DNA of 64,000 bases, taken from positions 1,870,501-1,934,500 of the forward strand of contig NZ_CP102267.1 of the NCBI RefSeq assembly GCF_025148125.1, in the 5' to 3' direction. Below are positions 1-64,000 of the stretch, in pieces. The notes below the pieces were generated by a model. It saw only the letters and a list, made by a program, of their open reading frames with translations. It made no database searches and was not told the origin of the DNA. The stretch's first letter is position 1. Every line of letters starts with the position of its first letter. The translations under genes were made by a program, and so were the position numbers. This DNA comes from Blautia wexlerae DSM 19850. Its GTDB lineage: Bacteria; Bacillota; Clostridia; Lachnospirales; Lachnospiraceae.

Positions 1-362
1 TGGATGTGATAGCAGAACTGGGAATACATAAGTGGTTCTTCGCCATTTGCATGACAATCCTCCATGTATTCTGTCCACAAGAGTTTCTTACTGACTCCGT
101 TACGGAGTAATTCTTTATGGACATAATCGTAGTTAGGCATCCGTTTATTGGATCTGACTTGCTTTGTAGAAGGAAAAAACATTTCTGCAAGAACAGCATC
201 GGTATCGCTTTTATCAAGCGGCCAGGAAATATTTAATTCCTTTGCACGCTTCAAAACGCGATTAACCGTTTTCTTGGAGACATTGCAGCTGTCGGCAATG
301 CTCTGCTGACTGAGTCCCAGACTTTTTAGCCTGAGAATCTCTCGATACTTGGTCATGGTCAT
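1..362 (-). CDS. istA: IS21-family transposase IstA, N-terminal part (cut by window edge)
   Basis: The leftward frame opens at an ATG at 362, preceded by a strong GGAGG site at about 366-371, and runs off the left edge without a stop. The first 60 residues form a helix-turn-helix region (LGLSQQSIADSCNVSKKTV), followed by the RMPNYDYVHKELL and LMYSQFCYHI stretches typical of IstA, the DDE transposase of IS21 elements. Only about 120 of roughly 500 residues are present, so the catalytic core is outside the window. IstB would lie further left. It is a different IS21 lineage from the copy at 16-20 kb. Confidence 0.85.
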   Translation of the reverse strand, partial: MTMTKYREILRLKSLGLSQQSIADSCNVSKKTVNRVLKRAKELNISWPLDKSDTDAVLAEMFFPSTKQVRSNKRMPNYDYVHKELLRNGVSKKLLWTEYMEDCHANGEEPLMYSQFCYHI

Positions 363-419
363 GACCTCCTTTGAATGAATTTACACCAGCTGGTGCATGA
401 TTACATTCTAAAGGATTTA

Positions 420-495
420 TGATAAAGGTTTCCACTACCGGAAGGATGGTTTCCTAAAAAACGGATTTGCGGTTTCCTGTCACCGGACAGCAGGG
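420..495. repeat. Terminal repeat region of the left IS21 element
   Basis: The seven-base word GGTTTCC occurs three times (427-433, 448-454, 471-477), about 21-23 bases apart and just upstream of istA. Multiple short direct repeats near the ends are characteristic of IS21 elements, where they bind the transposase. The outer end probably lies near 490-495, but the other end is outside the window, so the boundary and target duplication cannot be fixed. From there to 652 I see no gene, only AT-rich spacer. Confidence 0.5.
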
Positions 496-652
496 ACACG
501 GGCACCGGATTATTCAGCATCCACTTCTTTCCTCCTTTTTCTACTGAAAGCACTTTCTATTATATATAACGAATAAATTGTACAAAAAGATAGTCAATAC
601 ACCTACTTTATAAGCGTTTTTTTTTAACCACCAAAGCAGGCTCATCAGTTTT

Positions 653-1570
653 TTATCCTTTTTGCTTAGGAAAGCACACTACAATTTCAAAAACATTATT
701 ATTTAGAGAAGCACTGATAGAACCGCCCATTTTTACTGTTAAATTCTTTGCTATTGTGAGACCCAAACCGGTTGTTTTGCGGGAACGGGATAAATCTGTT
801 GTATAAAAACGATTAAATATTTTGTCTATATCAGATTCATTTATGCTGTCTGTAAAATTCTGAAAAGAAAAATGGTAATTTTCATTATCATCATAAGATG
901 AAAAATGATAATCACTTTTCCCATGTGACAAGGCATTAGAAATGATATTTTCAAAAATTCTGGTTACTGCTTTTTCATCTCCATAAAATGGAAAAGAAAT
1001 CTCTGCAATACTTAATGCTGGAATTATTTTGCGTTCCTCAAAAGATTTAAAAAAGGAAACTGCAACAGAGCGTAAAACAGCATTTAAATCAAATGTAGTA
1101 TAAGAAAATTCCATTTCATCAGCTTCTATTCGTGCAAATTCAAACAACTGATTTAGTAACTGATTTAAAACATTCAATCTTTCATTTATAACAGCTGCTG
1201 CATCTAAATCTTCCTCGGACAACTCCGGCGATTGTAGAAGCATTTGGGTATATCCTTGAATAGCAGTCACAGGTGTTCTAAGATCATGAGCTAAATTTGT
1301 AATTGTTTCTTTGATTGCCTCATCCTTTTTTTGTAATGAATATACTTGTTTGTGGTAAACTCGAAACAATTCATTTAAAGCATTTACAAGATCGGTTATA
1401 TCGGAAGAAGGAAAATCTAATGTCAATTCCGCATGGGTAAATGAATGTAAAAGTGTTTGCAATTTCTGGCTTAACCGGGTTACCTCCCTACAATGAAGCA
1501 AGTAAAATGATAAAACAATAATAAGAGATAGTGTCACAATGATAGCATATATTTGAAGTAGCACACTCAT
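653..1570 (-). CDS. Sensor histidine kinase
   Basis: A 305-residue membrane kinase of the two-component system formed with the regulator at 3332-4015. One N-terminal membrane helix (about residues 3-25) leads straight into a short linker and a HisKA domain with the phosphorylatable histidine in NLAHDLRTP (about residue 95). The HATPase domain follows, with an N box (NIISNALSHGK) and a late G box (TTGLGLTIAKNL). There is no extracellular sensor loop. Such 'intramembrane-type' kinases usually read out the neighbouring ABC transporter rather than a ligand. A GGGAGGG site precedes the ATG. It is the last gene of a leftward four-gene operon. Confidence 0.9.
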   Translation of the reverse strand: MSVLLQIYAIIVTLSLIIVLSFYLLHCREVTRLSQKLQTLLHSFTHAELTLDFPSSDITDLVNALNELFRVYHKQVYSLQKKDEAIKETITNLAHDLRTPVTAIQGYTQMLLQSPELSEEDLDAAAVINERLNVLNQLLNQLFEFARIEADEMEFSYTTFDLNAVLRSVAVSFFKSFEERKIIPALSIAEISFPFYGDEKAVTRIFENIISNALSHGKSDYHFSSYDDNENYHFSFQNFTDSINESDIDKIFNRFYTTDLSRSRKTTGLGLTIAKNLTVKMGGSISASLNNNVFEIVVCFPKQKG

Positions 1571-1589
1571 AACATTATCCCTCCCTGCA

Positions 1590-2345
1590 TTATGTAATAT
1601 CTCTTTTCTTGAAAATTGTTCCTATAACTCCACCAAATATAATCATATAGGCGAAGAAAATGATAATTGCGGTTGGAAGCCATTGAACTGCCATATCTAT
1701 TCTTGTTTTATTGATATTACTAATTGCCCAAAAAATTGTGATGTTATATCCTAAGCCCAAAATACTTTCCAATCCATGAAGAACCAGATAACCAAAAAAT
1801 ATAAGCAAAGCATTAACTGCCATGCTAACTGAACTGTTTCTTATGAGAAAAACAAGTGAAATTGCGAGCGTTGATACAGCCATATGATATAATGCCTCAC
1901 AGAATATGTAGGACACTATATTGCTAATGCTTGTAAAAGTAAGACCGCTTATTCCAAAAAAAATTTTATTACATAACAAACCAATTAAAAAGGCAGACAC
2001 CAAAAAAAAGAATGATACAATCCAGCCAATTACCAATTTTGAGAAGAAGTAACTCCATCGTGACAGACCTTTTTCTATATAATGTTTTACAGTCCCTTGA
2101 CGAAAATCATTTGAGAAATAGTAGCTGCAAAAAATAATCAAAGGGAATACAACTGGGTAATAATTAAAAAAAGAATCCCAGTAATTTGCAGAAACTTCTG
2201 TACCTACCAAATATTCTCTCATGCCAATCGTTGCTTTTTGTGCATAAGCACATAAGAATATCCATCCTGTCATCATAAGAAAACATACTTTCAAGACTTT
2301 TCCATGTATCGCTTTATAAAAATCAGCTCTAATTAAATTAAGCAT
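1590..2345 (-). CDS. ABC-2 type transporter permease
   Basis: A 251-residue integral membrane protein with about six predicted helices and an N-terminal LIRADFYKAIHGK segment typical of ABC-2 permeases of the lantibiotic-immunity and bacitracin-resistance kind. It overlaps the 3' end of the ATPase gene by eight bases, which points to translational coupling and a shared transporter complex. An AGGAGG site lies just upstream of the ATG. The substrate cannot be read from the sequence. With its kinase and regulator neighbours, a role in sensing or removing antimicrobial peptides is the likeliest inference. Confidence 0.85.
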   Translation of the reverse strand: MLNLIRADFYKAIHGKVLKVCFLMMTGWIFLCAYAQKATIGMREYLVGTEVSANYWDSFFNYYPVVFPLIIFCSYYFSNDFRQGTVKHYIEKGLSRWSYFFSKLVIGWIVSFFFLVSAFLIGLLCNKIFFGISGLTFTSISNIVSYIFCEALYHMAVSTLAISLVFLIRNSSVSMAVNALLIFFGYLVLHGLESILGLGYNITIFWAISNINKTRIDMAVQWLPTAIIIFFAYMIIFGGVIGTIFKKRDIT

Positions 2346-3252
2346 TGACTATGCCTCCTCTCATTTTTTCATTAAAGTAATCTTCCAGTGACTCCTTTGT
2401 TACAGTACATTCATCAACAGCAATTCCATGATTAACCAGTAAGGAGTTTACAATTCCGGGATTGTCTACATATTCAAAAATCCGAATATTATTATCGGAA
2501 AGAATTTCGTAGTTTTTAGTATGGAGATTTTTCTCTATTAAAATAGCGGCCTGTGCAGTATCTGATGCCTTAATTTTTAAACAACATTGACATTTTTCAT
2601 TTAATTCTTTTGCAGTAATTTCTTCAATCAGCTTGCCATTTTTAATAATGCCGTATTTTGTTGCAATTTTTGACAATTCCCCCAAGATATGACTGGAAAT
2701 CATAATGGTAATATGTTCTTCCCTATTTAGTTTTAATAAGAAATTCCTCATATCTTGTATTCCAGTCGGATCTAAGCCATTGATAGGTTCATCAAGAATC
2801 AGAAAATCAGGATTTCCCAACAAGGCAACGCCAATGGCTAAACGCTGTTTCATACCTAATGAAAATTTTTTGACAATTTTATTTTCATATTGTGACAGAC
2901 CCACCTGCTTTAAAATTTGTTGTACAGATTCTTTACTTGACAGTCCATATGCTTTTCTAAATACTTCCAAATTTTGTTTTGCGGTTAATTCTGCATAAAG
3001 TGCCGGAGATTCAATCACACAACCAATACGATAACGCTCAGTCTGGGGAACAAAATTTCCAAATAGTTCAACAGAGCCTTCTGATGGTTCAACCAAACCT
3101 GCAATCATTTTCATTAAAGTAGACTTACCAGCACCATTCTCTCCAATCAAGCCATATATTTCGCCTTTTTTAATAGAAATGGATACTTTATCAACAGCAT
3201 AATAATTTGTGTATTTTTTAGATACTGTGTTCGTTCTTAGTATATATTCCAT
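2338..3252 (-). CDS. ABC transporter ATP-binding protein (peptide-resistance type)
   Basis: A 304-residue nucleotide-binding subunit. Walker A is GENGAGKST (about residues 37-45), the signature is FSLGMKQRLAIG, Walker B is FLILDEPINGLDP and the switch histidine is in ISSHIL. The C-terminal 80 residues are the variable tail seen in BcrA/SpaF-type proteins. The gene starts at an ATG with an AAGGAGGG site and lies between the response regulator and the permease on the same strand, so it is the engine of that exporter. Confidence 0.92.
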   Translation of the reverse strand: MEYILRTNTVSKKYTNYYAVDKVSISIKKGEIYGLIGENGAGKSTLMKMIAGLVEPSEGSVELFGNFVPQTERYRIGCVIESPALYAELTAKQNLEVFRKAYGLSSKESVQQILKQVGLSQYENKIVKKFSLGMKQRLAIGVALLGNPDFLILDEPINGLDPTGIQDMRNFLLKLNREEHITIMISSHILGELSKIATKYGIIKNGKLIEEITAKELNEKCQCCLKIKASDTAQAAILIEKNLHTKNYEILSDNNIRIFEYVDNPGIVNSLLVNHGIAVDECTVTKESLEDYFNEKMRGGIVNA

Positions 3253-3331
3253 GATATATCCCTCCTTGTGGTTTTAGTGTAAGGGATAAGTTTAAGTAAA
3301 TTATTTTCTAAATCTAAGGATTTCATAAAGA

Positions 3332-4015
3332 TTATATGTCCATCTTAAACCCAATTCCCCAAACCGTTTTAATATACGATTTACTATTATCTATTGCAGC
3401 AATTTTTTTGCGTAAGTTGCTGATATGAACATTGATAGCATTTTCAGTTCCTTCTAAAGCTTCATTCCATAATTGCTCATAAATCATATCTTTCGTAAAT
3501 ACTTGTTGCGGATGTTCCATAAGCATTTTCAATATAGCAAACTCATTTTTTGTAAGGGGCAATTTTTGATTTTTTAGAGTGGCCTCCATTCCTATTGTAT
3601 CTAAATTTAAATCGCCACAACATAACAAGGAATTTGATGTATATTGATTTTCATAAATCCGTCGCAAAATCGTTTCAATCCTTGCAAGTAGTTCTTCTAT
3701 ATCGAAGGGTTTCGTTACATAATCATCAGCACCGTTTTTCAATAAGGAAATTTTACTTTTAGAATCTTCTTTTGCAGATAGACCGATTACAGGTACATTT
3801 TTTGTTTTCTTTATTTCTGCTAAAACTTGTTCACCAGAAAGACCGGGAAGCATTAAATCCAAAATAATCAGATTAACTTTTTGCTTTTCAAGAAAAAGAA
3901 GGGCTTCTGTTCCTGAATAAGCAGAATATGTTATATAACCATTTTTCCGAAGATATTTAACAAGCATATCATTGATAGCCATATCGTCATCAACTATTAG
4001 AATTGTGTAATTCAT
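3332..4015 (-). CDS. OmpR-family response regulator
   Basis: A 227-residue two-domain regulator. The receiver has the acidic pair DDD near residue 9, the phospho-acceptor aspartate in LIILDLMLPG (about residue 53) and the conserved lysine in VTKPF. The C-terminal winged helix ends with NVHISNLRKKI and VWGIGFKM. It is first in the leftward operon and presumably controls the transporter and the kinase. The 190 bases upstream separate it from the divergent XRE gene and should hold its promoter. Confidence 0.92.
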   Translation of the reverse strand: MNYTILIVDDDMAINDMLVKYLRKNGYITYSAYSGTEALLFLEKQKVNLIILDLMLPGLSGEQVLAEIKKTKNVPVIGLSAKEDSKSKISLLKNGADDYVTKPFDIEELLARIETILRRIYENQYTSNSLLCCGDLNLDTIGMEATLKNQKLPLTKNEFAILKMLMEHPQQVFTKDMIYEQLWNEALEGTENAINVHISNLRKKIAAIDNSKSYIKTVWGIGFKMDI

Positions 4016-4206
4016 ATAAAATACCTCTCTTTAACATTGATCAATTTGCAGAATATAATTTTATGGCATATTCGTATCAACTTTATCACAATCGTTTGCT
4101 ATATTCAATCATGTGGCTATTTGATAGTGAAATAAAATGCTACTTAACATCAAATTCCATTACATTCTCATAATTCAACCCGAAATGTACAATGATATAG
4201 GGTGAT

Positions 4207-4572
4207 ATGAGAATGAACCAAGATGAAATTAGGTTTGACTTTCATGGGCTCGGGCTGGCAATCAAACAAGCTAGAGAAGAAAGAGGCTGGACACAGGCCT
4301 ATGTGGCGGAGCTGGTCGGCAAGACAGACCGCACGATTATGAATATTGAAAATAAGGGACAACATCCCAGCTTCAATTTATTTTTCAAACTCGTTACCAT
4401 GTTCGATATTTCCGTAGACCAGTTTTTCTACCGGGAAGAACAGCGGGACGAACACAGTTGCAGAAAGCACATTGATGTACTTCTCAACTCCATGAATGAA
4501 AAGGAGCTAGTTGTCATGGAGGCCACAGCCGAAGGGCTCAAGAAAGCCAGAGAAACGGAGGTTCAGAAATAA
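4207..4572 (+). CDS. XRE-family transcriptional regulator, copy 1
   Basis: A 121-residue protein with an N-terminal HTH (about residues 14-68: AIKQAREERGWTQ, then GKTDRTIMNIENKGQHPS) and a C-terminal helix ending in MEATAEGLKKARETEVQK. It is closely related to the protein encoded on the opposite strand at 4647-5009. Regulators of this kind are common cargo in Firmicute integrative elements, often near two-component systems. The ATG at 4213 is an alternative start. Confidence 0.85.
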   Translation: MRMNQDEIRFDFHGLGLAIKQAREERGWTQAYVAELVGKTDRTIMNIENKGQHPSFNLFFKLVTMFDISVDQFFYREEQRDEHSCRKHIDVLLNSMNEKELVVMEATAEGLKKARETEVQK

Positions 4573-4587
4573 GAGCCTCTGTTTTTT
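4557..4587 (+). terminator. Rho-independent terminator after XRE copy 1
   Basis: The AACGGAGG/CCTCTGTT arms (one G-T pair) enclose the stop codon and are followed by seven T residues. Confidence 0.65.
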
Positions 4588-4627
4588 TGTGCTATTTTAG
4601 CGGCACCCCCGAAAAGCCCCCTAAAAC

Positions 4628-4673
4628 GAGAAAAACGAAGGCCCTCTTACTTGACCTCCGTTTCTCTGGCTTT
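4628..4673 (-). terminator. Rho-independent terminator after XRE copy 2
   Basis: On the minus strand AAACGGAGG pairs with CCTTCGTTT and a T run follows. It is the counterpart of the terminator at 4557-4587, as expected for an inverted duplication. Confidence 0.6.
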
Positions 4674-5009
4674 TTGTAGTCCCTCTGCTGTGGCCTCCAT
4701 GACCGTCAATTCCTTTTCGTCCATTGTATTGAGCAGCCTGTCAATATGCTGGCGGCAGTCGCTTTCGCCGTTCTGCCTGTCAGGATAGAAAAACTGGTCT
4801 ACGGAAATGTCCAACAGGGTGACGATTTGGTAAAAGGTGTTCAGGCTCGGATGCTGGCCCCGGTTCTCAAAATACATGATGGAACGAGGGGTACGGTCTA
4901 CGAGCTGTGCAAGGTATTCCTGTGTCCAGCCTTTCGCCTCTCTTTTGCGCTTGATCTCCCGGCCTAATGCGTGGAAGTCAAGCCGTCTGGTGTCTTGGTA
5001 CATTCTCAT
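4647..5009 (-). CDS. XRE-family transcriptional regulator, copy 2
   Basis: A 120-residue paralogue of the product of 4207-4572, facing it tail to tail. It shares the MRMxQD start, the HTH (EIKRKREAKGWTQ, RTPRSIMYFENRGQHPS), the LDISVDQFFY segment and the C-terminal MEATAEGL helix. Most differences lie in the middle of the protein. It seems richer in G and C than copy 1, so the two copies have probably diverged for some time or came from related elements. Confidence 0.85.
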   Translation of the reverse strand: MRMYQDTRRLDFHALGREIKRKREAKGWTQEYLAQLVDRTPRSIMYFENRGQHPSLNTFYQIVTLLDISVDQFFYPDRQNGESDCRQHIDRLLNTMDEKELTVMEATAEGLQKARETEVK

Positions 5010-5217
5010 ATCACCCCTATATCATTCTACATTTCAGGTGTGATTATGAGAGCGAAACACAATTTTATGTTTTGGTAGTATTTTATTGTCCCTTCGGGAC
5101 GCACGACATCATTGATAGTCCGAAGGGACGGCGGTATAATAGATACTGACAAAAATTTTGAAACTCCACAATAGATACATATTTCTCTGCTACAATTAGA
5201 AGTCGGGAGGTGGGACT

Positions 5218-5889
5218 ATGCAGAAAATTTTGATAGTTGAAGATGACTTGGCGATACAGGCGCTATTACATGACTTTATACAAGAGGCTGGCTATGAGGT
5301 TACTTTGGCTTCCGATGGGGTTGAAGCTCTTTCCTATTTTTCCGAGCGGGGTTTTGATTTGGTTTTGCTCGATATTATGCTCCCCAAAATTGACGGCTAC
5401 GGAGTGTGTGAAGTTATCCGGCGAAAATCCAATATTCCTATTGTTATGCTCACAGCTTTGGACGCAGAAGAAAATCAGATCAAGGGATTAGATTTAGAGG
5501 CGGATGATTATATTACAAAACCCTTTTCCATGTCTGTGCTGATACGAAAAATTGCGGCGATATTGCGCCGTTCTTCCCAACAAGAAGATATGCCACACAC
5601 CATATCATATCGGGATTTAATTTTGGACTTGGACGGTTACAAAGTTTATACAACAGCAGGGCCTATTGACCTAACGCCTCGTGAGTTTGAAATCCTGCGG
5701 GAATTGCTGACCCACAAAGGCAGGATATTGACACGGCAAAATTTGTTACAAACACTTTGGAAATATGAATTTTTCGGAGATGAACGGATTATTGACACGC
5801 ATATAAAAAACCTGCGGAAGAAGTTGGGGCAGGCCGATTATATAGAAACAATCAGAGGGGTGGGATATAGAATTGATAAAGAAGATTAA
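5218..5889 (+). CDS. OmpR-family response regulator
   Basis: A 223-residue regulator. The receiver has EDD near residue 9, the aspartate in LVLLDIMLPK (about residue 52) and the lysine in ITKPF. The winged helix ends in HIKNLRKKLGQADYIETIRGVGYRI. A GGGAGGTGGG site precedes the ATG. The next gene, its sensor kinase, overlaps its end by 17 bases. This pair is unrelated in detail to the one at 0.6-4 kb. Confidence 0.93.
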   Translation: MQKILIVEDDLAIQALLHDFIQEAGYEVTLASDGVEALSYFSERGFDLVLLDIMLPKIDGYGVCEVIRRKSNIPIVMLTALDAEENQIKGLDLEADDYITKPFSMSVLIRKIAAILRRSSQQEDMPHTISYRDLILDLDGYKVYTTAGPIDLTPREFEILRELLTHKGRILTRQNLLQTLWKYEFFGDERIIDTHIKNLRKKLGQADYIETIRGVGYRIDKED

Positions 5890-7276
5890 AAGCAAGCTGG
5901 CTGTTAAGGTATTTATTATATCGGCACTTTTGATAGCATTTTGCTGTGGCATAACTTATTTTTTCATTCTCCATTTTGCGCCGTATATCTATTCTTATGC
6001 TCCATCGGATGTTGAGTGGTTAGCTGACGAACTTGCACAAGAGCTGTCCATGACAGACAAGGGTGAAACTGCCATTTATTTTTCAATCGCCAATAATACG
6101 CTAACTGGGGATTATAACAATGAATATCTATTCCATCTGTTTAACTCTGCTGGAGAAGAAGTCGGCCTTACAGACACGGACACAGCCACAGGAAAGCAAA
6201 TAAGTGACTACAGCCCCAATGACACAAGCGCACACTATACTGTTTCCTTTATCGGGGAGACACACTCCTATACTTTGTTACTTGCCAAGAACACAGACAA
6301 GGAAAGCCAAGTGGTGGAGGCGTTGCATAAGGCACTTCCAGCATTAGTGATTGTCATTGTAATAGTTTCTGTTTTGGTGGCGGTTTTCTATGCGTGGTAT
6401 ATAACTGCTCCCATTAAGAAAATCAGTAAAATGTCAAGACGGATGGCAAATATGGATTTTAACAACTTTTGTCCTGTTGAGCGAACAGATGAAATAGGCG
6501 TATTGGCTAATAGCTTGAATAGTTTGTCGAGCAATCTTTCTGCGGCTCTTATGGAATTAAAGGAGGCCAACCAAAAACTACAGGTCGATATTGATAAAGA
6601 AAAAGAGTTAGAGCTTCGACGGATGGAGTTCTTCTCTGCGGCCTCCCATGAACTGAAAACCCCAATCACAATTATCAAAGGCCAGTTGCAAGGAATGCTT
6701 TGCGGAGTAGGACGCTACAAGGACAGAGAAACTTATTTGGCACAATCATTGGAAGTGACAAATTCGTTAGAAAAAATGGTGCAGGAGCTACTCACTGTTT
6801 CAAGAATTGAAGCCCCGCAATATTCATGCGTCAAAACACATTTCGATTTTACTCAATTCCTGCGTCAGCGGTTAGCGGCCTTCGATGATCTGTTCGTGCA
6901 GAAAGAATTGTCTGTGGCTATCAATCTGTTACCTGACATTTATATAGATGGCGATATGGGGCTGCTTCAAAAGGTAGTTGACAATCTTCTTGGAAATGCT
7001 GCGACATATTCGCCGCCCGGAAACAGCGTCCGTGTAAATTTGCGCCAAGCAGAAGAAAAAGTATATTTAACAATAGAAAATACGGGCGTTCACATTCCAG
7101 AAGATGATATTTCCAAACTGTTTGAGCCGTTTTATCGTGTGGAGCAATCACGCAACCGTCAAACAGGCGGTAGCGGATTGGGCTTGTATATTGTCAAAAC
7201 AATCATCAATTTGCATAATGCTGAAGTAAGCGTACAAAATACAGACGATGGTGTTAGCATAAAAGTAATTTTTTGA
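5873..7276 (+). CDS. Sensor histidine kinase with HAMP domain
   Basis: A 467-residue classical sensor. Membrane helices at about residues 10-32 and 163-187 enclose an extracellular domain of about 130 residues. HAMP (AWYITAPIKKISKM onward) and HisKA (ASHELKTPITIIKG, histidine near 260) follow, then a HATPase with NLLGNAATYSPPG and GGSGLGLYIVK. The likely start is the TTG at 5873 inside the response regulator gene, downstream of an AGAGGGGTGGG site. The partner is the regulator at 5218-5889. The ligand is unknown. Confidence 0.9.
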   Translation: MIKKIKSKLAVKVFIISALLIAFCCGITYFFILHFAPYIYSYAPSDVEWLADELAQELSMTDKGETAIYFSIANNTLTGDYNNEYLFHLFNSAGEEVGLTDTDTATGKQISDYSPNDTSAHYTVSFIGETHSYTLLLAKNTDKESQVVEALHKALPALVIVIVIVSVLVAVFYAWYITAPIKKISKMSRRMANMDFNNFCPVERTDEIGVLANSLNSLSSNLSAALMELKEANQKLQVDIDKEKELELRRMEFFSAASHELKTPITIIKGQLQGMLCGVGRYKDRETYLAQSLEVTNSLEKMVQELLTVSRIEAPQYSCVKTHFDFTQFLRQRLAAFDDLFVQKELSVAINLLPDIYIDGDMGLLQKVVDNLLGNAATYSPPGNSVRVNLRQAEEKVYLTIENTGVHIPEDDISKLFEPFYRVEQSRNRQTGGSGLGLYIVKTIINLHNAEVSVQNTDDGVSIKVIF

Positions 7277-7422
7277 AATATCAACTAACAAAAGCGGTGA
7301 CAGGTTTACCTGTTGCCGCTTTTGCAACTCCATATAAAAAACATATTCAATACAATATCAATTCAAACTGCGGCGGTATTCTGATAGCGTACTCGATAGA
7401 GTACAGAAAGGAGCTCTCCAAT

Positions 7423-8172
7423 ATGAAAAAAAGCATAATTATCCCGCTTGCCGCTGTGTTGTGTTTGAGCTTACTTGCTGGCTGTAATGCCAAAGATAGC
7501 GCTACTCCCCCCAACAGCAAGCAGGCCAACACCTCCGCACAGGCCACGGTTACAAGGTCTGATACCTCGGACGCCTATGAAAAGCTGGTCGCATTCAAAA
7601 CAGCAAATTATGAGCAACAGAGTGTAGCCGATTTCAACCAATCGCTTGCCCCGGATAATGGAGATATTTCCGGGCTGTTAGACGCACAGGCAGAGGTGCT
7701 TGCAAGTATTTCACCAGATGATGAAAATTACGAGTTCATCACGATGACACTTGCGGTCTCTCTTGACGAATTGTATTGTGAACAAATGAATGACAGTGTT
7801 GGTCTTTCTGCCTATCTGAAAAGGGAGGAAAGGCCGCTGGAAAAACTTCCGGGCGAGGAAAGCGTTGCAGGGGCAGAGATTACCTATCAATTTGTTTTTA
7901 ATGCTCTATACAGATTGAGTTACACATTTTCTGACCCAACCCAAATTACTGTTGCGGATCGTGACAATGCCTTGCAAAAGTTCAAGACCGAATTTCAAAA
8001 CTATGTGGATAATTTGAGCGAAGCTGATCTGACAAGCTCCAATATCAAAACGGTCTTGTCCGAAAAAGCTGATGAATTGGAAAATAGTCTTTCCACAGCC
8101 AAAATGAAATTGTCCTGTGAGGTTGAAATCGTTGAAGTCCATAATGCTGGGGAAGAAATTGTAAATAATTAA
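7423..8172 (+). CDS. Putative lipoprotein of a two-component locus
   Basis: A 249-residue protein starting at the ATG at 7423, which follows an AAAGGAGC site; an in-frame upstream extension to 7273 has no such signal. The N terminus is a type II signal peptide (KKS, a hydrophobic stretch, then the lipobox LLAGCNA, cysteine near residue 23). A low-complexity linker rich in S, T, N and Q follows, then a mostly helical, acidic domain. I do not recognise the family. It lies 147 bases downstream of the kinase in the same direction and may be the output or accessory sensor of that system. Confidence 0.75.
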   Translation: MKKSIIIPLAAVLCLSLLAGCNAKDSATPPNSKQANTSAQATVTRSDTSDAYEKLVAFKTANYEQQSVADFNQSLAPDNGDISGLLDAQAEVLASISPDDENYEFITMTLAVSLDELYCEQMNDSVGLSAYLKREERPLEKLPGEESVAGAEITYQFVFNALYRLSYTFSDPTQITVADRDNALQKFKTEFQNYVDNLSEADLTSSNIKTVLSEKADELENSLSTAKMKLSCEVEIVEVHNAGEEIVNN

Positions 8173-8175
8173 AAG

Positions 8176-8219
8176 TCTGCCGCACGACGGCAAAAGAAAA
8201 AAAGCCGTCGTACAGCAGA
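8176..8219 (+). terminator. Hairpin after the lipoprotein gene
   Basis: Long arms TCTGC..ACGACGGC and GCCGTCGT..GCAGA with an A-rich loop begin three bases after the stop codon at 8172. There is no T run, so termination strength is uncertain. Confidence 0.5.
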
Positions 8220-8238
8220 TAATTTAACACGCCTATGG

Positions 8239-8268
8239 AACGGCGGCTTGATTTCAAAGCCGCCGTTT
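8239..8268 (+). terminator. Second hairpin, AACGGCGGCTT stem
   Basis: AACGGCGGCTT and AAGCCGCCGTT arms are followed by a short T-rich stretch. From here to 8446 no gene is visible. Confidence 0.45.
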
Positions 8269-8446
8269 CTTTGAGTTTCCACAAGCCGATGACGACTTGA
8301 AAGGATACGGCGGTGCCTTGGAGGTATCGTCGTGTCCATTTTTCTTTTTCATAATTCCCATGACCTTCACCAGCTAAAAAAAGCGTAGCTCCCCCTCCGG
8401 GACAGTCTGGCTATGAAGGTACAAAGTTGACCACATAGGCACATTG

Positions 8447-10094
8447 GGGTCTGACCCCAATGTGGTCAACTTAAGCCCAGAATGCTGAAAATTCAACGAT
8501 TCTGGGCTTATATTCTGGATTTTTTTATATAAATATCTTGACATATCCTCCTAAATATGTGGTTTATAGATTAAGCAATATTACGTTACCGGCGAAATAT
8601 TTATCTATTCCAATACGTAGGAGGTATGCCATATGAATCGAACTAATATTTGTAAAAATATCGTCCAATCCATTAAAGATTATATCACAGATCAAGTTAA
8701 ACTGGAACCCCATCGGGTGGAAAAACATTTTGTACGGCGAAGAAAACTTTCACTTTTGCAAGTTATTATTTATCTGTTCTTTTCTTCAAAAGCTTCCATG
8801 TTCCAGAATCTTTCACAGATCAGAGAAGAACTTGGCACACTTTCTTTTCCGGATGTTTCAAAACAGGCACTTTCCAAAGCCAGACAGTTCATTAATCCTT
8901 CACTGTTTAAGGAACTTTATTATCTTTCTGTTGATCTGTTTTACAGCCAGATCCCTTCAAGAAAGCTGTGGCAGGGTTATCATCTTTTTGCAGTAGATGG
9001 TTCCAGGATCGAACTTCCGAATTCAAAATCAACTTTTGATTTCTTTGGTGAAATGTCCACTATCCTGATCCAAACCGACGTTATACCATGGGACTGGCTT
9101 CCATAATTTATGATGTTCTGGATGATTATATCCTTCATGCATCTATCCATAAATTTCTTTCCTCTGAACGAGCAGCTGCATTAGAACATCTTAAAGTTCT
9201 TGAAGATATGGGACTATATAACAACAGTATTATTATTTTTGACAGAGGTTATTATTCAGAAGATATGTTCCGCTACTGTGTAGAGCATGGGCATCTCTGT
9301 GTTATGAGACTGAAAGAGGGAATCAATTTATCTAAAAAATGCAATGGTGATATGATTTCCATTCTTCAGGGAACTTCAAAAGAAGGTACTTCCGATGTAC
9401 CTATACGTGTCCTTGAGATTCCGCTTGATGATGGCACAAAAGAATATCTTGCAACAAACCTGTTTGATCCTGCTGTTACAAAAGATATGTTCCGGGAACT
9501 TTACTTCTACAGATGGCCTGTAGAACTTAAGTACAAAGAACTAAAAAGCCGCTTTGCCATGGAAGAGTTTTCCGGTGCTACTGCAGTGTCTATACAGCAG
9601 GAATTTTATATAAATATGCTTTTATCGAATCTGGCCTCCCTTATAAAAAATGAAGCAGATGAGGAAATACAGATTTCTGCCAAAAGCACAAATAAGTTCC
9701 GTTATCAGGCCAATCGTGCATTTATCATTGGACGGATCAAAAGTATTGTTCCCAAAATACTCTGCGGACTGTTTGAGCTTTCAATTATTGAACAGTTATA
9801 TACAGATGCTGTACGCTGCAGATCACAGCTCCTGCCCGGCAGGTCGTTTCCAAGGAAGAAATTGAAATCCAAGGGACGTTCACATTTTCGAAATAAAAAA
9901 GCTTCTTTTTAAAATAGAGCCAGCATTCATCAATAGGCTTATTTAAGTGCGGTCATTTTTATAAATCTTCTAGTTTCCAACAAAACAGCAACTGTTTTCT
10001 AGCATAAACCGATTTGTTTTGTAGTTTGCATTGGAGGCTATTCGCTAATATGCCCCTAAGTTGACGCTAGGTTGACCACATTGGGGTCTGACCC
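8447..10094 (+). mobile_element. Complete IS4-family-like insertion sequence
   Basis: The element is bounded by 24-base inverted repeats at 8447-8470 and 10071-10094 that differ at one position. The left end begins GGGTCTGACCCC, so each end is itself a small palindrome. Total length is 1648 bases and it holds one transposase gene, now frameshifted. I could not find a convincing target-site duplication. It cuts into the gene that follows at 10104. Confidence 0.75.
8633..9912 (+). pseudogene. IS4-family transposase, frameshifted
   Basis: The two halves are in different frames. The first (8633 to about 9055) carries the first catalytic aspartate in AVDGSR. The second (from about 9060 to 9912) carries the second in FDRGYYSED and the YREK signature Y-x2-R-x3-E-x6-K in YFYRWPVELKYKELK. 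Near 9055-9065 a one-base change shifts the frame: after FGEMS the relative-like sequence NPDPNRRYTMGLAS continues in the other frame. Both halves are otherwise intact, so decay is recent. A programmed frameshift is possible but I see no classical slippery heptamer there. Confidence 0.8.
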
Positions 10095-10103
10095 TATGAA
10101 GTA

Positions 10104-10697
10104 TTGGATCAAAAAGAATATCAAGAAGAAGTATTGTTTCATCAGGATATAGCAAATAATAATAAGGAAGGCGGATACCAGATTTTGTTTTGGGAGGTTC
10201 TGCCATATAAAGTACCAATAGCAACTCAGAGTGCCATGGTATTACCATATGATATGGAAGGTGATATACTTAATGACGTGGGTAACATGGATAAATCTGT
10301 GAGGATGCAATATGTTCATATAGCGGTATTACCGTTGGAGGAAAAAAGTGTTGTATTGGCATTTTATCATAAGAGGGATAAGATTTATCGAAGATTACGA
10401 CATCAAATAAATACTACTTCACGGGAAAAAGTATTACAGTATATAAATTATTTAATATTTGAGCATACAGAAAATATCTATTTTTCTAAGACAATAGAAG
10501 AAGAATTAAAAAATAATAAGATGATTGAAAAAGTGAGTCAGGAAGCAAATGGGCTTCCTACATTTGGACATTTGAGTGTCGATAATATGTTTGGAATGGA
10601 TTATGAGGCTGTAAAACCAGAAGATATACCTAATTTTTTAGATGAAAGTTGGGCTATTAAAGAAAAGGTAGACGATGAAAAAGACGAAGATAAATGA
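10104..10697 (+). pseudogene. C-terminal part of a DUF4238-like protein, cut by the IS
   Basis: 197 codons are open, but no ribosome site precedes the possible TTG start at 10104 and the frame begins right at the insertion sequence boundary, so the N-terminal half was probably lost on insertion. The visible part (VPIATQSAMVLPYDMEG, then HIAVLPLEEKSVVLAF and REKVLQYINYLIFEHTENIYFSKTIEEE) follows the pattern of DUF4238: a 'protected epitope' strand, a hydrophobic 'PLs' strand and a helix beginning with IN. DUF4238 proteins have no settled function; some sit in defence islands. The assignment is inference. Confidence 0.45.
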
Positions 10698-10882
10698 CTT
10701 TGTGTGGGGTTATTTAATGTAGCACAATTCTTGCTAAAAATTTTTATTAATGTTATTATTAAAGACAATAGGTTTCATTTAAGCCATTTATTGCTATACT
10801 TGGAATTTGGTTGAGTTGCATGAAGGTTACATTCAAAGGAAGACATCTTGTGGAAAATATAAAAATTGACGGAGGAGTGATT

Positions 10883-10969
10883 ATGAAAACTGGATTGGCA
10901 ATGTATGTGTGGATGCTGATGGGATACACTACGGGTACATGTGGGATTTGTAGCCAGATGACTGCATGA
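10883..10969 (+). CDS. 28-residue small protein with CGIC motif
   Basis: A short frame with a near-perfect GGAGGAG site (10871-10877) six bases before its ATG. The peptide is hydrophobic (MKTGLAMYVWMLMGYTTG) with two cysteines in TCGICSQM near the C terminus. It lies alone in the gap between the DUF4238 remnant and the HNH gene. It could be a genuine small membrane peptide or the leader of the next gene. I do not recognise a family. Confidence 0.45.
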   Translation: MKTGLAMYVWMLMGYTTGTCGICSQMTA

Positions 10970-11091
10970 AATAAACAATCATAAGAACGAGGTAGCGTTA
11001 TATAAATGAATTTGTGCCCAGAGGCCGTACCTCTAAATCCCACTTTAATAATCATTTATTATTGAAACAGTGTTCTATAATCAGGAGAAAT

Positions 11092-12321
11092 ATGATGTCG
11101 AAAAGAGAAAAGTGTGTTTATTGTGGAAAGGTAATTGTTACAAGAAGTAAAGAACATATTATTCAAAATGCTATTGGTGGATTATATGAGTCTGAAGATA
11201 TATGTTGTGATAAATGTAATAATTATATTAGTAAATATATTGATGCTCCTTTTACAAAAATTTTTAATCCAATAATTAGCCATATTGAACATTTTGCCAA
11301 GACAAATAATACTAAATCACATCCGCTTTGTACAGGAAAAGCCCAATATGATAATGAAATTTATAATGTTCAAATAAAGAATGGAAAAGTAGTAGGATGT
11401 CCTGAATTAAGTAAAAAGATGAAGTGTGATGCTTCTAAATTAGATTTTAAAATTATATCATATGATTTTAATATTGAAAACAATTCTTTCAAAAACGGAA
11501 TTGCAAAAATAGCTTTTAATTTTGCGATAGAAAAGGGAGTAGATTTTGAAATATTAAGAAAAGGTGTTGAAATAAATAAGAAGAATGAGGATATTGAAAA
11601 AATTTCTTTTAAGTTTCCGCTTATACCGTTTATTGCATTAAATCCAATAGATACTTATCTTGAATTAGAAACTAATATGGAGTTTTATCATAATTTAATC
11701 TTATTCAGCCAAGAAAATATGCTTTGGTGTTATGTGGATTTGTTTAATACATTTCAGTATTATGTACTTTTGTCAGAAGAATGGGATAATAATATATATA
11801 TTTCGGAAAACTACTTGCAGCTTTTGCAAAAATTAGACAGAAAAAACCCACAATTTTACATAAGAAGACCTAAGGATATACTTACATATGCAATGTATTT
11901 TAATGTGAAACCTTGTATGGAGATAAATATTTTAAAGAAGCGTGTGGAAGTAGCAATACAAAAAGAGTCATTAAAGAAGAATATGTCCGATGTAATTTCT
12001 GATAAATTAGGAATGGATTATTTCCAGGTTGATAAGTTCAAAGAAATGGAAAGAAAAGAAAAAAGCTCTAGTTTTTATGATTTGATGGGATTTTATTTGG
12101 AAAGTTTGTTACTATATTTTGATGCAGATGATAAATTAAAAGATAATACTTTTAGACAAGTAACCAAAATAATCAAAGAAGGATATAGCGAAGTGGTATC
12201 ATATCCGTTACTTATAAATATGCTTGTCAAAAAAAGAAAAATAAATATTTACTCATATACTATGAAAAAATTTAAGAGAATGGATGCTTTTCTTACTAAA
12301 ATTGATAAAATAGAAGTATAA
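11092..12321 (+). CDS. HNH endonuclease-like protein (HNH_5 type)
   Basis: A 409-residue protein starting at the ATG at 11092, which has AGGAG at 11083-11087 (an upstream extension to 11014 lacks one). The N terminus is a compact zinc/HNH module: CVYCGK, SKEHIIQNAIGG, then CCDKCNN, giving two CxxC knuckles and the EH catalytic pair. The remaining 330 residues are lysine-rich, largely helical and unrecognised. Such proteins are frequent in defence islands and are assumed to cut DNA or RNA. The gene is strikingly AT-rich. Confidence 0.75.
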   Translation: MMSKREKCVYCGKVIVTRSKEHIIQNAIGGLYESEDICCDKCNNYISKYIDAPFTKIFNPIISHIEHFAKTNNTKSHPLCTGKAQYDNEIYNVQIKNGKVVGCPELSKKMKCDASKLDFKIISYDFNIENNSFKNGIAKIAFNFAIEKGVDFEILRKGVEINKKNEDIEKISFKFPLIPFIALNPIDTYLELETNMEFYHNLILFSQENMLWCYVDLFNTFQYYVLLSEEWDNNIYISENYLQLLQKLDRKNPQFYIRRPKDILTYAMYFNVKPCMEINILKKRVEVAIQKESLKKNMSDVISDKLGMDYFQVDKFKEMERKEKSSSFYDLMGFYLESLLLYFDADDKLKDNTFRQVTKIIKEGYSEVVSYPLLINMLVKKRKINIYSYTMKKFKRMDAFLTKIDKIEV

Positions 12322-12649
12322 GATGTTTATGTATCCAGTGATAATAAAGATTTTTGTTTCGATAATAAAATATTTTAAGATTTTTTAATGTTATCTAGGA
12401 TAATGAATGTGCATTATTAAATGTAGTTTTGAAAAATTCAGCAATAAGCATATTTTAGAGTACATATTTTGGCATAAGAGCTTGAGTTATGTAAAAAGTA
12501 TTGTAAGATTGTAGTAATAAAAGATAAATAAAGGGTTGACAGAAATTATGAAAAAAATTTGCTGCAACGAAAAAAATAGAATATATAGATGGAACATCGG
12601 ATAAAGATAAATTTTTGCTTATGTAAATGTAAAGAGAGGTAAGTAGAAA
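12322..12649. other. Gene-free AT-rich spacer
   Basis: No full gene is visible. A short frame ending just upstream of 12650 (KFAATKKIEYIDGTSDKDKF) looks like the tail of a lost gene. A TTGACA at about 12537 could be a -35 box for the following cassette, but I see no convincing -10 at the right distance. Confidence 0.4.
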
Positions 12650-13120
12650 TTGATAGTAGTATTGAAGGATTCTCTAACGGGTAATATAGTCGGAATTATT
12701 TCTTTGATAATAGGGATAATTAGCTTGATTATAACTGTAAAGACAATGCGATCAGCAAGAAGAATTGAAAGAGATATAAAAGAAGCAGAAGTAAAAGCTA
12801 TAGATAAAGATCGTTTTAATAAATATAAAGAAAGCTGCATAAAAAAATTAGAATTGAAAAGAAAGGTTGTAGCAGATGAGGGAGTTGTAACATATTCTTT
12901 ATGCAATGATGTATTGGCAAATCTTAATGATTTGCGGGGATATGATCGAGTTATATCAAAAAAAGATATGGATTGTATTAATGAGAAGCGTGAAGAATTG
13001 ATGAAAATATCGAAAGAGCTAAATGGGCAGAAAAAAGATAATTTAGAAGATTCTCAAAAATTTGATGTAATAGTTTCTGATATTTTGAATATATTGAAAA
13101 AAGGAGAATATGCATTATGA
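12650..13120 (+). CDS. Membrane-anchored coiled-coil protein of unknown function
   Basis: A 156-residue protein, probably starting at a TTG (12650) after GAGAGGT. One N-terminal membrane helix (about residues 10-30, GNIVGIISLIIGIISLIITV) is followed by a basic stretch and a long helical, charged region likely to form a coiled coil. It overlaps the next gene by four bases (ATGA), so the two are translated together. No family is recognised. The anchor-plus-helix architecture is common among small membrane effectors in defence loci, which is context only. Confidence 0.6.
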   Translation: MIVVLKDSLTGNIVGIISLIIGIISLIITVKTMRSARRIERDIKEAEVKAIDKDRFNKYKESCIKKLELKRKVVADEGVVTYSLCNDVLANLNDLRGYDRVISKKDMDCINEKREELMKISKELNGQKKDNLEDSQKFDVIVSDILNILKKGEYAL

Positions 13121-13566
13121 TGGGAGATCATGTGGAAGGTTTTATTAGAGGATTAATAGAACAAACAAGAGAAGGAAAATTGGATTGGAAACCATTTTCT
13201 TCTTTTAAAAATAGAAGAGATATTTTAGAAGAACTGGAAAATGGACGAGGCGATTTTGATTATATGACAAATTCTATAAAAGAGTCAAAATCTTATTTTT
13301 TACAATCAGGAGAAGGATTTGTTTTTTTATTTGAAATCTATCATGGAGATCCACAAGCAGCCTCTTCTTTGGATAATACGATAGGGTTGATGGTGAAAAT
13401 CAATAGTGTATTACCACTTAATAGCTTATTAGGATATACAGAATCAATGCAAGAGGAAATGGAAAAATTAAAATTACTGGTAGAAAATTATCTTGAAGAA
13501 AAATACTGTTATCCGGATGTGCTATATAGTTTTATGGATAAGGTGCTTGATGATAAAACAGAATAG
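13117..13566 (+). CDS. Soluble partner protein of unknown function
   Basis: A 149-residue acidic protein, start ATG at 13117 or 13120, with AAGGAG upstream and a four-base overlap with the membrane protein gene. A central strand-rich core (SYFLQSGEGFVFLFEIYHGDP, then DNTIGLMVKINSVLPLNSLL) is flanked by helices. I do not recognise it. The tight coupling suggests that the two products work as a pair. Confidence 0.6.
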   Translation: MMGDHVEGFIRGLIEQTREGKLDWKPFSSFKNRRDILEELENGRGDFDYMTNSIKESKSYFLQSGEGFVFLFEIYHGDPQAASSLDNTIGLMVKINSVLPLNSLLGYTESMQEEMEKLKLLVENYLEEKYCYPDVLYSFMDKVLDDKTE

Positions 13567-13600
13567 ATATTTTGTGTTTGCAAAAGCTAGTTTAGTGAAA

Positions 13601-13630
13601 AGGGTTTCTGAGTAATCAGAGGCTTTTTTT
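13601..13630 (+). terminator. Terminator of the two-gene cassette
   Basis: GTTTCTGA and TCAGAGGC arms with a GTAA loop are followed by seven T residues. Confidence 0.7.
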
Positions 13631-13658
13631 GTACTCTAAAGTTGTTCCTGACTTGACA

Positions 13659-13921
13659 TAAGGAGGAGACATGTCACTGGTAGGCACAAGACCACCGACA
13701 CTGGATGAATGGGATAAGTATGAACTGCATCATCGAGCACGACTTGCGATAAAACCAGGGATTACTGGTATGTGGCAGGTGAGGGGAGAAGCGATATTAC
13801 GGATTTCGAGGAAGTTGTGAAACTGGATATGAAGTATATTGCGAATTGGAACTTTGGATTGGATATTAAGATTTTGATTAAGACGGTGGCTTCGGTTTTG
13901 AGGCATGAAGGGTCGATGTGA
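13659..13921 (+). pseudogene. Remnant of an undecaprenyl-phosphate sugar transferase
   Basis: Only the C-terminal 85 residues of a WcaJ/EpsL-type phosphoglycosyl transferase remain: [26 protein letters not shown], then [17 protein letters not shown] after a shift. One base is missing near 13783 (the family word WQVSGRSD is broken), and a TAA stands just upstream. It is a dead fragment of a capsule or exopolysaccharide gene that entered the island by rearrangement. Confidence 0.75.
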
Positions 13922-13925
13922 GTGA

Positions 13926-14129
13926 AAGACCGGAAGTGGAGAATCATATGAAATTTTAGATAATAAGACAAAGGTTATCTTAGGCACAAAAGACAAAGGT
14001 CAAAAACCATTTACTGCTATTTTATGTTTTGCGAGTGATAGTGATATGAATGAGTATGTGAAAGAAAATCCTGATTGTTATGAGAATATATTATCAAAAG
14101 CAAAATTTCCACAAGATTATTTGGAGTAG
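13926..14129 (+). pseudogene. C-terminal fragment of an unrecognised protein
   Basis: 67 codons without a start, following the sugar transferase remnant. The sequence is ordinary and soluble (DNKTKVILGTKDKGQKPF, DSDMNEYVKENPDCYENIL). It probably marks another deletion junction. Confidence 0.35.
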
Positions 14130-14177
14130 AACTGTGTCAGAGAAGAACATAACATTAAAATTGCTATGGTAACATAA

Positions 14178-14226
14178 AAGACTCCCACATGACATGTAGT
14201 GTGTTTCATGGGGAGTCATTTTTGTC
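14178..14226. terminator. Bidirectional terminator
   Basis: GACTCCC pairs with GGGAGTC around a long loop. T-rich sequence follows on the plus strand and A-rich sequence precedes it, so it can serve the leftward nuclease gene as well. Confidence 0.55.
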
Positions 14227-14229
14227 TCG

Positions 14230-15026
14230 TTATGCGGTCTTCTGTACAGCCAGAGCTTTGATTTCTTCTAAGGTCAGGTCTGTAAAAGCGGCAATATCTT
14301 CGTAAGTGAGTTTACCGGAAGCCAGCATACGCTTAGCAATTTCAATGCGTTCAGCTTTTCGCATATTTTCCATTTCTCTGCACATAGTCAAAACTCCTTC
14401 CTCATCTTCTTTAAAATAACGTACCCTGTCAGCAAGTATTTTATAATACATATCTTTCGGATCAGTACAGGAAAAATCGTGCATTAGTTTTCCGAGTTCG
14501 GTTTCATTTTTAATTTGGGAATTTACATAAATAATATGAGCTTCATCACCAAATGGTTCGCCGGTTTCCTGGATGATGCGGTCAACATGATAAATTGGAA
14601 GCCCGGCTTTTAATACATCATTTTCGGTAATAAAAATCACATAGGTTTCAGTGAGGGCATCATATTTATCGCCAGCTTCAGTGATATTGGCATCTATAAG
14701 ACTGCTATTATATCTTGCACGTTTTGCACCGGCACCACGATCACTTCTTTGGATTTCTATATTATAAGTGCGGTTATTGGTATCGACAGCTAATATATCC
14801 AGGCGAACAGAACGTCCCTGTAAATTTTTTATATCATATTGTCCCTGCACAGACTGTACTTTAAGGTCATGCCTTTGCAAAATGATTTGAAGTAGAAATT
14901 CAGCACATGTCTTATCTTCAAAAACTTTACTCATAAAATCATCGTCTAAAAGGCGGAAACCTCTAAGGCGTTGTAGATCTTCTTTATGTTTTGTTCAAAA
15001 TCTAGTGCTTCTTCTGTATTATTCAT
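14230..15026 (-). pseudogene. Rpn-type PD-(D/E)XK nuclease, frameshifted near its start
   Basis: The main frame (14230-14934, 234 residues) holds the PD-(D/E)XK core: RLDILAVD and YNIEIQRSD supply the acidic and Q/K positions. This is the Rpn (recombination-promoting nuclease) family. The natural N terminus begins at an ATG at 15026 (MNNTEEALDFEQ) and continues in the main frame as KHKEDLQRLRGFRLLDDDFMSK. The two parts are separated by a one-base loss in an A run at about 14995. An internal ATG at 14934 could still give a shortened protein that lacks about 30 residues, so activity is uncertain. Confidence 0.7.
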
Positions 15027-15055
15027 TGTGAAAACACCACCTGCTTTCCTTTAAA

Positions 15056-15514
15056 ATGGGATATAGTGAACATGAATTTCTATATCTTTATTTTAACATG
15101 ACAAATAGTAATCCTCAATACCTCAATTTTAAAAAGCCAAATACCGATGAAGAATCAAGGGGAAATATAGAGAGGGATTACCTTAATATTCATCCAACAG
15201 TTAAAGAGATGTTGAATGAAATTAATGATTTACAAATAGAAATTCATCCGATTTTTGGTTTTAAAAAATGTGTAGAAGCAATAGAAGCAGAGTATCCAGT
15301 TAAAATTGTAATACATAAAGAGATCCCAGGAGACTTTTATTCAGATGACGAAACAATACAATTAGTATATGAGTTATATGACCAAAGAGTTGATAAAGGT
15401 ATTTGTTGTGTTTTTCGTTATAATAATTTGCTAGCAAAGAATGTATTGCCAAGCTATGTTTGCGATTATAAAAAACGAGTCGGGTTATTTCAAAGATCTG
15501 TGGATTTAGTATAG
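15056..15514 (+). CDS. Hypothetical protein, possibly N-terminally truncated
   Basis: 152 residues, acidic, unrecognised. No ribosome site is visible before the ATG at 15056, and an internal ATG (residue 15, MTNSNPQYLNF) is no better. It starts only 29 bases from the divergent Rpn gene. It may be the tail of a longer protein or a weakly translated island gene. It ends about 100 bases before the first small RNA promoter. Confidence 0.45.
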   Translation: MGYSEHEFLYLYFNMTNSNPQYLNFKKPNTDEESRGNIERDYLNIHPTVKEMLNEINDLQIEIHPIFGFKKCVEAIEAEYPVKIVIHKEIPGDFYSDDETIQLVYELYDQRVDKGICCVFRYNNLLAKNVLPSYVCDYKKRVGLFQRSVDLV

Positions 15515-15612
15515 GTTTTTATTCTGAGGGAGTATTTTTGATTTTGCTTGCTTTGTGTGATGAATTAGAAAAAGTGAGGTAATAACAAAGAAAAGGATTT
15601 GCAAAAATCAAG

Positions 15613-15641
15613 TTGATATATTTATATTAGAATAGTAATAT
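15613..15641 (+). promoter_or_regulatory. Promoter of small RNA copy 1
   Basis: TTGATA (15613-15618) and TAATAT (15636-15641) are separated by exactly 17 bases. The start is expected near 15648. The second small RNA gene has the same layout. Confidence 0.8.
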
Positions 15642-15647
15642 TATGTT

Positions 15648-15812
15648 AACAACAGACAACAAGAGTGTCTGTTAAGCATTAAAGTAAGATGTTGTGCCAG
15701 AAAGCAGTATCTTAGTAGCTTAATATGGGTTTTACATTTACCGCAAGCTGGCTAGAGAGAAATTCTTGAAAGAAAATGTTAAAAGGCTCTGTTTGAACAC
15801 AGGGCCTTTTTA
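15648..15812 (+). ncRNA. Structured small RNA of unknown family, copy 1
   Basis: About 165 bases between a sigma-A-type promoter and a terminator hairpin (AAGGC-CTGT, loop, ACAG-GGCCTTTT). It contains no open frame of note. By eye it is about 80 percent identical to the segment at 25834-26001. Helices seen: 15652-15657 with 15667-15672, 15685-15690 with 15709-15714, and a long-range helix 15734-15739 with 15774-15779. Base changes between the copies keep these paired (see findings). It does not match any riboswitch, 6S, SRP, tmRNA or RNase P pattern I know. It lay about 120 bases upstream of the promoter of the ATPase gene before IS21 inserted. Confidence 0.8.
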
Positions 15813-15931
15813 AGTGAAAAAATTTTATTTTATTTGGATTTGCAGGAGATGACAAGCAACGAATCTGAAAAAATATACACAACTATTAGTGAATGTGTCG
15901 AATGAAAACCTTAGATAAGAATAGTAAAACC

Positions 15932-15960
15932 TTGCAGGTAGGCAAAGGGTAAGATATAAT
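15932..15960 (+). promoter_or_regulatory. Original promoter of the Septu-like ATPase gene, now stranded
   Basis: TTGCAG (15932-15937), 17 bases, TATAAT (15955-15960). A ribosome site (GAAGGTGA, 15979-15986) follows. Directly after it the IS21 element begins, and the gene that these signals served now starts at 19935. Confidence 0.75.
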
Positions 15961-16589
15961 CAATATATATTAGACAAAGAAGGTGACGCAGTGAATGCAA
16001 ATTACGCTTAAACGGAACGCCAGTTCCGCTACTGCGGAACGGCTATTCCATTTTTAACGGTACGAAGTACCGCTAGATTACATCATTCTGTTTCACGCAT
16101 ATTTATACCGTTCATCTCCAGACGATACGTATGGTGCTTATCCGTGATTCGTGTAAGACACGCATCGGCGTAGGTGTTATCGGCAAACATATCAAACCAT
16201 GTACTGACTGGAAACTGTGAGATGACTACAGTTGATTTCCTTCCATCCCTGGTGTCAAGGACTTCAAAAAGATCCCGGCATTTATCAAGATCGAGATCCA
16301 TAAGGCCAAAATCATCGATCACAAGAAGATCCAGCTTGGTCAGCTTATTCAGGTAATCCAGATTTGTGGATTTGATACGTGCCTGTTCCATTTCGCTCAT
16401 AAGAGTGTTCGCTTTTATATACTTTACACTCTTAGACTGCTTCATTGCAGTTACACAAAAAGCATTGATTAGATAAGTTTTTCCACTGGCGGAAGATCCT
16501 TGATGTTAGAATATAAATAGTACAAAATAAACATGACCATTTTCAATAAATATTATATGATAGTCATAGATCAAGAGAGGAGAATGGTT

Positions 16590-16883
16590 ATGGCAAGAGG
16601 TACAAGGTATTCACAAGAGTTTAAGGAAGATGCAGTAAGATATCGGTTGGAGCATCCTGAGATTGCGCTTCGTAAGTGTGCTGAAAATCTTGGAATTAGT
16701 GAATCAGCACTAAAGACTTGGATGAAATCAGCAAAGGAACATGAAGGAACTGTTCCTACTCGTGGTTCAGGCAATTACGCAAGTGATGAAGCAAAAGAAA
16801 TCGCACGTCTGCAACGAGAATTACGCGATACAAAGGATGCACTTGAAGTGTTAAAAAAAGCAATCGGTATTCTGGGAAAATGA
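16590..16883 (+). CDS. IS3-family transposase OrfA (HTH)
   Basis: 97 residues from the ATG at 16590, with AGGAG seven bases upstream. It has a helix-turn-helix of the transposase_8 type (YSQEFKEDAVRY, ALRKCAENLGISESALKTWM) and a leucine-zipper-like tail (IARLQRELRDTKDALEVLKKAIGIL). It binds the ends and pairs with OrfB. Its stop overlaps the OrfB start (ATGA), so coupling rather than frameshifting is the likely mode of expression. Confidence 0.88.
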   Translation: MARGTRYSQEFKEDAVRYRLEHPEIALRKCAENLGISESALKTWMKSAKEHEGTVPTRGSGNYASDEAKEIARLQRELRDTKDALEVLKKAIGILGK

Positions 16884-17803
16884 CAAAAACTCTTTACGCT
16901 GCTACATCTAAATATGTAGAAGAAATTAACAACCTGCCTGTGAAACGTCAAGTTTCTGTCAGCGGGATACTGAAAAAATTGGACGTTTCACGATCTGGTT
17001 ATAATGCATGGAAGAAGCGGGTTCCTTCGGACACGTCTATTCGTCGAACTGTTTTAAAAGAAAAAATCCAAAAGATTTATGATGATTCACATCAAAACTA
17101 TGGTGCTCCTAAAATTGCAGCTGAATTGCGGAAATCCGGAGAAACTATTACTGAAAAAACAGTGGGAAATTATATGCGTCAAATGGGAATAAAAGCGCAA
17201 TGGATCAAACCGTATACTCAAACAACCATTGATTCTGATCTAAGCCAGAAACTAAAAAATATTTTGAACGAAAAATTTAATCCAGAACATCCAGATGCTG
17301 TATGGTGCTCAGATATCACTTATATTTGGACATATGAAGGATTTGTATATCTTACCAGTATTATGGATCTATATTCCAGAAAAATCATTTCCTGGGTACT
17401 AAGTGAGACGCTGGAGGCATCTCATGTAGTAAAATGTATTGAAAAGGCAAAACAGTCCAGACATATTGAAAATCCGCTTATTTTTCATTGTGACAGAGGA
17501 TGTCAATATGTATCAGAAGCATTTCACAAGGCAACGGAAGGAATGATTCACAGCTATTCCAAGAAGGCTTATCCTTGGGACAATGCTTGCATAGAATCGT
17601 TCCATGCCCTTTTAAAACGAGAGTGGATTAATCGTTTCAAAATTTTCAATTATACTCATGCATATAAATTGATTTTTGAATATATCGAGACGTTCTACAA
17701 CACCGTCCGTATTCATAGTCATTGTGGATATTTATCTCCAAATGAATATGAGGAACAATATCTAAAAAATCTGGAAACGACTGTAACAAGCTTAGCAAGT
17801 TAA
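16880..17803 (+). CDS. IS3-family transposase OrfB (rve integrase core)
   Basis: 307 residues. An HTH_21-like region (DSHQNYGAPKIAAELRK) precedes the DDE core: aspartates in WCSDITYIW and FHCDRGCQY, and the glutamate in ACIESFHALLKRE. Length and motifs are complete, so this element is probably active. It is the youngest insertion in the island. Confidence 0.9.
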   Translation: MTKTLYAATSKYVEEINNLPVKRQVSVSGILKKLDVSRSGYNAWKKRVPSDTSIRRTVLKEKIQKIYDDSHQNYGAPKIAAELRKSGETITEKTVGNYMRQMGIKAQWIKPYTQTTIDSDLSQKLKNILNEKFNPEHPDAVWCSDITYIWTYEGFVYLTSIMDLYSRKIISWVLSETLEASHVVKCIEKAKQSRHIENPLIFHCDRGCQYVSEAFHKATEGMIHSYSKKAYPWDNACIESFHALLKREWINRFKIFNYTHAYKLIFEYIETFYNTVRIHSHCGYLSPNEYEEQYLKNLETTVTSLAS

Positions 17804-18211
17804 CAATTACATAAAAAGAGAAAATTGGTTGTATTTAATTTGTACTTTTTCTTGACATAAGACCACCTGTTACAATGAGATTCTTTCCTTCCTCTATCCA
17901 ATGGCAGGTACTCAGTCGCTCTATTGTCTGGGTATCAAGCTGACGTTCTGGACGGTAAATAGTATCGTCCAGATCCGCCGCCGGGTATCGCAGATGCGCT
18001 TCTTTCATCAGACGATTAAAGCGTTTATCTGCCCGTGCCTGCCACTCTGCATCAACCATTGATGCCATGCGTTCCATAAAAGTGTTCAGATCTGCATTGG
18101 GATCTTTCAACTGTTCTTCCAGGATATGTGCCATTTCTGGAACACGGAAACTCTTCAGACGCATGATCAGAGCCTGTTCCTGAGGTGTTAATGTAATGTC
18201 ATGGGATGAAC

Positions 18212-19781
18212 TCATTTGTATGCCTCCTTTCCACGGATGTTTGTATGGGAAGGAAGTTTTCCGGTTCCGTTTATAGCGCTGCTGGAATGATTATTCTGAA
18301 CCATGCTAAGTACTTTCTTGAAATAGGAATACTTGCAAGCATTGGCTTCTACGCATTTCTCAGCAGCCTCCTGAATCAGTCTGTGAGGAACATCTTTACA
18401 GGAATGGAGTACACCGGCACAGCTGTTGTATGCCTGTTCCTCATGCTTGGAACTGCGGAGTATCCTGTCAATAAGAGTTACCATAGATTCTCCATAAACA
18501 GATGCCCATCGTCTGTAATAAGCTCCGTCATGTGCATTCACTTCTTTGTAATACAGGTGTTCTGGAGGCATGTGATTGTCATCTGTAATGTAAAGAGGAA
18601 AATCACGGTAAGATCTTGGATGGCGGCAGATCAGCCGGTTATACTCATCACAGATCCGTATCTCCGTCATTGTAGCCTTAAGAATTGCAGGCTTCCCTTT
18701 ATTGGTATACAATACAGAATAGTAGTGGGCATCATACTCAAGGTGGTAATTATCTGGAACTTTAAGAAAGTATTTATAATCACAAAGTGTGTAACTTTCG
18801 CCTGGAAGCTGGTTCATACGCGGTTTGTCGTACTTTTCAAATCCATTCATGCGGGATTTCCGAATGTCAGATTTTTTCTGGAAAGGACTGGTTGATGTCC
18901 GCTACGATCTTTTTGACCGCAGCATTCAGAGCTTCCAGAGAGATATAAGTATCTTTCTTTAACTCTTCTACCAGATGCGTCTCCAAGAAACGCACATGAT
19001 TTTCAACTGTTGGTTTGCCTTTCGGTTTCCTTGGTGGCGGCGGCAGAACGATCGTATCATAAAAAGTTTCCAGATCTGAAAAAGCTGACTGCAGCACAAG
19101 TTTATCTTTACTATGCCTGGTAACAGCTGTTCTTAGATTGTCCGGGACAAGATATTTAGGAACTGCCCCATAATAAGACAGTGCATGTACTGTACCGGTA
19201 ATAAAATGTGGAAGTTTTTCATCCGGAAAGATCTCTGCATAAACAAGACTGCTAAAACCAAGTGTAGTTGTAAAAATGTGAACTTTCCGAAGTTCGCCAG
19301 TTGTTGTGTCCAATAGCAGTTCCGGCTGGTCGCCTACCCAGTCAATATACATCTTTTCACCAGGGATCCGTTCCACAGGCATAGATGTTTTTGAAGTACC
19401 ATAAGTATCTACCATAAAATCACGATACAGCTTATAAAACTGAGCAAGCTAGTAACCGTTAGGATGCTCTTTTTTATAATCAATCCATAGAAAACTCAAG
19501 TCAGCATGTTTTCCCATTTGGATCATCTGCTCATGTATTTTTTCAAAATCAGGCAGTTGGATATCCTTATGTCGAAGGTTTTCTTTTGGATAGATGAGAT
19601 CAACCACCTTTGAGGCTGGCATTTGCCGAAGATTATCCAATGATAAGCCTGAATCTTTGTAGCGGTTCATGATTAATGCAATCCCGCTCCGTTCGATCCG
19701 GTAACGTTTTTGTACAGAGTCATAACTGACTTTACTGAGCCGAAGTTCTATGACTCCAAGAATAGTATTGTAGTCGTGCAT
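18212..19781 (-). pseudogene. istA: IstA transposase, broken by a stop and a frameshift
   Basis: Three pieces in order: 19781-19449 (HTH part, MHDYNTILGVIELRL), 19448-18867 (DDE core: YIDWVGDQPELL, ALSYYGAVPKYLVPDNL, KPKGKPTVENHV) and 18850-18212 (C-terminal part). The first break is an in-frame TAG at 19449-19451, after which the same frame continues as LAQFYKLYRDFMVDTYG. The second is a one-base shift near 18885-18892 before SDIRKSRMNGFEKY. Two independent lesions mean that it is dead. Confidence 0.85.
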
Positions 19782-19934
19782 AATAGTTTCTCCTTTGCAC
19801 TGTGATGAATAATAGTTACATCACAATAATAAAGGAAAAACGTACCGCTTTGAGCAGAAAACGCGTACCGCTAAATCAGAATGAATGTACCGCCGATTTC
19901 AGAATAGGCGTACCGTTCGAGCAGAATTTGCACA

Positions 19935-21188
19935 GTGAAGGTCGATTTTATAGAATTAACGAATTTTAGAGGTATTCAAAAACAAAGAATCAGGTTTAAA
20001 AATAAGAATTTTGTTGCGTTGATTGGTGATAATGCTAGCGGAAAGACAACAATCCTGGAGGGAATCACAAAAGGATTTGTACCGGTATTGAGAACAATTA
20101 ATGTAGAAGCAATGAAAGAATGTGATCTGGCAAATAAGGATATAAGAAATGGAGCCAATGGCACAACAGTTACATTGGGGATAACATTGGATGGTGAAAA
20201 ATATGTCTGGACAAATAGACGTAGACTTTCATCACAGCAGCCGTTTGAAAATAATGGAGATGTAAAAGTTGAAGATGTCAAGTCTTTAAAAGAATTAAAG
20301 GCAAAATATTCTCAATGTGTTGAAGAGAGAAAGTTGCCGTTAATTCTTTACTATGGAACAGATAGGATTATACGAGAAGTGCCACAGAGAGGTCATATAA
20401 AAAACTTTCAGGTAACAGATGCACTCAGAAATTGTTTTGATAACGTTAATTATTTTAGAGATTTTTATGATTGGTTTAAGACAGAAGAAGATATTGAACT
20501 TCGGGGACTCCGAGAGAATCCAGAATATAAAAATCCTAAATTAAATTGTGTCAGAACAGCTCTGGAAAGAATGATAAAGGGCTATTCCAATTTAAGAATC
20601 GAGTTGGCACCGGCCAGAATGGTGATGACGAATGCAGATGGGGTAGATCTTCAGATTGATCAGTTAAGCGGAGGGTATAAAGCAGTCTTATCAGTTATTG
20701 CAGATATTGCAAAAAGATTGTCCATGGCGAATCCGGATTCTCAAAATCCATTAGAGGAAGATGCTGTTATTTTGATAGATGAACTAGATTTGCATTTACA
20801 CCCAAAGTGGCAGAAAGAAATAGTTGATGATTTAAAGAGGACATTTCCTAATTGCCAGTTTATTGTATCAACGCATTCACCATTTGTTATTCAGTCATTA
20901 AATGCAGAAGAGTTATTTGATATTAAAACGATGCAGTACGCAGGAGAAGAAGGCAGCTATAAAGGTTGGAGTATAGAAGCTATTCAGGAACACAAGATGG
21001 GTGTAGAACCTAAAACCGCTATTTTTAATCAGTATCTGGAAGAATTTTCATCTGCTATGGATGATGAGAACTATGAAAAAGCCAAAACACTTTATAAAGA
21101 ATTAAAAGAAATGGTGAGTCCAGGCAGCCATGAAAGCAAGATTTTAAAATTGGATATGGAGATGATTGAAGCAGATGATAAAGCTTGA
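19935..21188 (+). CDS. AAA ATPase, Septu PtuA-like
   Basis: 417 residues. Walker A is GDNASGKTT (about residues 31-39). The ABC-type signature is QLSGGYKAVLS, Walker B is AVILIDELDLHLHP and the H-loop is STHSPFVI, as in the AAA15/21 (OLD-like) ATPases. The start is the GTG at 19935. It is followed, with a 14-base overlap, by the beginning of an HNH partner, the order of the anti-phage Septu system (PtuA ATPase, PtuB nuclease). Its ribosome site and promoter were cut off by IS21, whose end now lies two bases before the GTG. Expression, if any, must come from the element. Retron-associated ATPases look alike, so the family name is tentative. Confidence 0.75.
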   Translation: MKVDFIELTNFRGIQKQRIRFKNKNFVALIGDNASGKTTILEGITKGFVPVLRTINVEAMKECDLANKDIRNGANGTTVTLGITLDGEKYVWTNRRRLSSQQPFENNGDVKVEDVKSLKELKAKYSQCVEERKLPLILYYGTDRIIREVPQRGHIKNFQVTDALRNCFDNVNYFRDFYDWFKTEEDIELRGLRENPEYKNPKLNCVRTALERMIKGYSNLRIELAPARMVMTNADGVDLQIDQLSGGYKAVLSVIADIAKRLSMANPDSQNPLEEDAVILIDELDLHLHPKWQKEIVDDLKRTFPNCQFIVSTHSPFVIQSLNAEELFDIKTMQYAGEEGSYKGWSIEAIQEHKMGVEPKTAIFNQYLEEFSSAMDDENYEKAKTLYKELKEMVSPGSHESKILKLDMEMIEADDKA

Positions 21189-21306
21189 ACGAGGGAAAAT
21201 ACCAGATGAAGTCTGTGAAGAATTAAAAAGGCTGTATGCAGAAATAGCTAATTACTTAGTGATAAATAAAAATTTGTATATGTTTTTGGTATACGACTGC
21301 CAATAA
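21175..21306 (+). pseudogene. Truncated PtuB-like HNH partner
   Basis: 43 residues (MIKLERGKIPDEVCEELKRL) with the N-terminal MIKLxR start typical of PtuB proteins, overlapping the ATPase gene. The frame ends before any zinc or HNH motif, and the 90 bases after it contain none, so the nuclease has been lost by deletion. Confidence 0.55.
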
Positions 21307-21399
21307 AAGATTAATGAACAGAATGTAATTGGATTATGTCATTATGTAAATGAGAGAGAAAAGAGGAAGGAGAAATCCATACCCAGTAAAGGACAAAGG

Positions 21400-22653
21400 A
21401 TGAATATTTTAATAATAGGAAATGGATTTGATTTGGCACATGGTTTGCCCACGAAATATGCGGATTTTTTGAAGTTTATAGATTTTTTTTACAAGCATAA
21501 GGCACAAGAAAGTTCAAGATTAGAACTGATTGCGGGAGAGGATATCCATTGCTATAAGTATTTTACAGACCTATTTAATAGCAAACAAGATTCTGAATTT
21601 GATCAGTATTTATATGATCAATCAAGAAAAACAATTCATGAGTTAAGTGATTTGTGCAAGGATAATGCATGGATTAAATATTTTTCAGAGGTGTATAAAA
21701 GCAGAGAGCAAAAAGGGAAAGACGGGTGGATTGACTTTGAAAGTGAAATTTCCCTGATTATACAGACATTCAACAGTGTAAGCAGGGATATACAAGAGAC
21801 CATACAAAAGGGAGGCGTAGGAACGGTGCTTTCACAAAGGCAATTAAACGTTCTTGCACTATTTGTGGAAAAGATGGATAGTTCATCAGGAATGGCGACC
21901 CATGTCTGGAAAAAAGAAGAAATTGACTTTTGGAAACAGAAACTTCTGGAAGATCTGAATAAACTTACACGTGCACTTGAAATTTATCTCTCAGATTATA
22001 TTAGCAATTTTATGCTGGGAAATGGACTGTCAGATATAAAAAACTTGCCATATTTGGACAAAATTTTATCGTTCAACTATACATGTGCATATCAGAGGAT
22101 ATACGGAGAACATCCGTTTTTGGAGTTTGATTATGTGCATGGAAAAGCTGATTTAAGGAATGATATCCAATCTACAAATATGGTGCTTGGAATTGATGAA
22201 TATCTGGAAGGAGATGCGAGAGATAAAGACCTCGAATTTATAGAATTTAAGAAATTTTTTCAAAGAATACATAAGGAAACAGGGGGGTTATATGAAGGCT
22301 GGCTTGAGGAAATTCAGTCTGAGAAAAAAATATATGAAATATCAGCAATCGTTAAAGAGAATGGAATAGTTAAAAAGCATCACAGAGTAGTTAAGTACCA
22401 TAAAGTTTTTATATTTGGACATTCATTAGATATTACGGATAAGGATATATTAAAAAAATTTATTTTAAACGAAAATGTTAAGATAATAATTTTTTACACT
22501 GATAAAGAGGATTATAAAAAGAAGATTATCAATCTGATAAAAATTATAGGGCAGGATGAATTGGTAAAGAGAACGGGTGGGAAAAATAAAACAATAGTGT
22601 TTCAAAAGATAAATACGTGCACATTGGAATCTGATTCCATGAGGGAAAAATAA
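21400..22653 (+). CDS. abiH: AbiH-family abortive infection protein
   Basis: 417 residues starting MNILIIGNGFDLAHGLPTKY, the signature nucleotide-binding-like N terminus of AbiH. Later landmarks are LSFNYTCAYQRIYG, YVHGKA and VFIFGHSLDITDKDIL, all conserved positions of the family. AbiH stops phage propagation in lactococci by an unknown mechanism. Full length, with a modest AAAGG site before the ATG. It is one of the few intact genes of the island. Confidence 0.85.
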   Translation: MNILIIGNGFDLAHGLPTKYADFLKFIDFFYKHKAQESSRLELIAGEDIHCYKYFTDLFNSKQDSEFDQYLYDQSRKTIHELSDLCKDNAWIKYFSEVYKSREQKGKDGWIDFESEISLIIQTFNSVSRDIQETIQKGGVGTVLSQRQLNVLALFVEKMDSSSGMATHVWKKEEIDFWKQKLLEDLNKLTRALEIYLSDYISNFMLGNGLSDIKNLPYLDKILSFNYTCAYQRIYGEHPFLEFDYVHGKADLRNDIQSTNMVLGIDEYLEGDARDKDLEFIEFKKFFQRIHKETGGLYEGWLEEIQSEKKIYEISAIVKENGIVKKHHRVVKYHKVFIFGHSLDITDKDILKKFILNENVKIIIFYTDKEDYKKKIINLIKIIGQDELVKRTGGKNKTIVFQKINTCTLESDSMREK

Positions 22654-22666
22654 AAAAGAATAAAGC

Positions 22667-22795
22667 ATGGGAAGATTTGTGAATCCAGACAATAGTGCAT
22701 TTCAGTTTGCTCTGAATTCCAGAATATATGTGGATAAGACAGATATTGTTAGTATGCACGATGGAGAAAGAGATGAAGAAATGTCTTGTCAATGA
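22667..22795 (+). pseudogene. Remnant of a PF09820-type predicted AAA-ATPase
   Basis: 42 residues beginning MGRFVNPDNSAFQFALNS..IYVDKTDI, which is the invariant start of the large 'AAA-ATPase-like' proteins abundant in Lachnospiraceae. The frame then collapses before the Walker region. From here to 22940 no gene is visible. Confidence 0.6.
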
Positions 22796-22940
22796 TTGAC
22801 AATCGGTAGTATATCTGCTATATTAAGACATATATCTGAGAAAAATCGTTAACCGTTCGGTTATTTAATTTCCCTGTGTGACAATATGATAGAAATGATA
22901 TTCAGAAAAACATGACATATTAAAAGTAAAGGGTGATAAG

Positions 22941-25058
22941 ATGCTTACAATTGTAAATGGAGTTACATCTAAACAGGTGCTTGCAAATGAAATTATAAAT
23001 CTTTTGGAAACAATGGGATTAGACGGATATTTTTATTTGGGCTACCCTGTTTTAGGGGGAATTGATGGAAAAATTAAAGTTGATGCATTGTTAGTGAGCG
23101 AACAGACGGGTATTGTGCTTTTTGATCTGGAAACATTAGCAGAAGAAAATATGGAAGATAAAATTCAGTTATTGGATGAACTATATAATAATATGGAAGC
23201 CAAGCTGAAAAGATATGGATATCTGTCAAAAAGACGAGTTTTACAAGTGCCGATTAATGTACTGTCTTATGCACCCCTTTATAAAACGAAGAGTGATGAA
23301 ATTTGTACATCAATAGAAGAAGTAAAGGAATATTTAGAAAGTCTGGAATGGAAACAGGGCGAAGAATATTATAAGAAATTACTGGAAGCGATTCAGATGA
23401 TTTCACAACTGAAAAAAAGAGGTGGCAGAAAAAATCTTCAGAAGGCTTCGTCAAGGGGATCAAAATTAAAAGCAATTGAAGACCAGATTTCCTGCCTGGA
23501 CAAGTATCAAAGTAAGGCAGTCATTGAAACGGTAGAAGGTGTTCAACGAATCCGGGGTCTGGCAGGATCGGGAAAAACAATTGTTCTGGCATTAAAGGTA
23601 GCATATCTGTATACTATGTATGAAAATAAGATGATAGCAGTTACATTTAACAGCCGGGCATTAAAGGGTCAATTTATTCAACTGATCACAAACTTTATTG
23701 TTGAAAATACAAATGAGGAACCTGATTGGAGCAGAATTAAAATAATTCATGCATGGGGAAGTAAAAATTCATAAGGTCTGTATTTCAATTTTTGTAAGGC
23801 AAATAATCTAGTTTGTTATGATTATATGGATGCGTGCCAGAAATATGGAAGAAATTCATCTGCTTTTGACAGAGTATGTGAAGAAGCCGTAGAATCAGTA
23901 ACGAATCCCCAGCCATTGTATGATGTGATTTTAGTAGACGAAGCACAGGATTTTTCAAAATATTTTCTTCAGATGTGTTATATGTCACTCCCACATGAAA
24001 GCCGTATGCTTGTATATGCATATGATGAACTCCAAAGCCTGGATAACAAAAACGTTGAATCTCCGGAAGACATTTTTGGATACAGTAATGGACGGCCGAA
24101 TGTAGTGCTTGATAACAGTAATGGTAAGGCGGAGGATATTGTCTTATCAAAATGTTATCGTAATTCAAGACCAGTTCTTATTACAGCACACAGCCTGGGA
24201 TTTGGAATTTACAGAAAAAAAGAGGCACGGGAGGAAACATCGTTAGTTCAATTATTTGAAGATAAACAGTTATGGGAAGATATTGGATATACAGTGAAAG
24301 AAGGTGTGATCAGAGATGGAGAATTTGTAACGCTATATAGAACAGAAGAAACAAGTCCTGCATTTTTAGAGGATCATTCGTCAATTGACGATCTTATACA
24401 ATTTAGAAGATTTGAAAATAATGTACAGGAAGCGGATTGGATAGTTGAAGATATCGAAAAAAATCTGCATGATGAAGAATTAAGATATCAGGACATTATG
24501 ATCATTCACCCTGATCCCAAAATTACGAAGAGTTACGTGTCACATATCCGTGTTAAATTAATGGAAAAGGGAATTAAATCGCATATTGTTGGGGTACAGA
24601 CAACACCAGATGATTTTTTTCAGGAGGATTCTATTGCAATCTCTCAGATTTACAGAGCAAAAGGAAATGAAGCAGCAATTGTTTATCTGATAAATGCGGA
24701 TCTTTGCGCAAGAGGCATCAACTTATCAAGAAAACGAAATATTATATTTACTGCTATGACAAGATCGAAGGCATGGGTACGGGTTAGCGGAATCGGAGAT
24801 GATATGGATCTGTTAATACAGGAGTTTAACAGCGTTAAGGAAAGGAATTTTCAATTAGAGTTCACGTACCCGGACAAATCACAACGAAAGAATATGAGAA
24901 TTATTCATAGAGACATGACTCAAAATGAATTAAGAGATATCAGAAAAAGCAATTCTAATCTGGCGGATATTACCAGTAAACTTGCAAATGGAGAAATTCG
25001 AAAAGAAGATTTAGATGAAGATACTGTGAATCGCTTAAAGGATGTGCTGTATAATTGA
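22941..25058 (+). pseudogene. UvrD/Rep-like helicase with NERD-like N terminus, split by one stop codon
   Basis: One frame of 705 codons interrupted only by TAA at 23772-23774; the reading continues unbroken as GLYFNFCKANNLVCYDYMD. The N-terminal 170 residues resemble a NERD-type nuclease fold (KVDALLVSEQTGIVLFDLE), but the expected lysine after the glutamate is absent. Walker A is RGLAGSGKT (near residue 203), motif II is VILVDEAQDFS and motif VI lies in IIFTAMTRSKAWVRVSG. It is a superfamily 1A helicase. An AAAGGGTG site precedes the ATG. The gene is otherwise undamaged, so the stop is recent, is read through, or reflects a sequencing error. It is followed at once by a DUF2290 gene. Confidence 0.8.
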
Positions 25059-25708
25059 AAGAACAAGAAAAAGTATTTCGAGAGTTAAAGAAAGTTACAA
25101 GGGAATTGATCAGATGTGGACTGGCAGAAGAATATAACTATCCTGTAATTCAACAAATGGATATTGTATGGGAAAAATATCAAAATATTTCGTTATATTT
25201 AAGGAATATGGATTACAGTACAATTTATGATGAAATAGAAAAAAATCATAATTATAATGTTAAATTGCCAGATGGCGGTATCATACAGTTGATGTATCGC
25301 TTTAATAGAACGGGAAAAGAATTGATTTCGCACAGATTGGGGTATTATCCATCACCGTCGTATGAACTTTATCAGAATGATCCGGAATTATACGATGTTG
25401 ACTATATTTACGGAGATATTTTAAATAAATCTGTATTGCCTGTGATTATTCGAGCTGATTACAATCGAGATCCGGAGGAGAGCGAACTGCATCATCCATA
25501 TTCACATATTACTTTAGGGGGATATAAAAATTGTAGAATTCCTGTAGATCGTCCAATATCACCGATGAAATTTGTGAAATTTATTATGGAACATTTTTAT
25601 TATGTTCCGAGTTCACAGTTGGAATTCAATTTTGAAATTGAGGGTATAGTAGCTTTCGAAGAACATATTGCAGAAAAAGACATAAATAAGAGCAGAATAA
25701 TAGTATGA
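25055..25708 (+). CDS. DUF2290 protein, partner of the helicase
   Basis: 217 residues. The first 80 are helical. The core has YYPSPSYELY, then a stretch with HHPYSHITLGGYKNCRIPVDRPISPMKFVKFIMEHFY; the histidine-rich H-x-H turn and the 'P-isPmkFv' segment fit DUF2290. It starts with TTG overlapping the helicase stop codon, a sign of translational coupling. DUF2290 has no known function; location beside a helicase in a defence island suggests an accessory or effector role (inference). Confidence 0.65.
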   Translation: MKEQEKVFRELKKVTRELIRCGLAEEYNYPVIQQMDIVWEKYQNISLYLRNMDYSTIYDEIEKNHNYNVKLPDGGIIQLMYRFNRTGKELISHRLGYYPSPSYELYQNDPELYDVDYIYGDILNKSVLPVIIRADYNRDPEESELHHPYSHITLGGYKNCRIPVDRPISPMKFVKFIMEHFYYVPSSQLEFNFEIEGIVAFEEHIAEKDINKSRIIV

Positions 25709-25798
25709 AAATGGAGAATGAAATATGGAAATTGTTAGAGAATCTATATTCATACAAACAGCTATAAAATTATAGTGTAAATTATAGTAGAAAAGTAA

Positions 25799-25827
25799 TT
25801 GACATATTCATGGTGGCAAGTTAATAT
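25799..25827 (+). promoter_or_regulatory. Promoter of small RNA copy 2
   Basis: TTGACA (25799-25804), 17 bases, TAATAT (25822-25827). The expected start is at about 25834. Confidence 0.85.
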
Positions 25828-25833
25828 AATATT

Positions 25834-26001
25834 AACAACAGGCAACAGGAGTGTCTGTCAAGCGTTGAAGTAAGGTGTTGTGCCAGGAGGCAGTGCCTTA
25901 CCAGCTTTATAAGGGTTTAGCATTTACCACAATCTGGCTAGGGAGCAAAAGCTCTCAAAAGAAAATGCTGGGAGGCTCTGCCAAGTGCAGGGCCTTTCTT
26001 A
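25834..26001 (+). ncRNA. Structured small RNA of unknown family, copy 2
   Basis: Homologue of the RNA at 15648-15812, same strand and same promoter layout. Helices: acaggc with gtctgt, TAAGGT (25871-25876) with TGCCTTA, GCATTT (25920-25925) with AAATGC (25963-25968), a 6-bp hairpin GGGAGC-AAAA-GCTCTC (25941-25956) inside the long-range helix, and a terminator (CTCTGC..GCAGGGCCTTT). About 168 bases long. The only overlapping open frame (25875-26057) runs across all helices and the terminator and is not credible as a protein. Confidence 0.82.
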
Positions 26002-26056
26002 ATTTTATTATGAAAATAAAGGGAGTTGCGGAAAATATAGATGAGAACAGTTGTTG

Positions 26057-26218
26057 ATTGTGTATCATCATTTATTCCTCTCTTATCAACAATCAACAGA
26101 GTATGAAATTGTTCTGGGAAGAAAAAATGTTGCGGTTAAACTTATAATAACGTTTGATAAGAAGGACTGTTTTCATTTGATGGGATTACAGGATTACATA
26201 TATTATACGACAGATTGA
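26057..26218 (+). pseudogene. Remnant of a PBECR4-like domain protein
   Basis: The frame reads TEYEIVLGRKNVAVKLII and then FDKKDCFHLMGLQDYI before a stop. The 'F-HL-G-Q' signature after a charged strand is typical of the PBECR4 nuclease-like domain found in Firmicute mobile elements. No start or upstream half remains. Confidence 0.4.
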
Positions 26219-26238
26219 AAAAAGATGTAAAATAGCAA

Positions 26239-26276
26239 GATTGCCTGATGGAAAATATTTATTCCATCAGGCAATC
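26239..26276. terminator. 13-bp perfect hairpin
   Basis: GATTGCCTGATGG and its exact complement flank a 12-base AT-rich loop. It lies between the rightward wreckage and the leftward DUF6219 gene and could end transcription from both sides. No T run follows. Confidence 0.5.
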
Positions 26277-26302
26277 CTATGTAAACATTTCTTTAGTTTT
26301 GA

Positions 26303-26512
26303 TTATTCTGCAGATTCTTTAGAAACAGAATTTTTCTTTTTTCTGGATTTACCAGAAATCATTTTATGACCGGAGTAGATAGCCATAATCATGCAGAGAA
26401 GAGAGCTGCAAGCAAAATATTTGTGAGCAGTTTTCATGTTTTTATAGCCGGTATAAAAGGTTCCAATCATGGCTGCCAATGCACCAAGTGACCAATATTT
26501 ATGTGCTTTCAT
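26303..26512 (-). CDS. DUF6219 small membrane protein
   Basis: 69 residues from the ATG at 26512, which has an AGGAGG site (about 26520-26527); the longer upstream frame has no support. Two membrane helices (WSLGALAAMIGTFYTGY and YFACSSLLCMIMAIYSGHKMISG) and a basic tail. The MKAHKYWSLGA start and the repeated 'Y-GYK/GHK' ends of the helices fit DUF6219, a family common in Lachnospiraceae mobile elements. Function unknown. Confidence 0.7.
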   Translation of the reverse strand: MKAHKYWSLGALAAMIGTFYTGYKNMKTAHKYFACSSLLCMIMAIYSGHKMISGKSRKKKNSVSKESAE

Positions 26513-26576
26513 TTGAATATACCTCCTGCGTTTTTTTATATAATACCTCTTTTTAGAAAGCATGAAAACAGGAAAT

Positions 26577-26820
26577 TTATAAATTCTGTTCTTTCTCAAT
26601 CTGCTGTTCCTGTTCGTAGCTCTTCCCAAGGATCATATCAATATTGGCAGACACGGTACGAAACTCCCGTTCATAATTCCGGCGGTTAGAAAAATCTTCC
26701 CGTTGCATATTTCGCAATTCAATAAGTCGGTCTTTTTCAGCATAGAGGGATTTCGTGGAAGGCAGCTTATTTCCGACAGATTTTTCTTTCAGTGTTCGGA
26801 GAGCTGTATCATAAAGAGAA
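26577..26820 (-). pseudogene. C-terminal fragment of a relaxase
   Basis: About 80 codons on the minus strand ending at 26577 (LRTLKEKSVGNKLPSTKSL, KDRLIELRNMQREDFSNRR, FRTVSANIDMILG). This is the helical C-terminal tail of a MobA/VirD2-type mobilisation nuclease of Firmicute conjugative elements. The catalytic part is gone. It indicates that a conjugative element was once here. Confidence 0.55.
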
Positions 26821-26858
26821 ACTTTTTATTTTTATGGTAATAGCTGTTTAGTTTCTGA

Positions 26859-27045
26859 CATTCAGATTACAAACCTGTTTGCGGCAGAGTTATTGATGCC
26901 GTATGAAGTCTTTCGGAAAAATTTCTTTGCACATATGAACGAATTGGAAATAACTCCCGGGAAGGTACGGTTGGATGAGGCTATCCGTCTGATTGTTTGT
27001 CAGATGAGTGATTTTTTGGTTCCTTATGTGATTAGCATAAATTAA
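26859..27045 (+). pseudogene. Fragment of an ImmA/IrrE-type protein
   Basis: About 60 codons with ITNLFAAELLMPYEVF, the segment that follows the HExxH motif in ImmA/IrrE metallopeptidases, and an ordinary C terminus. The catalytic part and the start are missing. Confidence 0.45.
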
Positions 27046-27537
27046 GTCTGCGAAGCAAACGATACTCCTTGGGCTTTGCACAAGGAGATTCATATTTATT
27101 GTATTTCGCAGTGTATTACTGGACGCGGAGTGAACAGTAACCAGTAAATAAACAATTTATTGACAAATAACTGACCAGATGTAATAATACCACTCAGAGA
27201 TAGTATTTGGACTCAAAACTATACTCTGGCTGAAATCACTGGAATCTTATATAAAAGCAGCCAGCCGGAATCCGGAAACGGGAACGGAGGGATGTATGTA
27301 ATTTTAAAAGATACGAGCCGGTATTTATGATACAAAAAATCAGATTTCCAATAATCTATGGAATAGTAAAACATATTTTATGTATCAGAAACAGGACTCA
27401 ATATACAGGGAATCAATCAGAAGCGTTTCAGGGTCAAAGTGTATCCTGATGCGCTTTTTTTGCAGATCATAAAGGTATATTTCCTTTTTATGGTGCTGCT
27501 TGACTCTGATTTTTCCCGCAGGAAAGGACTATATAAG
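27046..27537. other. Gap between the island and panD
   Basis: It holds a repeat word (GGAGTGAACAGTAAC, 27126-27140) that recurs in the palindrome at 63.8 kb, a short dead frame (LAEITGILYKSSQPESG, near 27220-27330), and the terminator at 27421-27466. A TTGACA near 27160 may belong to a promoter, but I see no firm start. Confidence 0.45.
27421..27466 (+). terminator. Terminator upstream of panD
   Basis: AGCG-TTTCAGG and CCTGA-TGCGCT arms are followed by seven T residues. It ends 70 bases before the panD start, so it either closes an upstream transcript or acts as a leader terminator for the operon. Confidence 0.65.
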
Positions 27538-27930
27538 ATGACAATAGAAATGTTAAAAGGAAAAATCCACAGAGCAACTGTTATCCAGGCTGAACTGGAT
27601 TATGTGGGAAGCATTACTGTGGATGAAGAACTGCTGGAAGCTGCCGGAATACTGGAATATGAGAAAGTTCAGATTGTAGATGTGAACAATGGCAGTCGAT
27701 TCGAGACATACACAATCTGCGGAAAACGCGGAAGCGGTATGATCTGTCTGAACGGAGCAGCAGCAAGATGTGTAAGCACAGGTGACAAGATTATCATCAT
27801 GGCTTACGCAGGATATGAGCCTGAAGAGGCACGCACTCATAAGCCTGCAGTTGTATTTGTAGATGAAGAGAATAAGATCAGCAGAGTGACCAATTATGAG
27901 AAACATGGTCTGCTGAAAGACATGGCCTGA
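27538..27930 (+). CDS. panD: Aspartate 1-decarboxylase
   Basis: 130 residues from the ATG at 27538 (GGAAAGGA upstream). It makes beta-alanine from aspartate for pantothenate. The self-cleavage site that creates the pyruvoyl group is the Gly-Ser in YVGSITVD (serine 25). [25 protein letters not shown] is the conserved core around the active site. Length is normal. First gene of the panD-panC-transporter operon. Confidence 0.96.
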
Positions 27931-28039
27931 AAACGTTGATATCAGATTAGAGGCTATCATAAGATGAAAGTGAATTCAGAAAAGAGGCTATCTCAAAAAC
28001 TATGATACCGGTCCATTGACCGAGAAAGAGGAGATAACA

Positions 28040-28879
28040 ATGCAGGTAACAAAAACAGTAGAAGAAACAAGAAAACAGATCAAAGCATGGAAAAAAGAAG
28101 GTAAAACTATAGGTCTTGTTCCAACAATGGGATTTCTTCATGAGGGACATGCAAGTCTGATCAAAAAATGCAGAGAACAGAACGACATTGTAGTTGTGTC
28201 TGACTTTGTCAATCCAACACAGTTTGGTCCGACAGAGGATCTTGAGGCATATCCAAGAGATTTCGAACGCGACAGCAAACTCTGTGAAAGTCTTGGCACA
28301 GACCTGATCTTCTGCCCTGAACCTTCTGAAATGTATCATGATCCCCATGCATTTGTAAGTATCGATACATTATCTGAGACACTTTGTGGAAAAACACGTC
28401 CTATCCATTTCAAAGGTGTGTGCACAGTTGTAACCAAGCTGTTCCATATTGTAGCCCCGGACAGAGCATATTTCGGACAGAAGGATGCTCAGCAGCTGGC
28501 CATCATCCGCAAAATGGTCCAGGATCTGAATTTTGATATAGAAATCGTAGGCTGCCCGATTGTCCGTGAAGAGGACGGACTGGCAAAATCCTCCAGAAAT
28601 ACATATTTAAGCGATGAAGAGAGAAAGGCTGCTCTCTGTCTGTCCAGATCCGTAAAACTCGGACAGGAAATCATTCACGCAGGCATTTCCGCAGAAGAAC
28701 TTCTCGGCAAAATGCGTGCAGTGATCGAGGCAGAGCCTCTGGCAAAAATCGATTACGTTTCCATGGTAGATGCACTTACCATGCAGCCTGTGGAAAAAGC
28801 TGATCATAATGTTCTCGTAGCAATGGCTGTCTATATTGGCAAAACAAGACTGATCGATAACTTCAGCTACGAGGTATAA
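28040..28879 (+). CDS. panC: Pantothenate synthetase
   Basis: 279 residues from the ATG at 28040, with GAGGAG seven bases upstream. It joins pantoate and beta-alanine using ATP. The nucleotide-binding HIGH-like motif is TMGFLHEGHASL, followed by FVNPTQFGPTEDLEAYPR, the YFGQKDAQQLAII segment and the KSSRNTYLS loop, all complete. It follows panD in the same direction. Confidence 0.96.
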   Translation: MQVTKTVEETRKQIKAWKKEGKTIGLVPTMGFLHEGHASLIKKCREQNDIVVVSDFVNPTQFGPTEDLEAYPRDFERDSKLCESLGTDLIFCPEPSEMYHDPHAFVSIDTLSETLCGKTRPIHFKGVCTVVTKLFHIVAPDRAYFGQKDAQQLAIIRKMVQDLNFDIEIVGCPIVREEDGLAKSSRNTYLSDEERKAALCLSRSVKLGQEIIHAGISAEELLGKMRAVIEAEPLAKIDYVSMVDALTMQPVEKADHNVLVAMAVYIGKTRLIDNFSYEV

Positions 28880-28882
28880 TAT

Positions 28883-29866
28883 ATGGAAAATATTTTAAAG
28901 AAAATAGGAAAAATCAGCAGTTTTGCATCCAGATATATTGGAATCATCATCATTGCCTTTTCATGCCTTGCCTTTTTCTGGAGGGATGGATTTGCATGGA
29001 TGACAAATTATACATCTGTTTTTCTGGGCGTGATCATGTTTGGTATGGGACTGACCATACGTCTGGAAGACTTCCGGGCAATTTTTTCCAGACCAAAGGA
29101 AGTGATCATTGGCGCAGTTGCACAGTATACGATCATGCCAGTCGTAGCCTGGGTATTGTGTAAAGTTATGAATCTTCCCGCAGATCTGGCTCTGGGTGTG
29201 ATTCTTGTGGGATGCTGTCCTGGTGGAACAGCCAGCAATGTGATCACCTATATTGCAGGCGGTGATGTTGCACTTTCAGTAGGAATGACCATCGTTTCCA
29301 CTCTGGCTGCTCCTGTTATGACTCCATTTCTTGTGTACATTCTGGCAGGTGCCTGGGTGGAAGTATCCTTCTGGGCAATGGTACTTTCTGTTGTAAAAGT
29401 AATTCTGGTTCCTGTACTTCTTGGAATCCTTCTCCGTACACTTGCAGGAGATCATGTAGATAAAGTTTCAGATGTTATGCCATTGATCTCTGTTGTAGCC
29501 ATTGTTATGATCATTGGCGGAATCGTGGCAATTAATGCAGAGAAAATCTTAAGCTGCGGAGTTCTGGTCCTTGGCGTTGTTGCGATCCACAATTTCTGTG
29601 GTATGATGCTTGGGCTCCTTGCAGCAAAAATTTTCCATGTAGAATATACACGGGCAACAGCTATAGCTATTGAAGTGGGCATGCAAAACAGCGGACTGGC
29701 AGTTTCTCTGGCAGCAGCTAACTTTGTAGCCAATCCACTGGCAACTCTTCCAGGTGCTATTTTCAGTGTATGGCATAATATTGCAGGCTCCATCTTTGCA
29801 GGAATCCGCCGTTCCGGCGTAGAAAACAGGACACGCACAGGTGAAAATGGTGTGTCAGCAGCATAA
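28883..29866 (+). CDS. BASS-family transporter, probably for a pantothenate precursor
   Basis: 327 residues with about nine membrane helices. The bile acid:sodium symporter family pattern is clear: FGMGLTIRLEDF, GCCPGGTASNVITYIAGGDVALSV and the late EVGMQNSGLAVSLA. It starts three bases after panC ends, so it shares the operon. The enterobacterial BASS protein PanS carries ketopantoate or pantoate. No panB or panE lies nearby, so import of the missing precursor is a sensible inference. Confidence 0.8.
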   Translation: MENILKKIGKISSFASRYIGIIIIAFSCLAFFWRDGFAWMTNYTSVFLGVIMFGMGLTIRLEDFRAIFSRPKEVIIGAVAQYTIMPVVAWVLCKVMNLPADLALGVILVGCCPGGTASNVITYIAGGDVALSVGMTIVSTLAAPVMTPFLVYILAGAWVEVSFWAMVLSVVKVILVPVLLGILLRTLAGDHVDKVSDVMPLISVVAIVMIIGGIVAINAEKILSCGVLVLGVVAIHNFCGMMLGLLAAKIFHVEYTRATAIAIEVGMQNSGLAVSLAAANFVANPLATLPGAIFSVWHNIAGSIFAGIRRSGVENRTRTGENGVSAA

Positions 29867-29895
29867 ATAACAAGGGAACGTAGAAAACAAAAAAT

Positions 29896-29967
29896 CCCCG
29901 GAATCCTTGGCTTAACAGTGATAAGAAACTAATTTGCTTATCTACTGCCAGCTAACGGATTCCGGGG
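29896..29967 (+). terminator. Operon terminator (CCCCGGAATCC stem)
   Basis: An 11-bp perfect stem with a 50-base loop closes the pan operon. The loop holds a smaller hairpin. The downstream sequence is A-rich, so it may also serve the leftward side. Confidence 0.6.
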
Positions 29968-30035
29968 CAAAAATAACTACTTGAATTTTTTTGCTTTTAT
30001 GACATCTATAATTATCCCTTTGTTTTTTATAAGCT

Positions 30036-30606
30036 TTATTCGCCAACTCTCAATTTCTCAGCATTTTGAACGGAATATCCCATATCATAGGCTTTTTTGA
30101 AAACACTTTGATTTCTGACTAATCCGGCATCCATCACGTTTGCTGCATATATCTTTCCTGCAATCTTGTATTCTTCCAGATGTTCTACAAAACCATCCAG
30201 ATCACCAAGCGGTCTTTCAATGATGTCCTCGCCCAGACTAGCCGATATAATATAGTAAACTTCTTTTTTACCAAGATGCTGCCAGATAGGATAAGTGCGG
30301 TCAATAAAGGTCTTCATCTGGGCACTGATTCCATAAAAATAAACCGGAGTAGCCAGTACAAGTACATCTGCTTTCCGAAACATTCCGAGTATTTCAGCCA
30401 TGTCATCTTTTAATACACAGGTACCGCCATTTCTCATACAGCCGTCGCAGGCTCTGTACCATGTTCACCTGATGTCCTTTTGCTTCTGCACCTTTTTTGA
30501 ACTGCTCACAGCTAAACAGTTCTCTGACTGTATTTTCATATACCACACATTTCTCTGCCTTCTTAATCTTTTTGGCATATTTTTTACTGTTAGTAAAGAA
30601 TGTCAT
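30036..30606 (-). pseudogene. NADPH-dependent FMN reductase/flavodoxin-like protein, broken
   Basis: The C-terminal part (30036-30437) has VLVLATPVYFYGISAQMKTFIDRTYPIW, the FMN-binding loop of iron-sulfur flavoprotein-like reductases. The middle (FKKGAEAKGHQVN) is in another frame, shifted near 30445-30455 just where ACDGCMRNGG should be read. The true N-terminal strand with the T-x-S-x-R phosphate loop is replaced by unrelated sequence. Dead by two events. Confidence 0.75.
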
Positions 30607-30692
30607 GGTTCGACCCTATGAAGTACGGCCCTATAAAGTATAGATATTTATCTACAATCTCCCAGTAGCCGCTCTTAGGCGAACCATTCTTC

Positions 30693-31466
30693 TTAATGAC
30701 AGCTATGGCTTACGCATCCATGCTCGCCACATGTATGTCCTTCCCCGTGGTTGTGCTCGTGATGAGAACACTTCACATTTGGATTATACGCAAGTGTTTC
30801 ATTGATAAAGGCTTCTACCGCTTCATCTGCATCTCCGGAAACTCCTCCGAAAAGCTTAATACCGGCTGCCGCTAAAGCTGTCTGTGCGCCCCCTCCGATT
30901 CCGCCACAGATCAAAACATCTGCATTCAATGCATTAAGAACTCCTGCCAATGCGCCATGTCCGCTTCCGTTGGTATCTACTACCTCTGAATGTACCACTT
31001 TCCCTTCTTCTACATCATAAATCTTAAATGTTTCTGTGTGTCCAAAGTGCTGGAAAATCTGTCCGTTTTCATATGTTACTGCTATTCTCATAATACCTTC
31101 TCCTTTTTCCACTGCATATTTTTGATAAAGCTCCTGCTTGTAACATCCTCCAAGGTTGCAGTCGCTACTTTGACCATCGCAGATTCTGAAATCCCCGCCC
31201 TCAATTCTAAGCGGATGTCCATCAATAAGTGCATCTGCTATTTTCTTCCTGGCAATCTCGTAAATTCGTTGAACTGTTGTTCTTGCGATCTGCATAGATA
31301 CTGCACACTGCTCCTGACTGTAACCTTTCTTGTCCAAAAGACGAATTGTTTCATACTCATCTACCGTCAGAATAATGGGGGCTTTTTTCTCCGTATCATC
31401 TGCCGGAAGAAATTCTAAAACATTGGGAAAATGGCAGACTTTTCTGCATTTTATTGGTCTTGGCAT
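30693..31466 (-). CDS. DUF134 domain fused to a NifX/NafY-like iron-molybdenum cofactor domain
   Basis: 257 residues. Residues 1-95 are DUF134: MPRPIKCRKVCHFP, then a sigma-70 region 4-like helix-turn-helix (YETIRLLDKKGYSQEQCAVSMQIARTT). From about residue 125 (MRIAVTYENGQIFQHFGHTETF) a dinitrogenase cofactor-binding domain begins, with the ICGGIGGGAQTAL loop. The tail is a metal-rich HHEHNHGEGHTCGEHGCVSHSCH segment. The fusion is common in anaerobes. It is probably a metal- or redox-responsive regulator rather than a nitrogenase protein, since no nif gene is present. Confidence 0.85.
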   Translation of the reverse strand: MPRPIKCRKVCHFPNVLEFLPADDTEKKAPIILTVDEYETIRLLDKKGYSQEQCAVSMQIARTTVQRIYEIARKKIADALIDGHPLRIEGGDFRICDGQSSDCNLGGCYKQELYQKYAVEKGEGIMRIAVTYENGQIFQHFGHTETFKIYDVEEGKVVHSEVVDTNGSGHGALAGVLNALNADVLICGGIGGGAQTALAAAGIKLFGGVSGDADEAVEAFINETLAYNPNVKCSHHEHNHGEGHTCGEHGCVSHSCH

Positions 31467-31535
31467 AAACTGCTCCTTTCTTGTTATAATATAATAGTTC
31501 TATAAAGGGCATATGTCAATAACATTTTTGACATA

Positions 31536-31770
31536 TGCCTTTTTAACCAAATCAAGTAAGTCCCCTGCTTCAATTGCGAAGAGCAAACGGGCATCGGAGA
31601 GACTTCTGGAAAGCAGTACGAAATATCTTGAAGAGAAGCTGAAACTCACAGTCAACAGAGAGAAGCTTAATGAGATACTGACTGGTTATCTCCATTACTA
31701 TGGCATCACTGACAATTCAGAGAGAATTACAGCATTTCGTTATAATGTTATGAAAAGCTACAATTTTAAA
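31536..31770 (+). pseudogene. Relic of a group II intron reverse transcriptase
   Basis: KSPASIAKSKRASERLLESSTKYLEEKLKL followed by TVNREK is the thumb/maturase-side sequence of intron-encoded LtrA proteins. It then jumps to TGYLHYYGITDNSERI, from the far C terminus, so an internal deletion has occurred. Neither the YADD region nor intron domain V is visible. The end (31698-31764) is repeated at 38531-38597. Confidence 0.65.
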
Positions 31771-31772
31771 TA

Positions 31773-33341
31773 TCAGGGGAGATCGAGGTCTCTTATCTTC
31801 AAATATTCCACAAGCTTAAAAGACATTCTCAACAGAAACTCTGTCATGGGATCGTTTAAATCGGCTTTACCTATTTCAATGATTTTTTCCATTCGATAAG
31901 CCAGCGAATTCCTGTGAATACACAAAATGTTAGCTGTTTCCTTATTGTTATGGAAACACTGTAGATATACCTCAAGTGTATGGTAAAGTTCATTTCCCGT
32001 TCTCTGGTCATATTTATTCAGTCTGTAAAGGGCAGGGTGGATATAATCTGCAAGTTTTTCTGGTTCTTTGATCTTGTTCATCATTTCGTAGAACTCAATT
32101 TCAGAATACCGATGAATTTGATGCTCCATCGGATACCTTTGATCCCATGATATTTCCTTCTTAAGGTTATCAGGGATTCTGTGATTCCATTCAAGAACTG
32201 TCCGCGCCTGCTGATAAGCTCTGTAAAATTCATCCATTTTTGAAAAAACCAGGGAGATTCCTACATCCAGATGATACTCTGCCATCGTTTTAAGCATTAT
32301 TTTTTGAGTATCTACAAATATAACAGAACTCTGATCTGGTACAAGAAGGACTAGTGCATTGTCGTGGACAGTCATATATGCTTCCGGAAAGATATGTCGG
32401 ATCACAGGATAAAGCTGCTGCTTTAATTTATTTTCCTTCAAAAATGTCTTCGGTTGGATACAAAGTGCATACATTGCATCAGATACTCGAAGATGAGAAA
32501 TGGAATCTGCCAATATATCAGCCGGAGTTCCAATCAGCAGGGCTTCAAGAAGCTGCTGGTCCGCACTGGTGTACTGAAACAGTTCAGGATGATAATGTCC
32601 AACTACAGAGCTGATTGCCCGGCTTACATCACTCATAGCTGCTAAGTGTTCTGCGGTAAAAGGGATATTGTTTTCTATCATCAGAACAAAACCAACCTGA
32701 ACACCGTTTAAAAACACTTTCGAACTACATTTACGATATGGTGATTCCGGGCAAGATACTTCAACAGCCTCAATGCTGGCTGAAGCCCCCTGGACAGCTT
32801 CCAATGACATTACATTTTTAATGAAATCGTATGTACAATATCCACGTTCAATATTCTTTTTCCATAATTTATCCGTAACCGGAATTGATGTAGAATATGA
32901 CAGGATACGGAATTTCTTGTCACAAAATACCAAGGAATATCCTAATTTGATGGATGCAGAGTTAATCACTTCATCCAGGCTATGGGAAGAGTGGCCTTTT
33001 TGAACCAGTTCTTCATATAAACTAACCTGTTCATGTGTCTGAAGAAACTGTTTTGCTGCATTAAAAACTGCAAAAAGCTCTTTTGCCTGTACTGTTGCAC
33101 GATCCGTACAGGAATAAGGAAAAAGATAGTTTTCTCCACGAACAAGGATACATTGAGAAGGCTGCATATCAGGAGACAAAACATTGGGATAACCAAAATA
33201 GACAATATCTGTGGCGTATCTTGTTTGAGTGCCATCCAGCAGCTCTACATCTCGTATTTCATGAAGATCAGTAGAACAATTTAGTATTATGTTAAAATTT
33301 TTTTCATTTTTTAAATAATCAATAAGATCGGAAAACAGCAT
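31773..33341 (-). CDS. PucR/CdaR-family transcriptional regulator
   Basis: 522 residues from the ATG at 33341, the one that lies seven bases after AGGAG; the ATG six bases upstream is too close to the site. A purine-catabolism regulator-like N-terminal domain and a GGDEF-like central part lead to the C-terminal helix-turn-helix of the PucR type (LYHTLEVYLQCFHNNKETANILCIHRNSLAYRMEKI). It reads divergently from the flavin-reductase gene at 33526 and is the obvious candidate to control it. The last codons overlap intron relic sequence but the HTH is complete. Confidence 0.88.
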   Translation of the reverse strand: MLFSDLIDYLKNEKNFNIILNCSTDLHEIRDVELLDGTQTRYATDIVYFGYPNVLSPDMQPSQCILVRGENYLFPYSCTDRATVQAKELFAVFNAAKQFLQTHEQVSLYEELVQKGHSSHSLDEVINSASIKLGYSLVFCDKKFRILSYSTSIPVTDKLWKKNIERGYCTYDFIKNVMSLEAVQGASASIEAVEVSCPESPYRKCSSKVFLNGVQVGFVLMIENNIPFTAEHLAAMSDVSRAISSVVGHYHPELFQYTSADQQLLEALLIGTPADILADSISHLRVSDAMYALCIQPKTFLKENKLKQQLYPVIRHIFPEAYMTVHDNALVLLVPDQSSVIFVDTQKIMLKTMAEYHLDVGISLVFSKMDEFYRAYQQARTVLEWNHRIPDNLKKEISWDQRYPMEHQIHRYSEIEFYEMMNKIKEPEKLADYIHPALYRLNKYDQRTGNELYHTLEVYLQCFHNNKETANILCIHRNSLAYRMEKIIEIGKADLNDPMTEFLLRMSFKLVEYLKIRDLDLP

Positions 33342-33366
33342 TTTCATACTCCTCTTTACAATTCTT

Positions 33367-33422
33367 TGTGCATAATGCACAGTGTTTTGCTGATTATTAT
33401 TAATTATAGTGCATTGTGCATA
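33367..33422. promoter_or_regulatory. Palindromic operators in the divergent promoter region
   Basis: TGTGCAT-A-ATGCACA (33367-33381) is a perfect inverted repeat. A second related site, GTGCATTGTGCAT (33410-33422), follows 28 bases further on. Both lie between the PucR gene and the reductase gene and share the TGCA core, so they are likely binding sites for the regulator. Confidence 0.6.
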
Positions 33423-33525
33423 AATACACAATGTCTTTTTTATATTTATGCCGTTGCTTTTTTAACAAAGAAAATGTTATTTTTAAGCCATAATAATCAA
33501 GGGACACAAGTAAAGGAGGGTGTAC

Positions 33526-36336
33526 ATGTATCAGGAAATTTTTAAACAGGGAAAAATTGGAAATATTACACTTAAAAACCGACTTGTAATGTCACCGATG
33601 GGTACAAGCCTGGCGGAGATGGATGGGTCTCCATCGGAAGACATGATTGCATTCTATAAGGCACGTGCAATTGGTGGCGCAGCGCTTATTATTCCGGAGA
33701 TTGCAAGGGTAAACGATCTGCATGGTGCAGGGATGATGCGTCAGCTGTCTGTTTCAAAAGACAGACATATCGAAGGTCTTGCAAAGCTTGCAGAAACAGT
33801 ACATAAATATGGGACAAAGATATTCATCCAGCTGCATCACCCTGGACGTGAAACAGTAACTGCTCTTACAGGCGGCCCGGTAGTATCTGCTTCAGCAATA
33901 CCGTGCAAATATCTTCAGCAGGAAACAAGGGCTCTTTCAACAGAAGAAGTAAAAGCTTTGATCCAACAGTTTATCTCAGGTGCTGTACGAGTAAAAAAAG
34001 CGGGTTGCGATGGAGTAGAGCTTCATGCGGCTCATGGGTATCTATTACAACAGTTTCTTTCCCCTTACACAAATAAACGCGAAGATGAGTATGGTGGTTC
34101 CTTTGAAAACAGGCTTCGTATGATCACTGAGATCATAAATGGAATCCGCGTACAGTGTGGACCAGACTTTCCAATCGGTGTCCGTTTAAGCGTGGAAGAA
34201 TTTCTGGATAAGACAGGAGTAACAGAGGATTATATCCATATCCAGGATGGAGTTAAGATTGCAATGGCGCTTGAGAAATGCGGGATTGATTTTATTGATG
34301 TGTCTGTTGGTTTATACGAAACAGGAAGTGTATGTGTAGAGCCGATCTCCTTCCCCCAGGGTTGGAGAAAAGATCTGATCAAGGCTGTAAAAGATCACGT
34401 TTCTATTCCAGTGATAGGAGTTTCCTGCATACGTGAACCACAGGTAGCTGAGAGCTTTTTGAAAGGAGGTATTGTTGATTTTGTCTCCATGGGAAGAAGC
34501 TGGCTCGCAGACGAACAGTGGGGACTCAAGGTACTTGAAGGAAGAGAGAATGAAATTTGTAAATGTATCAATTGTCTGCGCTGCTTTGAGAGCCTGAATG
34601 CATGGATGGGCGCGGGTATTCCGGCGGAATGTGCAGTTAATCCACGTGCATGCCGCGAACGTCTTTATGGAAATGCAGAATATGACACTCAGGAACATAA
34701 GGTAGTAGTTGTTGGTGGCGGTCCATGTGGTATGATCGCTGCTAAAACACTTGCTGAACGCGGCATGAAGGTAACACTGGTTGACCGCCAGAGTGAGCTT
34801 GGAGGTACGATAAACCTTGCAAAGAAGCCTCCTTTCAAAGAACGTATGGGCTGGATTGCTGATTATTATAATGTTGAATTTGAGAAACTTGGAGTTGAAT
34901 TAAAACTTGATATGGAAGCGACTGCGGATAAAATTGCAGAAATGAATCCGGACGCGGTGCTTGTAGCAACAGGTTCTAAATCTGTCATTCCAGGATCTAT
35001 TCCCGGAATAACTGGAGAAAATGTATATACAATCGAAGATATTCTTTCCGGAAAAGCCGGACTGAAGAATAAAAAAGTAATGATCATCGGAGCAGGTGTT
35101 ACGGGACTTGAAACAGCAGAATATCTCTGTTACGAAGGAAATACTGTTGTACTTGCGGATATGCTTGACAAAGTTGCTCCTAATGCAAATCATACAAATG
35201 TTGCAGATGTATGTGGAAGATTGAAAGAATACAATGCCCAGTTCATGATGGCACATGCCCTTAAAGAGATCAAAAAAGATGGAGTTGTTCTTGAAAGATT
35301 GAACGATAAGATAAATGTGGAAGTCGCTGCAGATGCTGTTGTTCTTTCACTTGGTTTCCGCCCGGACAACCATCTTGTTGAAGAATTAAAAGAAAAAGGA
35401 ATCCATGCTCAGGCTATCGGAAATGCTGTGAAAGACGGTACGATTGCTCCTGCATCCAGAAGTGGTTTTGAAGCAGCAAGAAAATTGTTTAAGACATCTG
35501 TCAAAACTCCAAGCTTTATCACCGCTCCGGAGGAAATGCCTAATTTCGGTAAGATCTCTCTTATGAAAAATCAGGAGGGAATATATCTTGCATACCTTAC
35601 CGATCCTGCGGCGGTTGCAAAGGTTCTGCCTGCACCGTTAAAACCATTTTCCGTGCCTGTAGTTACGGTATCTGTGTGCCATGTTAAGGAGCCTACCTTT
35701 GCTGATGATTATTATGAAGCAATCCTTGGTGTTTACTGTACATATGGAACACAGCTTGGATTATATCCAATAGGGCTTGTACTTGGGGGAACTGGTGCAG
35801 AAATGGCAGTTCAGTGTGGACGTGACAATGGATCAATTCCAAAGAAACTGGGATCTGAATTTGTAATCCGTCGAAACAATGATCATGTGACCGCTCAAGT
35901 CTGCCGTCGTGGTACTGAACTTGTAAATATTGATCTCAAGATTGGTGAATATAATAACGCAATGACCGGAATGCTGTATCAGTTCCCAGAAGCCGGTAAA
36001 AAGACATATGGCGGTGGTTTCTACTTCCACCTTGACCGCGAACCGGATAAAGAAGGAAAATCACATTTCCAGAATGGTGCTCTGCTTCAGAATCTCTGTG
36101 AATACAATTACCATTCATGGGAGCCTGGTTTTGCAGCGATTAAATTACAATCGTCCATTGATGATCCATGGGGAGAACTTCCAATCAGAACAGTCATTGG
36201 AGGTGCGTATTCCTCAAATGATCTGATGGTTCATAAACTGAATTTATGTGAAGAGATTGACGCAGATGTTCTGGCACCGTATCTGCTTACCGCACGGTAT
36301 GACAGAACAGCATTCATGGAAACAGGAAGAAGATAA
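33526..36336 (+). CDS. Old-yellow-enzyme-type Fe-S/FMN/FAD reductase fused to an acetoacetate-decarboxylase-like domain
   Basis: 936 residues from the ATG at 33526 (AAAGGAGGG upstream). Residues 1-340 form the FMN barrel (KNRLVMSPMGT, HAAHGYLLQQFLSPYTNKR). The 4Fe-4S cysteines follow in CKCINCLRCF with a later C, then an FAD/NAD part (VVVVGGGPCGMIAAKTLAERG and IGAGVTGLETAEYL). This is the layout of 2,4-dienoyl-CoA reductase and BaiCD/BaiH. From about residue 665 a different domain begins and runs to the end. It matches acetoacetate decarboxylase, including the catalytic-lysine word IPKKLGSEF. Such a fusion is unusual. A reductase that also decarboxylates a beta-keto acid is a possible reading. 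The SDR gene follows 13 bases on. Confidence 0.85.
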   Translation: MYQEIFKQGKIGNITLKNRLVMSPMGTSLAEMDGSPSEDMIAFYKARAIGGAALIIPEIARVNDLHGAGMMRQLSVSKDRHIEGLAKLAETVHKYGTKIFIQLHHPGRETVTALTGGPVVSASAIPCKYLQQETRALSTEEVKALIQQFISGAVRVKKAGCDGVELHAAHGYLLQQFLSPYTNKREDEYGGSFENRLRMITEIINGIRVQCGPDFPIGVRLSVEEFLDKTGVTEDYIHIQDGVKIAMALEKCGIDFIDVSVGLYETGSVCVEPISFPQGWRKDLIKAVKDHVSIPVIGVSCIREPQVAESFLKGGIVDFVSMGRSWLADEQWGLKVLEGRENEICKCINCLRCFESLNAWMGAGIPAECAVNPRACRERLYGNAEYDTQEHKVVVVGGGPCGMIAAKTLAERGMKVTLVDRQSELGGTINLAKKPPFKERMGWIADYYNVEFEKLGVELKLDMEATADKIAEMNPDAVLVATGSKSVIPGSIPGITGENVYTIEDILSGKAGLKNKKVMIIGAGVTGLETAEYLCYEGNTVVLADMLDKVAPNANHTNVADVCGRLKEYNAQFMMAHALKEIKKDGVVLERLNDKINVEVAADAVVLSLGFRPDNHLVEELKEKGIHAQAIGNAVKDGTIAPASRSGFEAARKLFKTSVKTPSFITAPEEMPNFGKISLMKNQEGIYLAYLTDPAAVAKVLPAPLKPFSVPVVTVSVCHVKEPTFADDYYEAILGVYCTYGTQLGLYPIGLVLGGTGAEMAVQCGRDNGSIPKKLGSEFVIRRNNDHVTAQVCRRGTELVNIDLKIGEYNNAMTGMLYQFPEAGKKTYGGGFYFHLDREPDKEGKSHFQNGALLQNLCEYNYHSWEPGFAAIKLQSSIDDPWGELPIRTVIGGAYSSNDLMVHKLNLCEEIDADVLAPYLLTARYDRTAFMETGRR

Positions 36337-36349
36337 GGAGGGCATTGCC

Positions 36350-37105
36350 ATGAAGTTTGAAAACAAAGTAGCAATCATTACTGGTTCAACAAGAGGAATC
36401 GGAAGAGCAACCGCAGAACTCTTTGCAAAAGAAGGAGCAAAAGTCATAGTTGTTGGAACAAAGGAAGAACTGGGAGAAAGCTGTGTGAATGCAATCAAGG
36501 CAGCCGGAGGAGAAGCAATTTTCTGTAAAACAGACGTGACATCTGATGAAAGTCTTGATAACCTGGTTAAAACAGCTCTGGACACCTACGGAAAAATTGA
36601 CATTCTCGTAAATAATGCAGGAGTAGGCGGAACAACTGCCAATATGGATCAGATTACAATGGATGAATGGAACACCGTTCTTGCAACAAATCTCACAGCA
36701 CCATTTGTTCTTTGCAAGAAAATAATCTCTATTATGGAAAAACAAGGGGCTGGAACCATCGTCAATGTAGCTTCCATGGCAGCAACCGCAGCAGGCCGCG
36801 GAGGGCTTGCTTACACTTCTGCCAAACATGGCCTTCTTGGACTCACCCGTCAGATGTCATTGGATCATGGACGTACAGGAGTGCGTATAAATGCTGTTCT
36901 TCCAGGACCGATTGCAACAGATATGATTGCACGTGTGCTTGCAATTCCACAGCATCCGGTAACAATGAAGATTGGAATGAGTCCGGCAAAACGTCCTGGA
37001 GAACCTATCGAAGTAGCACAGGCTATTGCATTCCTTGCATCAGACGAAGCTAGTTTCATCCATGGAGCGGCTTTGGCTGTAGATGGCGGATATACGATAT
37101 TTTAA
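36350..37105 (+). CDS. Short-chain dehydrogenase/reductase
   Basis: 251 residues. The Rossmann glycine motif is TGSTRGIGRA, the NNAG motif is VNNAGVGG, the catalytic serine is in VASMAATAAG and Y-x3-K is YTSAKHG. The C terminus SFIHGAALAVDGGYTIF is typical of FabG-like enzymes. AAGGAGGG precedes the ATG. It is co-transcribed with the fusion reductase and probably acts on the same substrate as a ketoreductase or alcohol dehydrogenase. A terminator follows. Confidence 0.92.
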   Translation: MKFENKVAIITGSTRGIGRATAELFAKEGAKVIVVGTKEELGESCVNAIKAAGGEAIFCKTDVTSDESLDNLVKTALDTYGKIDILVNNAGVGGTTANMDQITMDEWNTVLATNLTAPFVLCKKIISIMEKQGAGTIVNVASMAATAAGRGGLAYTSAKHGLLGLTRQMSLDHGRTGVRINAVLPGPIATDMIARVLAIPQHPVTMKIGMSPAKRPGEPIEVAQAIAFLASDEASFIHGAALAVDGGYTIF

Positions 37106-37125
37106 AAATAATTGATATGCATTAG

Positions 37126-37154
37126 AAAAAGGAGTCATTTGGACTCCTTTTTTC
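37126..37154 (+). terminator. Terminator after the SDR gene
   Basis: AAAAAGGAGTC and GACTCCTTTTTT arms with a five-base loop. Confidence 0.85.
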
Positions 37155-37261
37155 AGTACTTAGGATCTGACTGCAGAGATAAATCAAAATATAGTACCCT
37201 AAGGAAAATCATCCAAGTCTAACGTACTGTCAGTACATGAATTCTTAAATAGGAGAGAACT

Positions 37262-37675
37262 ATGTGCAGCAGATATTACATTGATCCCGGTATGACGGAA
37301 GATATTTCCAGAGTGGTACAGAACATAGATGGGAGGATCCGGCTGGCACAAGGAGATATCCGTCCGACCGATGTCGCACCAGTCATTGGACAGTCAGAAC
37401 ACGGACTGGAACTGGGTATATGCAGATGGGGATATCCCCTGTCAAAAAGCAAGGGTCTGGTCATCAGTGCAAGGGTAGAAACTGTTTTGGATAAACCTTC
37501 TTTTCAAAACGGGATCTTATATCACCGGCTGTTGATTCCGGCAGGCGGTTTCTACGAATGGAATTCCCTGAAAGAAAAGAGTATCTTTACCAGACTGGAT
37601 TCCTCTGTGCTGTACATGGCAGGGTTCTGTGACTGGTTTGATAATAGCAAAATGCCTGTACTTCTGCAGGCTTAG
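37262..37675 (+). pseudogene. SRAP/YedK-type DNA-protein crosslink sensor, truncated
   Basis: 137 residues beginning MCSRYYI, so the catalytic Cys2 is there, followed by DVAPVI, CRWGYPLSK, SARVETVLDKPSFQ and RLLIPAGGFYEW with its active-site glutamate. The frame then ends abruptly after FCDWFDNSKMPVLLQA, about 60-70 residues short of the family and before the conserved active-site histidine. It is probably nonfunctional. Confidence 0.75.
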
Positions 37676-37806
37676 TCTTAATTTCTGTGATTTCATATTC
37701 GCCCTGGTCAAGGTTTTTAAAACTTCCAAATCCGTATTTCGTCCTTGTTTCCATATAAATCCAGTAGTACAATATGTTTATAAACATAAAGGAGGATTTG
37801 ATTACC

Positions 37807-38286
37807 ATGAAGAGAAAAAGGTTTTCCAGATTACTATTCTTAATGCTGACTATCATGATTACTGTTACGTTTTACCAGCCAGCCCAAGCAGCTTCCGGTA
37901 AATACACCGGGACCTACACAAAAACATGGTCTGTTTCAAGCAATATGACGGTCACCATCAAGCCGAGCTATTCCGTCATTGTAAATAAGGTTACCAGTAC
38001 CAAAGTCAGGCTTCAGCTTGAAAAACTGGGAGTCAATGGTTCGCCTATCTATGCGACTGCTCCCATTACAGCAAAGCGTAAAGGAAACACAGTTTCTTTT
38101 AAGTGGAAAGATACATGGGGCAATTCCGGCACTGGAACATTAAAATTGTACAAAGGATACGTCAAATTAAAAGTAAAGCAGACATATACCGCCAGGTGGA
38201 ATCGGAGTACTCTGGATACAAGCGGAAAATATATGAAAATCTACCGCAAGAGTGGTAATACAAAAATGGATAACATAGATTTATAA
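37807..38286 (+). CDS. Secreted protein of unknown function
   Basis: 159 residues from the ATG at 37807 (AAAGGAGG upstream). A Sec signal peptide (KRKRFSRLLFLMLTIMITVTF, cleavage after AQA) leads to a small beta-rich domain of about 130 residues with many T, K, S and W (TYTKTWSVSSNMTVTIKPS, FKWKDTWGNSGTGTLKLY). Looks like an extracellular lipocalin- or Ig-like fold, but I recognise no family. It ends in a strong terminator. Confidence 0.7.
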   Translation: MKRKRFSRLLFLMLTIMITVTFYQPAQAASGKYTGTYTKTWSVSSNMTVTIKPSYSVIVNKVTSTKVRLQLEKLGVNGSPIYATAPITAKRKGNTVSFKWKDTWGNSGTGTLKLYKGYVKLKVKQTYTARWNRSTLDTSGKYMKIYRKSGNTKMDNIDL

Positions 38287-38291
38287 AAGCA

Positions 38292-38323
38292 GGGCAGAAA
38301 CAGTTTTAAAGCTGTTTCTGCCC
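38292..38323 (+). terminator. Strong terminator after the secreted protein gene
   Basis: GGGCAGAAACAG and CTGTTTCTGCCC with a short TTTTAAAG loop, then T-rich sequence. Confidence 0.8.
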
Positions 38324-38333
38324 ATTTGTTTGG

Positions 38334-38526
38334 TTAGTATATTTTTGTCATTTTAGAAGTGTCCATAAAATTTATTTTCTGGATTTCTTCAATGTCTCCA
38401 GTACTCACATCCGGACAAAACGTGTAATCTTTTGTCTGGTTCCCAATAGTCACACGGGCATACCAGTGTTCGCTCCAGTTCCCGTCGTAATAAAGATTGC
38501 TTATCTTGTCGAAACCACCGATCTCT
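38334..38526 (-). pseudogene. C-terminal fragment of an unrecognised protein
   Basis: About 64 codons on the minus strand (EIGGFDKISNLYYDGNWSEHW, VTIGNQTKDYTFCPDVSTGD) with a normal stop at 38334. The frame is cut at about 38526, exactly where the intron relic begins, so an intron-linked rearrangement removed its front half. Confidence 0.45.
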
Positions 38527-38530
38527 TTTG

Positions 38531-38610
38531 CTATGGCATCACTGACAATTCAGAGAGAATCACAGCATTTCGTTATAATGTTATGAAAAGCTACAATGAT
38601 TTCCGAAGAT
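38531..38610 (+). repeat. Second copy of the group II intron RT tail
   Basis: Bases 38531-38597 match 31698-31764 at 66 of 67 positions (YYGITDNSERITAFRYNVMKSYN). It goes on to a stop a few codons later (DFRR). The gap from here to 38776 contains no gene; a hairpin-like repeat (GATAACAGTCACTGATAACAGTCA) lies near 38738-38761. Confidence 0.7.
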
Positions 38611-38776
38611 GAATATATGCAGTGGAGATATTGTAGGGATCATGCGTAATACCTACATCAATGTTTGAGGCACTTTTTTCTGTTCCTGTTACTGTTCAAG
38701 GGTTAGCTGGACTTGAGAAAACCGATGGTGTAGACTGATAACAGTCACTGATAACAGTCAAAGTCATCGGTTTTCT

Positions 38777-40450
38777 TTATCCAAATATTCTAGACACTCT
38801 GTCATATATATTTGCCGGATCTTCAAGGCGCATCAAAACAAGCATGCTCATGCATTGGCAGAGATAATCGATGCTTTCGAAACTTCTGAATGTCACGGCC
38901 TGCGCCTGTTTCCGCTTATAATTCCTTAGAAGCCTTTCGGCTTCATTATTCGTGGCAGGTACCCGGATATCATGCAGGAACAACAGATGGTTGTGCATGT
39001 ATTTCTCCATTCTCAGGAATAAATTGTACCCGTCTTTATAATAATCATTTGCCGGAATGTTTTCATATTCTTTCCGGGCAGTTTCCAGTATCTCACGGTA
39101 TCGTTTTTCGAATCCGGAGACTATTTCCGGATCTGGTCCGTGTGGCTGCCGGCATCCATTTCGGAAGTGGACCATTTCCTGCACCAGTGCATGCATTTTT
39201 TTATTCCAGGTACGGTCTGGTTCGTTCTCTATGCTGGCTTTCAGATACCGCAGTACATGGGCAAGGCATTCCTGATGATCTGCTCCATAATTATAAAAGG
39301 TAATATCATGGTCATGGACAAGAATCCCCTGATAGTCTTCTGTAACCGTACCCTTTACTCCTTCGTGTCCCTTTTTCTCGCGGGCAAAGTACAGGGCTTT
39401 TCCGTCCGGTGTTGCGCAGACATATACCTGGCAGCTCTTTCCGTTTTCCCTGGCATTTGTACAATCCGTATGCATAACAGGGGAAAGCAGCATATCTGCA
39501 TAGGCAGACCTGCGTTCAGGCTCAGTTTTTAAAGCAAACTCCCGGTTTAGTCTGCTTATCATGCCTTTGGAAATATTCAGTTTTCCACCCGTCAGGTCGG
39601 ACAGAAATGCCCTGCTCTTATCAATAGATGTACAGCAGTCATTGTTCAGAAGGAACAGAAATGCCCGTATGCTGCCATCATAATTCACATCATCGATAAC
39701 TCCGTCTGGAAATGCTGCATGTGCACGTTCTCCCGTATGACTGTTATAATAAACATCTGCATGATATTCCGTTACATTCAGGACCATACGGATACTTACC
39801 ATCTGCTTTACGATGGTCCTGGCAGTCTTTTTAAAAGCACAGTCTTCGAGCACTTCTTTAGGTGGAGGAAGAAGAATAACTGGCTGTGTAGGCTCCTGCC
39901 TTTTCCGGCAGTGCCCTTTGTGGCCGGGCTGCCCGCCTGGTCTTCTGCCTGTTTTTTCCCTGTTGTTTGTGATCTTTTTGCGTCGTACTGCTTTTGAAGA
40001 AGGAATAGAAGAGTTTTCATAATCGCGGTTGATCTGTGCCCGTAGTTTCAGATTCTTTCCCTGTTCTTCTTCCAGTCTGGATGCCGCTTCATAAAACTGA
40101 TGTCTGAAAACGGCTGCTTTATCCAGTGCATCATCTCTTTGCTTTTCTGCATTCAGTGCACGGATCTCCATTTTTCGGAGTTCCTGCGCGGACCTTTTTT
40201 GTGCCTTTTCAAACTCCCGGAGCATATCCTCCAGTATCTGAAACCAGTAATTGCGCACACGGATCGTTTCTTTGTGCGCATCTGCAAGTTCTTTTTTCAG
40301 CTTCTCAATCTTATGTTCATAAACGTTGTACTCTTTCTGATAAAGTTCTTCTAACTGGATATATCTTTCACCAGATTCCAGTTCTTTGTTTCTGCGTTGT
40401 GCAGCTTTCAGCCGACACATGAGAGTGATATGATCATAAGTATCAGGCAT
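38777..40450 (-). CDS. IS66-family transposase
   Basis: 557 residues. A long N-terminal coiled coil (residues 1-140) is followed by a zinc-finger-like linker (KTGRRPGGQPGHKGHCRK) and the IS66 DDE core: aspartate in MHTDCTNARENG, then ILVHDHDITFYNYGADHQECLAHVLRYL, and the glutamate in PATNNEAERLLRNYKRKQ. It looks intact. A small gene at 40475-40639 precedes it in the same direction. Confidence 0.9.
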   Translation of the reverse strand: MPDTYDHITLMCRLKAAQRRNKELESGERYIQLEELYQKEYNVYEHKIEKLKKELADAHKETIRVRNYWFQILEDMLREFEKAQKRSAQELRKMEIRALNAEKQRDDALDKAAVFRHQFYEAASRLEEEQGKNLKLRAQINRDYENSSIPSSKAVRRKKITNNREKTGRRPGGQPGHKGHCRKRQEPTQPVILLPPPKEVLEDCAFKKTARTIVKQMVSIRMVLNVTEYHADVYYNSHTGERAHAAFPDGVIDDVNYDGSIRAFLFLLNNDCCTSIDKSRAFLSDLTGGKLNISKGMISRLNREFALKTEPERRSAYADMLLSPVMHTDCTNARENGKSCQVYVCATPDGKALYFAREKKGHEGVKGTVTEDYQGILVHDHDITFYNYGADHQECLAHVLRYLKASIENEPDRTWNKKMHALVQEMVHFRNGCRQPHGPDPEIVSGFEKRYREILETARKEYENIPANDYYKDGYNLFLRMEKYMHNHLLFLHDIRVPATNNEAERLLRNYKRKQAQAVTFRSFESIDYLCQCMSMLVLMRLEDPANIYDRVSRIFG

Positions 40451-40474
40451 ACGTTTTCCTCCGGTACAGTCCTG

Positions 40475-40639
40475 CTAAACACTGCTGACGATATCTGTGA
40501 TCTTTGAGATATGATCCTCGAGATATTCGATCAGCTCTTTCTGTTTCTGGATGAATTTCTCCTGGATCTCGATCTGCCTGAGATAGCCGTCAAGAAGTTC
40601 ATCACGTTTTTTTAGTTCCTGTATAAAATCAATCTCCAT
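40475..40639 (-). CDS. Small accessory protein of the IS66 element
   Basis: 54 residues from the ATG at 40639 (GAGAGG upstream); the longer upstream frame is not supported. Fully helical and charged (LKKRDELLDGYLRQIEIQEKF), coiled-coil-like. It lies 24 bases upstream of the transposase and probably belongs to the element. The usual IS66 TnpA and TnpB genes are absent. Confidence 0.55.
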   Translation of the reverse strand: MEIDFIQELKKRDELLDGYLRQIEIQEKFIQKQKELIEYLEDHISKITDIVSSV

Positions 40640-40718
40640 AAAAACAACCTCTCTTTCTTGAAAAAAGTATAGCAGAAATGCAGGAAAAAAGCGAATTCCC
40701 GGAAATGACCCATTGGGC

Positions 40719-40924
40719 AATCTGACTGTGGATAAATCTCCATTATAAGATTGGAAATGAGCAGATATAAGGCCTCTGTCTGAAAGAATGGATAGGATTC
40801 GGTGTATAACTTTTGTGAAAAAGTTATACACTAGATTCTAGTTTTGGGAACCCATTCTTGAAGCTTCAAGGTCTGCATGAATACTTTTTTTATTATAAAA
40901 CAGCTATTTATCCACAGTCAGATT
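40719..40924. repeat. Perfect 19-bp inverted repeat with consensus DnaA-box words
   Basis: AATCTGACTGTGGATAAAT (40719-40737) and its exact complement (40906-40924) face each other between the two IS66 pieces. Each arm contains TTATCCACA, the DnaA-box consensus, in opposite orientation. A 12-bp hairpin (GTGTATAACTTT, 40802-40831) lies between. They may be end sequences of the IS66 elements rather than replication sites. Confidence 0.6.
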
Positions 40925-40992
40925 GACGAAAAGGCACTTTCTGGTGATTCGCTTTTTTTCTATGTGATTATAACTGTTCTGGAGGAAAACAT

Positions 40993-41238
40993 ATGCCTGA
41001 TGCGTATAATCACATCTCACTTATATGTCGGCTGAAAGCCACACAGACCAAAAATAAAGAACTGGAATCCGGTGAACGGTATGTTAAGTTGAACGAACTC
41101 CACCAAAAGGAGTGCAGAGCCTATGAACATAAGATCCAGGCACTGCAGACGGAGGTAGCGGATGCCCATAAAGAAACGATCCGTGTCCGCAACTACTGGT
41201 TTCAGGTACTGCGTAATACTCTTGGTCAGACACCATGA
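40993..41238 (+). pseudogene. N-terminal fragment of a second IS66 transposase
   Basis: 81 residues nearly collinear with the start of the transposase at 38777-40450 (MPDAYNHISLICRLKATQTKNKE, then ETIRVRNYWFQVL) but on the other strand, so the two run head to head away from the inverted repeat. GGAGG precedes the ATG. The frame stops right after the first coiled coil. Confidence 0.75.
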
Positions 41239-41488
41239 AATGCCCGGGGATTTATATGAAGGATATTGATAAAAGTGCTTTGTAAGAATCAGGTAGTTTT
41301 GGTATAATTCATTGTAAATGAAAATATAACCGAATCAGGTAAGTCCTCTGCGGAGGTTGCAAAAAGCGATAAGCAGTGGGTGGGAACTTGCTTATATCAG
41401 GAGGATTGTAAGCTCCTTCTGATAAACTGCGAATATCCGATTGACAGGCAGTTAAAATCAGAATTCATGGGATGGGGAGAGATAGATA
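41239..41488. other. Gap before the VanZ-like gene
   Basis: No gene. A stem (TTATATCAGGAGGA and CTCCTTCTGATAA, about 41392-41426) without a T run is visible, and GTAAGTCCTCTGCGG..GCAAAAAGCGA near 41338-41372 resembles intron RT relic sequence (compare 31552-31580). Confidence 0.35.
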
Positions 41489-42049
41489 GTGGACATTTAT
41501 CAGATTATTATTACACATAATCGAAGCTGGACAATCAGGGAAATTATTGCTTTTGCAGTGGTTTTCCTGATGGCTGTTTTTCTGGCAGCAGTATTATTAA
41601 GGCTGCATAAAATAGTGATTATTCAGGCAGTCTGTGGACTGTTGCTTCTGACGTTTTTTGCAATTGTATTTGGTTCTACTGTTTTTACGAGGACTCCGGG
41701 GATCAGGCAGTATCAGCCGGAGGTATTCTGGTCATGGAAGGAAATCCTGGGGATTGGTACATGTGGCAGACTGGGAAGTACTACGGGAGATGGCTTACTG
41801 CAGGAGAATCTGTTGAATATTCTGCTGCTTTTTCCGGCAGGGATTTTATTGCCGGGGTTGACAGGCAGAAAACTGAAATGGTGGATGGGATTGCTTGTGG
41901 GAATTGCGGTATCATCTGCTATCGAGATTAGTCAGCTGCTGCTTTGCAGAGGGTTGTTTGAGTTTGACGATATTATTCATAATAGTTTGGGATGTATGCT
42001 GGGGTGTTTGTTGGGGAATAGGATGTTAAGGTTGGTGCATGGAAAGTAA
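41489..42049 (+). CDS. VanZ-family membrane protein
   Basis: 186 residues, GTG start after a GGGGAG site. Four to five membrane helices; the family words are LLQENLLNILLLFPAGILLP and the AIEISQLLLCRGLFEFDDIIHNSLGCMLG segment. VanZ-like proteins are associated with glycopeptide tolerance, but most chromosomal ones have no known role. No van genes are near. From its stop to 42314 there is only spacer. Confidence 0.85.
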   Translation: MDIYQIIITHNRSWTIREIIAFAVVFLMAVFLAAVLLRLHKIVIIQAVCGLLLLTFFAIVFGSTVFTRTPGIRQYQPEVFWSWKEILGIGTCGRLGSTTGDGLLQENLLNILLLFPAGILLPGLTGRKLKWWMGLLVGIAVSSAIEISQLLLCRGLFEFDDIIHNSLGCMLGCLLGNRMLRLVHGK

Positions 42050-42314
42050 AGGGCAGGACCAGATGAAATATTGTCTTCATTGACATGAAGATAGTTCATA
42101 AGCGCAACCTGAAAAATTTTGGAACAATTGACTCCGTTCACAGCAATGTCTTTTTGACGTAAAGTTGTTTATAACAGTAAAAATGTTTAACAAAATCTGT
42201 TAAAATGCTATAATGCAGATATGAAAAAGAAAATTTTGAAAAAATCTATAATGTATGATAAAAGGATTGCTATAAACTGGTACTGTGAAAATACGACAGA
42301 AGAGGAGTAAAAAG

Positions 42315-43151
42315 ATGTTATATATAGGAAATCACACAAGCTCATCCCGGGGCTACCTTGCAATGGGGAAGCAGATGCTGGCAAATGGCGGTAACACATT
42401 TGCATTTTTTACCAGAAATCCAAGAGGAGGGAAAGCCAAAGACATTGATCCGCAGGATGTGCAGGCATTTGGGCAGCTGGCAGAGGAGAATCATTTTGGA
42501 AAGCTGGTGGCTCATGCGCCTTACACTATGAACTGCTGCGCTGCCAAAGAAAACCTCAGGGATTTTGCCAGGGAAATCATGGCAGATGATCTGAGACGTC
42601 TGGAAATGACACCGGGAAATTATTACAATTTTCATCCGGGCAGTCACGTAGGACAGGGTGCAGAAGTAGGAATCAGTAAAATTGCAGAAATTCTCAATGA
42701 AGTGCTGACAAAAGATCAGAGTACGATTGTACTTCTGGAAACTATGTCAGGAAAGGGCACAGAAGTAGGAAGAAATTTCGAAGAACTTCGTCAGATCATT
42801 GACAGGGTGGAGTTAAAAGATAAATTAGGTGTTTGTCTGGATACCTGTCATGTCTGGGATGGTGGATATGATATTGTAAACGATCTTGACAGCGTATTTG
42901 AAGAATTTGACCGGATAATAGGTCTGGACAGACTAAAAGCCATCCATTTAAATGACAGCATGAATCCCCTTGGCAGCCATAAGGACCGCCATGCCAGAAT
43001 CGGAGAAGGTGAAATAGGACTGGAGGCACTTGTCCGCGTTATCAATCATCCTGCCACAGAGGGAATTCCGTTTATTCTGGAGACACCAAATGACGATGAG
43101 GGATGGACTCATGAAATTGCGTTGCTCAGAAATGAGTATAAACAGAAATGA
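42315..43151 (+). CDS. nfo: Endonuclease IV (AP endonuclease)
   Basis: 278 residues from the ATG at 42315 (AGAGGAG upstream); the in-frame extension to 42285 lacks a site. It cuts DNA at abasic sites in base excision repair. The zinc ligands are recognisable: [47 protein letters not shown] and the ILETP end. A TIM barrel of normal length. Confidence 0.95.
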
Positions 43152-43288
43152 GTATAAATATATCTGTCCGAATCAGAAAGATAAATTGGGGCGTGCAGAT
43201 TATGGAAATGATTTTTCAAACGCGCTTTAGCGTTCTGACAAATTGTAAGTGCAAATCAAAAGAGTAGGAGTGAGATCAAAAGGAAGGA

Positions 43289-43681
43289 ATGCAGCAAAGA
43301 CAAGGATATCAGGCAGTAGAGAAGCTGAGAGAAACACTGGACGAGAAGTATCTGTGGGAGGTTATTTTACTCTATGCAGGTGAGAGTTTCAAAACCTATA
43401 CAGGGCTTCCGTTCACTTATGAAGTAAGAAAGGGTCGGAATGGAGACTACACAAGGGAATTGTGGATCGACCGTAGGGAGAACAGTAAGAGTCTGGCGTT
43501 AAGTTCAGTGCTGCTGGCATTGAGAAACATAAAGAAGGTGGGAGCTGTGGTTGACAGACCCAAAGCTCTGGGCGACATCCGCGGAGTGAGTTATATATAT
43601 GGAATGTTCTACCGCTTTGGGCTGATCGATGTGCCGGATACAGCCAGGCAGAAGATGAAGTTCACAGGATATATTTTTTAG
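43289..43681 (+). CDS. Conserved hypothetical protein
   Basis: 130 residues with AAGGAAGG before the ATG. Soluble and basic, with an alpha/beta pattern (YEVRKGRNGDYTRELWIDRR, SYIYGMFYRFGLIDVPD). I do not recognise a family. It follows nfo and ends at a point where the next gene has lost its front. Confidence 0.6.
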   Translation: MQQRQGYQAVEKLRETLDEKYLWEVILLYAGESFKTYTGLPFTYEVRKGRNGDYTRELWIDRRENSKSLALSSVLLALRNIKKVGAVVDRPKALGDIRGVSYIYGMFYRFGLIDVPDTARQKMKFTGYIF

Positions 43682-43721
43682 GAGGAAAGAGACTAAAGAG
43701 ATTAATTTTCAGCCTCATTGT

Positions 43722-45149
43722 GTGGATTCTACAAAACCGGAAAATCTGATCAGCTATACTAATATTGAGGTGGATGGGATCGTCACATTCCGCGGAAACA
43801 GTTTTCGCGATGCTCCTTCCCATGGTTATGCAGATATGACTGATTTCAGGCTGGACAAACTGTGGTCTGCAGATACAGGTTCTCTTTCTTCGGGCAGTGC
43901 AGTCTGGACAGGAAGTGGCTGGACAGGACAGCCGCTTATGATGAAATGGCCAAAAGAGGTCAAAGCACATATGAATATGACAGAGAAAGCAAAGGCAGAT
44001 GATGAACTGGTTGAGGTGATTTATGCCTGTATGGATGGTTATGTGTATTTTCTGGATTTGAGAACGGGAGAAAAGACACGTGACCCATTATATCTGGGAT
44101 ATACTTTTAAGGGTGCGGGTGCCCTTGATCCGAGAGGATATCCGATTATGTATGTTGGCGCCGGATATAACAGCAACGAAGGAACTGCAAAGGTATTTGT
44201 AGTAAACTTGCTGGATTGTAGTGTTATGTATACTTTTGGAGACAATGATGAGTTTTCACTCAGAGGAAGTCTGAGCTTTTTTGACGGATCAGCACTTGTG
44301 GATGCAGAGACAGATACCCTGATCTATCCGGGAGAGAATGGAATCCTTTATCTGATCAGGCTGAATACAAAATATAATCTGAACAGTGGGACTTTATCCA
44401 TTGATCCGGGCAGAACTGTAAAATGGCGCTACTATGGAACAAGAAGCAGTACAGAGTCTTTCTGGCTTGGAATGGAAGACAGTGCGGCAATCTATAAAGG
44501 CTATATATTTATGACCGATAATGGGGGAAATCTTATGTGTCTGGATCTGAACACTCTTCAGCTGGTATGGGTTCAGGATACATTGGATGATTCTAATTCA
44601 ACGCCTGTTCTGGAAATCGAAAAAGGACATCTGTATCTGTATGTAAGTACTTCCTTCCGCCTTGGATGGAGAAGTTATGACACAGCCACTGTCCCTGTCT
44701 GGAAGATTGATGCAGAAACCGGTGAGATCGTGTGGCATACAGATTATGAATGTACTACTGATGACGGTGTTTCCGGTGGAGTTCAGTCTACGATTGCCTG
44801 TGGAAAGAACAGTCTTGCCGATTATATATATGTGACAGTGGCAAAGACCTCTGACAATGCATCCGGAGTTCTTGCCTGTCTGAGAAAATCTGACGGATCT
44901 AAAGCATGGGAGGATTCTTCCTCATATGCCTGGTCTTCTCCGGTGTGCGTTTATAACAAAGACGGATCAGGAAAGGTTCTTTATTGCAACAGTACAGGTG
45001 ACATCCGCCTTCTTGATGGTAAAACAGGTAAACAGGAAGATGTATTATCTGTCAGCGAGGGTGTGATAGAGGCTTCCCCGGCTGTCTACGATAACTATGC
45101 GGTTGTAGGCACCAGGGACTGTAAAATATGGGGAATCAGACTGCAGTAA
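43722..45149 (+). CDS. PQQ-like beta-propeller protein, N terminus missing
   Basis: About 475 residues of repeated WD/PQQ-type blades: YACMDGYVYFLDLRTGEKTRD, NGGNLMCLDLNTLQLVW, KIDAETGEIVWHTDYEC, VLACLRKSDGSKAW and DIRLLDGKTGKQEDV. The frame is open upstream of the GTG at 43722 (reading INFQPHC) back to the preceding gene, but has neither start nor signal peptide. Relatives are membrane-anchored outside the cell, so a deletion seems to have removed the anchor. GTG translation from 43722 is weakly supported. Confidence 0.7.
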   Translation: MDSTKPENLISYTNIEVDGIVTFRGNSFRDAPSHGYADMTDFRLDKLWSADTGSLSSGSAVWTGSGWTGQPLMMKWPKEVKAHMNMTEKAKADDELVEVIYACMDGYVYFLDLRTGEKTRDPLYLGYTFKGAGALDPRGYPIMYVGAGYNSNEGTAKVFVVNLLDCSVMYTFGDNDEFSLRGSLSFFDGSALVDAETDTLIYPGENGILYLIRLNTKYNLNSGTLSIDPGRTVKWRYYGTRSSTESFWLGMEDSAAIYKGYIFMTDNGGNLMCLDLNTLQLVWVQDTLDDSNSTPVLEIEKGHLYLYVSTSFRLGWRSYDTATVPVWKIDAETGEIVWHTDYECTTDDGVSGGVQSTIACGKNSLADYIYVTVAKTSDNASGVLACLRKSDGSKAWEDSSSYAWSSPVCVYNKDGSGKVLYCNSTGDIRLLDGKTGKQEDVLSVSEGVIEASPAVYDNYAVVGTRDCKIWGIRLQ

Positions 45150-45281
45150 ATAGCAATATTTATTTGCTTTCTCCCATTCTTTATTAACTTGCTATTTATC
45201 GCACTAAATGGTAAAATTTAAATATCTTACAGTTTTACGACACAATATTTTGAAAAAACTGAAAACAAAGGAGAGGGAGCG

Positions 45282-47027
45282 ATGGAAGAGAGAAATAACA
45301 GATTGTTGAATGCCAAGCTGAATAAGTACATCATTCCGGGGATTATGATGTCTCTGGCGCTTCAGCTGGGAAATATCGTAGATACGATATTTGTAAGTAA
45401 CCTGATCGGGGTGGAGGCAATGTCTGCAGTTACCCTGAGCCTGCCTGTGGAGACAATCGTTCAGCTGACAGGATACTGCCTTGGTATCGGCGGTTCCATA
45501 GCAGTGGGAAACATGCTTGGCAAACGAGACAAAGAAGGGGCATCGAAATTGTTTTCTGCCACATTTATAGTAACACTTGTGGTGGGAATCATTTTTTCAA
45601 TCTGTGCCCTTCCTGCAGCAGAACCTGTTGCCAGACTTCTGGTATCAGGTGACGGTGTCCTGACCGGTTATACCAGAGATTACATACGTGTAAGTATGCT
45701 GGGGGCACCGGTGATCGGAATTGGACTGATGATGGTCAATTACCTTGGGGTGGAGAATCATCCGGAGCTGGCATCAGCCTACCTTATCGCAGCCAATGTG
45801 ATCAATCTTGTGCTGGACTATATATTCCTCAGATATACTCCGCTGGGAATTACAGGTGCATCCTTATCAACTGTTCTTGGTTTCCTGTTTGCAATGGGAA
45901 TTTTTGTGCTTTATATCCGCTCTGATAAGCGAAACCTCCACCTGATCCTGCTAAAGCCGGGCGAACTTGGAATCACAAAGGAAGCAATCATCACAGGCGT
46001 GCCAATGCTGATCTTTATGGCAGCTAATTTTGTAAAGGCGCTTGGACTGAATACCATTATCATGAACCAGCTGGGCGAGGAAGGTATGGCAGTATTTACT
46101 GTCTGTGACAATGTGCTGCTGATCGTCGAGATGCTTACAGGCGGAATTATCGGTGTGATCCCAAATGTGGCAGGAATCCTTTTTGGAGAGAAGGACTACG
46201 TGGGAATCCGGGTTCTCTGTAAAAAGATGCTGAAATACAGTTACATTCTGCTGGCTGTGATCTTTGTCCTTATTATGCTGTTTACCGAGGAAATCACTGT
46301 TATGTTCGGAAGCGGCGGTGGCGAGCTGGGTAGCCATATGGTCCAGGCGCTACGAATCTTTGCTTTGTGTGTGGCACCTTATCTGTGGAATAAGTTTATT
46401 ATCAGCTATTACGAGTCCATTGAGGAGACAGCCATTGCAAGCTTTGCCACATTTCTGGAGAATGCGGTGGTAGTTCTGCCTGCAACCCTGGTGGGAATCC
46501 TTGTATGGAAACAGATTGACGGGATCGGTATCGACGGAATTGCAGCAGGATTTGTTGCCACTGAGATCATAACTGCAGTTGCAGCCTGTATTTTCAGAAA
46601 AATCAGGCATAAGAATACAAGCTTTTATATTGTTCCTGACAAAAATCCGGGGATTAATCTGGATTTTTCCATTAAGAGTACCATGGAGGAAGCACAAACG
46701 GTTCATAAGAGGATCATAGAGTTCTGCCAGGAACAGGGAGCTTCTAAAAGCAAGGCAAATCTTGCCGCAGTGTGTGCGGAGGAAATGACTGTAAATATTA
46801 TACGATTCGGGGGAAAAACCTCCAACTGGATCGACATTAACCTCTGTCTGGAGGATGATCTCTGCAGACTGAGGATCAGAGATAACGGTGTAAATTTCAA
46901 CCCTCTGGAATATCAGTATGACAGTGAAGACTTTGATATACATGGGATTGAACTTGTCAAGAAGGTATCAAAATCCATGGATTATATTCGTGCGATTGAT
47001 ATGAATAATACCATAATATCTTTTTAG
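45282..47027 (+). CDS. MATE-family transporter fused to an RsbW-like ATPase domain
   Basis: 581 residues. Residues 1-445 are a MATE exporter with 12 predicted helices (starts KYIIPGIMMSLALQLGNIVDTIFVS). From about residue 460 a cytoplasmic HATPase of the anti-sigma/serine-kinase type is attached: AAVCAEEMTVNIIRFGG (N box), RIRDNGVNFNPLE (G1) and GIELVKKVSKSMDYIRAID. AAGGAGAGGGAG precedes the ATG. It ends seven bases before the NRPS gene, so it is the likely exporter of its product. The fused domain is expected to bind or phosphorylate a STAS protein, and one lies just after the NRPS. Confidence 0.88.
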   Translation: MEERNNRLLNAKLNKYIIPGIMMSLALQLGNIVDTIFVSNLIGVEAMSAVTLSLPVETIVQLTGYCLGIGGSIAVGNMLGKRDKEGASKLFSATFIVTLVVGIIFSICALPAAEPVARLLVSGDGVLTGYTRDYIRVSMLGAPVIGIGLMMVNYLGVENHPELASAYLIAANVINLVLDYIFLRYTPLGITGASLSTVLGFLFAMGIFVLYIRSDKRNLHLILLKPGELGITKEAIITGVPMLIFMAANFVKALGLNTIIMNQLGEEGMAVFTVCDNVLLIVEMLTGGIIGVIPNVAGILFGEKDYVGIRVLCKKMLKYSYILLAVIFVLIMLFTEEITVMFGSGGGELGSHMVQALRIFALCVAPYLWNKFIISYYESIEETAIASFATFLENAVVVLPATLVGILVWKQIDGIGIDGIAAGFVATEIITAVAACIFRKIRHKNTSFYIVPDKNPGINLDFSIKSTMEEAQTVHKRIIEFCQEQGASKSKANLAAVCAEEMTVNIIRFGGKTSNWIDINLCLEDDLCRLRIRDNGVNFNPLEYQYDSEDFDIHGIELVKKVSKSMDYIRAIDMNNTIISF

Positions 47028-47034
47028 GAGGTAC

Positions 47035-50000
47035 ATGAAAATGAAAAATATTAATGAAAGGAACAATTTTGTTTTTGAGTTTCGGCCGGTAACAGAATTG
47101 TTCGAGGAACAGGTGAAGCTTCATCCTGAGAAATGTGCAGTTGTCTCCGGCAAAGAGAGCTTTACCTATGCACAGCTCAATGAACGGGCCAACAGGATTG
47201 CCAATGCACTTGTGGAAAAAGGTGTCAGACGGGAGACCATCGTAGGTGTGGTTCTTGAGAGATGCTGTGATTTCTATGCAGTGCGACAGGGTATCCTGAA
47301 GGCAGGAGGTGCATTTGCAGTTGCCACACCGGATTATCCTGATGACAGGATCCGGTATATTTTTGAGGATTCAGGAGCTCCTTTTATTATCACAACAAAG
47401 GAGATCGCAGAGGAACGAAGGGAACTGTTTGCTAAGCTTCCCTGTACAGTACTTCTGATCGAGGAACTTCTGGAGAATGAGAATACAGAGAATCCTCAGG
47501 TAAAGATCGGGGAGCATGATCTTTGTTATTGTATCTATACTTCTGGTTCCACAGGCAAGCCCAAGGGTGTGCTGATCGAACATATCAACCTTGCCAATTT
47601 TGTAAATCCGGATCCGAAAAATGCGGAAACTTATGGTTATGTCAGCAGGGGATCGGTTTCTCTTTCCATGGCAGCCATGACCTTTGATGTGTCTGTTCTG
47701 GAGGAATTTCTGCCACTTACCAACGGGATGACTGTGGTGATCGCCTCTGATGAGGAGATTTTGAATCCTCTTATGCTGGGTGAGCTGATCGTCAGAAATA
47801 AAGTGGATATTATGACCACAACTCCTACTTACCTGTCCAATATGATCGATCTGCCCCAGCTTGAAAAAGCAGTTTCTCAGATTAAGGTGTTTGATGTAGG
47901 TGCAGAGGCTTTTCCTCCGGCTCTGTATGACAAGATTCGCAGAGTAAACCCGGATGCTTATATTATGAATGGTTATGGACCTACGGAAACTACCATCAGC
48001 TGTACCATGAAGGTAATTACGAACAGCAGAAACATTACCATTGGTACGCCTAACGGTAATGTGAAGGTATATATTGTAGATAAAGAGAATAAGATCCTTC
48101 CGGACGGAGAGACCGGAGAGCTTGTGATCGCAGGACTGGGTGTTGGCAGAGGTTATATGAATCTGCCGGATAAAACAGAGGCTGTATTCATTGATCTTAA
48201 CGGAGAGAGAGCTTATAAGACCGGTGACCTTGCAAGGATCAGCCCTGAGGGTGAGATTGAATTTTTCGGAAGAATAGACAATCAGATCAAGCTTCGCGGT
48301 CTGAGGATTGAGCTTGGTGAGATCGAGGAAGTGATCAATTCCTATGAGGGAATCATTACCAGCATTACTCTGCCTGTAGATAACAAATTCCTCTGCTGCT
48401 ATTTTATGGCTGACCGCCAGATCAATACAGAGGAGCTTTCTGCCTATGCATTAGAGTCCCTGGCTCATTATATGGTTCCTGAGGTTTTTGTCCAACTGGA
48501 AAAGATGCCTGTGACACAGAATGGCAAAATTGATAAGAAAGCACTGCCAAAGCCGGTTGCACAGCCAAAGAATCTGAAAGAACCCCAGACTCCTATGCAG
48601 AAGAAGATTTTTGAAATCGTTGCAGACGTTGTGGAGAATGATTTTTTTGGAACTGACACAAGTTTTTACAGGGCGGGGCTGTCTTCTATCAGTGCCATGA
48701 AGCTTTGTATTCTGATCTCAGAGGAATTCGGAGTGACTGTGAAAACTAGTGATATCCACGAAAACAATACGGTGGAGAAACTGGAAAAATATGTGATGCT
48801 TGCACCGAAGATCAGAACCTATGAAAAGAGAGAAGTTTACCCTCTTACCGGCTCCCAGAAGGGTATTTTTGCAGAGTGCATGAAGAATCCTGAGAGTACG
48901 GTATACAATATTCCGTTCCTGTTTGAACTGGAAAGCTCTGTTGACGTTCAGAAGCTGTCAGATGCCATTTCTCAGATGATCGCTGCACATCCGTATCTGC
49001 TGACAAAGGTTTATTTAAGTGACAGCGGAGAGATGGTGCAGAAGCCTTGTGAGGAAGCCTTTGTACCAGAGGTGGTCCGGACCACAAATGAGCAGTTTGA
49101 AAAGATGAAAGATGAGCTGGTGCGTCCCTTTAAGCTGGAAAAGGGACGGCTGTTCCGGGCGGGGATTTATGTGACAGAAGACAGGAAATATCTTTTTACA
49201 GATTTCCACCATATCCTGGCAGATGGTAATTCCTATGATATTATTTTTGAGGATATCGATCGGGCCTATCTGGGTGAGAAATTGGAGAAAGAATCCTACA
49301 CAGGCTTTGATGCTGCCCTTGATGAAGAACAGCAGATGAAAGAGGGAAAATATAAGAAGGCCGAGAAATATTATGACAGTATTTTCGAGGGAATTGAGAC
49401 AGAATCCCTGCCTCTTCCTGACTGCTCAGGAAAGACTCCTGAGAGAGGATATCAGTCGATGCCTGTGGACACCGGAGAGTCTCTGGTACTTTCTGCCTGC
49501 GAGAAGCTGGGGGTTACTCCAAACATTCTGTTTACAGGTGTATTCGGCATTCTCATGAGCAGATATTCCAATTCCGAGGAGAGTCTTTTTGCAACTATTT
49601 ATAATGGAAGAAATGATTCCAGACTGGAGAATACAGTCTGCATGCTTGTAAAGACTCTGCCGGTTTACTGTTCCTGTGATCCGAAAGTCACCATACAGGC
49701 CTATATGACAGAGCTCTCTGAGCAGATTCTGTCTTCCATGGCAAATGATATTTTTCCGTTCTCTGATATTTGTGCAAAGTACGGGATTAATTCTGATCTG
49801 GTATTTGCATATCAGGCAGAGCTTGGGGATGATTTCCCAATCGGTGATACCGTTGCCAGGGGTCATGACCTTTCTCCGGATATGTCAAAGATGCCTCTGT
49901 TGATCCAGGTAAGAGAATATGATCATAAATATGTGCTTACTGCAGAATACCGCAGTGACATGTACAGTGAAGCCTTTGTACGTGGAATGCTGGAATCCTA

Positions 50001-53000
50001 TGAGGCAGCTATGGATTCCCTGCTGAAAGCAAAATATATTTCGGAAGTTTCTGTTCTTTCCCAAAATGGAGCGGACACAATTGCGGAATTTAATAATACT
50101 GCCTGCGAATATGACAGAAGTAAGACCATCGCTGATATGTTTGAGGAGCTGGTACAGACCATTCCTGACCATACGGCTGTGGTATTTAAGGATAAAAAAT
50201 ATACTTACAGAGAACTGGATGAGATCAGCGACAGACTTGGAAAATATATCGCATCCCAGGGAATCGGCAGTGAGGATGTTGTTTCCATTCTGATCCCTCG
50301 CTGTGAATATATGGCGATCGCGCCGATGGGCGTGATAAAGGCAGGTGCAGCTTACCAGCCTCTGGATCCAACCTATCCCAGGGACCGCCTGATGTACATG
50401 ATGGAGGATTCCTCTGCAAAGCTTCTCATTGCTGACAGAGAGCTTCTTCCTCTGGTAGACGGATATAAAGGACCGGTGCTGTTTACAGATCAGATCTGGC
50501 AGCTGGAGGATAGGGATGTTGTGCTTAAGAAGCCGCAGCTGCATGATCTGTTTATCCTTTTGTATACTTCCGGTTCCACAGGTGTGCCAAAGGGCTGTAT
50601 GCTGGAATATGGAAATATTACTGCTTTCTGTCACTGGTTCAAGAGGTATTATGGCATAGATTCGGATTCCAGGGTAGCTGCATATGCTTCCTTTGGTTTT
50701 GATGCCTGCATGATGGATATTTACGGTGCCATCACAAACGGTGCACAGCTTCACATTATTCCGGAGGAGATCCGTCTGGATTTCATTGGACTGCAGCGCT
50801 ATTTTGAGGAAAATGGCATCACGCATTCCTTTATGACTACTCAGGTGGGAAGGCAGTTTGCGCTGGAGATGGATTGTAAGAGCCTGAGATATCTTTCTGT
50901 AGGAGGAGAGAAACTGGTTCCATGTGAGCCGCCAAAAGATTATAAGTTTATCAATGCTTATGGACCTACAGAGGCGACTATTTTTACGACTGTATTTGAA
51001 GTGGACAAATATTATCCAAATGTCCCGATCGGAAAAGCACTTGACAATGTGAAGCTTTATATTACAGACAAGCTGGGGCATATGCTTCCTCCCGGTGCAT
51101 GCGGAGAGCTGATGATCACCGGCTGGCAGGTTTCCAGAGGATATCTTAACAAGCCGGAAAAAACTGCCGAGGTCTATACAAAGAATCTTTATGATGATAC
51201 ACCGGGATACGAAGTGATGTATCATTCAGGTGATGTGGCAAGATTTCTTCCGGATGGAAATATCCAGATCATTGGCAGAAAGGATTCCCAGGTTAAGATC
51301 AGAGGTTTCAGGATTGAGCTTTCTGAGGTTGAGGAAGTGATCCGCAGATATGAGGGCATCAGGGATGCCACTGTAGTTGCCTTTGATGATCCAAATGGTG
51401 GAAAATATATTGCTGCCTATGTGGTATCGGACAGCACTGTTGATATCAATGCCCTGAATGATTTTATTAAAGAGACAAAGCCTGCCTATATGGTACCTGC
51501 AGTTACCATGCAGATTGACAAAATTCCTCTGAACCAGAACCAGAAGGTAAATAAAAAGGCTCTTCCTCTGCCTGAGAAAAAAGCAGCGGAGATCATTAAG
51601 CCTGAGAATGAGGTTCAGCAGATATTATTTGACTGTATCGCAGAGGTTCTGGGGTATACGGATTTTGGGATTACCACAGATATTTATGAGGCAGGTCTGA
51701 CATCCATCACTGCCATTAAGCTGAATATCCTGATCTCCAAAGCCTTTGACATTGTGATCAAAACTTCAGATATTAAGAATCATCCCACTATCCGAATGAT
51801 GGAGGAATTTGTAAAAACTGCGGGAAAAGAAAGCAAAAGAGAAGTACAGGAAAGTTATCCTCTTACCAACACTCAGGAGGGGATTTTCATTGAGTGTACT
51901 GCAAATATGGGTTCTACCATTTACAATATCCCGTATCTGTTAAAGCTTGATAACAAGGTGGATCTGGACAGACTGGCAGAAGCCATTGACAGTACTGTTG
52001 AGGCGCATCCTTATCTGAAAACCCGTCTGTTTATGGATGACAACGGAAATGTACTTCAGAAACGAAACGATGGGCTCAGTTATAAAACACCGATTTTAAA
52101 CGGAATGAACAGAGACACTCTGGTACGTCCATATATGTTGTTTAATGAACAGCTTTTCCGGTTTGAAATCTACAGAACCTGTGATGGCAATTATCTGTTC
52201 CTGGACCTTCACCACATTGTTGCCGATGGTACATCTCTGGCTATTATAATTAATGATATTAACAGAGCTTACAGCGGTGAGAAGCTGGAACCGGAAGGTT
52301 ATACTTCCTATGATCTGGCACTGGATAACAGAGATGCCCTGGCAGGTGATATCTATAAAAATGCAGAGAATTATTATAAGTCAGTATTTGAACATGCAGG
52401 TGGAAGCATCAGCTTCTATCCGGACAAAAACGGTGCGGCTCCAACAGCAGAACTTTACCACAGAGAGACCAGATCCATTTCTGTGCAGGATGTGAAGGAA
52501 TTCTGTAAAAAGCATGGAATTACGGAGAATGTATTCTTCATTTCCGCTTTTGGTATCACACTTGGAAAATATAATTTCAAAAAGGATGCTGTATTTACCA
52601 CTATTTACCATGGAAGAAACGATTCCAGACTTTCGGAAACAGTGGGTATGCTGGTAAAAACACTCCCTGTTTTCTGCGATTTCTCAGGAACAGCCAAAGA
52701 TTGCTTAAGCGGTGTACAGAAACAGCTGATCGATTCCATGAACAACGATATTTATCCTTTCTCACAGATCAGCCATGAGTTTGATATTAAGGCAGATGCC
52801 ATGGTTATTTACCAGGGCGACAATTTTGCTTTTGACACCATTGGCGGGGAATATGCACAGGAGGAGCCTGTCAGCCTGAACATGGCAAAGGCACCGGTTT
52901 CTGTCAGCATTTCCATTGAAAAGAACAGATTTGTCTTTGAGATTGAGTACAGAGGGGATATGTACCATGAGGAAACTATCCGGTATCTGGCTGACAATCT

Positions 53001-56000
53001 GGAAACCACTGCAGAGGGAATCTTAAGGGAATGCGATCCGGCTGATATCCGGCTGATGTTTGAGGAAGAAACTCAGATGGAGGATATTCCGGAACATGCA
53101 GGAAAGACCTTCATAGATTTGTTTAAGGAGATGGCTGCCAGATATCCGGACAGACCGGCAGTGCGGGATGACTCCGGAGATTTTACTTACAGAGAGTTGG
53201 ACAGAATGTCTGATTATATTGCTCAGAAGCTTACGGAAAACGGATTTGGACCGGAACAGGCAGCAGGTATCCTGTGCGGCAGGACAAAGGAATATACAGT
53301 AGCCTATGTGGGTGTTATGAAGGCCGGCGGAGCTTATGTTCCTCTGGATCCGGAGTATCCACAGAGCAGAATTGAATATATGCTGAAGGATTCAGGAGCA
53401 AGAAATCTCCTTGTGATCGATCAGTATCAGAATCTTGTGGAATTTTATGACGGAAATGTGATCAGTCTGGACAGTGTGTCAGATGAGGCTGAGGATTTTG
53501 AACTTTCTGCAGAGCTTATTTCTCCGAAACCGGAGAACCTTGCCTATATGATCTATACCTCAGGCTCCACAGGAAAGCCAAAGGGTGTTATGATCGAGCA
53601 CAGAAATCTGTTGAACCTGATCGAATATATCACACTGAGCAGAAATACTTCACCGGATGACATTGTGGCAGAGTTTGCGAGCTTCTGTTTCGATGCATCA
53701 GTGATCGATCTGTTTGCACCTCTTACCGCAGGAGCAGTCCTGTATATTTTACCGGAGAGTATCCGTAAGGACGCCATTGCCATAAGCAGATATATAAAGG
53801 AAAAAGAGATCACCACCGTAACCTTCCCTACCCAGATGGGAGAACTGGTTACAGAACTTCTGGAGGATGCACCTGCTCTTAAATTTGTTACACTTGGCGG
53901 CGAGAAATTCAAGCATTACCGTAACCGTACCTATCAGATGATCAATGGCTACGGTCCTACAGAGAATACGGTTTCTTCCACAGAGTTTTTGGTAGACAGA
54001 CAGTATGACAACATCCCGATCGGAAAATCACAGCGGAATGTGCGCAGCTACATTGTGGATGAGAATCTGAACCGGCTTCCGGTGGGTGCGTCCGGCGAAC
54101 TTTGTCACGCAGGAAGGCAGATTGCCAGAGGATATCATAATCTTCCGGAAAAAACAGCATCTGTGTTTGTAGAAAATCCATTTGCTGTATGTGAGCATGA
54201 AAGCCGTCTTTACAGGACCGGTGATATGGTCCGCATGAAAGGTGACGGAAATATTGAGTACATAGGCCGGATCGATTCACAGGTGAAGATCAGAGGATAT
54301 CGTGTGGAGCTTGGTGAGATCGAAGGTGCCCTTCTGAAACATGAGCTGGTGAAAAATGCAGCCGTTACAGTAATTGAAAAGGGTGGAAATAAATATATCA
54401 CAGCTTATTATACAGGAGAAGCCATCCCGGAGGATGAACTGAAGACCTTCCTGGAGCCGCTGATCCCGGATTATATGATGCCGTCTTTCTTTGTCAGCAT
54501 TGAGGAAATGCCTGTGACACCGGGCGGTAAGATTGATAAAAAAGCACTGCCAATGCCGGAGGTAACCACGAACACTGCCAGCTATGTAGAGCCGGTTACT
54601 GCAGCTCAGAGAGCACTCTGTGAGATTTTTGAGAAAGCACTGGGAATTGAAAGAGTAGGGATTGAGGACAACTTCTTTGAGCTGGGCGGATCTTCCCTTA
54701 CTGCATCCAAGGTTGCTGTTATGTGTCTGTCAAAGAATATTTCACTGGTATATGCGGATATTTTCAAATATCCTACTGTACGGGAACTTGCAGCTCTGGT
54801 TGATGATGACGGAGTTACAGAGGCTGCACAGAGCAAGAATGAATTTTCGGATTATAACTATAACAGGATCCAGAATGTGATCAGCGCAAATACAGAAGAA
54901 AATGCAGACCGGATCACAAAGGAAAAGCTGGGAGATATTATGGTCACAGGTGCCACAGGTTTCTTGGGGATCCATGTCCTTAAAGCATTCCTTGACAATT
55001 ATGACGGTAAGGTTTACTGTCTTGTACGTAAGGGCAAATATGAATCGCCTGAAAAGCGAATGATGAACATGCTGATGTACTATTTTGATGATCCATACAA
55101 AGAGCTGTTTGAAAGCCGTATTATCTGTGTGGATGGGGATATTACCTCAAAGGAACAGGTAACAGGATTTTCAGAATATAAATTCAGCACCATCATTAAC
55201 TGCGCTGCCTGCGTAAAGCATTTTGCGGCTGATGATGTACTGGAAAGAATTAATGTGCAGGGTGTGGAAAATCTGATCGATTTCTGTAAGAATAACGGCC
55301 GCAGACTGATCCAGATTTCTACGGTTTCCGTTGCGGGAGAAGGTTCTGACGGTGTTCCGCCAATGTCCAGAGTTTTCTGTGAGAATGATCTGTACATCGG
55401 ACAGAATATTACCAACGAATATATCCGCACCAAATTCCTGGCAGAGAGGGCGGTTCTGGAAGCAGTTTCCGAGGGACTGGACGGCAAGGTAGTCCGGGTA
55501 GGTAATCTGATGAGCCGAAACTCTGACGGCGAGTTCCAGATTAATTTCATTACCAATGGATTCCTTCGCAGCCTGAGAGGTTATGCGGCTGTAGGTAAAT
55601 TCCCTATGGGCGGTATGCATGAGGTGGCAGAATTCTCACCGATTGATTCTACTGCGCTGGCAGTTCTGAGACTGGCTCAGACCGACCGGAGATTTACTGT
55701 ATTCCATGCATGTAACAGCCATCATATTTATATGGCAGACCTGATCTACGCAATGCGCAGCTATGGATTCAGGATTGATATTGTAAGAGATGAGGAGTTT
55801 GAGGCAGCAGTGAAGGAATTTGCAAAGACCGGTCAGGATTCTGATGCGGTTTCCGGACTGATCGCCTATACCTCACATAATGAAAATGAAATCTATACCA
55901 TTGATTACAGCAATCGTTTTACAGCACAGGTTCTGTACAGGCTGGATTATAAATGGCCGGTTACAGATGACAGATATCTGGAAAATGCAATTGCAGCACT

Positions 56001-56025
56001 TGACAGACTTACATTTTTTGATTGA
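47035..56025 (+). CDS. Three-module nonribosomal peptide synthetase with terminal thioester reductase
   Basis: 2996 residues: A1 (1-505), PCP1, C1 (600-1020), A2 (1030-1525), PCP2, C2 (1605-2020), A3 (2030-2500), PCP3, R (2625-2990). A domains carry YTSGSTGKPKG-type A3 motifs near residues 167, 1175 and 2172, the NGYGPTE or NAYGPTE motif and the GR-D-Q-K-RG-R-EL motif. PCP serines lie in AGLSSIS (about 549), AGLTSIT and LGGSSLT (about 2549). C-domain HHxxxDG motifs are FHHILADG (about 723) and LHHIVADG (about 1724). The reductase shows VTGATGFLGIHV and later Y-x3-K in NEYIRTKFLAER. There is no starter C domain, so the first residue keeps a free amine, and release by the reductase gives an aldehyde or alcohol. 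An aldehyde would tend to cyclise with that amine. Confidence 0.95.
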   Translation: MKMKNINERNNFVFEFRPVTELFEEQVKLHPEKCAVVSGKESFTYAQLNERANRIANALVEKGVRRETIVGVVLERCCDFYAVRQGILKAGGAFAVATPDYPDDRIRYIFEDSGAPFIITTKEIAEERRELFAKLPCTVLLIEELLENENTENPQVKIGEHDLCYCIYTSGSTGKPKGVLIEHINLANFVNPDPKNAETYGYVSRGSVSLSMAAMTFDVSVLEEFLPLTNGMTVVIASDEEILNPLMLGELIVRNKVDIMTTTPTYLSNMIDLPQLEKAVSQIKVFDVGAEAFPPALYDKIRRVNPDAYIMNGYGPTETTISCTMKVITNSRNITIGTPNGNVKVYIVDKENKILPDGETGELVIAGLGVGRGYMNLPDKTEAVFIDLNGERAYKTGDLARISPEGEIEFFGRIDNQIKLRGLRIELGEIEEVINSYEGIITSITLPVDNKFLCCYFMADRQINTEELSAYALESLAHYMVPEVFVQLEKMPVTQNGKIDKKALPKPVAQPKNLKEPQTPMQKKIFEIVADVVENDFFGTDTSFYRAGLSSISAMKLCILISEEFGVTVKTSDIHENNTVEKLEKYVMLAPKIRTYEKREVYPLTGSQKGIFAECMKNPESTVYNIPFLFELESSVDVQKLSDAISQMIAAHPYLLTKVYLSDSGEMVQKPCEEAFVPEVVRTTNEQFEKMKDELVRPFKLEKGRLFRAGIYVTEDRKYLFTDFHHILADGNSYDIIFEDIDRAYLGEKLEKESYTGFDAALDEEQQMKEGKYKKAEKYYDSIFEGIETESLPLPDCSGKTPERGYQSMPVDTGESLVLSACEKLGVTPNILFTGVFGILMSRYSNSEESLFATIYNGRNDSRLENTVCMLVKTLPVYCSCDPKVTIQAYMTELSEQILSSMANDIFPFSDICAKYGINSDLVFAYQAELGDDFPIGDTVARGHDLSPDMSKMPLLIQVREYDHKYVLTAEYRSDMYSEAFVRGMLESYEAAMDSLLKAKYISEVSVLSQNGADTIAEFNNTACEYDRSKTIADMFEELVQTIPDHTAVVFKDKKYTYRELDEISDRLGKYIASQGIGSEDVVSILIPRCEYMAIAPMGVIKAGAAYQPLDPTYPRDRLMYMMEDSSAKLLIADRELLPLVDGYKGPVLFTDQIWQLEDRDVVLKKPQLHDLFILLYTSGSTGVPKGCMLEYGNITAFCHWFKRYYGIDSDSRVAAYASFGFDACMMDIYGAITNGAQLHIIPEEIRLDFIGLQRYFEENGITHSFMTTQVGRQFALEMDCKSLRYLSVGGEKLVPCEPPKDYKFINAYGPTEATIFTTVFEVDKYYPNVPIGKALDNVKLYITDKLGHMLPPGACGELMITGWQVSRGYLNKPEKTAEVYTKNLYDDTPGYEVMYHSGDVARFLPDGNIQIIGRKDSQVKIRGFRIELSEVEEVIRRYEGIRDATVVAFDDPNGGKYIAAYVVSDSTVDINALNDFIKETKPAYMVPAVTMQIDKIPLNQNQKVNKKALPLPEKKAAEIIKPENEVQQILFDCIAEVLGYTDFGITTDIYEAGLTSITAIKLNILISKAFDIVIKTSDIKNHPTIRMMEEFVKTAGKESKREVQESYPLTNTQEGIFIECTANMGSTIYNIPYLLKLDNKVDLDRLAEAIDSTVEAHPYLKTRLFMDDNGNVLQKRNDGLSYKTPILNGMNRDTLVRPYMLFNEQLFRFEIYRTCDGNYLFLDLHHIVADGTSLAIIINDINRAYSGEKLEPEGYTSYDLALDNRDALAGDIYKNAENYYKSVFEHAGGSISFYPDKNGAAPTAELYHRETRSISVQDVKEFCKKHGITENVFFISAFGITLGKYNFKKDAVFTTIYHGRNDSRLSETVGMLVKTLPVFCDFSGTAKDCLSGVQKQLIDSMNNDIYPFSQISHEFDIKADAMVIYQGDNFAFDTIGGEYAQEEPVSLNMAKAPVSVSISIEKNRFVFEIEYRGDMYHEETIRYLADNLETTAEGILRECDPADIRLMFEEETQMEDIPEHAGKTFIDLFKEMAARYPDRPAVRDDSGDFTYRELDRMSDYIAQKLTENGFGPEQAAGILCGRTKEYTVAYVGVMKAGGAYVPLDPEYPQSRIEYMLKDSGARNLLVIDQYQNLVEFYDGNVISLDSVSDEAEDFELSAELISPKPENLAYMIYTSGSTGKPKGVMIEHRNLLNLIEYITLSRNTSPDDIVAEFASFCFDASVIDLFAPLTAGAVLYILPESIRKDAIAISRYIKEKEITTVTFPTQMGELVTELLEDAPALKFVTLGGEKFKHYRNRTYQMINGYGPTENTVSSTEFLVDRQYDNIPIGKSQRNVRSYIVDENLNRLPVGASGELCHAGRQIARGYHNLPEKTASVFVENPFAVCEHESRLYRTGDMVRMKGDGNIEYIGRIDSQVKIRGYRVELGEIEGALLKHELVKNAAVTVIEKGGNKYITAYYTGEAIPEDELKTFLEPLIPDYMMPSFFVSIEEMPVTPGGKIDKKALPMPEVTTNTASYVEPVTAAQRALCEIFEKALGIERVGIEDNFFELGGSSLTASKVAVMCLSKNISLVYADIFKYPTVRELAALVDDDGVTEAAQSKNEFSDYNYNRIQNVISANTEENADRITKEKLGDIMVTGATGFLGIHVLKAFLDNYDGKVYCLVRKGKYESPEKRMMNMLMYYFDDPYKELFESRIICVDGDITSKEQVTGFSEYKFSTIINCAACVKHFAADDVLERINVQGVENLIDFCKNNGRRLIQISTVSVAGEGSDGVPPMSRVFCENDLYIGQNITNEYIRTKFLAERAVLEAVSEGLDGKVVRVGNLMSRNSDGEFQINFITNGFLRSLRGYAAVGKFPMGGMHEVAEFSPIDSTALAVLRLAQTDRRFTVFHACNSHHIYMADLIYAMRSYGFRIDIVRDEEFEAAVKEFAKTGQDSDAVSGLIAYTSHNENEIYTIDYSNRFTAQVLYRLDYKWPVTDDRYLENAIAALDRLTFFD

Positions 56026-56044
56026 TTCAGGAGGGAAAATTACA

Positions 56045-56347
56045 ATGGAAATTATCACAAAAACAGAAGGTAACAAAGCAACTATGGAAATCAGCGGATG
56101 GCTTGATACACAGACAGCTCCCCAGTTAGGGGAGGCTCTGTCCGGACTTGAAGACAGCATCACAAGTCTGGTATTTGATTTTACAAATCTGGAGTATATT
56201 TCATCTGCAGGTTTACGTCAGGTGATCGTGGCCTACAAAAAAATGGCTCAAAAGGATGGATTTAAGATCATCAATGTTTCTGATGAGGTTTACGATGTAT
56301 TCAGCCTTACAGGGTTTGACAGCAAGATCGATATTCAGAAGAAGTAA
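56045..56347 (+). CDS. STAS-domain anti-sigma factor antagonist
   Basis: 100 residues from the ATG at 56045 (GGAGGGAAAA upstream), 20 bases after the NRPS gene. ISGWLDTQTAPQLGEAL and FTNLEYISSAGLRQVIVAY form the RsbV/SpoIIAA core, with the phospho-serine expected in YISSAGL. In this operon the only RsbW-type partner is the domain fused to the MATE exporter, so the two probably form a switch. Confidence 0.88.
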   Translation: MEIITKTEGNKATMEISGWLDTQTAPQLGEALSGLEDSITSLVFDFTNLEYISSAGLRQVIVAYKKMAQKDGFKIINVSDEVYDVFSLTGFDSKIDIQKK

Positions 56348-56358
56348 CTGTTGATCAG

Positions 56359-57006
56359 ATGCAGAAATTATACAGGATCAATATTAATCATTTTGAGGAT
56401 CCGCTTAAGAATGAAAGGCTTCTGGATCTGGTTGGGATCAGAAGAAGAGAAAAGGTCATCAGGTATCGTATGCCTGATGACCGCAAAAGAAGTCTGGGTG
56501 CAGGGATCATCATCAGAAAAATCCTCGATGAAAACGGGCTTACGGAAAGCTGCCTGAGATATTCTGACAATGAAAAGCCGGTTGTGGATGGCCTTTTTTT
56601 TAATGTATCTCATGCGGGGGACTATGTTGTGGGTGTGCTGTCAGACTGCGAAGTCGGGTGCGATATTGAGAAAAATGCCAATGCGCCTCTTGAGGTGGCA
56701 GAACATTATTTCTACCATTCAGAGCTTGCTTACATCAAGGCTGCGAAGAACAAAGATAAGGCGTTTTTTACGCTCTGGACATTAAAAGAAAGTTATATGA
56801 AAATGACAGGCAGAGGAATGAGCCTCCCTTTGGATTCTTTTGAAGTGGTTCCCACAGAAGAGGGGTTTGTCCTCGGAAAATCCTCAGAAAGGCCATGCTT
56901 TTTTGAGACAATGGAATTTGACGGTTATATTTTCTCGGTCAGCAGTGAGAGGGCTTTTTCTCTTCACAATCCATTGGAAATTGCTTTTGACGATATTTAT
57001 GTATGA
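56359..57006 (+). CDS. Sfp-type 4'-phosphopantetheinyl transferase
   Basis: 215 residues. The magnesium and CoA motifs are intact: VGCDIEKN and FTLWTLKESYMKMTGRGMSLPL, together with the earlier NVSHAGDYV. It converts the carrier domains of the NRPS to their active holo form. It starts 11 bases after the STAS gene and ends the cluster. The holo-ACP synthase AcpS would be encoded elsewhere. Confidence 0.93.
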   Translation: MQKLYRININHFEDPLKNERLLDLVGIRRREKVIRYRMPDDRKRSLGAGIIIRKILDENGLTESCLRYSDNEKPVVDGLFFNVSHAGDYVVGVLSDCEVGCDIEKNANAPLEVAEHYFYHSELAYIKAAKNKDKAFFTLWTLKESYMKMTGRGMSLPLDSFEVVPTEEGFVLGKSSERPCFFETMEFDGYIFSVSSERAFSLHNPLEIAFDDIYV

Positions 57007-57014
57007 TCACAGAT

Positions 57015-57052
57015 GATTTTTCAGACACGTTCTAGAGCGTGTCTGAAAAATC
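57015..57052 (+). terminator. Terminator of the NRPS operon
   Basis: GATTTTTCAGACAC and GTGTCTGAAAAATC arms enclose a TTCTAGA loop. A nearly identical half (TTTTTCAGACGCG..TCTAGAG) stands at 57178-57200. The interval to 57182 holds further palindromes (CCGTAGCCCGCTACGG, and CCCGCAA..CACCCG with CGGGCAA..TCCC), not a gene. Confidence 0.75.
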
Positions 57053-57182
57053 ATTCCCGCAATCTGCACGCCCCACTTTGCGGGATATTTCACCCGAATT
57101 CAGTTGCCGTAGCCCGCTACGGCGCCCTCATCCGGGCAAAATATCCCACAAATTGTGACGCACATCTTGCAGAAAGCCTTTT

Positions 57183-58208
57183 TCAGACGCGCTCTAGAGT
57201 TCCAATCAGACAGGAAAGCGTATATGTCAGATATTGCTTCTGCTGTACGGGAGAACTGAGGAAGGCATCGGAGCAGGTAAACCAGGTGTAACAGGTATTT
57301 CTGGTTGCTGCTTTCCGGTGCTTTCTGTCAATTCCGGATCCGAGAGATTTCGGGATAACCGTATCCTCCTCCGGGAGATAATAGTAATCCTTATAATCTG
57401 CATAGTATTGTTTCAGTTTCCCGTCAGTTGTTTTGATAATTAAATTGATTTCTTCGTCTTTTCCTGTCAGATAGAAGTCGGTGTTTCCATTGGAAAATTC
57501 CTGTGGCAGTGTGCAGGGGAGCTTCAGTTTCAGAATCAGGTTGTCTCCGTCAAATTCACTGTATGTAACTTCATAATCTCCATCATAGATGCAAAGATAT
57601 CCCAGCATATCAAAGATTCTTCCAAGTCCTAGCACATCCTCCAGGTTATGTCCAAGGATTTCATCAGCTGTAAAGGCATCTCTTTTTTTCAGAAAATCTT
57701 TGTAAAGTTTAATGCATTCCTTACCATTATCATAAATCCTGTCTTTGATCCCCAGAAATTCTTCCATGCAGGGCTGCTTCATGGCAGACAGTTTTAAAAG
57801 TGACTTTAACGGTTTTAATGTCAGGTAGAGATCCAGCGACTGTTTTCCTGTAAACGGAGAGGGAATTCCATATTTTTCATATCGTGCTTCCAGATAGGGC
57901 TGGTCAAATCGTTCTCCGTTGTAAGAAATCATCAAATTATATTGCTGAAGAAATTGTGAAAAAATTCTCAGAATTGTCTCTTCTTCACTGGCATTTTCGG
58001 CCATCCATTGATAAAAATTCCAAGTTTCATCTTCAATTCCAACAGCTCCGATCAGGTATAAATACGTGGAATTTCTTGATAATCCGGTGGTTTCAATGTC
58101 GTAAAAAACAGGTGTAAAATTGTATTTTTGGAAGAATTTTCCAGTGAAAAATTTAACAGTCTCAAAGTCTGGAAACCCTTGTAAAATGGGCATTTTTTTA
58201 ACAATCAT
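57183..58208 (-). CDS. RNase H-like exonuclease (YprB type)
   Basis: 341 residues. Residues 30-210 form an RNase_H_2/DnaQ-like fold: VFYDIETTGLSRNSTYLYLIGA carries the first D-x-E pair, LMISYNGERFDQPYLEARYEKYG the next aspartate, SLDLYLTLKPLKS and HNLEDVLGLGRIFDML the last ones. The C-terminal 120 residues are variable. Acts on DNA or RNA 3' ends by family analogy; the substrate is not known. Leftward; its tail meets the NRPS operon terminator. Confidence 0.82.
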   Translation of the reverse strand: MIVKKMPILQGFPDFETVKFFTGKFFQKYNFTPVFYDIETTGLSRNSTYLYLIGAVGIEDETWNFYQWMAENASEEETILRIFSQFLQQYNLMISYNGERFDQPYLEARYEKYGIPSPFTGKQSLDLYLTLKPLKSLLKLSAMKQPCMEEFLGIKDRIYDNGKECIKLYKDFLKKRDAFTADEILGHNLEDVLGLGRIFDMLGYLCIYDGDYEVTYSEFDGDNLILKLKLPCTLPQEFSNGNTDFYLTGKDEEINLIIKTTDGKLKQYYADYKDYYYLPEEDTVIPKSLGSGIDRKHRKAATRNTCYTWFTCSDAFLSSPVQQKQYLTYTLSCLIGTLERV

Positions 58209-58392
58209 GTTAATAATTTTTCCTTTCTGAAATTGTTTTTAATTATACACAAGAAAATGAAATTTGGGTAGTGCTTTTTTTGAAAAAATGGTTTATATTA
58301 TAAACAGGTTGATAAAAATGTACAAAAAAGTATATGGATTTTATCAAAAATAGAGCACTTTGGTGGTGCTTAATATAAAAGGAGGGAACGAA

Positions 58393-59709
58393 ATGGGAAT
58401 TTTAACCTTTAAGGGTGGTGTTCATCCTTATGACGGAAAAGAATTATCCAAGAACAGTCCGGTAGTGAAATATCTGCCAAAGGGAGATATGGTATATCCT
58501 CTTTCCCAGCATATCGGTGCTCCGGCTGCAGCGATAGTTCAGAAGGGAGACCATGTGCTCGCAGGACAGAAGATCGCAGATGCTGCGGGGTTTGTCTCAT
58601 CACCGATCCATTCGTCTGTTTCCGGTACGGTAAAAGGAATCGAACCGCGCCTGACAGCAACAGGTTCTATGGTCAATTCCATTATCATTGAGAATGACCA
58701 GCAGTATGAAAGTGTGGAATTTACTCCTGCACGTCTGGAAGATCTTTCGAAAGAGGAGATTTTGGCGAGAATTAAAGAAGGCGGAGTAGTGGGAATGGGC
58801 GGCGCCGGATTCCCCACACAGGTAAAGCTTGCGCCAAAGGAACCGGAGAAGATCGATCATATCCTTGTAAACGGTGCCGAGTGTGAACCCTATCTTACCA
58901 GTGACTACAGAAGAATGCTGGATGACTCTGAGAAGCTGATCGAGGGCTTAAGAGTTATGCTGAAGCTCTTTGACAATGCGAAGGGATATATCTGTATTGA
59001 GGATAACAAGCCTGACTGTATTGCGAAACTGAAAGAAATGGTAAAAGATATTCCACGTATTGAAGTAGCAGAGCTGATGACCAAGTACCCACAGGGTGGT
59101 GAGCGTTTCCTGATCAAAGCTGTCACAGACAGAGAGATCAACTCTGCCATGCTTCCGGCAGATGCAGGATGCGTAGTTGACAACGTAGATACCGTAATTG
59201 CTGTTTATGAAGCCGTTATCCTTGGAAAACCTGTTATGGACCGTATCGTGACAGTAACAGGACAGGGGATTAAGAATCCGCAGAACTTTGATGTCCTTTC
59301 CGGAACAGATATGGCAGAGCTTATAGAAGCTGCTGGCGGACTGACAGACAATGTATCCAAAGTAATTTCAGGTGGTCCTATGATGGGATTTGCCATGTAT
59401 GACACTCATGTACCATGTATTAAGACAAGCTCCGCATGTCTCTGCCTGGAGAAGGATGATGTGGCAGATGCCGAACAGACTGCATGCATTAACTGCGGCA
59501 GATGTGTAGGAGTCTGTCCCGGCCATGTCATTCCTGCAAGACTTGCAACCTTTGCAGAGCATGGTGACATGAAGAGCTTCCAGAAATTTGATGGTATGGA
59601 GTGCTGCGAATGTGGCTGCTGCAGTTATATCTGCCCTGCCAAGCGTCCGCTGACCCAGATGATCAAATCTATGCGTAAGATGGTTCTGGCAAGCCGTAAG
59701 AAAAAGTAA
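58393..59709 (+). CDS. rnfC: Rnf complex subunit C (electron input)
   Basis: 438 residues from the ATG at 58393 (AAAGGAGGG upstream). It has the N-terminal flavoprotein-like part with the GVVGMGGAGFPTQVKL nucleotide-binding loop and two 4Fe-4S motifs: CINCGRCVGVCPGHVIP and CCECGCCSYICPAKRP. In the Rnf complex it takes part in the ferredoxin:NAD+ oxidoreductase reaction that pumps sodium or protons. First gene of a tightly packed six-gene operon; the 180-base gap upstream is AT-rich and should contain the promoter. Confidence 0.96.
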   Translation: MGILTFKGGVHPYDGKELSKNSPVVKYLPKGDMVYPLSQHIGAPAAAIVQKGDHVLAGQKIADAAGFVSSPIHSSVSGTVKGIEPRLTATGSMVNSIIIENDQQYESVEFTPARLEDLSKEEILARIKEGGVVGMGGAGFPTQVKLAPKEPEKIDHILVNGAECEPYLTSDYRRMLDDSEKLIEGLRVMLKLFDNAKGYICIEDNKPDCIAKLKEMVKDIPRIEVAELMTKYPQGGERFLIKAVTDREINSAMLPADAGCVVDNVDTVIAVYEAVILGKPVMDRIVTVTGQGIKNPQNFDVLSGTDMAELIEAAGGLTDNVSKVISGGPMMGFAMYDTHVPCIKTSSACLCLEKDDVADAEQTACINCGRCVGVCPGHVIPARLATFAEHGDMKSFQKFDGMECCECGCCSYICPAKRPLTQMIKSMRKMVLASRKKK

Positions 59710-59724
59710 AAGGGGGACATCGTA

Positions 59725-60702
59725 ATGGATCAGATGTTACATGTATCATCCAATCCCCATGTCCGGGATAAGATGACAACAAGCAAAATCATGCAGCTTG
59801 TGGCACTGGCGCTTCTGCCGGCCACACTGTTTGGAATTTATAATTTTGGCCTTCGTGCCTTACTGGTAGTAGTGATCACCGTCGCTTCCAGTGTATTCTT
59901 TGAGTGGATTTATGACAAGCTGATGCATAAGAAGAACACAATTACAGACTTCAGTGCAGTTGTTACAGGTTTATTACTTGCATTAAATATGCCTGCATCA
60001 ATTCCGCTCTGGATGCCTGTACTTGGCAGTGCATTTGCGATTATCGTTGTAAAACAGCTCTTCGGTGGTCTGGGACAGAACTTCATGAACCCGGCACTTG
60101 CAGGAAGATGTTTCCTGATGATCTCTTTCGCAGGAAAGATGACAGATTTCGCAGTAAGCGACAGCTTCAGAGGTGTGGTAGATACTGTATCCGGTGCAAC
60201 TCCTCTGGCAGCTCTGAAACAGAATGGATTTACAGACAGTTCTGTATCTGTATTACATATGTTTATCGGTGATATCCAGGGAACTATCGGTGAGACTTCT
60301 GCCCTTGCGATCCTGATCGGAGCAGCAATCCTTCTGGTTTTCAAGGTGATCGATCTGAAGATTCCGCTTACCTATATTGGAAGTTTCGCAGTATTTGTAA
60401 TCCTTTACATGCTTGGAACAGGCAAGGGATTTGACGTGAACTATCTGTTCAGCCACATCTTCGGCGGTGGTCTTATGCTTGGTGCATGGTTTATGGCTAC
60501 AGACTATGTCACAACACCGATCACACCAAGAGGACAGTATGTATACGGTGTCTGTCTTGGTGTACTGACTGCGGTCTTCCGTCTCTTTGGCGGTTCCGCA
60601 GAGGGCGTATCCTATGCGATCATTTTCTGCAACCTGTTAGTTCCGATGATTGAACGTGTGACTCGTCACCCGGCATTTGGGAAAGGGGGCAAAAAGGCAT
60701 GA
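59725..60702 (+). CDS. rnfD: Rnf complex subunit D
   Basis: 325 residues, multiple membrane helices. The covalent FMN attachment threonine is in VSGATPLAAL. GGLGQNFMNPALAGR and TDYVTTPITPRGQYVYG are conserved. AAGGGGGAC lies before the ATG, 15 bases after rnfC, and the end overlaps rnfG by four bases. Confidence 0.96.
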   Translation: MDQMLHVSSNPHVRDKMTTSKIMQLVALALLPATLFGIYNFGLRALLVVVITVASSVFFEWIYDKLMHKKNTITDFSAVVTGLLLALNMPASIPLWMPVLGSAFAIIVVKQLFGGLGQNFMNPALAGRCFLMISFAGKMTDFAVSDSFRGVVDTVSGATPLAALKQNGFTDSSVSVLHMFIGDIQGTIGETSALAILIGAAILLVFKVIDLKIPLTYIGSFAVFVILYMLGTGKGFDVNYLFSHIFGGGLMLGAWFMATDYVTTPITPRGQYVYGVCLGVLTAVFRLFGGSAEGVSYAIIFCNLLVPMIERVTRHPAFGKGGKKA

Positions 60703-61307
60703 GTAACAGAATTATCAAAGATACCATAGCCATTACAGTGATCACACTGGTGGCAGGACTTGCCCTTGGTGTAGTCCAGGATATTACGGCAGATCCTATT
60801 GCAAAGCAGGAAGCTCAGGCGAAACAGGATGCTTATAAGGCAGTATTTGCAGATGCGGACAGCTTTGAGACAGTGGATGTGGATGCGGATGCCATGCAGT
60901 CTTATCTGGATGAGAACGGATATGCGGCACAGTCCATAGATGAGACTATGCTTGCCAAGGATGCTTCAGGCAATGAACTGGGATATGCATTTACAGTAAC
61001 CACTTCCGAGGGTTACGGCGGAGATATCCAGTTTGCAATGGGTATCCAGGATGACGGTACCTTAAATGGAATTTCCATTCTTTCCATCGGTGAGACCGCA
61101 GGTCTTGGTATGAGAGCAAACACAGATGCATTTAAGGATCAGTTCAAAGATAAGAACGTAGATAAATTTGAATATACAAAGACCGGTGCCACAGCGGATG
61201 ATCAGATCGATGCGTTAAGTGGTGCCACTATTACAACGAATGCCATGACAAACGGTGTTAATGCCGGATTATGTGCATTCCAGTATGAGAAAGGGGGAAA
61301 TCAGTGA
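60699..61307 (+). CDS. rnfG: Rnf complex subunit G
   Basis: 202 residues: one N-terminal membrane helix and an extracytoplasmic FMN-binding domain. The phosphoester-linked FMN site is SGATITTNAMTNGV. It overlaps rnfD by four bases and meets rnfE at the stop codon. Confidence 0.95.
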   Translation: MSNRIIKDTIAITVITLVAGLALGVVQDITADPIAKQEAQAKQDAYKAVFADADSFETVDVDADAMQSYLDENGYAAQSIDETMLAKDASGNELGYAFTVTTSEGYGGDIQFAMGIQDDGTLNGISILSIGETAGLGMRANTDAFKDQFKDKNVDKFEYTKTGATADDQIDALSGATITTNAMTNGVNAGLCAFQYEKGGNQ

Positions 61308-62017
61308 TGAAACCAAACACACCTGCTGAACGTTTATATAACGGAATCATCAAAGAAAATCCTACCTTTGTACTGATGCTTGGTATGTGTCCTACACTGG
61401 CTATCACCACATCTGCAACCAATGGTATCGGAATGGGACTTACTACAACAGTGATCCTTGCAGCATCCAACTTAATGATCTCTCTTCTGAGAAACTTTAT
61501 TCCGGACAGAGTGCGTATGCCTGCATTTATCGTAGTTGTTGCTTCCTTTGTAACAGTTGTACAGCTTCTTTTACAGGGATTTATCCCAAGCCTGTATGAC
61601 TCCCTTGGAATCTATATTCCTCTGATCGTAGTTAACTGTATCATCCTTGGACGTGCAGAAGCATATGCATCCAAGAATAAACCGATTGCCTCTCTGTTTG
61701 ATGGTATTGGTATGGGTCTTGGATTTACCTTAAGTATCACCTGTATCGGTGCAGTACGTGAGCTGATCGGCGCAGGTTCTCTGTTCGGACATCAGATCCT
61801 TCCTCTGGCAGATGCTACAGCAGGTAAGGCTGGTTATGAACCGATCACAATCTTTATCCTGGCACCCGGAGCATTCTTTGTTCTGGCAGCGCTTTCTGCA
61901 TTACAGAACAAATTCAAAATCGGTGCAGCCAAACGTGGCATTGATCCAAGTAATCCTGATTGCGGCGGAAGCTGTGCAGCCTGTGGCAATACCATGTGTA
62001 AGGGAAAAAGGGGGTAA
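61307..62017 (+). CDS. rnfE: Rnf complex subunit E
   Basis: 236 residues, six predicted membrane helices (NPTFVLMLGMCPTLAITTSATNG, VVNCIILGRAEAYASKN). The C-terminal tail is rich in cysteine (CGGSCAACGNTMCKGKRG). I choose the ATG at 61307, nine bases after AAGGGGG, over the GTG just before it. Confidence 0.94.
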   Translation: MKPNTPAERLYNGIIKENPTFVLMLGMCPTLAITTSATNGIGMGLTTTVILAASNLMISLLRNFIPDRVRMPAFIVVVASFVTVVQLLLQGFIPSLYDSLGIYIPLIVVNCIILGRAEAYASKNKPIASLFDGIGMGLGFTLSITCIGAVRELIGAGSLFGHQILPLADATAGKAGYEPITIFILAPGAFFVLAALSALQNKFKIGAAKRGIDPSNPDCGGSCAACGNTMCKGKRG

Positions 62018-62023
62018 TGGATT

Positions 62024-62599
62024 ATGAAAGAACTTTTGATCATACTTGTAAGCTCAGCGATTGTAAATAACGTAGTCCTCAGCCAGTTCCTTGGCCTCTG
62101 TCCTTTCCTTGGTGTTTCCAAGAGTGTTGAGACAGCAGCCGGCATGGGCGGTGCGATCATTTTCGTTATTACACTGTCATCTTTTGTGACAGGTATTATT
62201 TACAATGCTATCCTGGTTCCTACGAACCTGACTTATCTGCAGACTATCGTATTCATCCTGCTGATCGCGGCGCTGGTACAGTTTGTAGAGATGTTCCTTA
62301 AGAAGACAATGCCTTCCCTGTATCAGGCACTTGGTGTGTATCTTCCGCTGATCACAACAAACTGTGCGGTTCTTGGTGTTGCCCTTACAAACGTGCAGAA
62401 AGAGTATAATGTTCTTCAGGGAACAGTGAACGGATTTGCAACAGCAGTGGGATTTACTATTTCCATCGTGCTGATGGCTGGTATCCGTGAGAAAATCGCA
62501 TACAATGACATTCCAAAATCCTTCCAGGGATTCCCTACAGTTCTGCTGACAGCCGGACTGATGGCAATTGCCTTCTTCGGATTTTCAGGACTGATTTAA
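62024..62599 (+). CDS. rnfA: Rnf complex subunit A
   Basis: 191 residues, six membrane helices. The conserved words are AIVNNVVLSQFLGLCPFLGVS and LITTNCAVLGVALTN; the two cysteines are thought to hold an iron-sulfur centre between subunits A and E. It begins six bases after rnfE. Confidence 0.96.
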   Translation: MKELLIILVSSAIVNNVVLSQFLGLCPFLGVSKSVETAAGMGGAIIFVITLSSFVTGIIYNAILVPTNLTYLQTIVFILLIAALVQFVEMFLKKTMPSLYQALGVYLPLITTNCAVLGVALTNVQKEYNVLQGTVNGFATAVGFTISIVLMAGIREKIAYNDIPKSFQGFPTVLLTAGLMAIAFFGFSGLI

Positions 62600-62612
62600 G
62601 GAGGGGACTGGT

Positions 62613-63404
62613 ATGAATATAGGAGCAATTATCGCGGCAACTGTACTGGTTGCGGCAGTAGGTCTTTTTATCGGTGTTTTCCTTGGTGTTGCCGGTAAGA
62701 AGTTTGCTGTGGAAGTGGATGAGAAGGAAGTTGCTGTTCGTGAGGCGCTTCCCGGTAATAACTGCGGTGGCTGTGGTTATCCCGGCTGTGATGGCCTGGC
62801 AGCAGCAATCGCCAAAGGTGAGGCACCTGTAAACGGATGTCCGGTAGGCGGTGAGCCAGTCGGGAAAGTGATCGCAGCGATCATGGGACAGGAAGTTGTG
62901 GAGACTGCCCGTCAGGTGGCGTATGTGAAGTGTGCGGGTACCTGTGAGAAGACGAAGGATAATTATGAGTATACAGGTGTGGAAGACTGTGAGATGATGG
63001 CTTTCATTCCCGGTGGTGGTGCGAAGTCCTGTACTTATGGATGCCTTGGTTTTGGAAGCTGCGTGAAGGCCTGTCCGTTTGGGGCGATTGATGTTGTGAA
63101 CGGTGTGGCGGTTGTTGATAAGGAGGCTTGTAAGGCCTGCGGTAAGTGTGTTGCCAAGTGTCCGAAGCATCTGATCGAGCTTGTGCCCTATGAGCAGACT
63201 ACGTTTGTGCAGTGTAGTTCTCATGCGAAAGGTAAGGCTGTTACTTCTGCGTGTGAGGTTGGCTGTATCGGATGTAAGAAGTGTGAGAAGACTTGCCCGA
63301 ATGGGGCGATTACGGTTGATAATTTCTGTGCGCATATTGATTATAGTAAGTGTACGAATTGTGGGGCTTGTAAAGAGGTTTGTCCGAGACATATTATTCA
63401 GTAA
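62613..63404 (+). CDS. rnfB: Rnf complex subunit B (ferredoxin-like)
   Basis: 263 residues: an N-terminal membrane helix, the 4Fe-4S domain NCGGCGYPGCDGLA, then four ferredoxin-type clusters (GCLGFGSCVKACPFGA, CKACGKCVAKCPKHLI, GCIGCKKCEKTCPNGA and CTNCGACKEVCPRHI). The number of clusters exceeds that of short proteobacterial RnfB and fits the acetogen and clostridial type that accepts electrons from ferredoxin. Last gene of the operon. Confidence 0.96.
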   Translation: MNIGAIIAATVLVAAVGLFIGVFLGVAGKKFAVEVDEKEVAVREALPGNNCGGCGYPGCDGLAAAIAKGEAPVNGCPVGGEPVGKVIAAIMGQEVVETARQVAYVKCAGTCEKTKDNYEYTGVEDCEMMAFIPGGGAKSCTYGCLGFGSCVKACPFGAIDVVNGVAVVDKEACKACGKCVAKCPKHLIELVPYEQTTFVQCSSHAKGKAVTSACEVGCIGCKKCEKTCPNGAITVDNFCAHIDYSKCTNCGACKEVCPRHIIQ

Positions 63405-63411
63405 TGGGAGG

Positions 63412-63450
63412 AAGAACTGCTGTGTGAAGGCATGGCGGTTCTTTTTTTTC
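63412..63450 (+). terminator. Rnf operon terminator
   Basis: AAGAACTGC and GCGGTTCTT arms (one G-T pair) are followed by a long T run, eight bases after the rnfB stop. Confidence 0.85.
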
Positions 63451-63462
63451 GATTAAGGGACG

Positions 63463-63667
63463 CGCGGGGCATTATTTCGGTTTGGGTTCAGTTTCGGAAG
63501 CTAGGAACTCTAAGTTTCGGAAAATCTGCTAAAAGCATTCGAAAAATGCTCAAACTCGCCGCGAAGCGGCTCAGACAGTGAGCATTTTTCGAATAACGCA
63601 GATTTCCCGGAACTAAGAGTTACTACGCTTCCTGCAAAATTCACCCAAACCGAAGTAATGCCCCGCG
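63463..63667. repeat. Giant extragenic palindrome, about 205 bases
   Basis: Arms read inward as CGCGGGGCATTATTTCGGTT (24 of 25 bases pair), GGAAGC..AACTC..TAAGTT..AAATCTGC (imperfect) and ATTCGAAAAATGCTCA (16 of 16). The centre is CCGCGAAGCGG. No open frame of note. It lies beyond the Rnf terminator, so it is not needed for termination. Confidence 0.85.
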
Positions 63668-63679
63668 CTGTTTACTGGT

Positions 63680-63850
63680 TGTTTCGCGTTACTGTTCACA
63701 CACCACTATCCCGCGAGGTGTTTTGGCATGAATATGCCAAAATCCCGAGACATACAAGCCAAAATTCCATTGCCGCAGGCAATCTGGAATGAATTTTGGC
63801 TAAGTTACTGTGAACGGAGTGAACAGTAACTGTTTCGTAAGGCGCGCGAA
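63680..63850. repeat. Second extragenic palindrome array
   Basis: GTTACTGTTCAC (63688-63699) pairs exactly with 63819-63830. Inside are two more hairpins: TTTTGGCAT-GAAT-ATGCCAAAA (63721-63742) and AGCCAAAATTCCA..TTGCC-GCA-GGCAA..ATTTTGGCT (63757-63801). The words GGAGTGAACAGTAAC and CCAGTAAA occur again at 27126-27148, so it belongs to a dispersed family. Confidence 0.8.
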
Positions 63851-63936
63851 CAATATACGCGAATATATGTTTGCGTTATGGGGTGGGATGTGGTATGATG
63901 AATCGGAAGTGATGAATTTGGGACGGAGGATGTATC

Positions 63937-64000
63937 ATGATTGCGTTTGTTCATGGAATGGCTGTGGATATGACTGAGAGCTCGGTGGTTGTTGAGGCCG
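63937..64000 (+). CDS. ruvA: Holliday junction DNA helicase subunit RuvA, first 21 codons
   Basis: The frame starts at an ATG after ACGGAGGA (63922-63929) and runs off the right edge. MIAFVHGMAVDMTESSVVVEA matches the first strand of the RuvA OB fold (MI-F--G--V------VVVE). The rest and ruvB are outside the window. No promoter is assigned; it would have to lie within or after the palindromes. Confidence 0.8.
   Translation, partial: MIAFVHGMAVDMTESSVVVEA

Follow-up and report, generated by a model that had tools for sequence, protein, structure and literature searches.

Type III toxin-antitoxin systems (ToxIN, CptIN and TenpIN) are carried by both plasmids and chromosomes and share a common order, in which a promoter, a pseudoknotted RNA and a terminator are followed by an RNase gene; their RNAs contain repeats of 34-50 nt (PMC5086642). 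An RNA antitoxin has also been described in Clostridioides difficile, where RCd22, an RNA with the orphan Rfam motif abiF (RF03085), is the antitoxin of AbiF and acts in trans (PMC12373285).

We performed a detailed analysis of a 64,000-nt stretch of the Blautia wexlerae DSM 19850 genome (hereafter the window, meaning the whole of this stretch), which revealed two promoter-RNA-terminator units, at 15613-15812 and 25799-25998. In each, a sigma-70-type promoter match is followed by a 5′ hairpin, by the core (111 nt in copy 1, 114 nt in copy 2) and by a terminator hairpin (Table 1). The first-pass annotation of this DNA had recognised the units as homologous, and this was confirmed by a whole-window similarity search (77.5% identity over 182 nt, E 3e-36), which found no third copy. 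The same annotation placed the RNAs in no class, a view that had to be abandoned: both match the drum RNA (Rfam RF02958) over the full length of the model, with scores about twice the cut-off. A genome search gave exactly two drum copies, both located in the window. Drum is reportedly one of the 224 motifs presented by Weinberg and colleagues in 2017. Its k-turn folds in magnesium (PMC8191799).

Table 1. Features of the two drum loci and associated genes (positions within the window).
Feature	Position	Strand	Basis
Promoter-like hexamers, copy 1 (TTGATA-17-TAATAT)	15613..15641	+	Consensus match only
5′ hairpin, copy 1	15648..15674	+	Fold -8.6 kcal/mol, z -2.4
Drum RNA core, copy 1 (no PBECR4 trace)	15674..15784	+	Rfam RF02958, 85.6 bits, cut-off 43
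Intrinsic terminator, copy 1	15784..15812	+	Fold -13.1 kcal/mol, z -3.6, then T run
AAA_15 ATPase gene, once just 3′ of copy 1	19935..21188	+	Pfam; L147 neighbourhood without insertion
Promoter-like hexamers, copy 2 (TTGACA-17-TAATAT)	25799..25827	+	Consensus match only
5′ hairpin, copy 2	25834..25860	+	Fold -7.0 kcal/mol, z -1.6
Drum RNA core, copy 2	25860..25973	+	Rfam RF02958, 90.8 bits, cut-off 43
Intrinsic terminator, copy 2	25970..25998	+	Fold -19.6 kcal/mol, z -4.1; consensus scanner match
PBECR4 gene remains (frameshift, large internal deletion)	26041..26239	+	Profile match and similarity to L138

Promoter-like matches of the same type also arise in shuffled sequences (means of 1.4 and 1.0 per region); transcripts would start near 15648 (copy 1) and 25834 (copy 2). 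The consensus scanner gave the terminator of copy 2 only, that of copy 1 being absent from its output. A survey set of 88 drums in 71 genomes was compiled, comprised of the two window copies and 86 drums from other genomes (four of which score under the Rfam cut-off). A helix of at least six pairs is found at the position of the 5′ hairpin in 76 of the 88 drums, versus 41% of shuffled sequences.

The structure of drum (helices P1 to P4 and two pseudoknots) was assessed in a sequence-only alignment of 57 drums, which left out near-duplicates and two drums below the cut-off (G375:C14 and G249:C3), and from which 12 of the 68 remaining rows were removed by hand, a step that could flatter the result. 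In this alignment 84.8% of the cells are paired, a value that falls to 34-42% when the partners are slid by 1-3 columns; as copy 2 and the Rfam consensus had served as the basis of the structure, this sliding control leans in its favour. Changes on both sides of a pair were seen in 441 cells (shuffled mean 155) and the covariation score was 0.564, versus a shuffled mean of 0.243, with none of 500 shuffles as high. Covariation is strong, and the first-pass annotation was right to see a selected RNA gene with promoter-like and terminator-like signals of its own. The pseudoknot joining the P2 loop (core positions 23-27) with positions 75-79 is paired in 94.0% of the cells and contains both-side changes in all five of its pairs. 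In view of the manual removal of rows, pairing was recounted with every distinct row (82 from the 88 drums), giving 84.1% overall and 94.1% for the loop pseudoknot. Of the pairs in this structure, 35 of 36 form in copy 2 and 32 of 35 in copy 1, the median row having 31. The compensatory changes noted previously between the two copies, A15689-T15710 to G25875-C25896 and A15734-T15779 to G25920-C25968, are present as described and correspond to pairs 16:37 (P2) and 61:109 (P3), respectively, of the copy 2 fold.

Open reading frames located directly 3′ of drum form, by BLAST, one family of 56 members, the other groups shown being singletons. Five diverse drum-linked proteins match the Pfam family PF18813 (PBECR4, Barnase-EndoU-ColicinE5/D-RelE-like nuclease) with 62.9-132.3 bits (cut-off 27); from this family name, endoribonuclease activity may be predicted. 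Our own PBECR4 profile, built from 42 drum-linked members, was then applied to the same strand within 1.5 kb downstream of each drum. The gene or pieces of it were found at 64 of the 88 loci (45 intact, 19 broken or partial), 22 loci are without trace of it, and two lie at a contig end; counted by genome, the linkage holds in 57 of 71. The family has the order RNA, terminator and putative toxin gene on one strand, the gene in the window being decayed behind copy 2 and absent behind copy 1. In the 45 intact units the PBECR4 match begins 40-93 nt past the drum core, and the same genomes gave no PBECR4 match in 35 control regions, each 20 kb or less in length. His43 and Gly46 are invariant in 21 diverse members. 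At L136, L140, L153 and L115:6098-6207 only the C-terminal part of PBECR4 follows drum, an arrangement suggestive of an internal deletion that took the first part of the gene but left the RNA intact.

Drum is one of several RNA kinds located upstream of PBECR4 genes. When 200 genomes of the bacterial family were searched with PF18813, 39 of them yielded a total of 50 matches. Fifteen loci (16 matches) carry an already listed drum, and the DNA upstream of PBECR4 at the other 33 contains RNA of kind B (10 loci), C (4), D (5) or E (2), a divergent drum (1; L259, 43.0 bits, right at the Rfam cut-off), another RNA-like leader (4) or nothing clear (7), kinds B to E being assigned by eye. No Rfam match over the cut-off lies 5′ of PBECR4 in the loci scanned (nine of ten for kind B, two of four for C, two of five for D and both for E); the 3′ part of the kind E RNA is drum-like at its two loci. 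In the consensus folds, at least one both-side change that keeps the pair was found for 19 of the 35 predicted pairs of kind B (8 of its 10 loci) and for 7 of the 43 of kind D (5 loci). The kind B locus L224 contains a 54-nt unit in tandem (2.1 copies), the form that a classic type III antitoxin would be expected to have. In a quick tree of 64 PBECR4 proteins, from which truncated proteins and loci without a clear RNA were left out, the seven groups are accounted for by six changes of RNA kind, the minimum; shuffles gave a mean of 20.3 changes, and 0 of 200 were as low as six. The genome of B. wexlerae itself contains two further PBECR4 genes, L268 (G000:C1:2213613) and L253 (G000:C1:2799401; product of only 145 aa), both behind a kind C RNA. 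At L265:5601-5753 a Clostridiales-1 RNA (RF01699, 126 bits) lies 3′ of a kind E PBECR4 gene.

A terminator-like hairpin just 5′ of PBECR4 was detected, at three settings (the loosest given first), for 40, 40 and 28 of 41 drum-linked genes and for 19, 17 and 13 of 22 other full-length genes, among which that of the divergent drum locus L259 was counted. The control values were 27, 15 and 16 of 155 genes with an upstream gap of at least 150 nt, and 72, 45 and 42 of 561 genes overall. A separate, stricter scan gave 21 of 41, 11 of 22 and 35 of 561, respectively. L131 was left out of the 42 linked genes, and L110 gave no terminator at any of the three settings. L258, one of the four other RNA-like leaders, failed the terminator scan.

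Drum is distributed sporadically, being present in 4 of 61 near relatives, 36 of 397 genomes of the family, 21 of 392 of the order, 19 of 391 of the class and 3 of 398 of the phylum (these samples overlap, and each count includes the genome of the window). Genome G977 carries four near-identical orphan drums with common upstream DNA (L176, L178, L180 and L181), three of them near contig ends, and the same upstream DNA and orphan drum are found in G763 (L185); this looks like a repeated element carrying drum without PBECR4.

PBECR4-like proteins are also encoded in 23 plasmid records (tblastn, E up to 1), 19 of them from Enterococcus. Sixteen of the plasmid genes, retrieved by protein and hence independently of drum, were opened, and 13 have a drum over the cut-off just upstream; the scores of these 13 suggest about three distinct sequences, so that the independent cases are fewer. 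The genes with no drum are those of Planococcus, Heyndrickxia and Salmonella plasmids. The last two (L284 and L285) are preceded by a similar terminator-bounded leader of another kind, recognised by eye, which has no Rfam match over the cut-off. A DNA search placed drum on a large plasmid of Lachnospira eligens as well. A link to phages was considered and rejected: the phage collection gave no match to copy 2 DNA or to two PBECR4 proteins, and viral contigs gave no exact match to the drum pattern. Two viral predicted structures resemble the PBECR4 model (TM 0.68 and 0.64).

The remains of a PBECR4 gene just 3′ of copy 2 had been overlooked in the first-pass annotation; they lie beyond the block drawn there. 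An intact drum-PBECR4 unit from another genus, L138 in genome G680, shares 95.9% identity with the segment 25799-26190, and the distal end of its PBECR4 gene matches 26196-26239. Our profile finds PBECR4 within 26045-26215 (E 8e-13). No trace of PBECR4 was found 3′ of copy 1. As both window RNAs keep their fold while the PBECR4 gene of copy 2 is decayed and copy 1 has none, they look like antidote RNAs outliving their toxins.

An orphan drum of G680 (L147) shares 89% identity over 255 nt with copy 1 and is followed by an AAA_15 ATPase gene, 90% identical to that of the window, without an intervening insertion. The ATPase gene of the window formerly lay just 3′ of copy 1, and the shared layout indicates that the two have a common history in two genomes; a copy 1-like drum and this ATPase may possibly form a second partnership, or one may be a hitch-hiker. 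The ATPase matches Pfam AAA_15/AAA_21, and its description as Septu-like is not established. In the window, copy 1 and the ATPase gene are now parted, at about 15996-19934, by an insertion of IS21 type (IstB), within which an IS3-type transposase is nested. An AbiH gene (21400-22653) also lies between the two drums. The helicase partner of DUF2290 is split there into two frames (22941-23774 and 23826-25058), which align one after the other along a single PADLOC helicase model and probably represent a broken gene.

We consider it probable that drum and PBECR4 are, respectively, the RNA antitoxin and the toxin of a type III-like module, and that the RNAs of the window have outlived their toxins. 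The order of the elements, their even spacing, the terminator, the pseudoknot, the RNA kinds that track one protein family, the plasmid carriage and the RNAs beside broken partners together favour such a module over a leader or cofactor. A toxin-antitoxin RNA component, one of the guesses of the first-pass annotation, is the best-supported reading, with PBECR4 as the recurrent partner. If drum were instead a cis-acting leader (an attenuator or riboswitch) controlling read-through into PBECR4, with no function in trans, its fixed site 5′ of the gene and the intervening terminator would be accounted for too, this being also a transcription-attenuating layout. This is unlikely, as the 22 drums without a PBECR4 trace keep their fold, the terminator is a separate hairpin that shares a strand with a drum helix only at its foot in copy 2, and copy 2 has kept its promoter, its fold and its terminator, with a wrecked gene behind it. 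Mean pairing is 0.831 in drums without PBECR4 (23 rows) and 0.842 in those with it (59 rows), and the RNA can thus persist after loss of the protein; the good pairing of the former speaks for function or for recent loss of PBECR4. In RNA-guided or RNA-templated systems one protein family can pair with several clade-specific RNA kinds, as PBECR4 does, which would suit drum as a guide, cofactor or substrate RNA of an RNA-protein effector rather than as an antidote. We regard such a role as very improbable, given that no variable guide-like stretch was seen in drum, whose helices and conserved blocks span the whole core, and that orphan RNAs persist without the protein.

Finally, the two copies might form part of the defence block that they flank (AAA ATPase, AbiH and helicase-DUF2290), as their position suggests. 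Copy 1 adjoins the ATPase gene in a second genome too, and an AbiH gene directly follows drum-PBECR4 on three Enterococcus faecalis plasmids (L272, L281 and L282). Against this, the commonest family within 5 kb of drum is PBECR4 (51 genomes; the next, ABC-type ATPases, 19), and BLAST gave no relative of the AbiH, helicase or DUF2290 protein of the window in the gene sets of the other drum loci retrieved. A comparison with PADLOC models (E 1e-10), which counts families and not proteins, showed no excess of defence models near drum (22 families versus 37 in controls, with 100 of 312 drum neighbours and 100 of 616 control genes sampled). With Pfam, no neighbour class stands out in the same two gene sets among the 25 families listed of 117 (drum) and of 160 (control). 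The tie to defence genes proposed by the first-pass annotation thus finds no support as a general rule, and we consider it highly improbable as the explanation of the two copies.

In the type III-like module that we favour, the promoter would drive drum and the terminator behind it would halt most transcripts, leaving the RNA in excess, and rare read-through would yield the PBECR4 mRNA. The pseudoknotted drum would bind the nuclease and hold it inactive; upon failure of the RNA supply, through loss of the element or an infection that stops transcription, the toxin would act. We infer that PBECR4 is a toxic RNase and that drum binds and inhibits it, and likewise the read-through, the trigger and the benefit of orphan copies. 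Somewhat short of an even chance, in our estimate, PBECR4 proteins may supply the toxin in an extensive and as yet unnamed group of RNA-antitoxin systems in Bacillota chromosomes and plasmids. A structured antitoxin RNA would then be particular to each protein clade, drum being joined by at least three others (kinds B, C and D), and orphan drums, those of the window included, would be retained as antidotes to incoming drum-PBECR4 elements.

With drum linked strictly and at an even distance to a single family of predicted nucleases, a two-component hypothesis arises that is testable in one plasmid experiment. If true, it would add a new toxin kind to the RNA-antitoxin systems, provide a predicted role for several non-Rfam RNAs upstream of PBECR4 genes, and give one to the "PBECR4 domain-containing protein" of enterococcal plasmids. 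In the literature, the matches listed for drum or RF02958 included papers on RNA folding and Rfam, and no paper among the matches listed presents drum as an antitoxin (the scope excluded preprints, subscription journals and the discovery paper of 2017). In the available part of PMC8191799 the k-turn of drum is studied without a function being stated, and neither there nor in the other passages covered, the 2017 paper again being outside the scope, was a statement found on drum function or its PBECR4 linkage. The term PBECR4 was not found in the literature searched, subscription journals and preprints being outside its scope.

Like ToxIN, CptIN and TenpIN, the drum units are composed of a promoter, a pseudoknotted RNA, a terminator and then a predicted RNase gene, and are carried by plasmids and chromosomes. 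Unlike them, the putative toxin is PBECR4, and drum is a single unit of ~110 nt in all printed loci inspected, not a set of 34-50-nt repeats. A search of the PBECR4 profile against PDB sequences gave one unrelated chain at E 1.3 and listed no ToxN, the fold comparison being weak. As drum is not a tandem repeat and no kinship to ToxN was seen, we do not file the module under any of these three systems. PBECR4 also differs from the BECR-fold type II toxins (RelE, HigB and BrnT) in its size (about 190-220 aa), in the helices located between the first strands and the remainder, and in being paired with a conserved RNA gene instead of a protein antitoxin. As far as the available part of PMC12373285 describes it, the AbiF-RCd22 pair resembles drum-PBECR4 in that an orphan Rfam motif lies 5′ of a protein gene with a terminator between them, and differs in its toxin family (Abi_2), in its RNA and in the presence of two motifs in RCd22. 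By analogy, it is a precedent for an orphan Rfam motif proving to be an RNA antitoxin.
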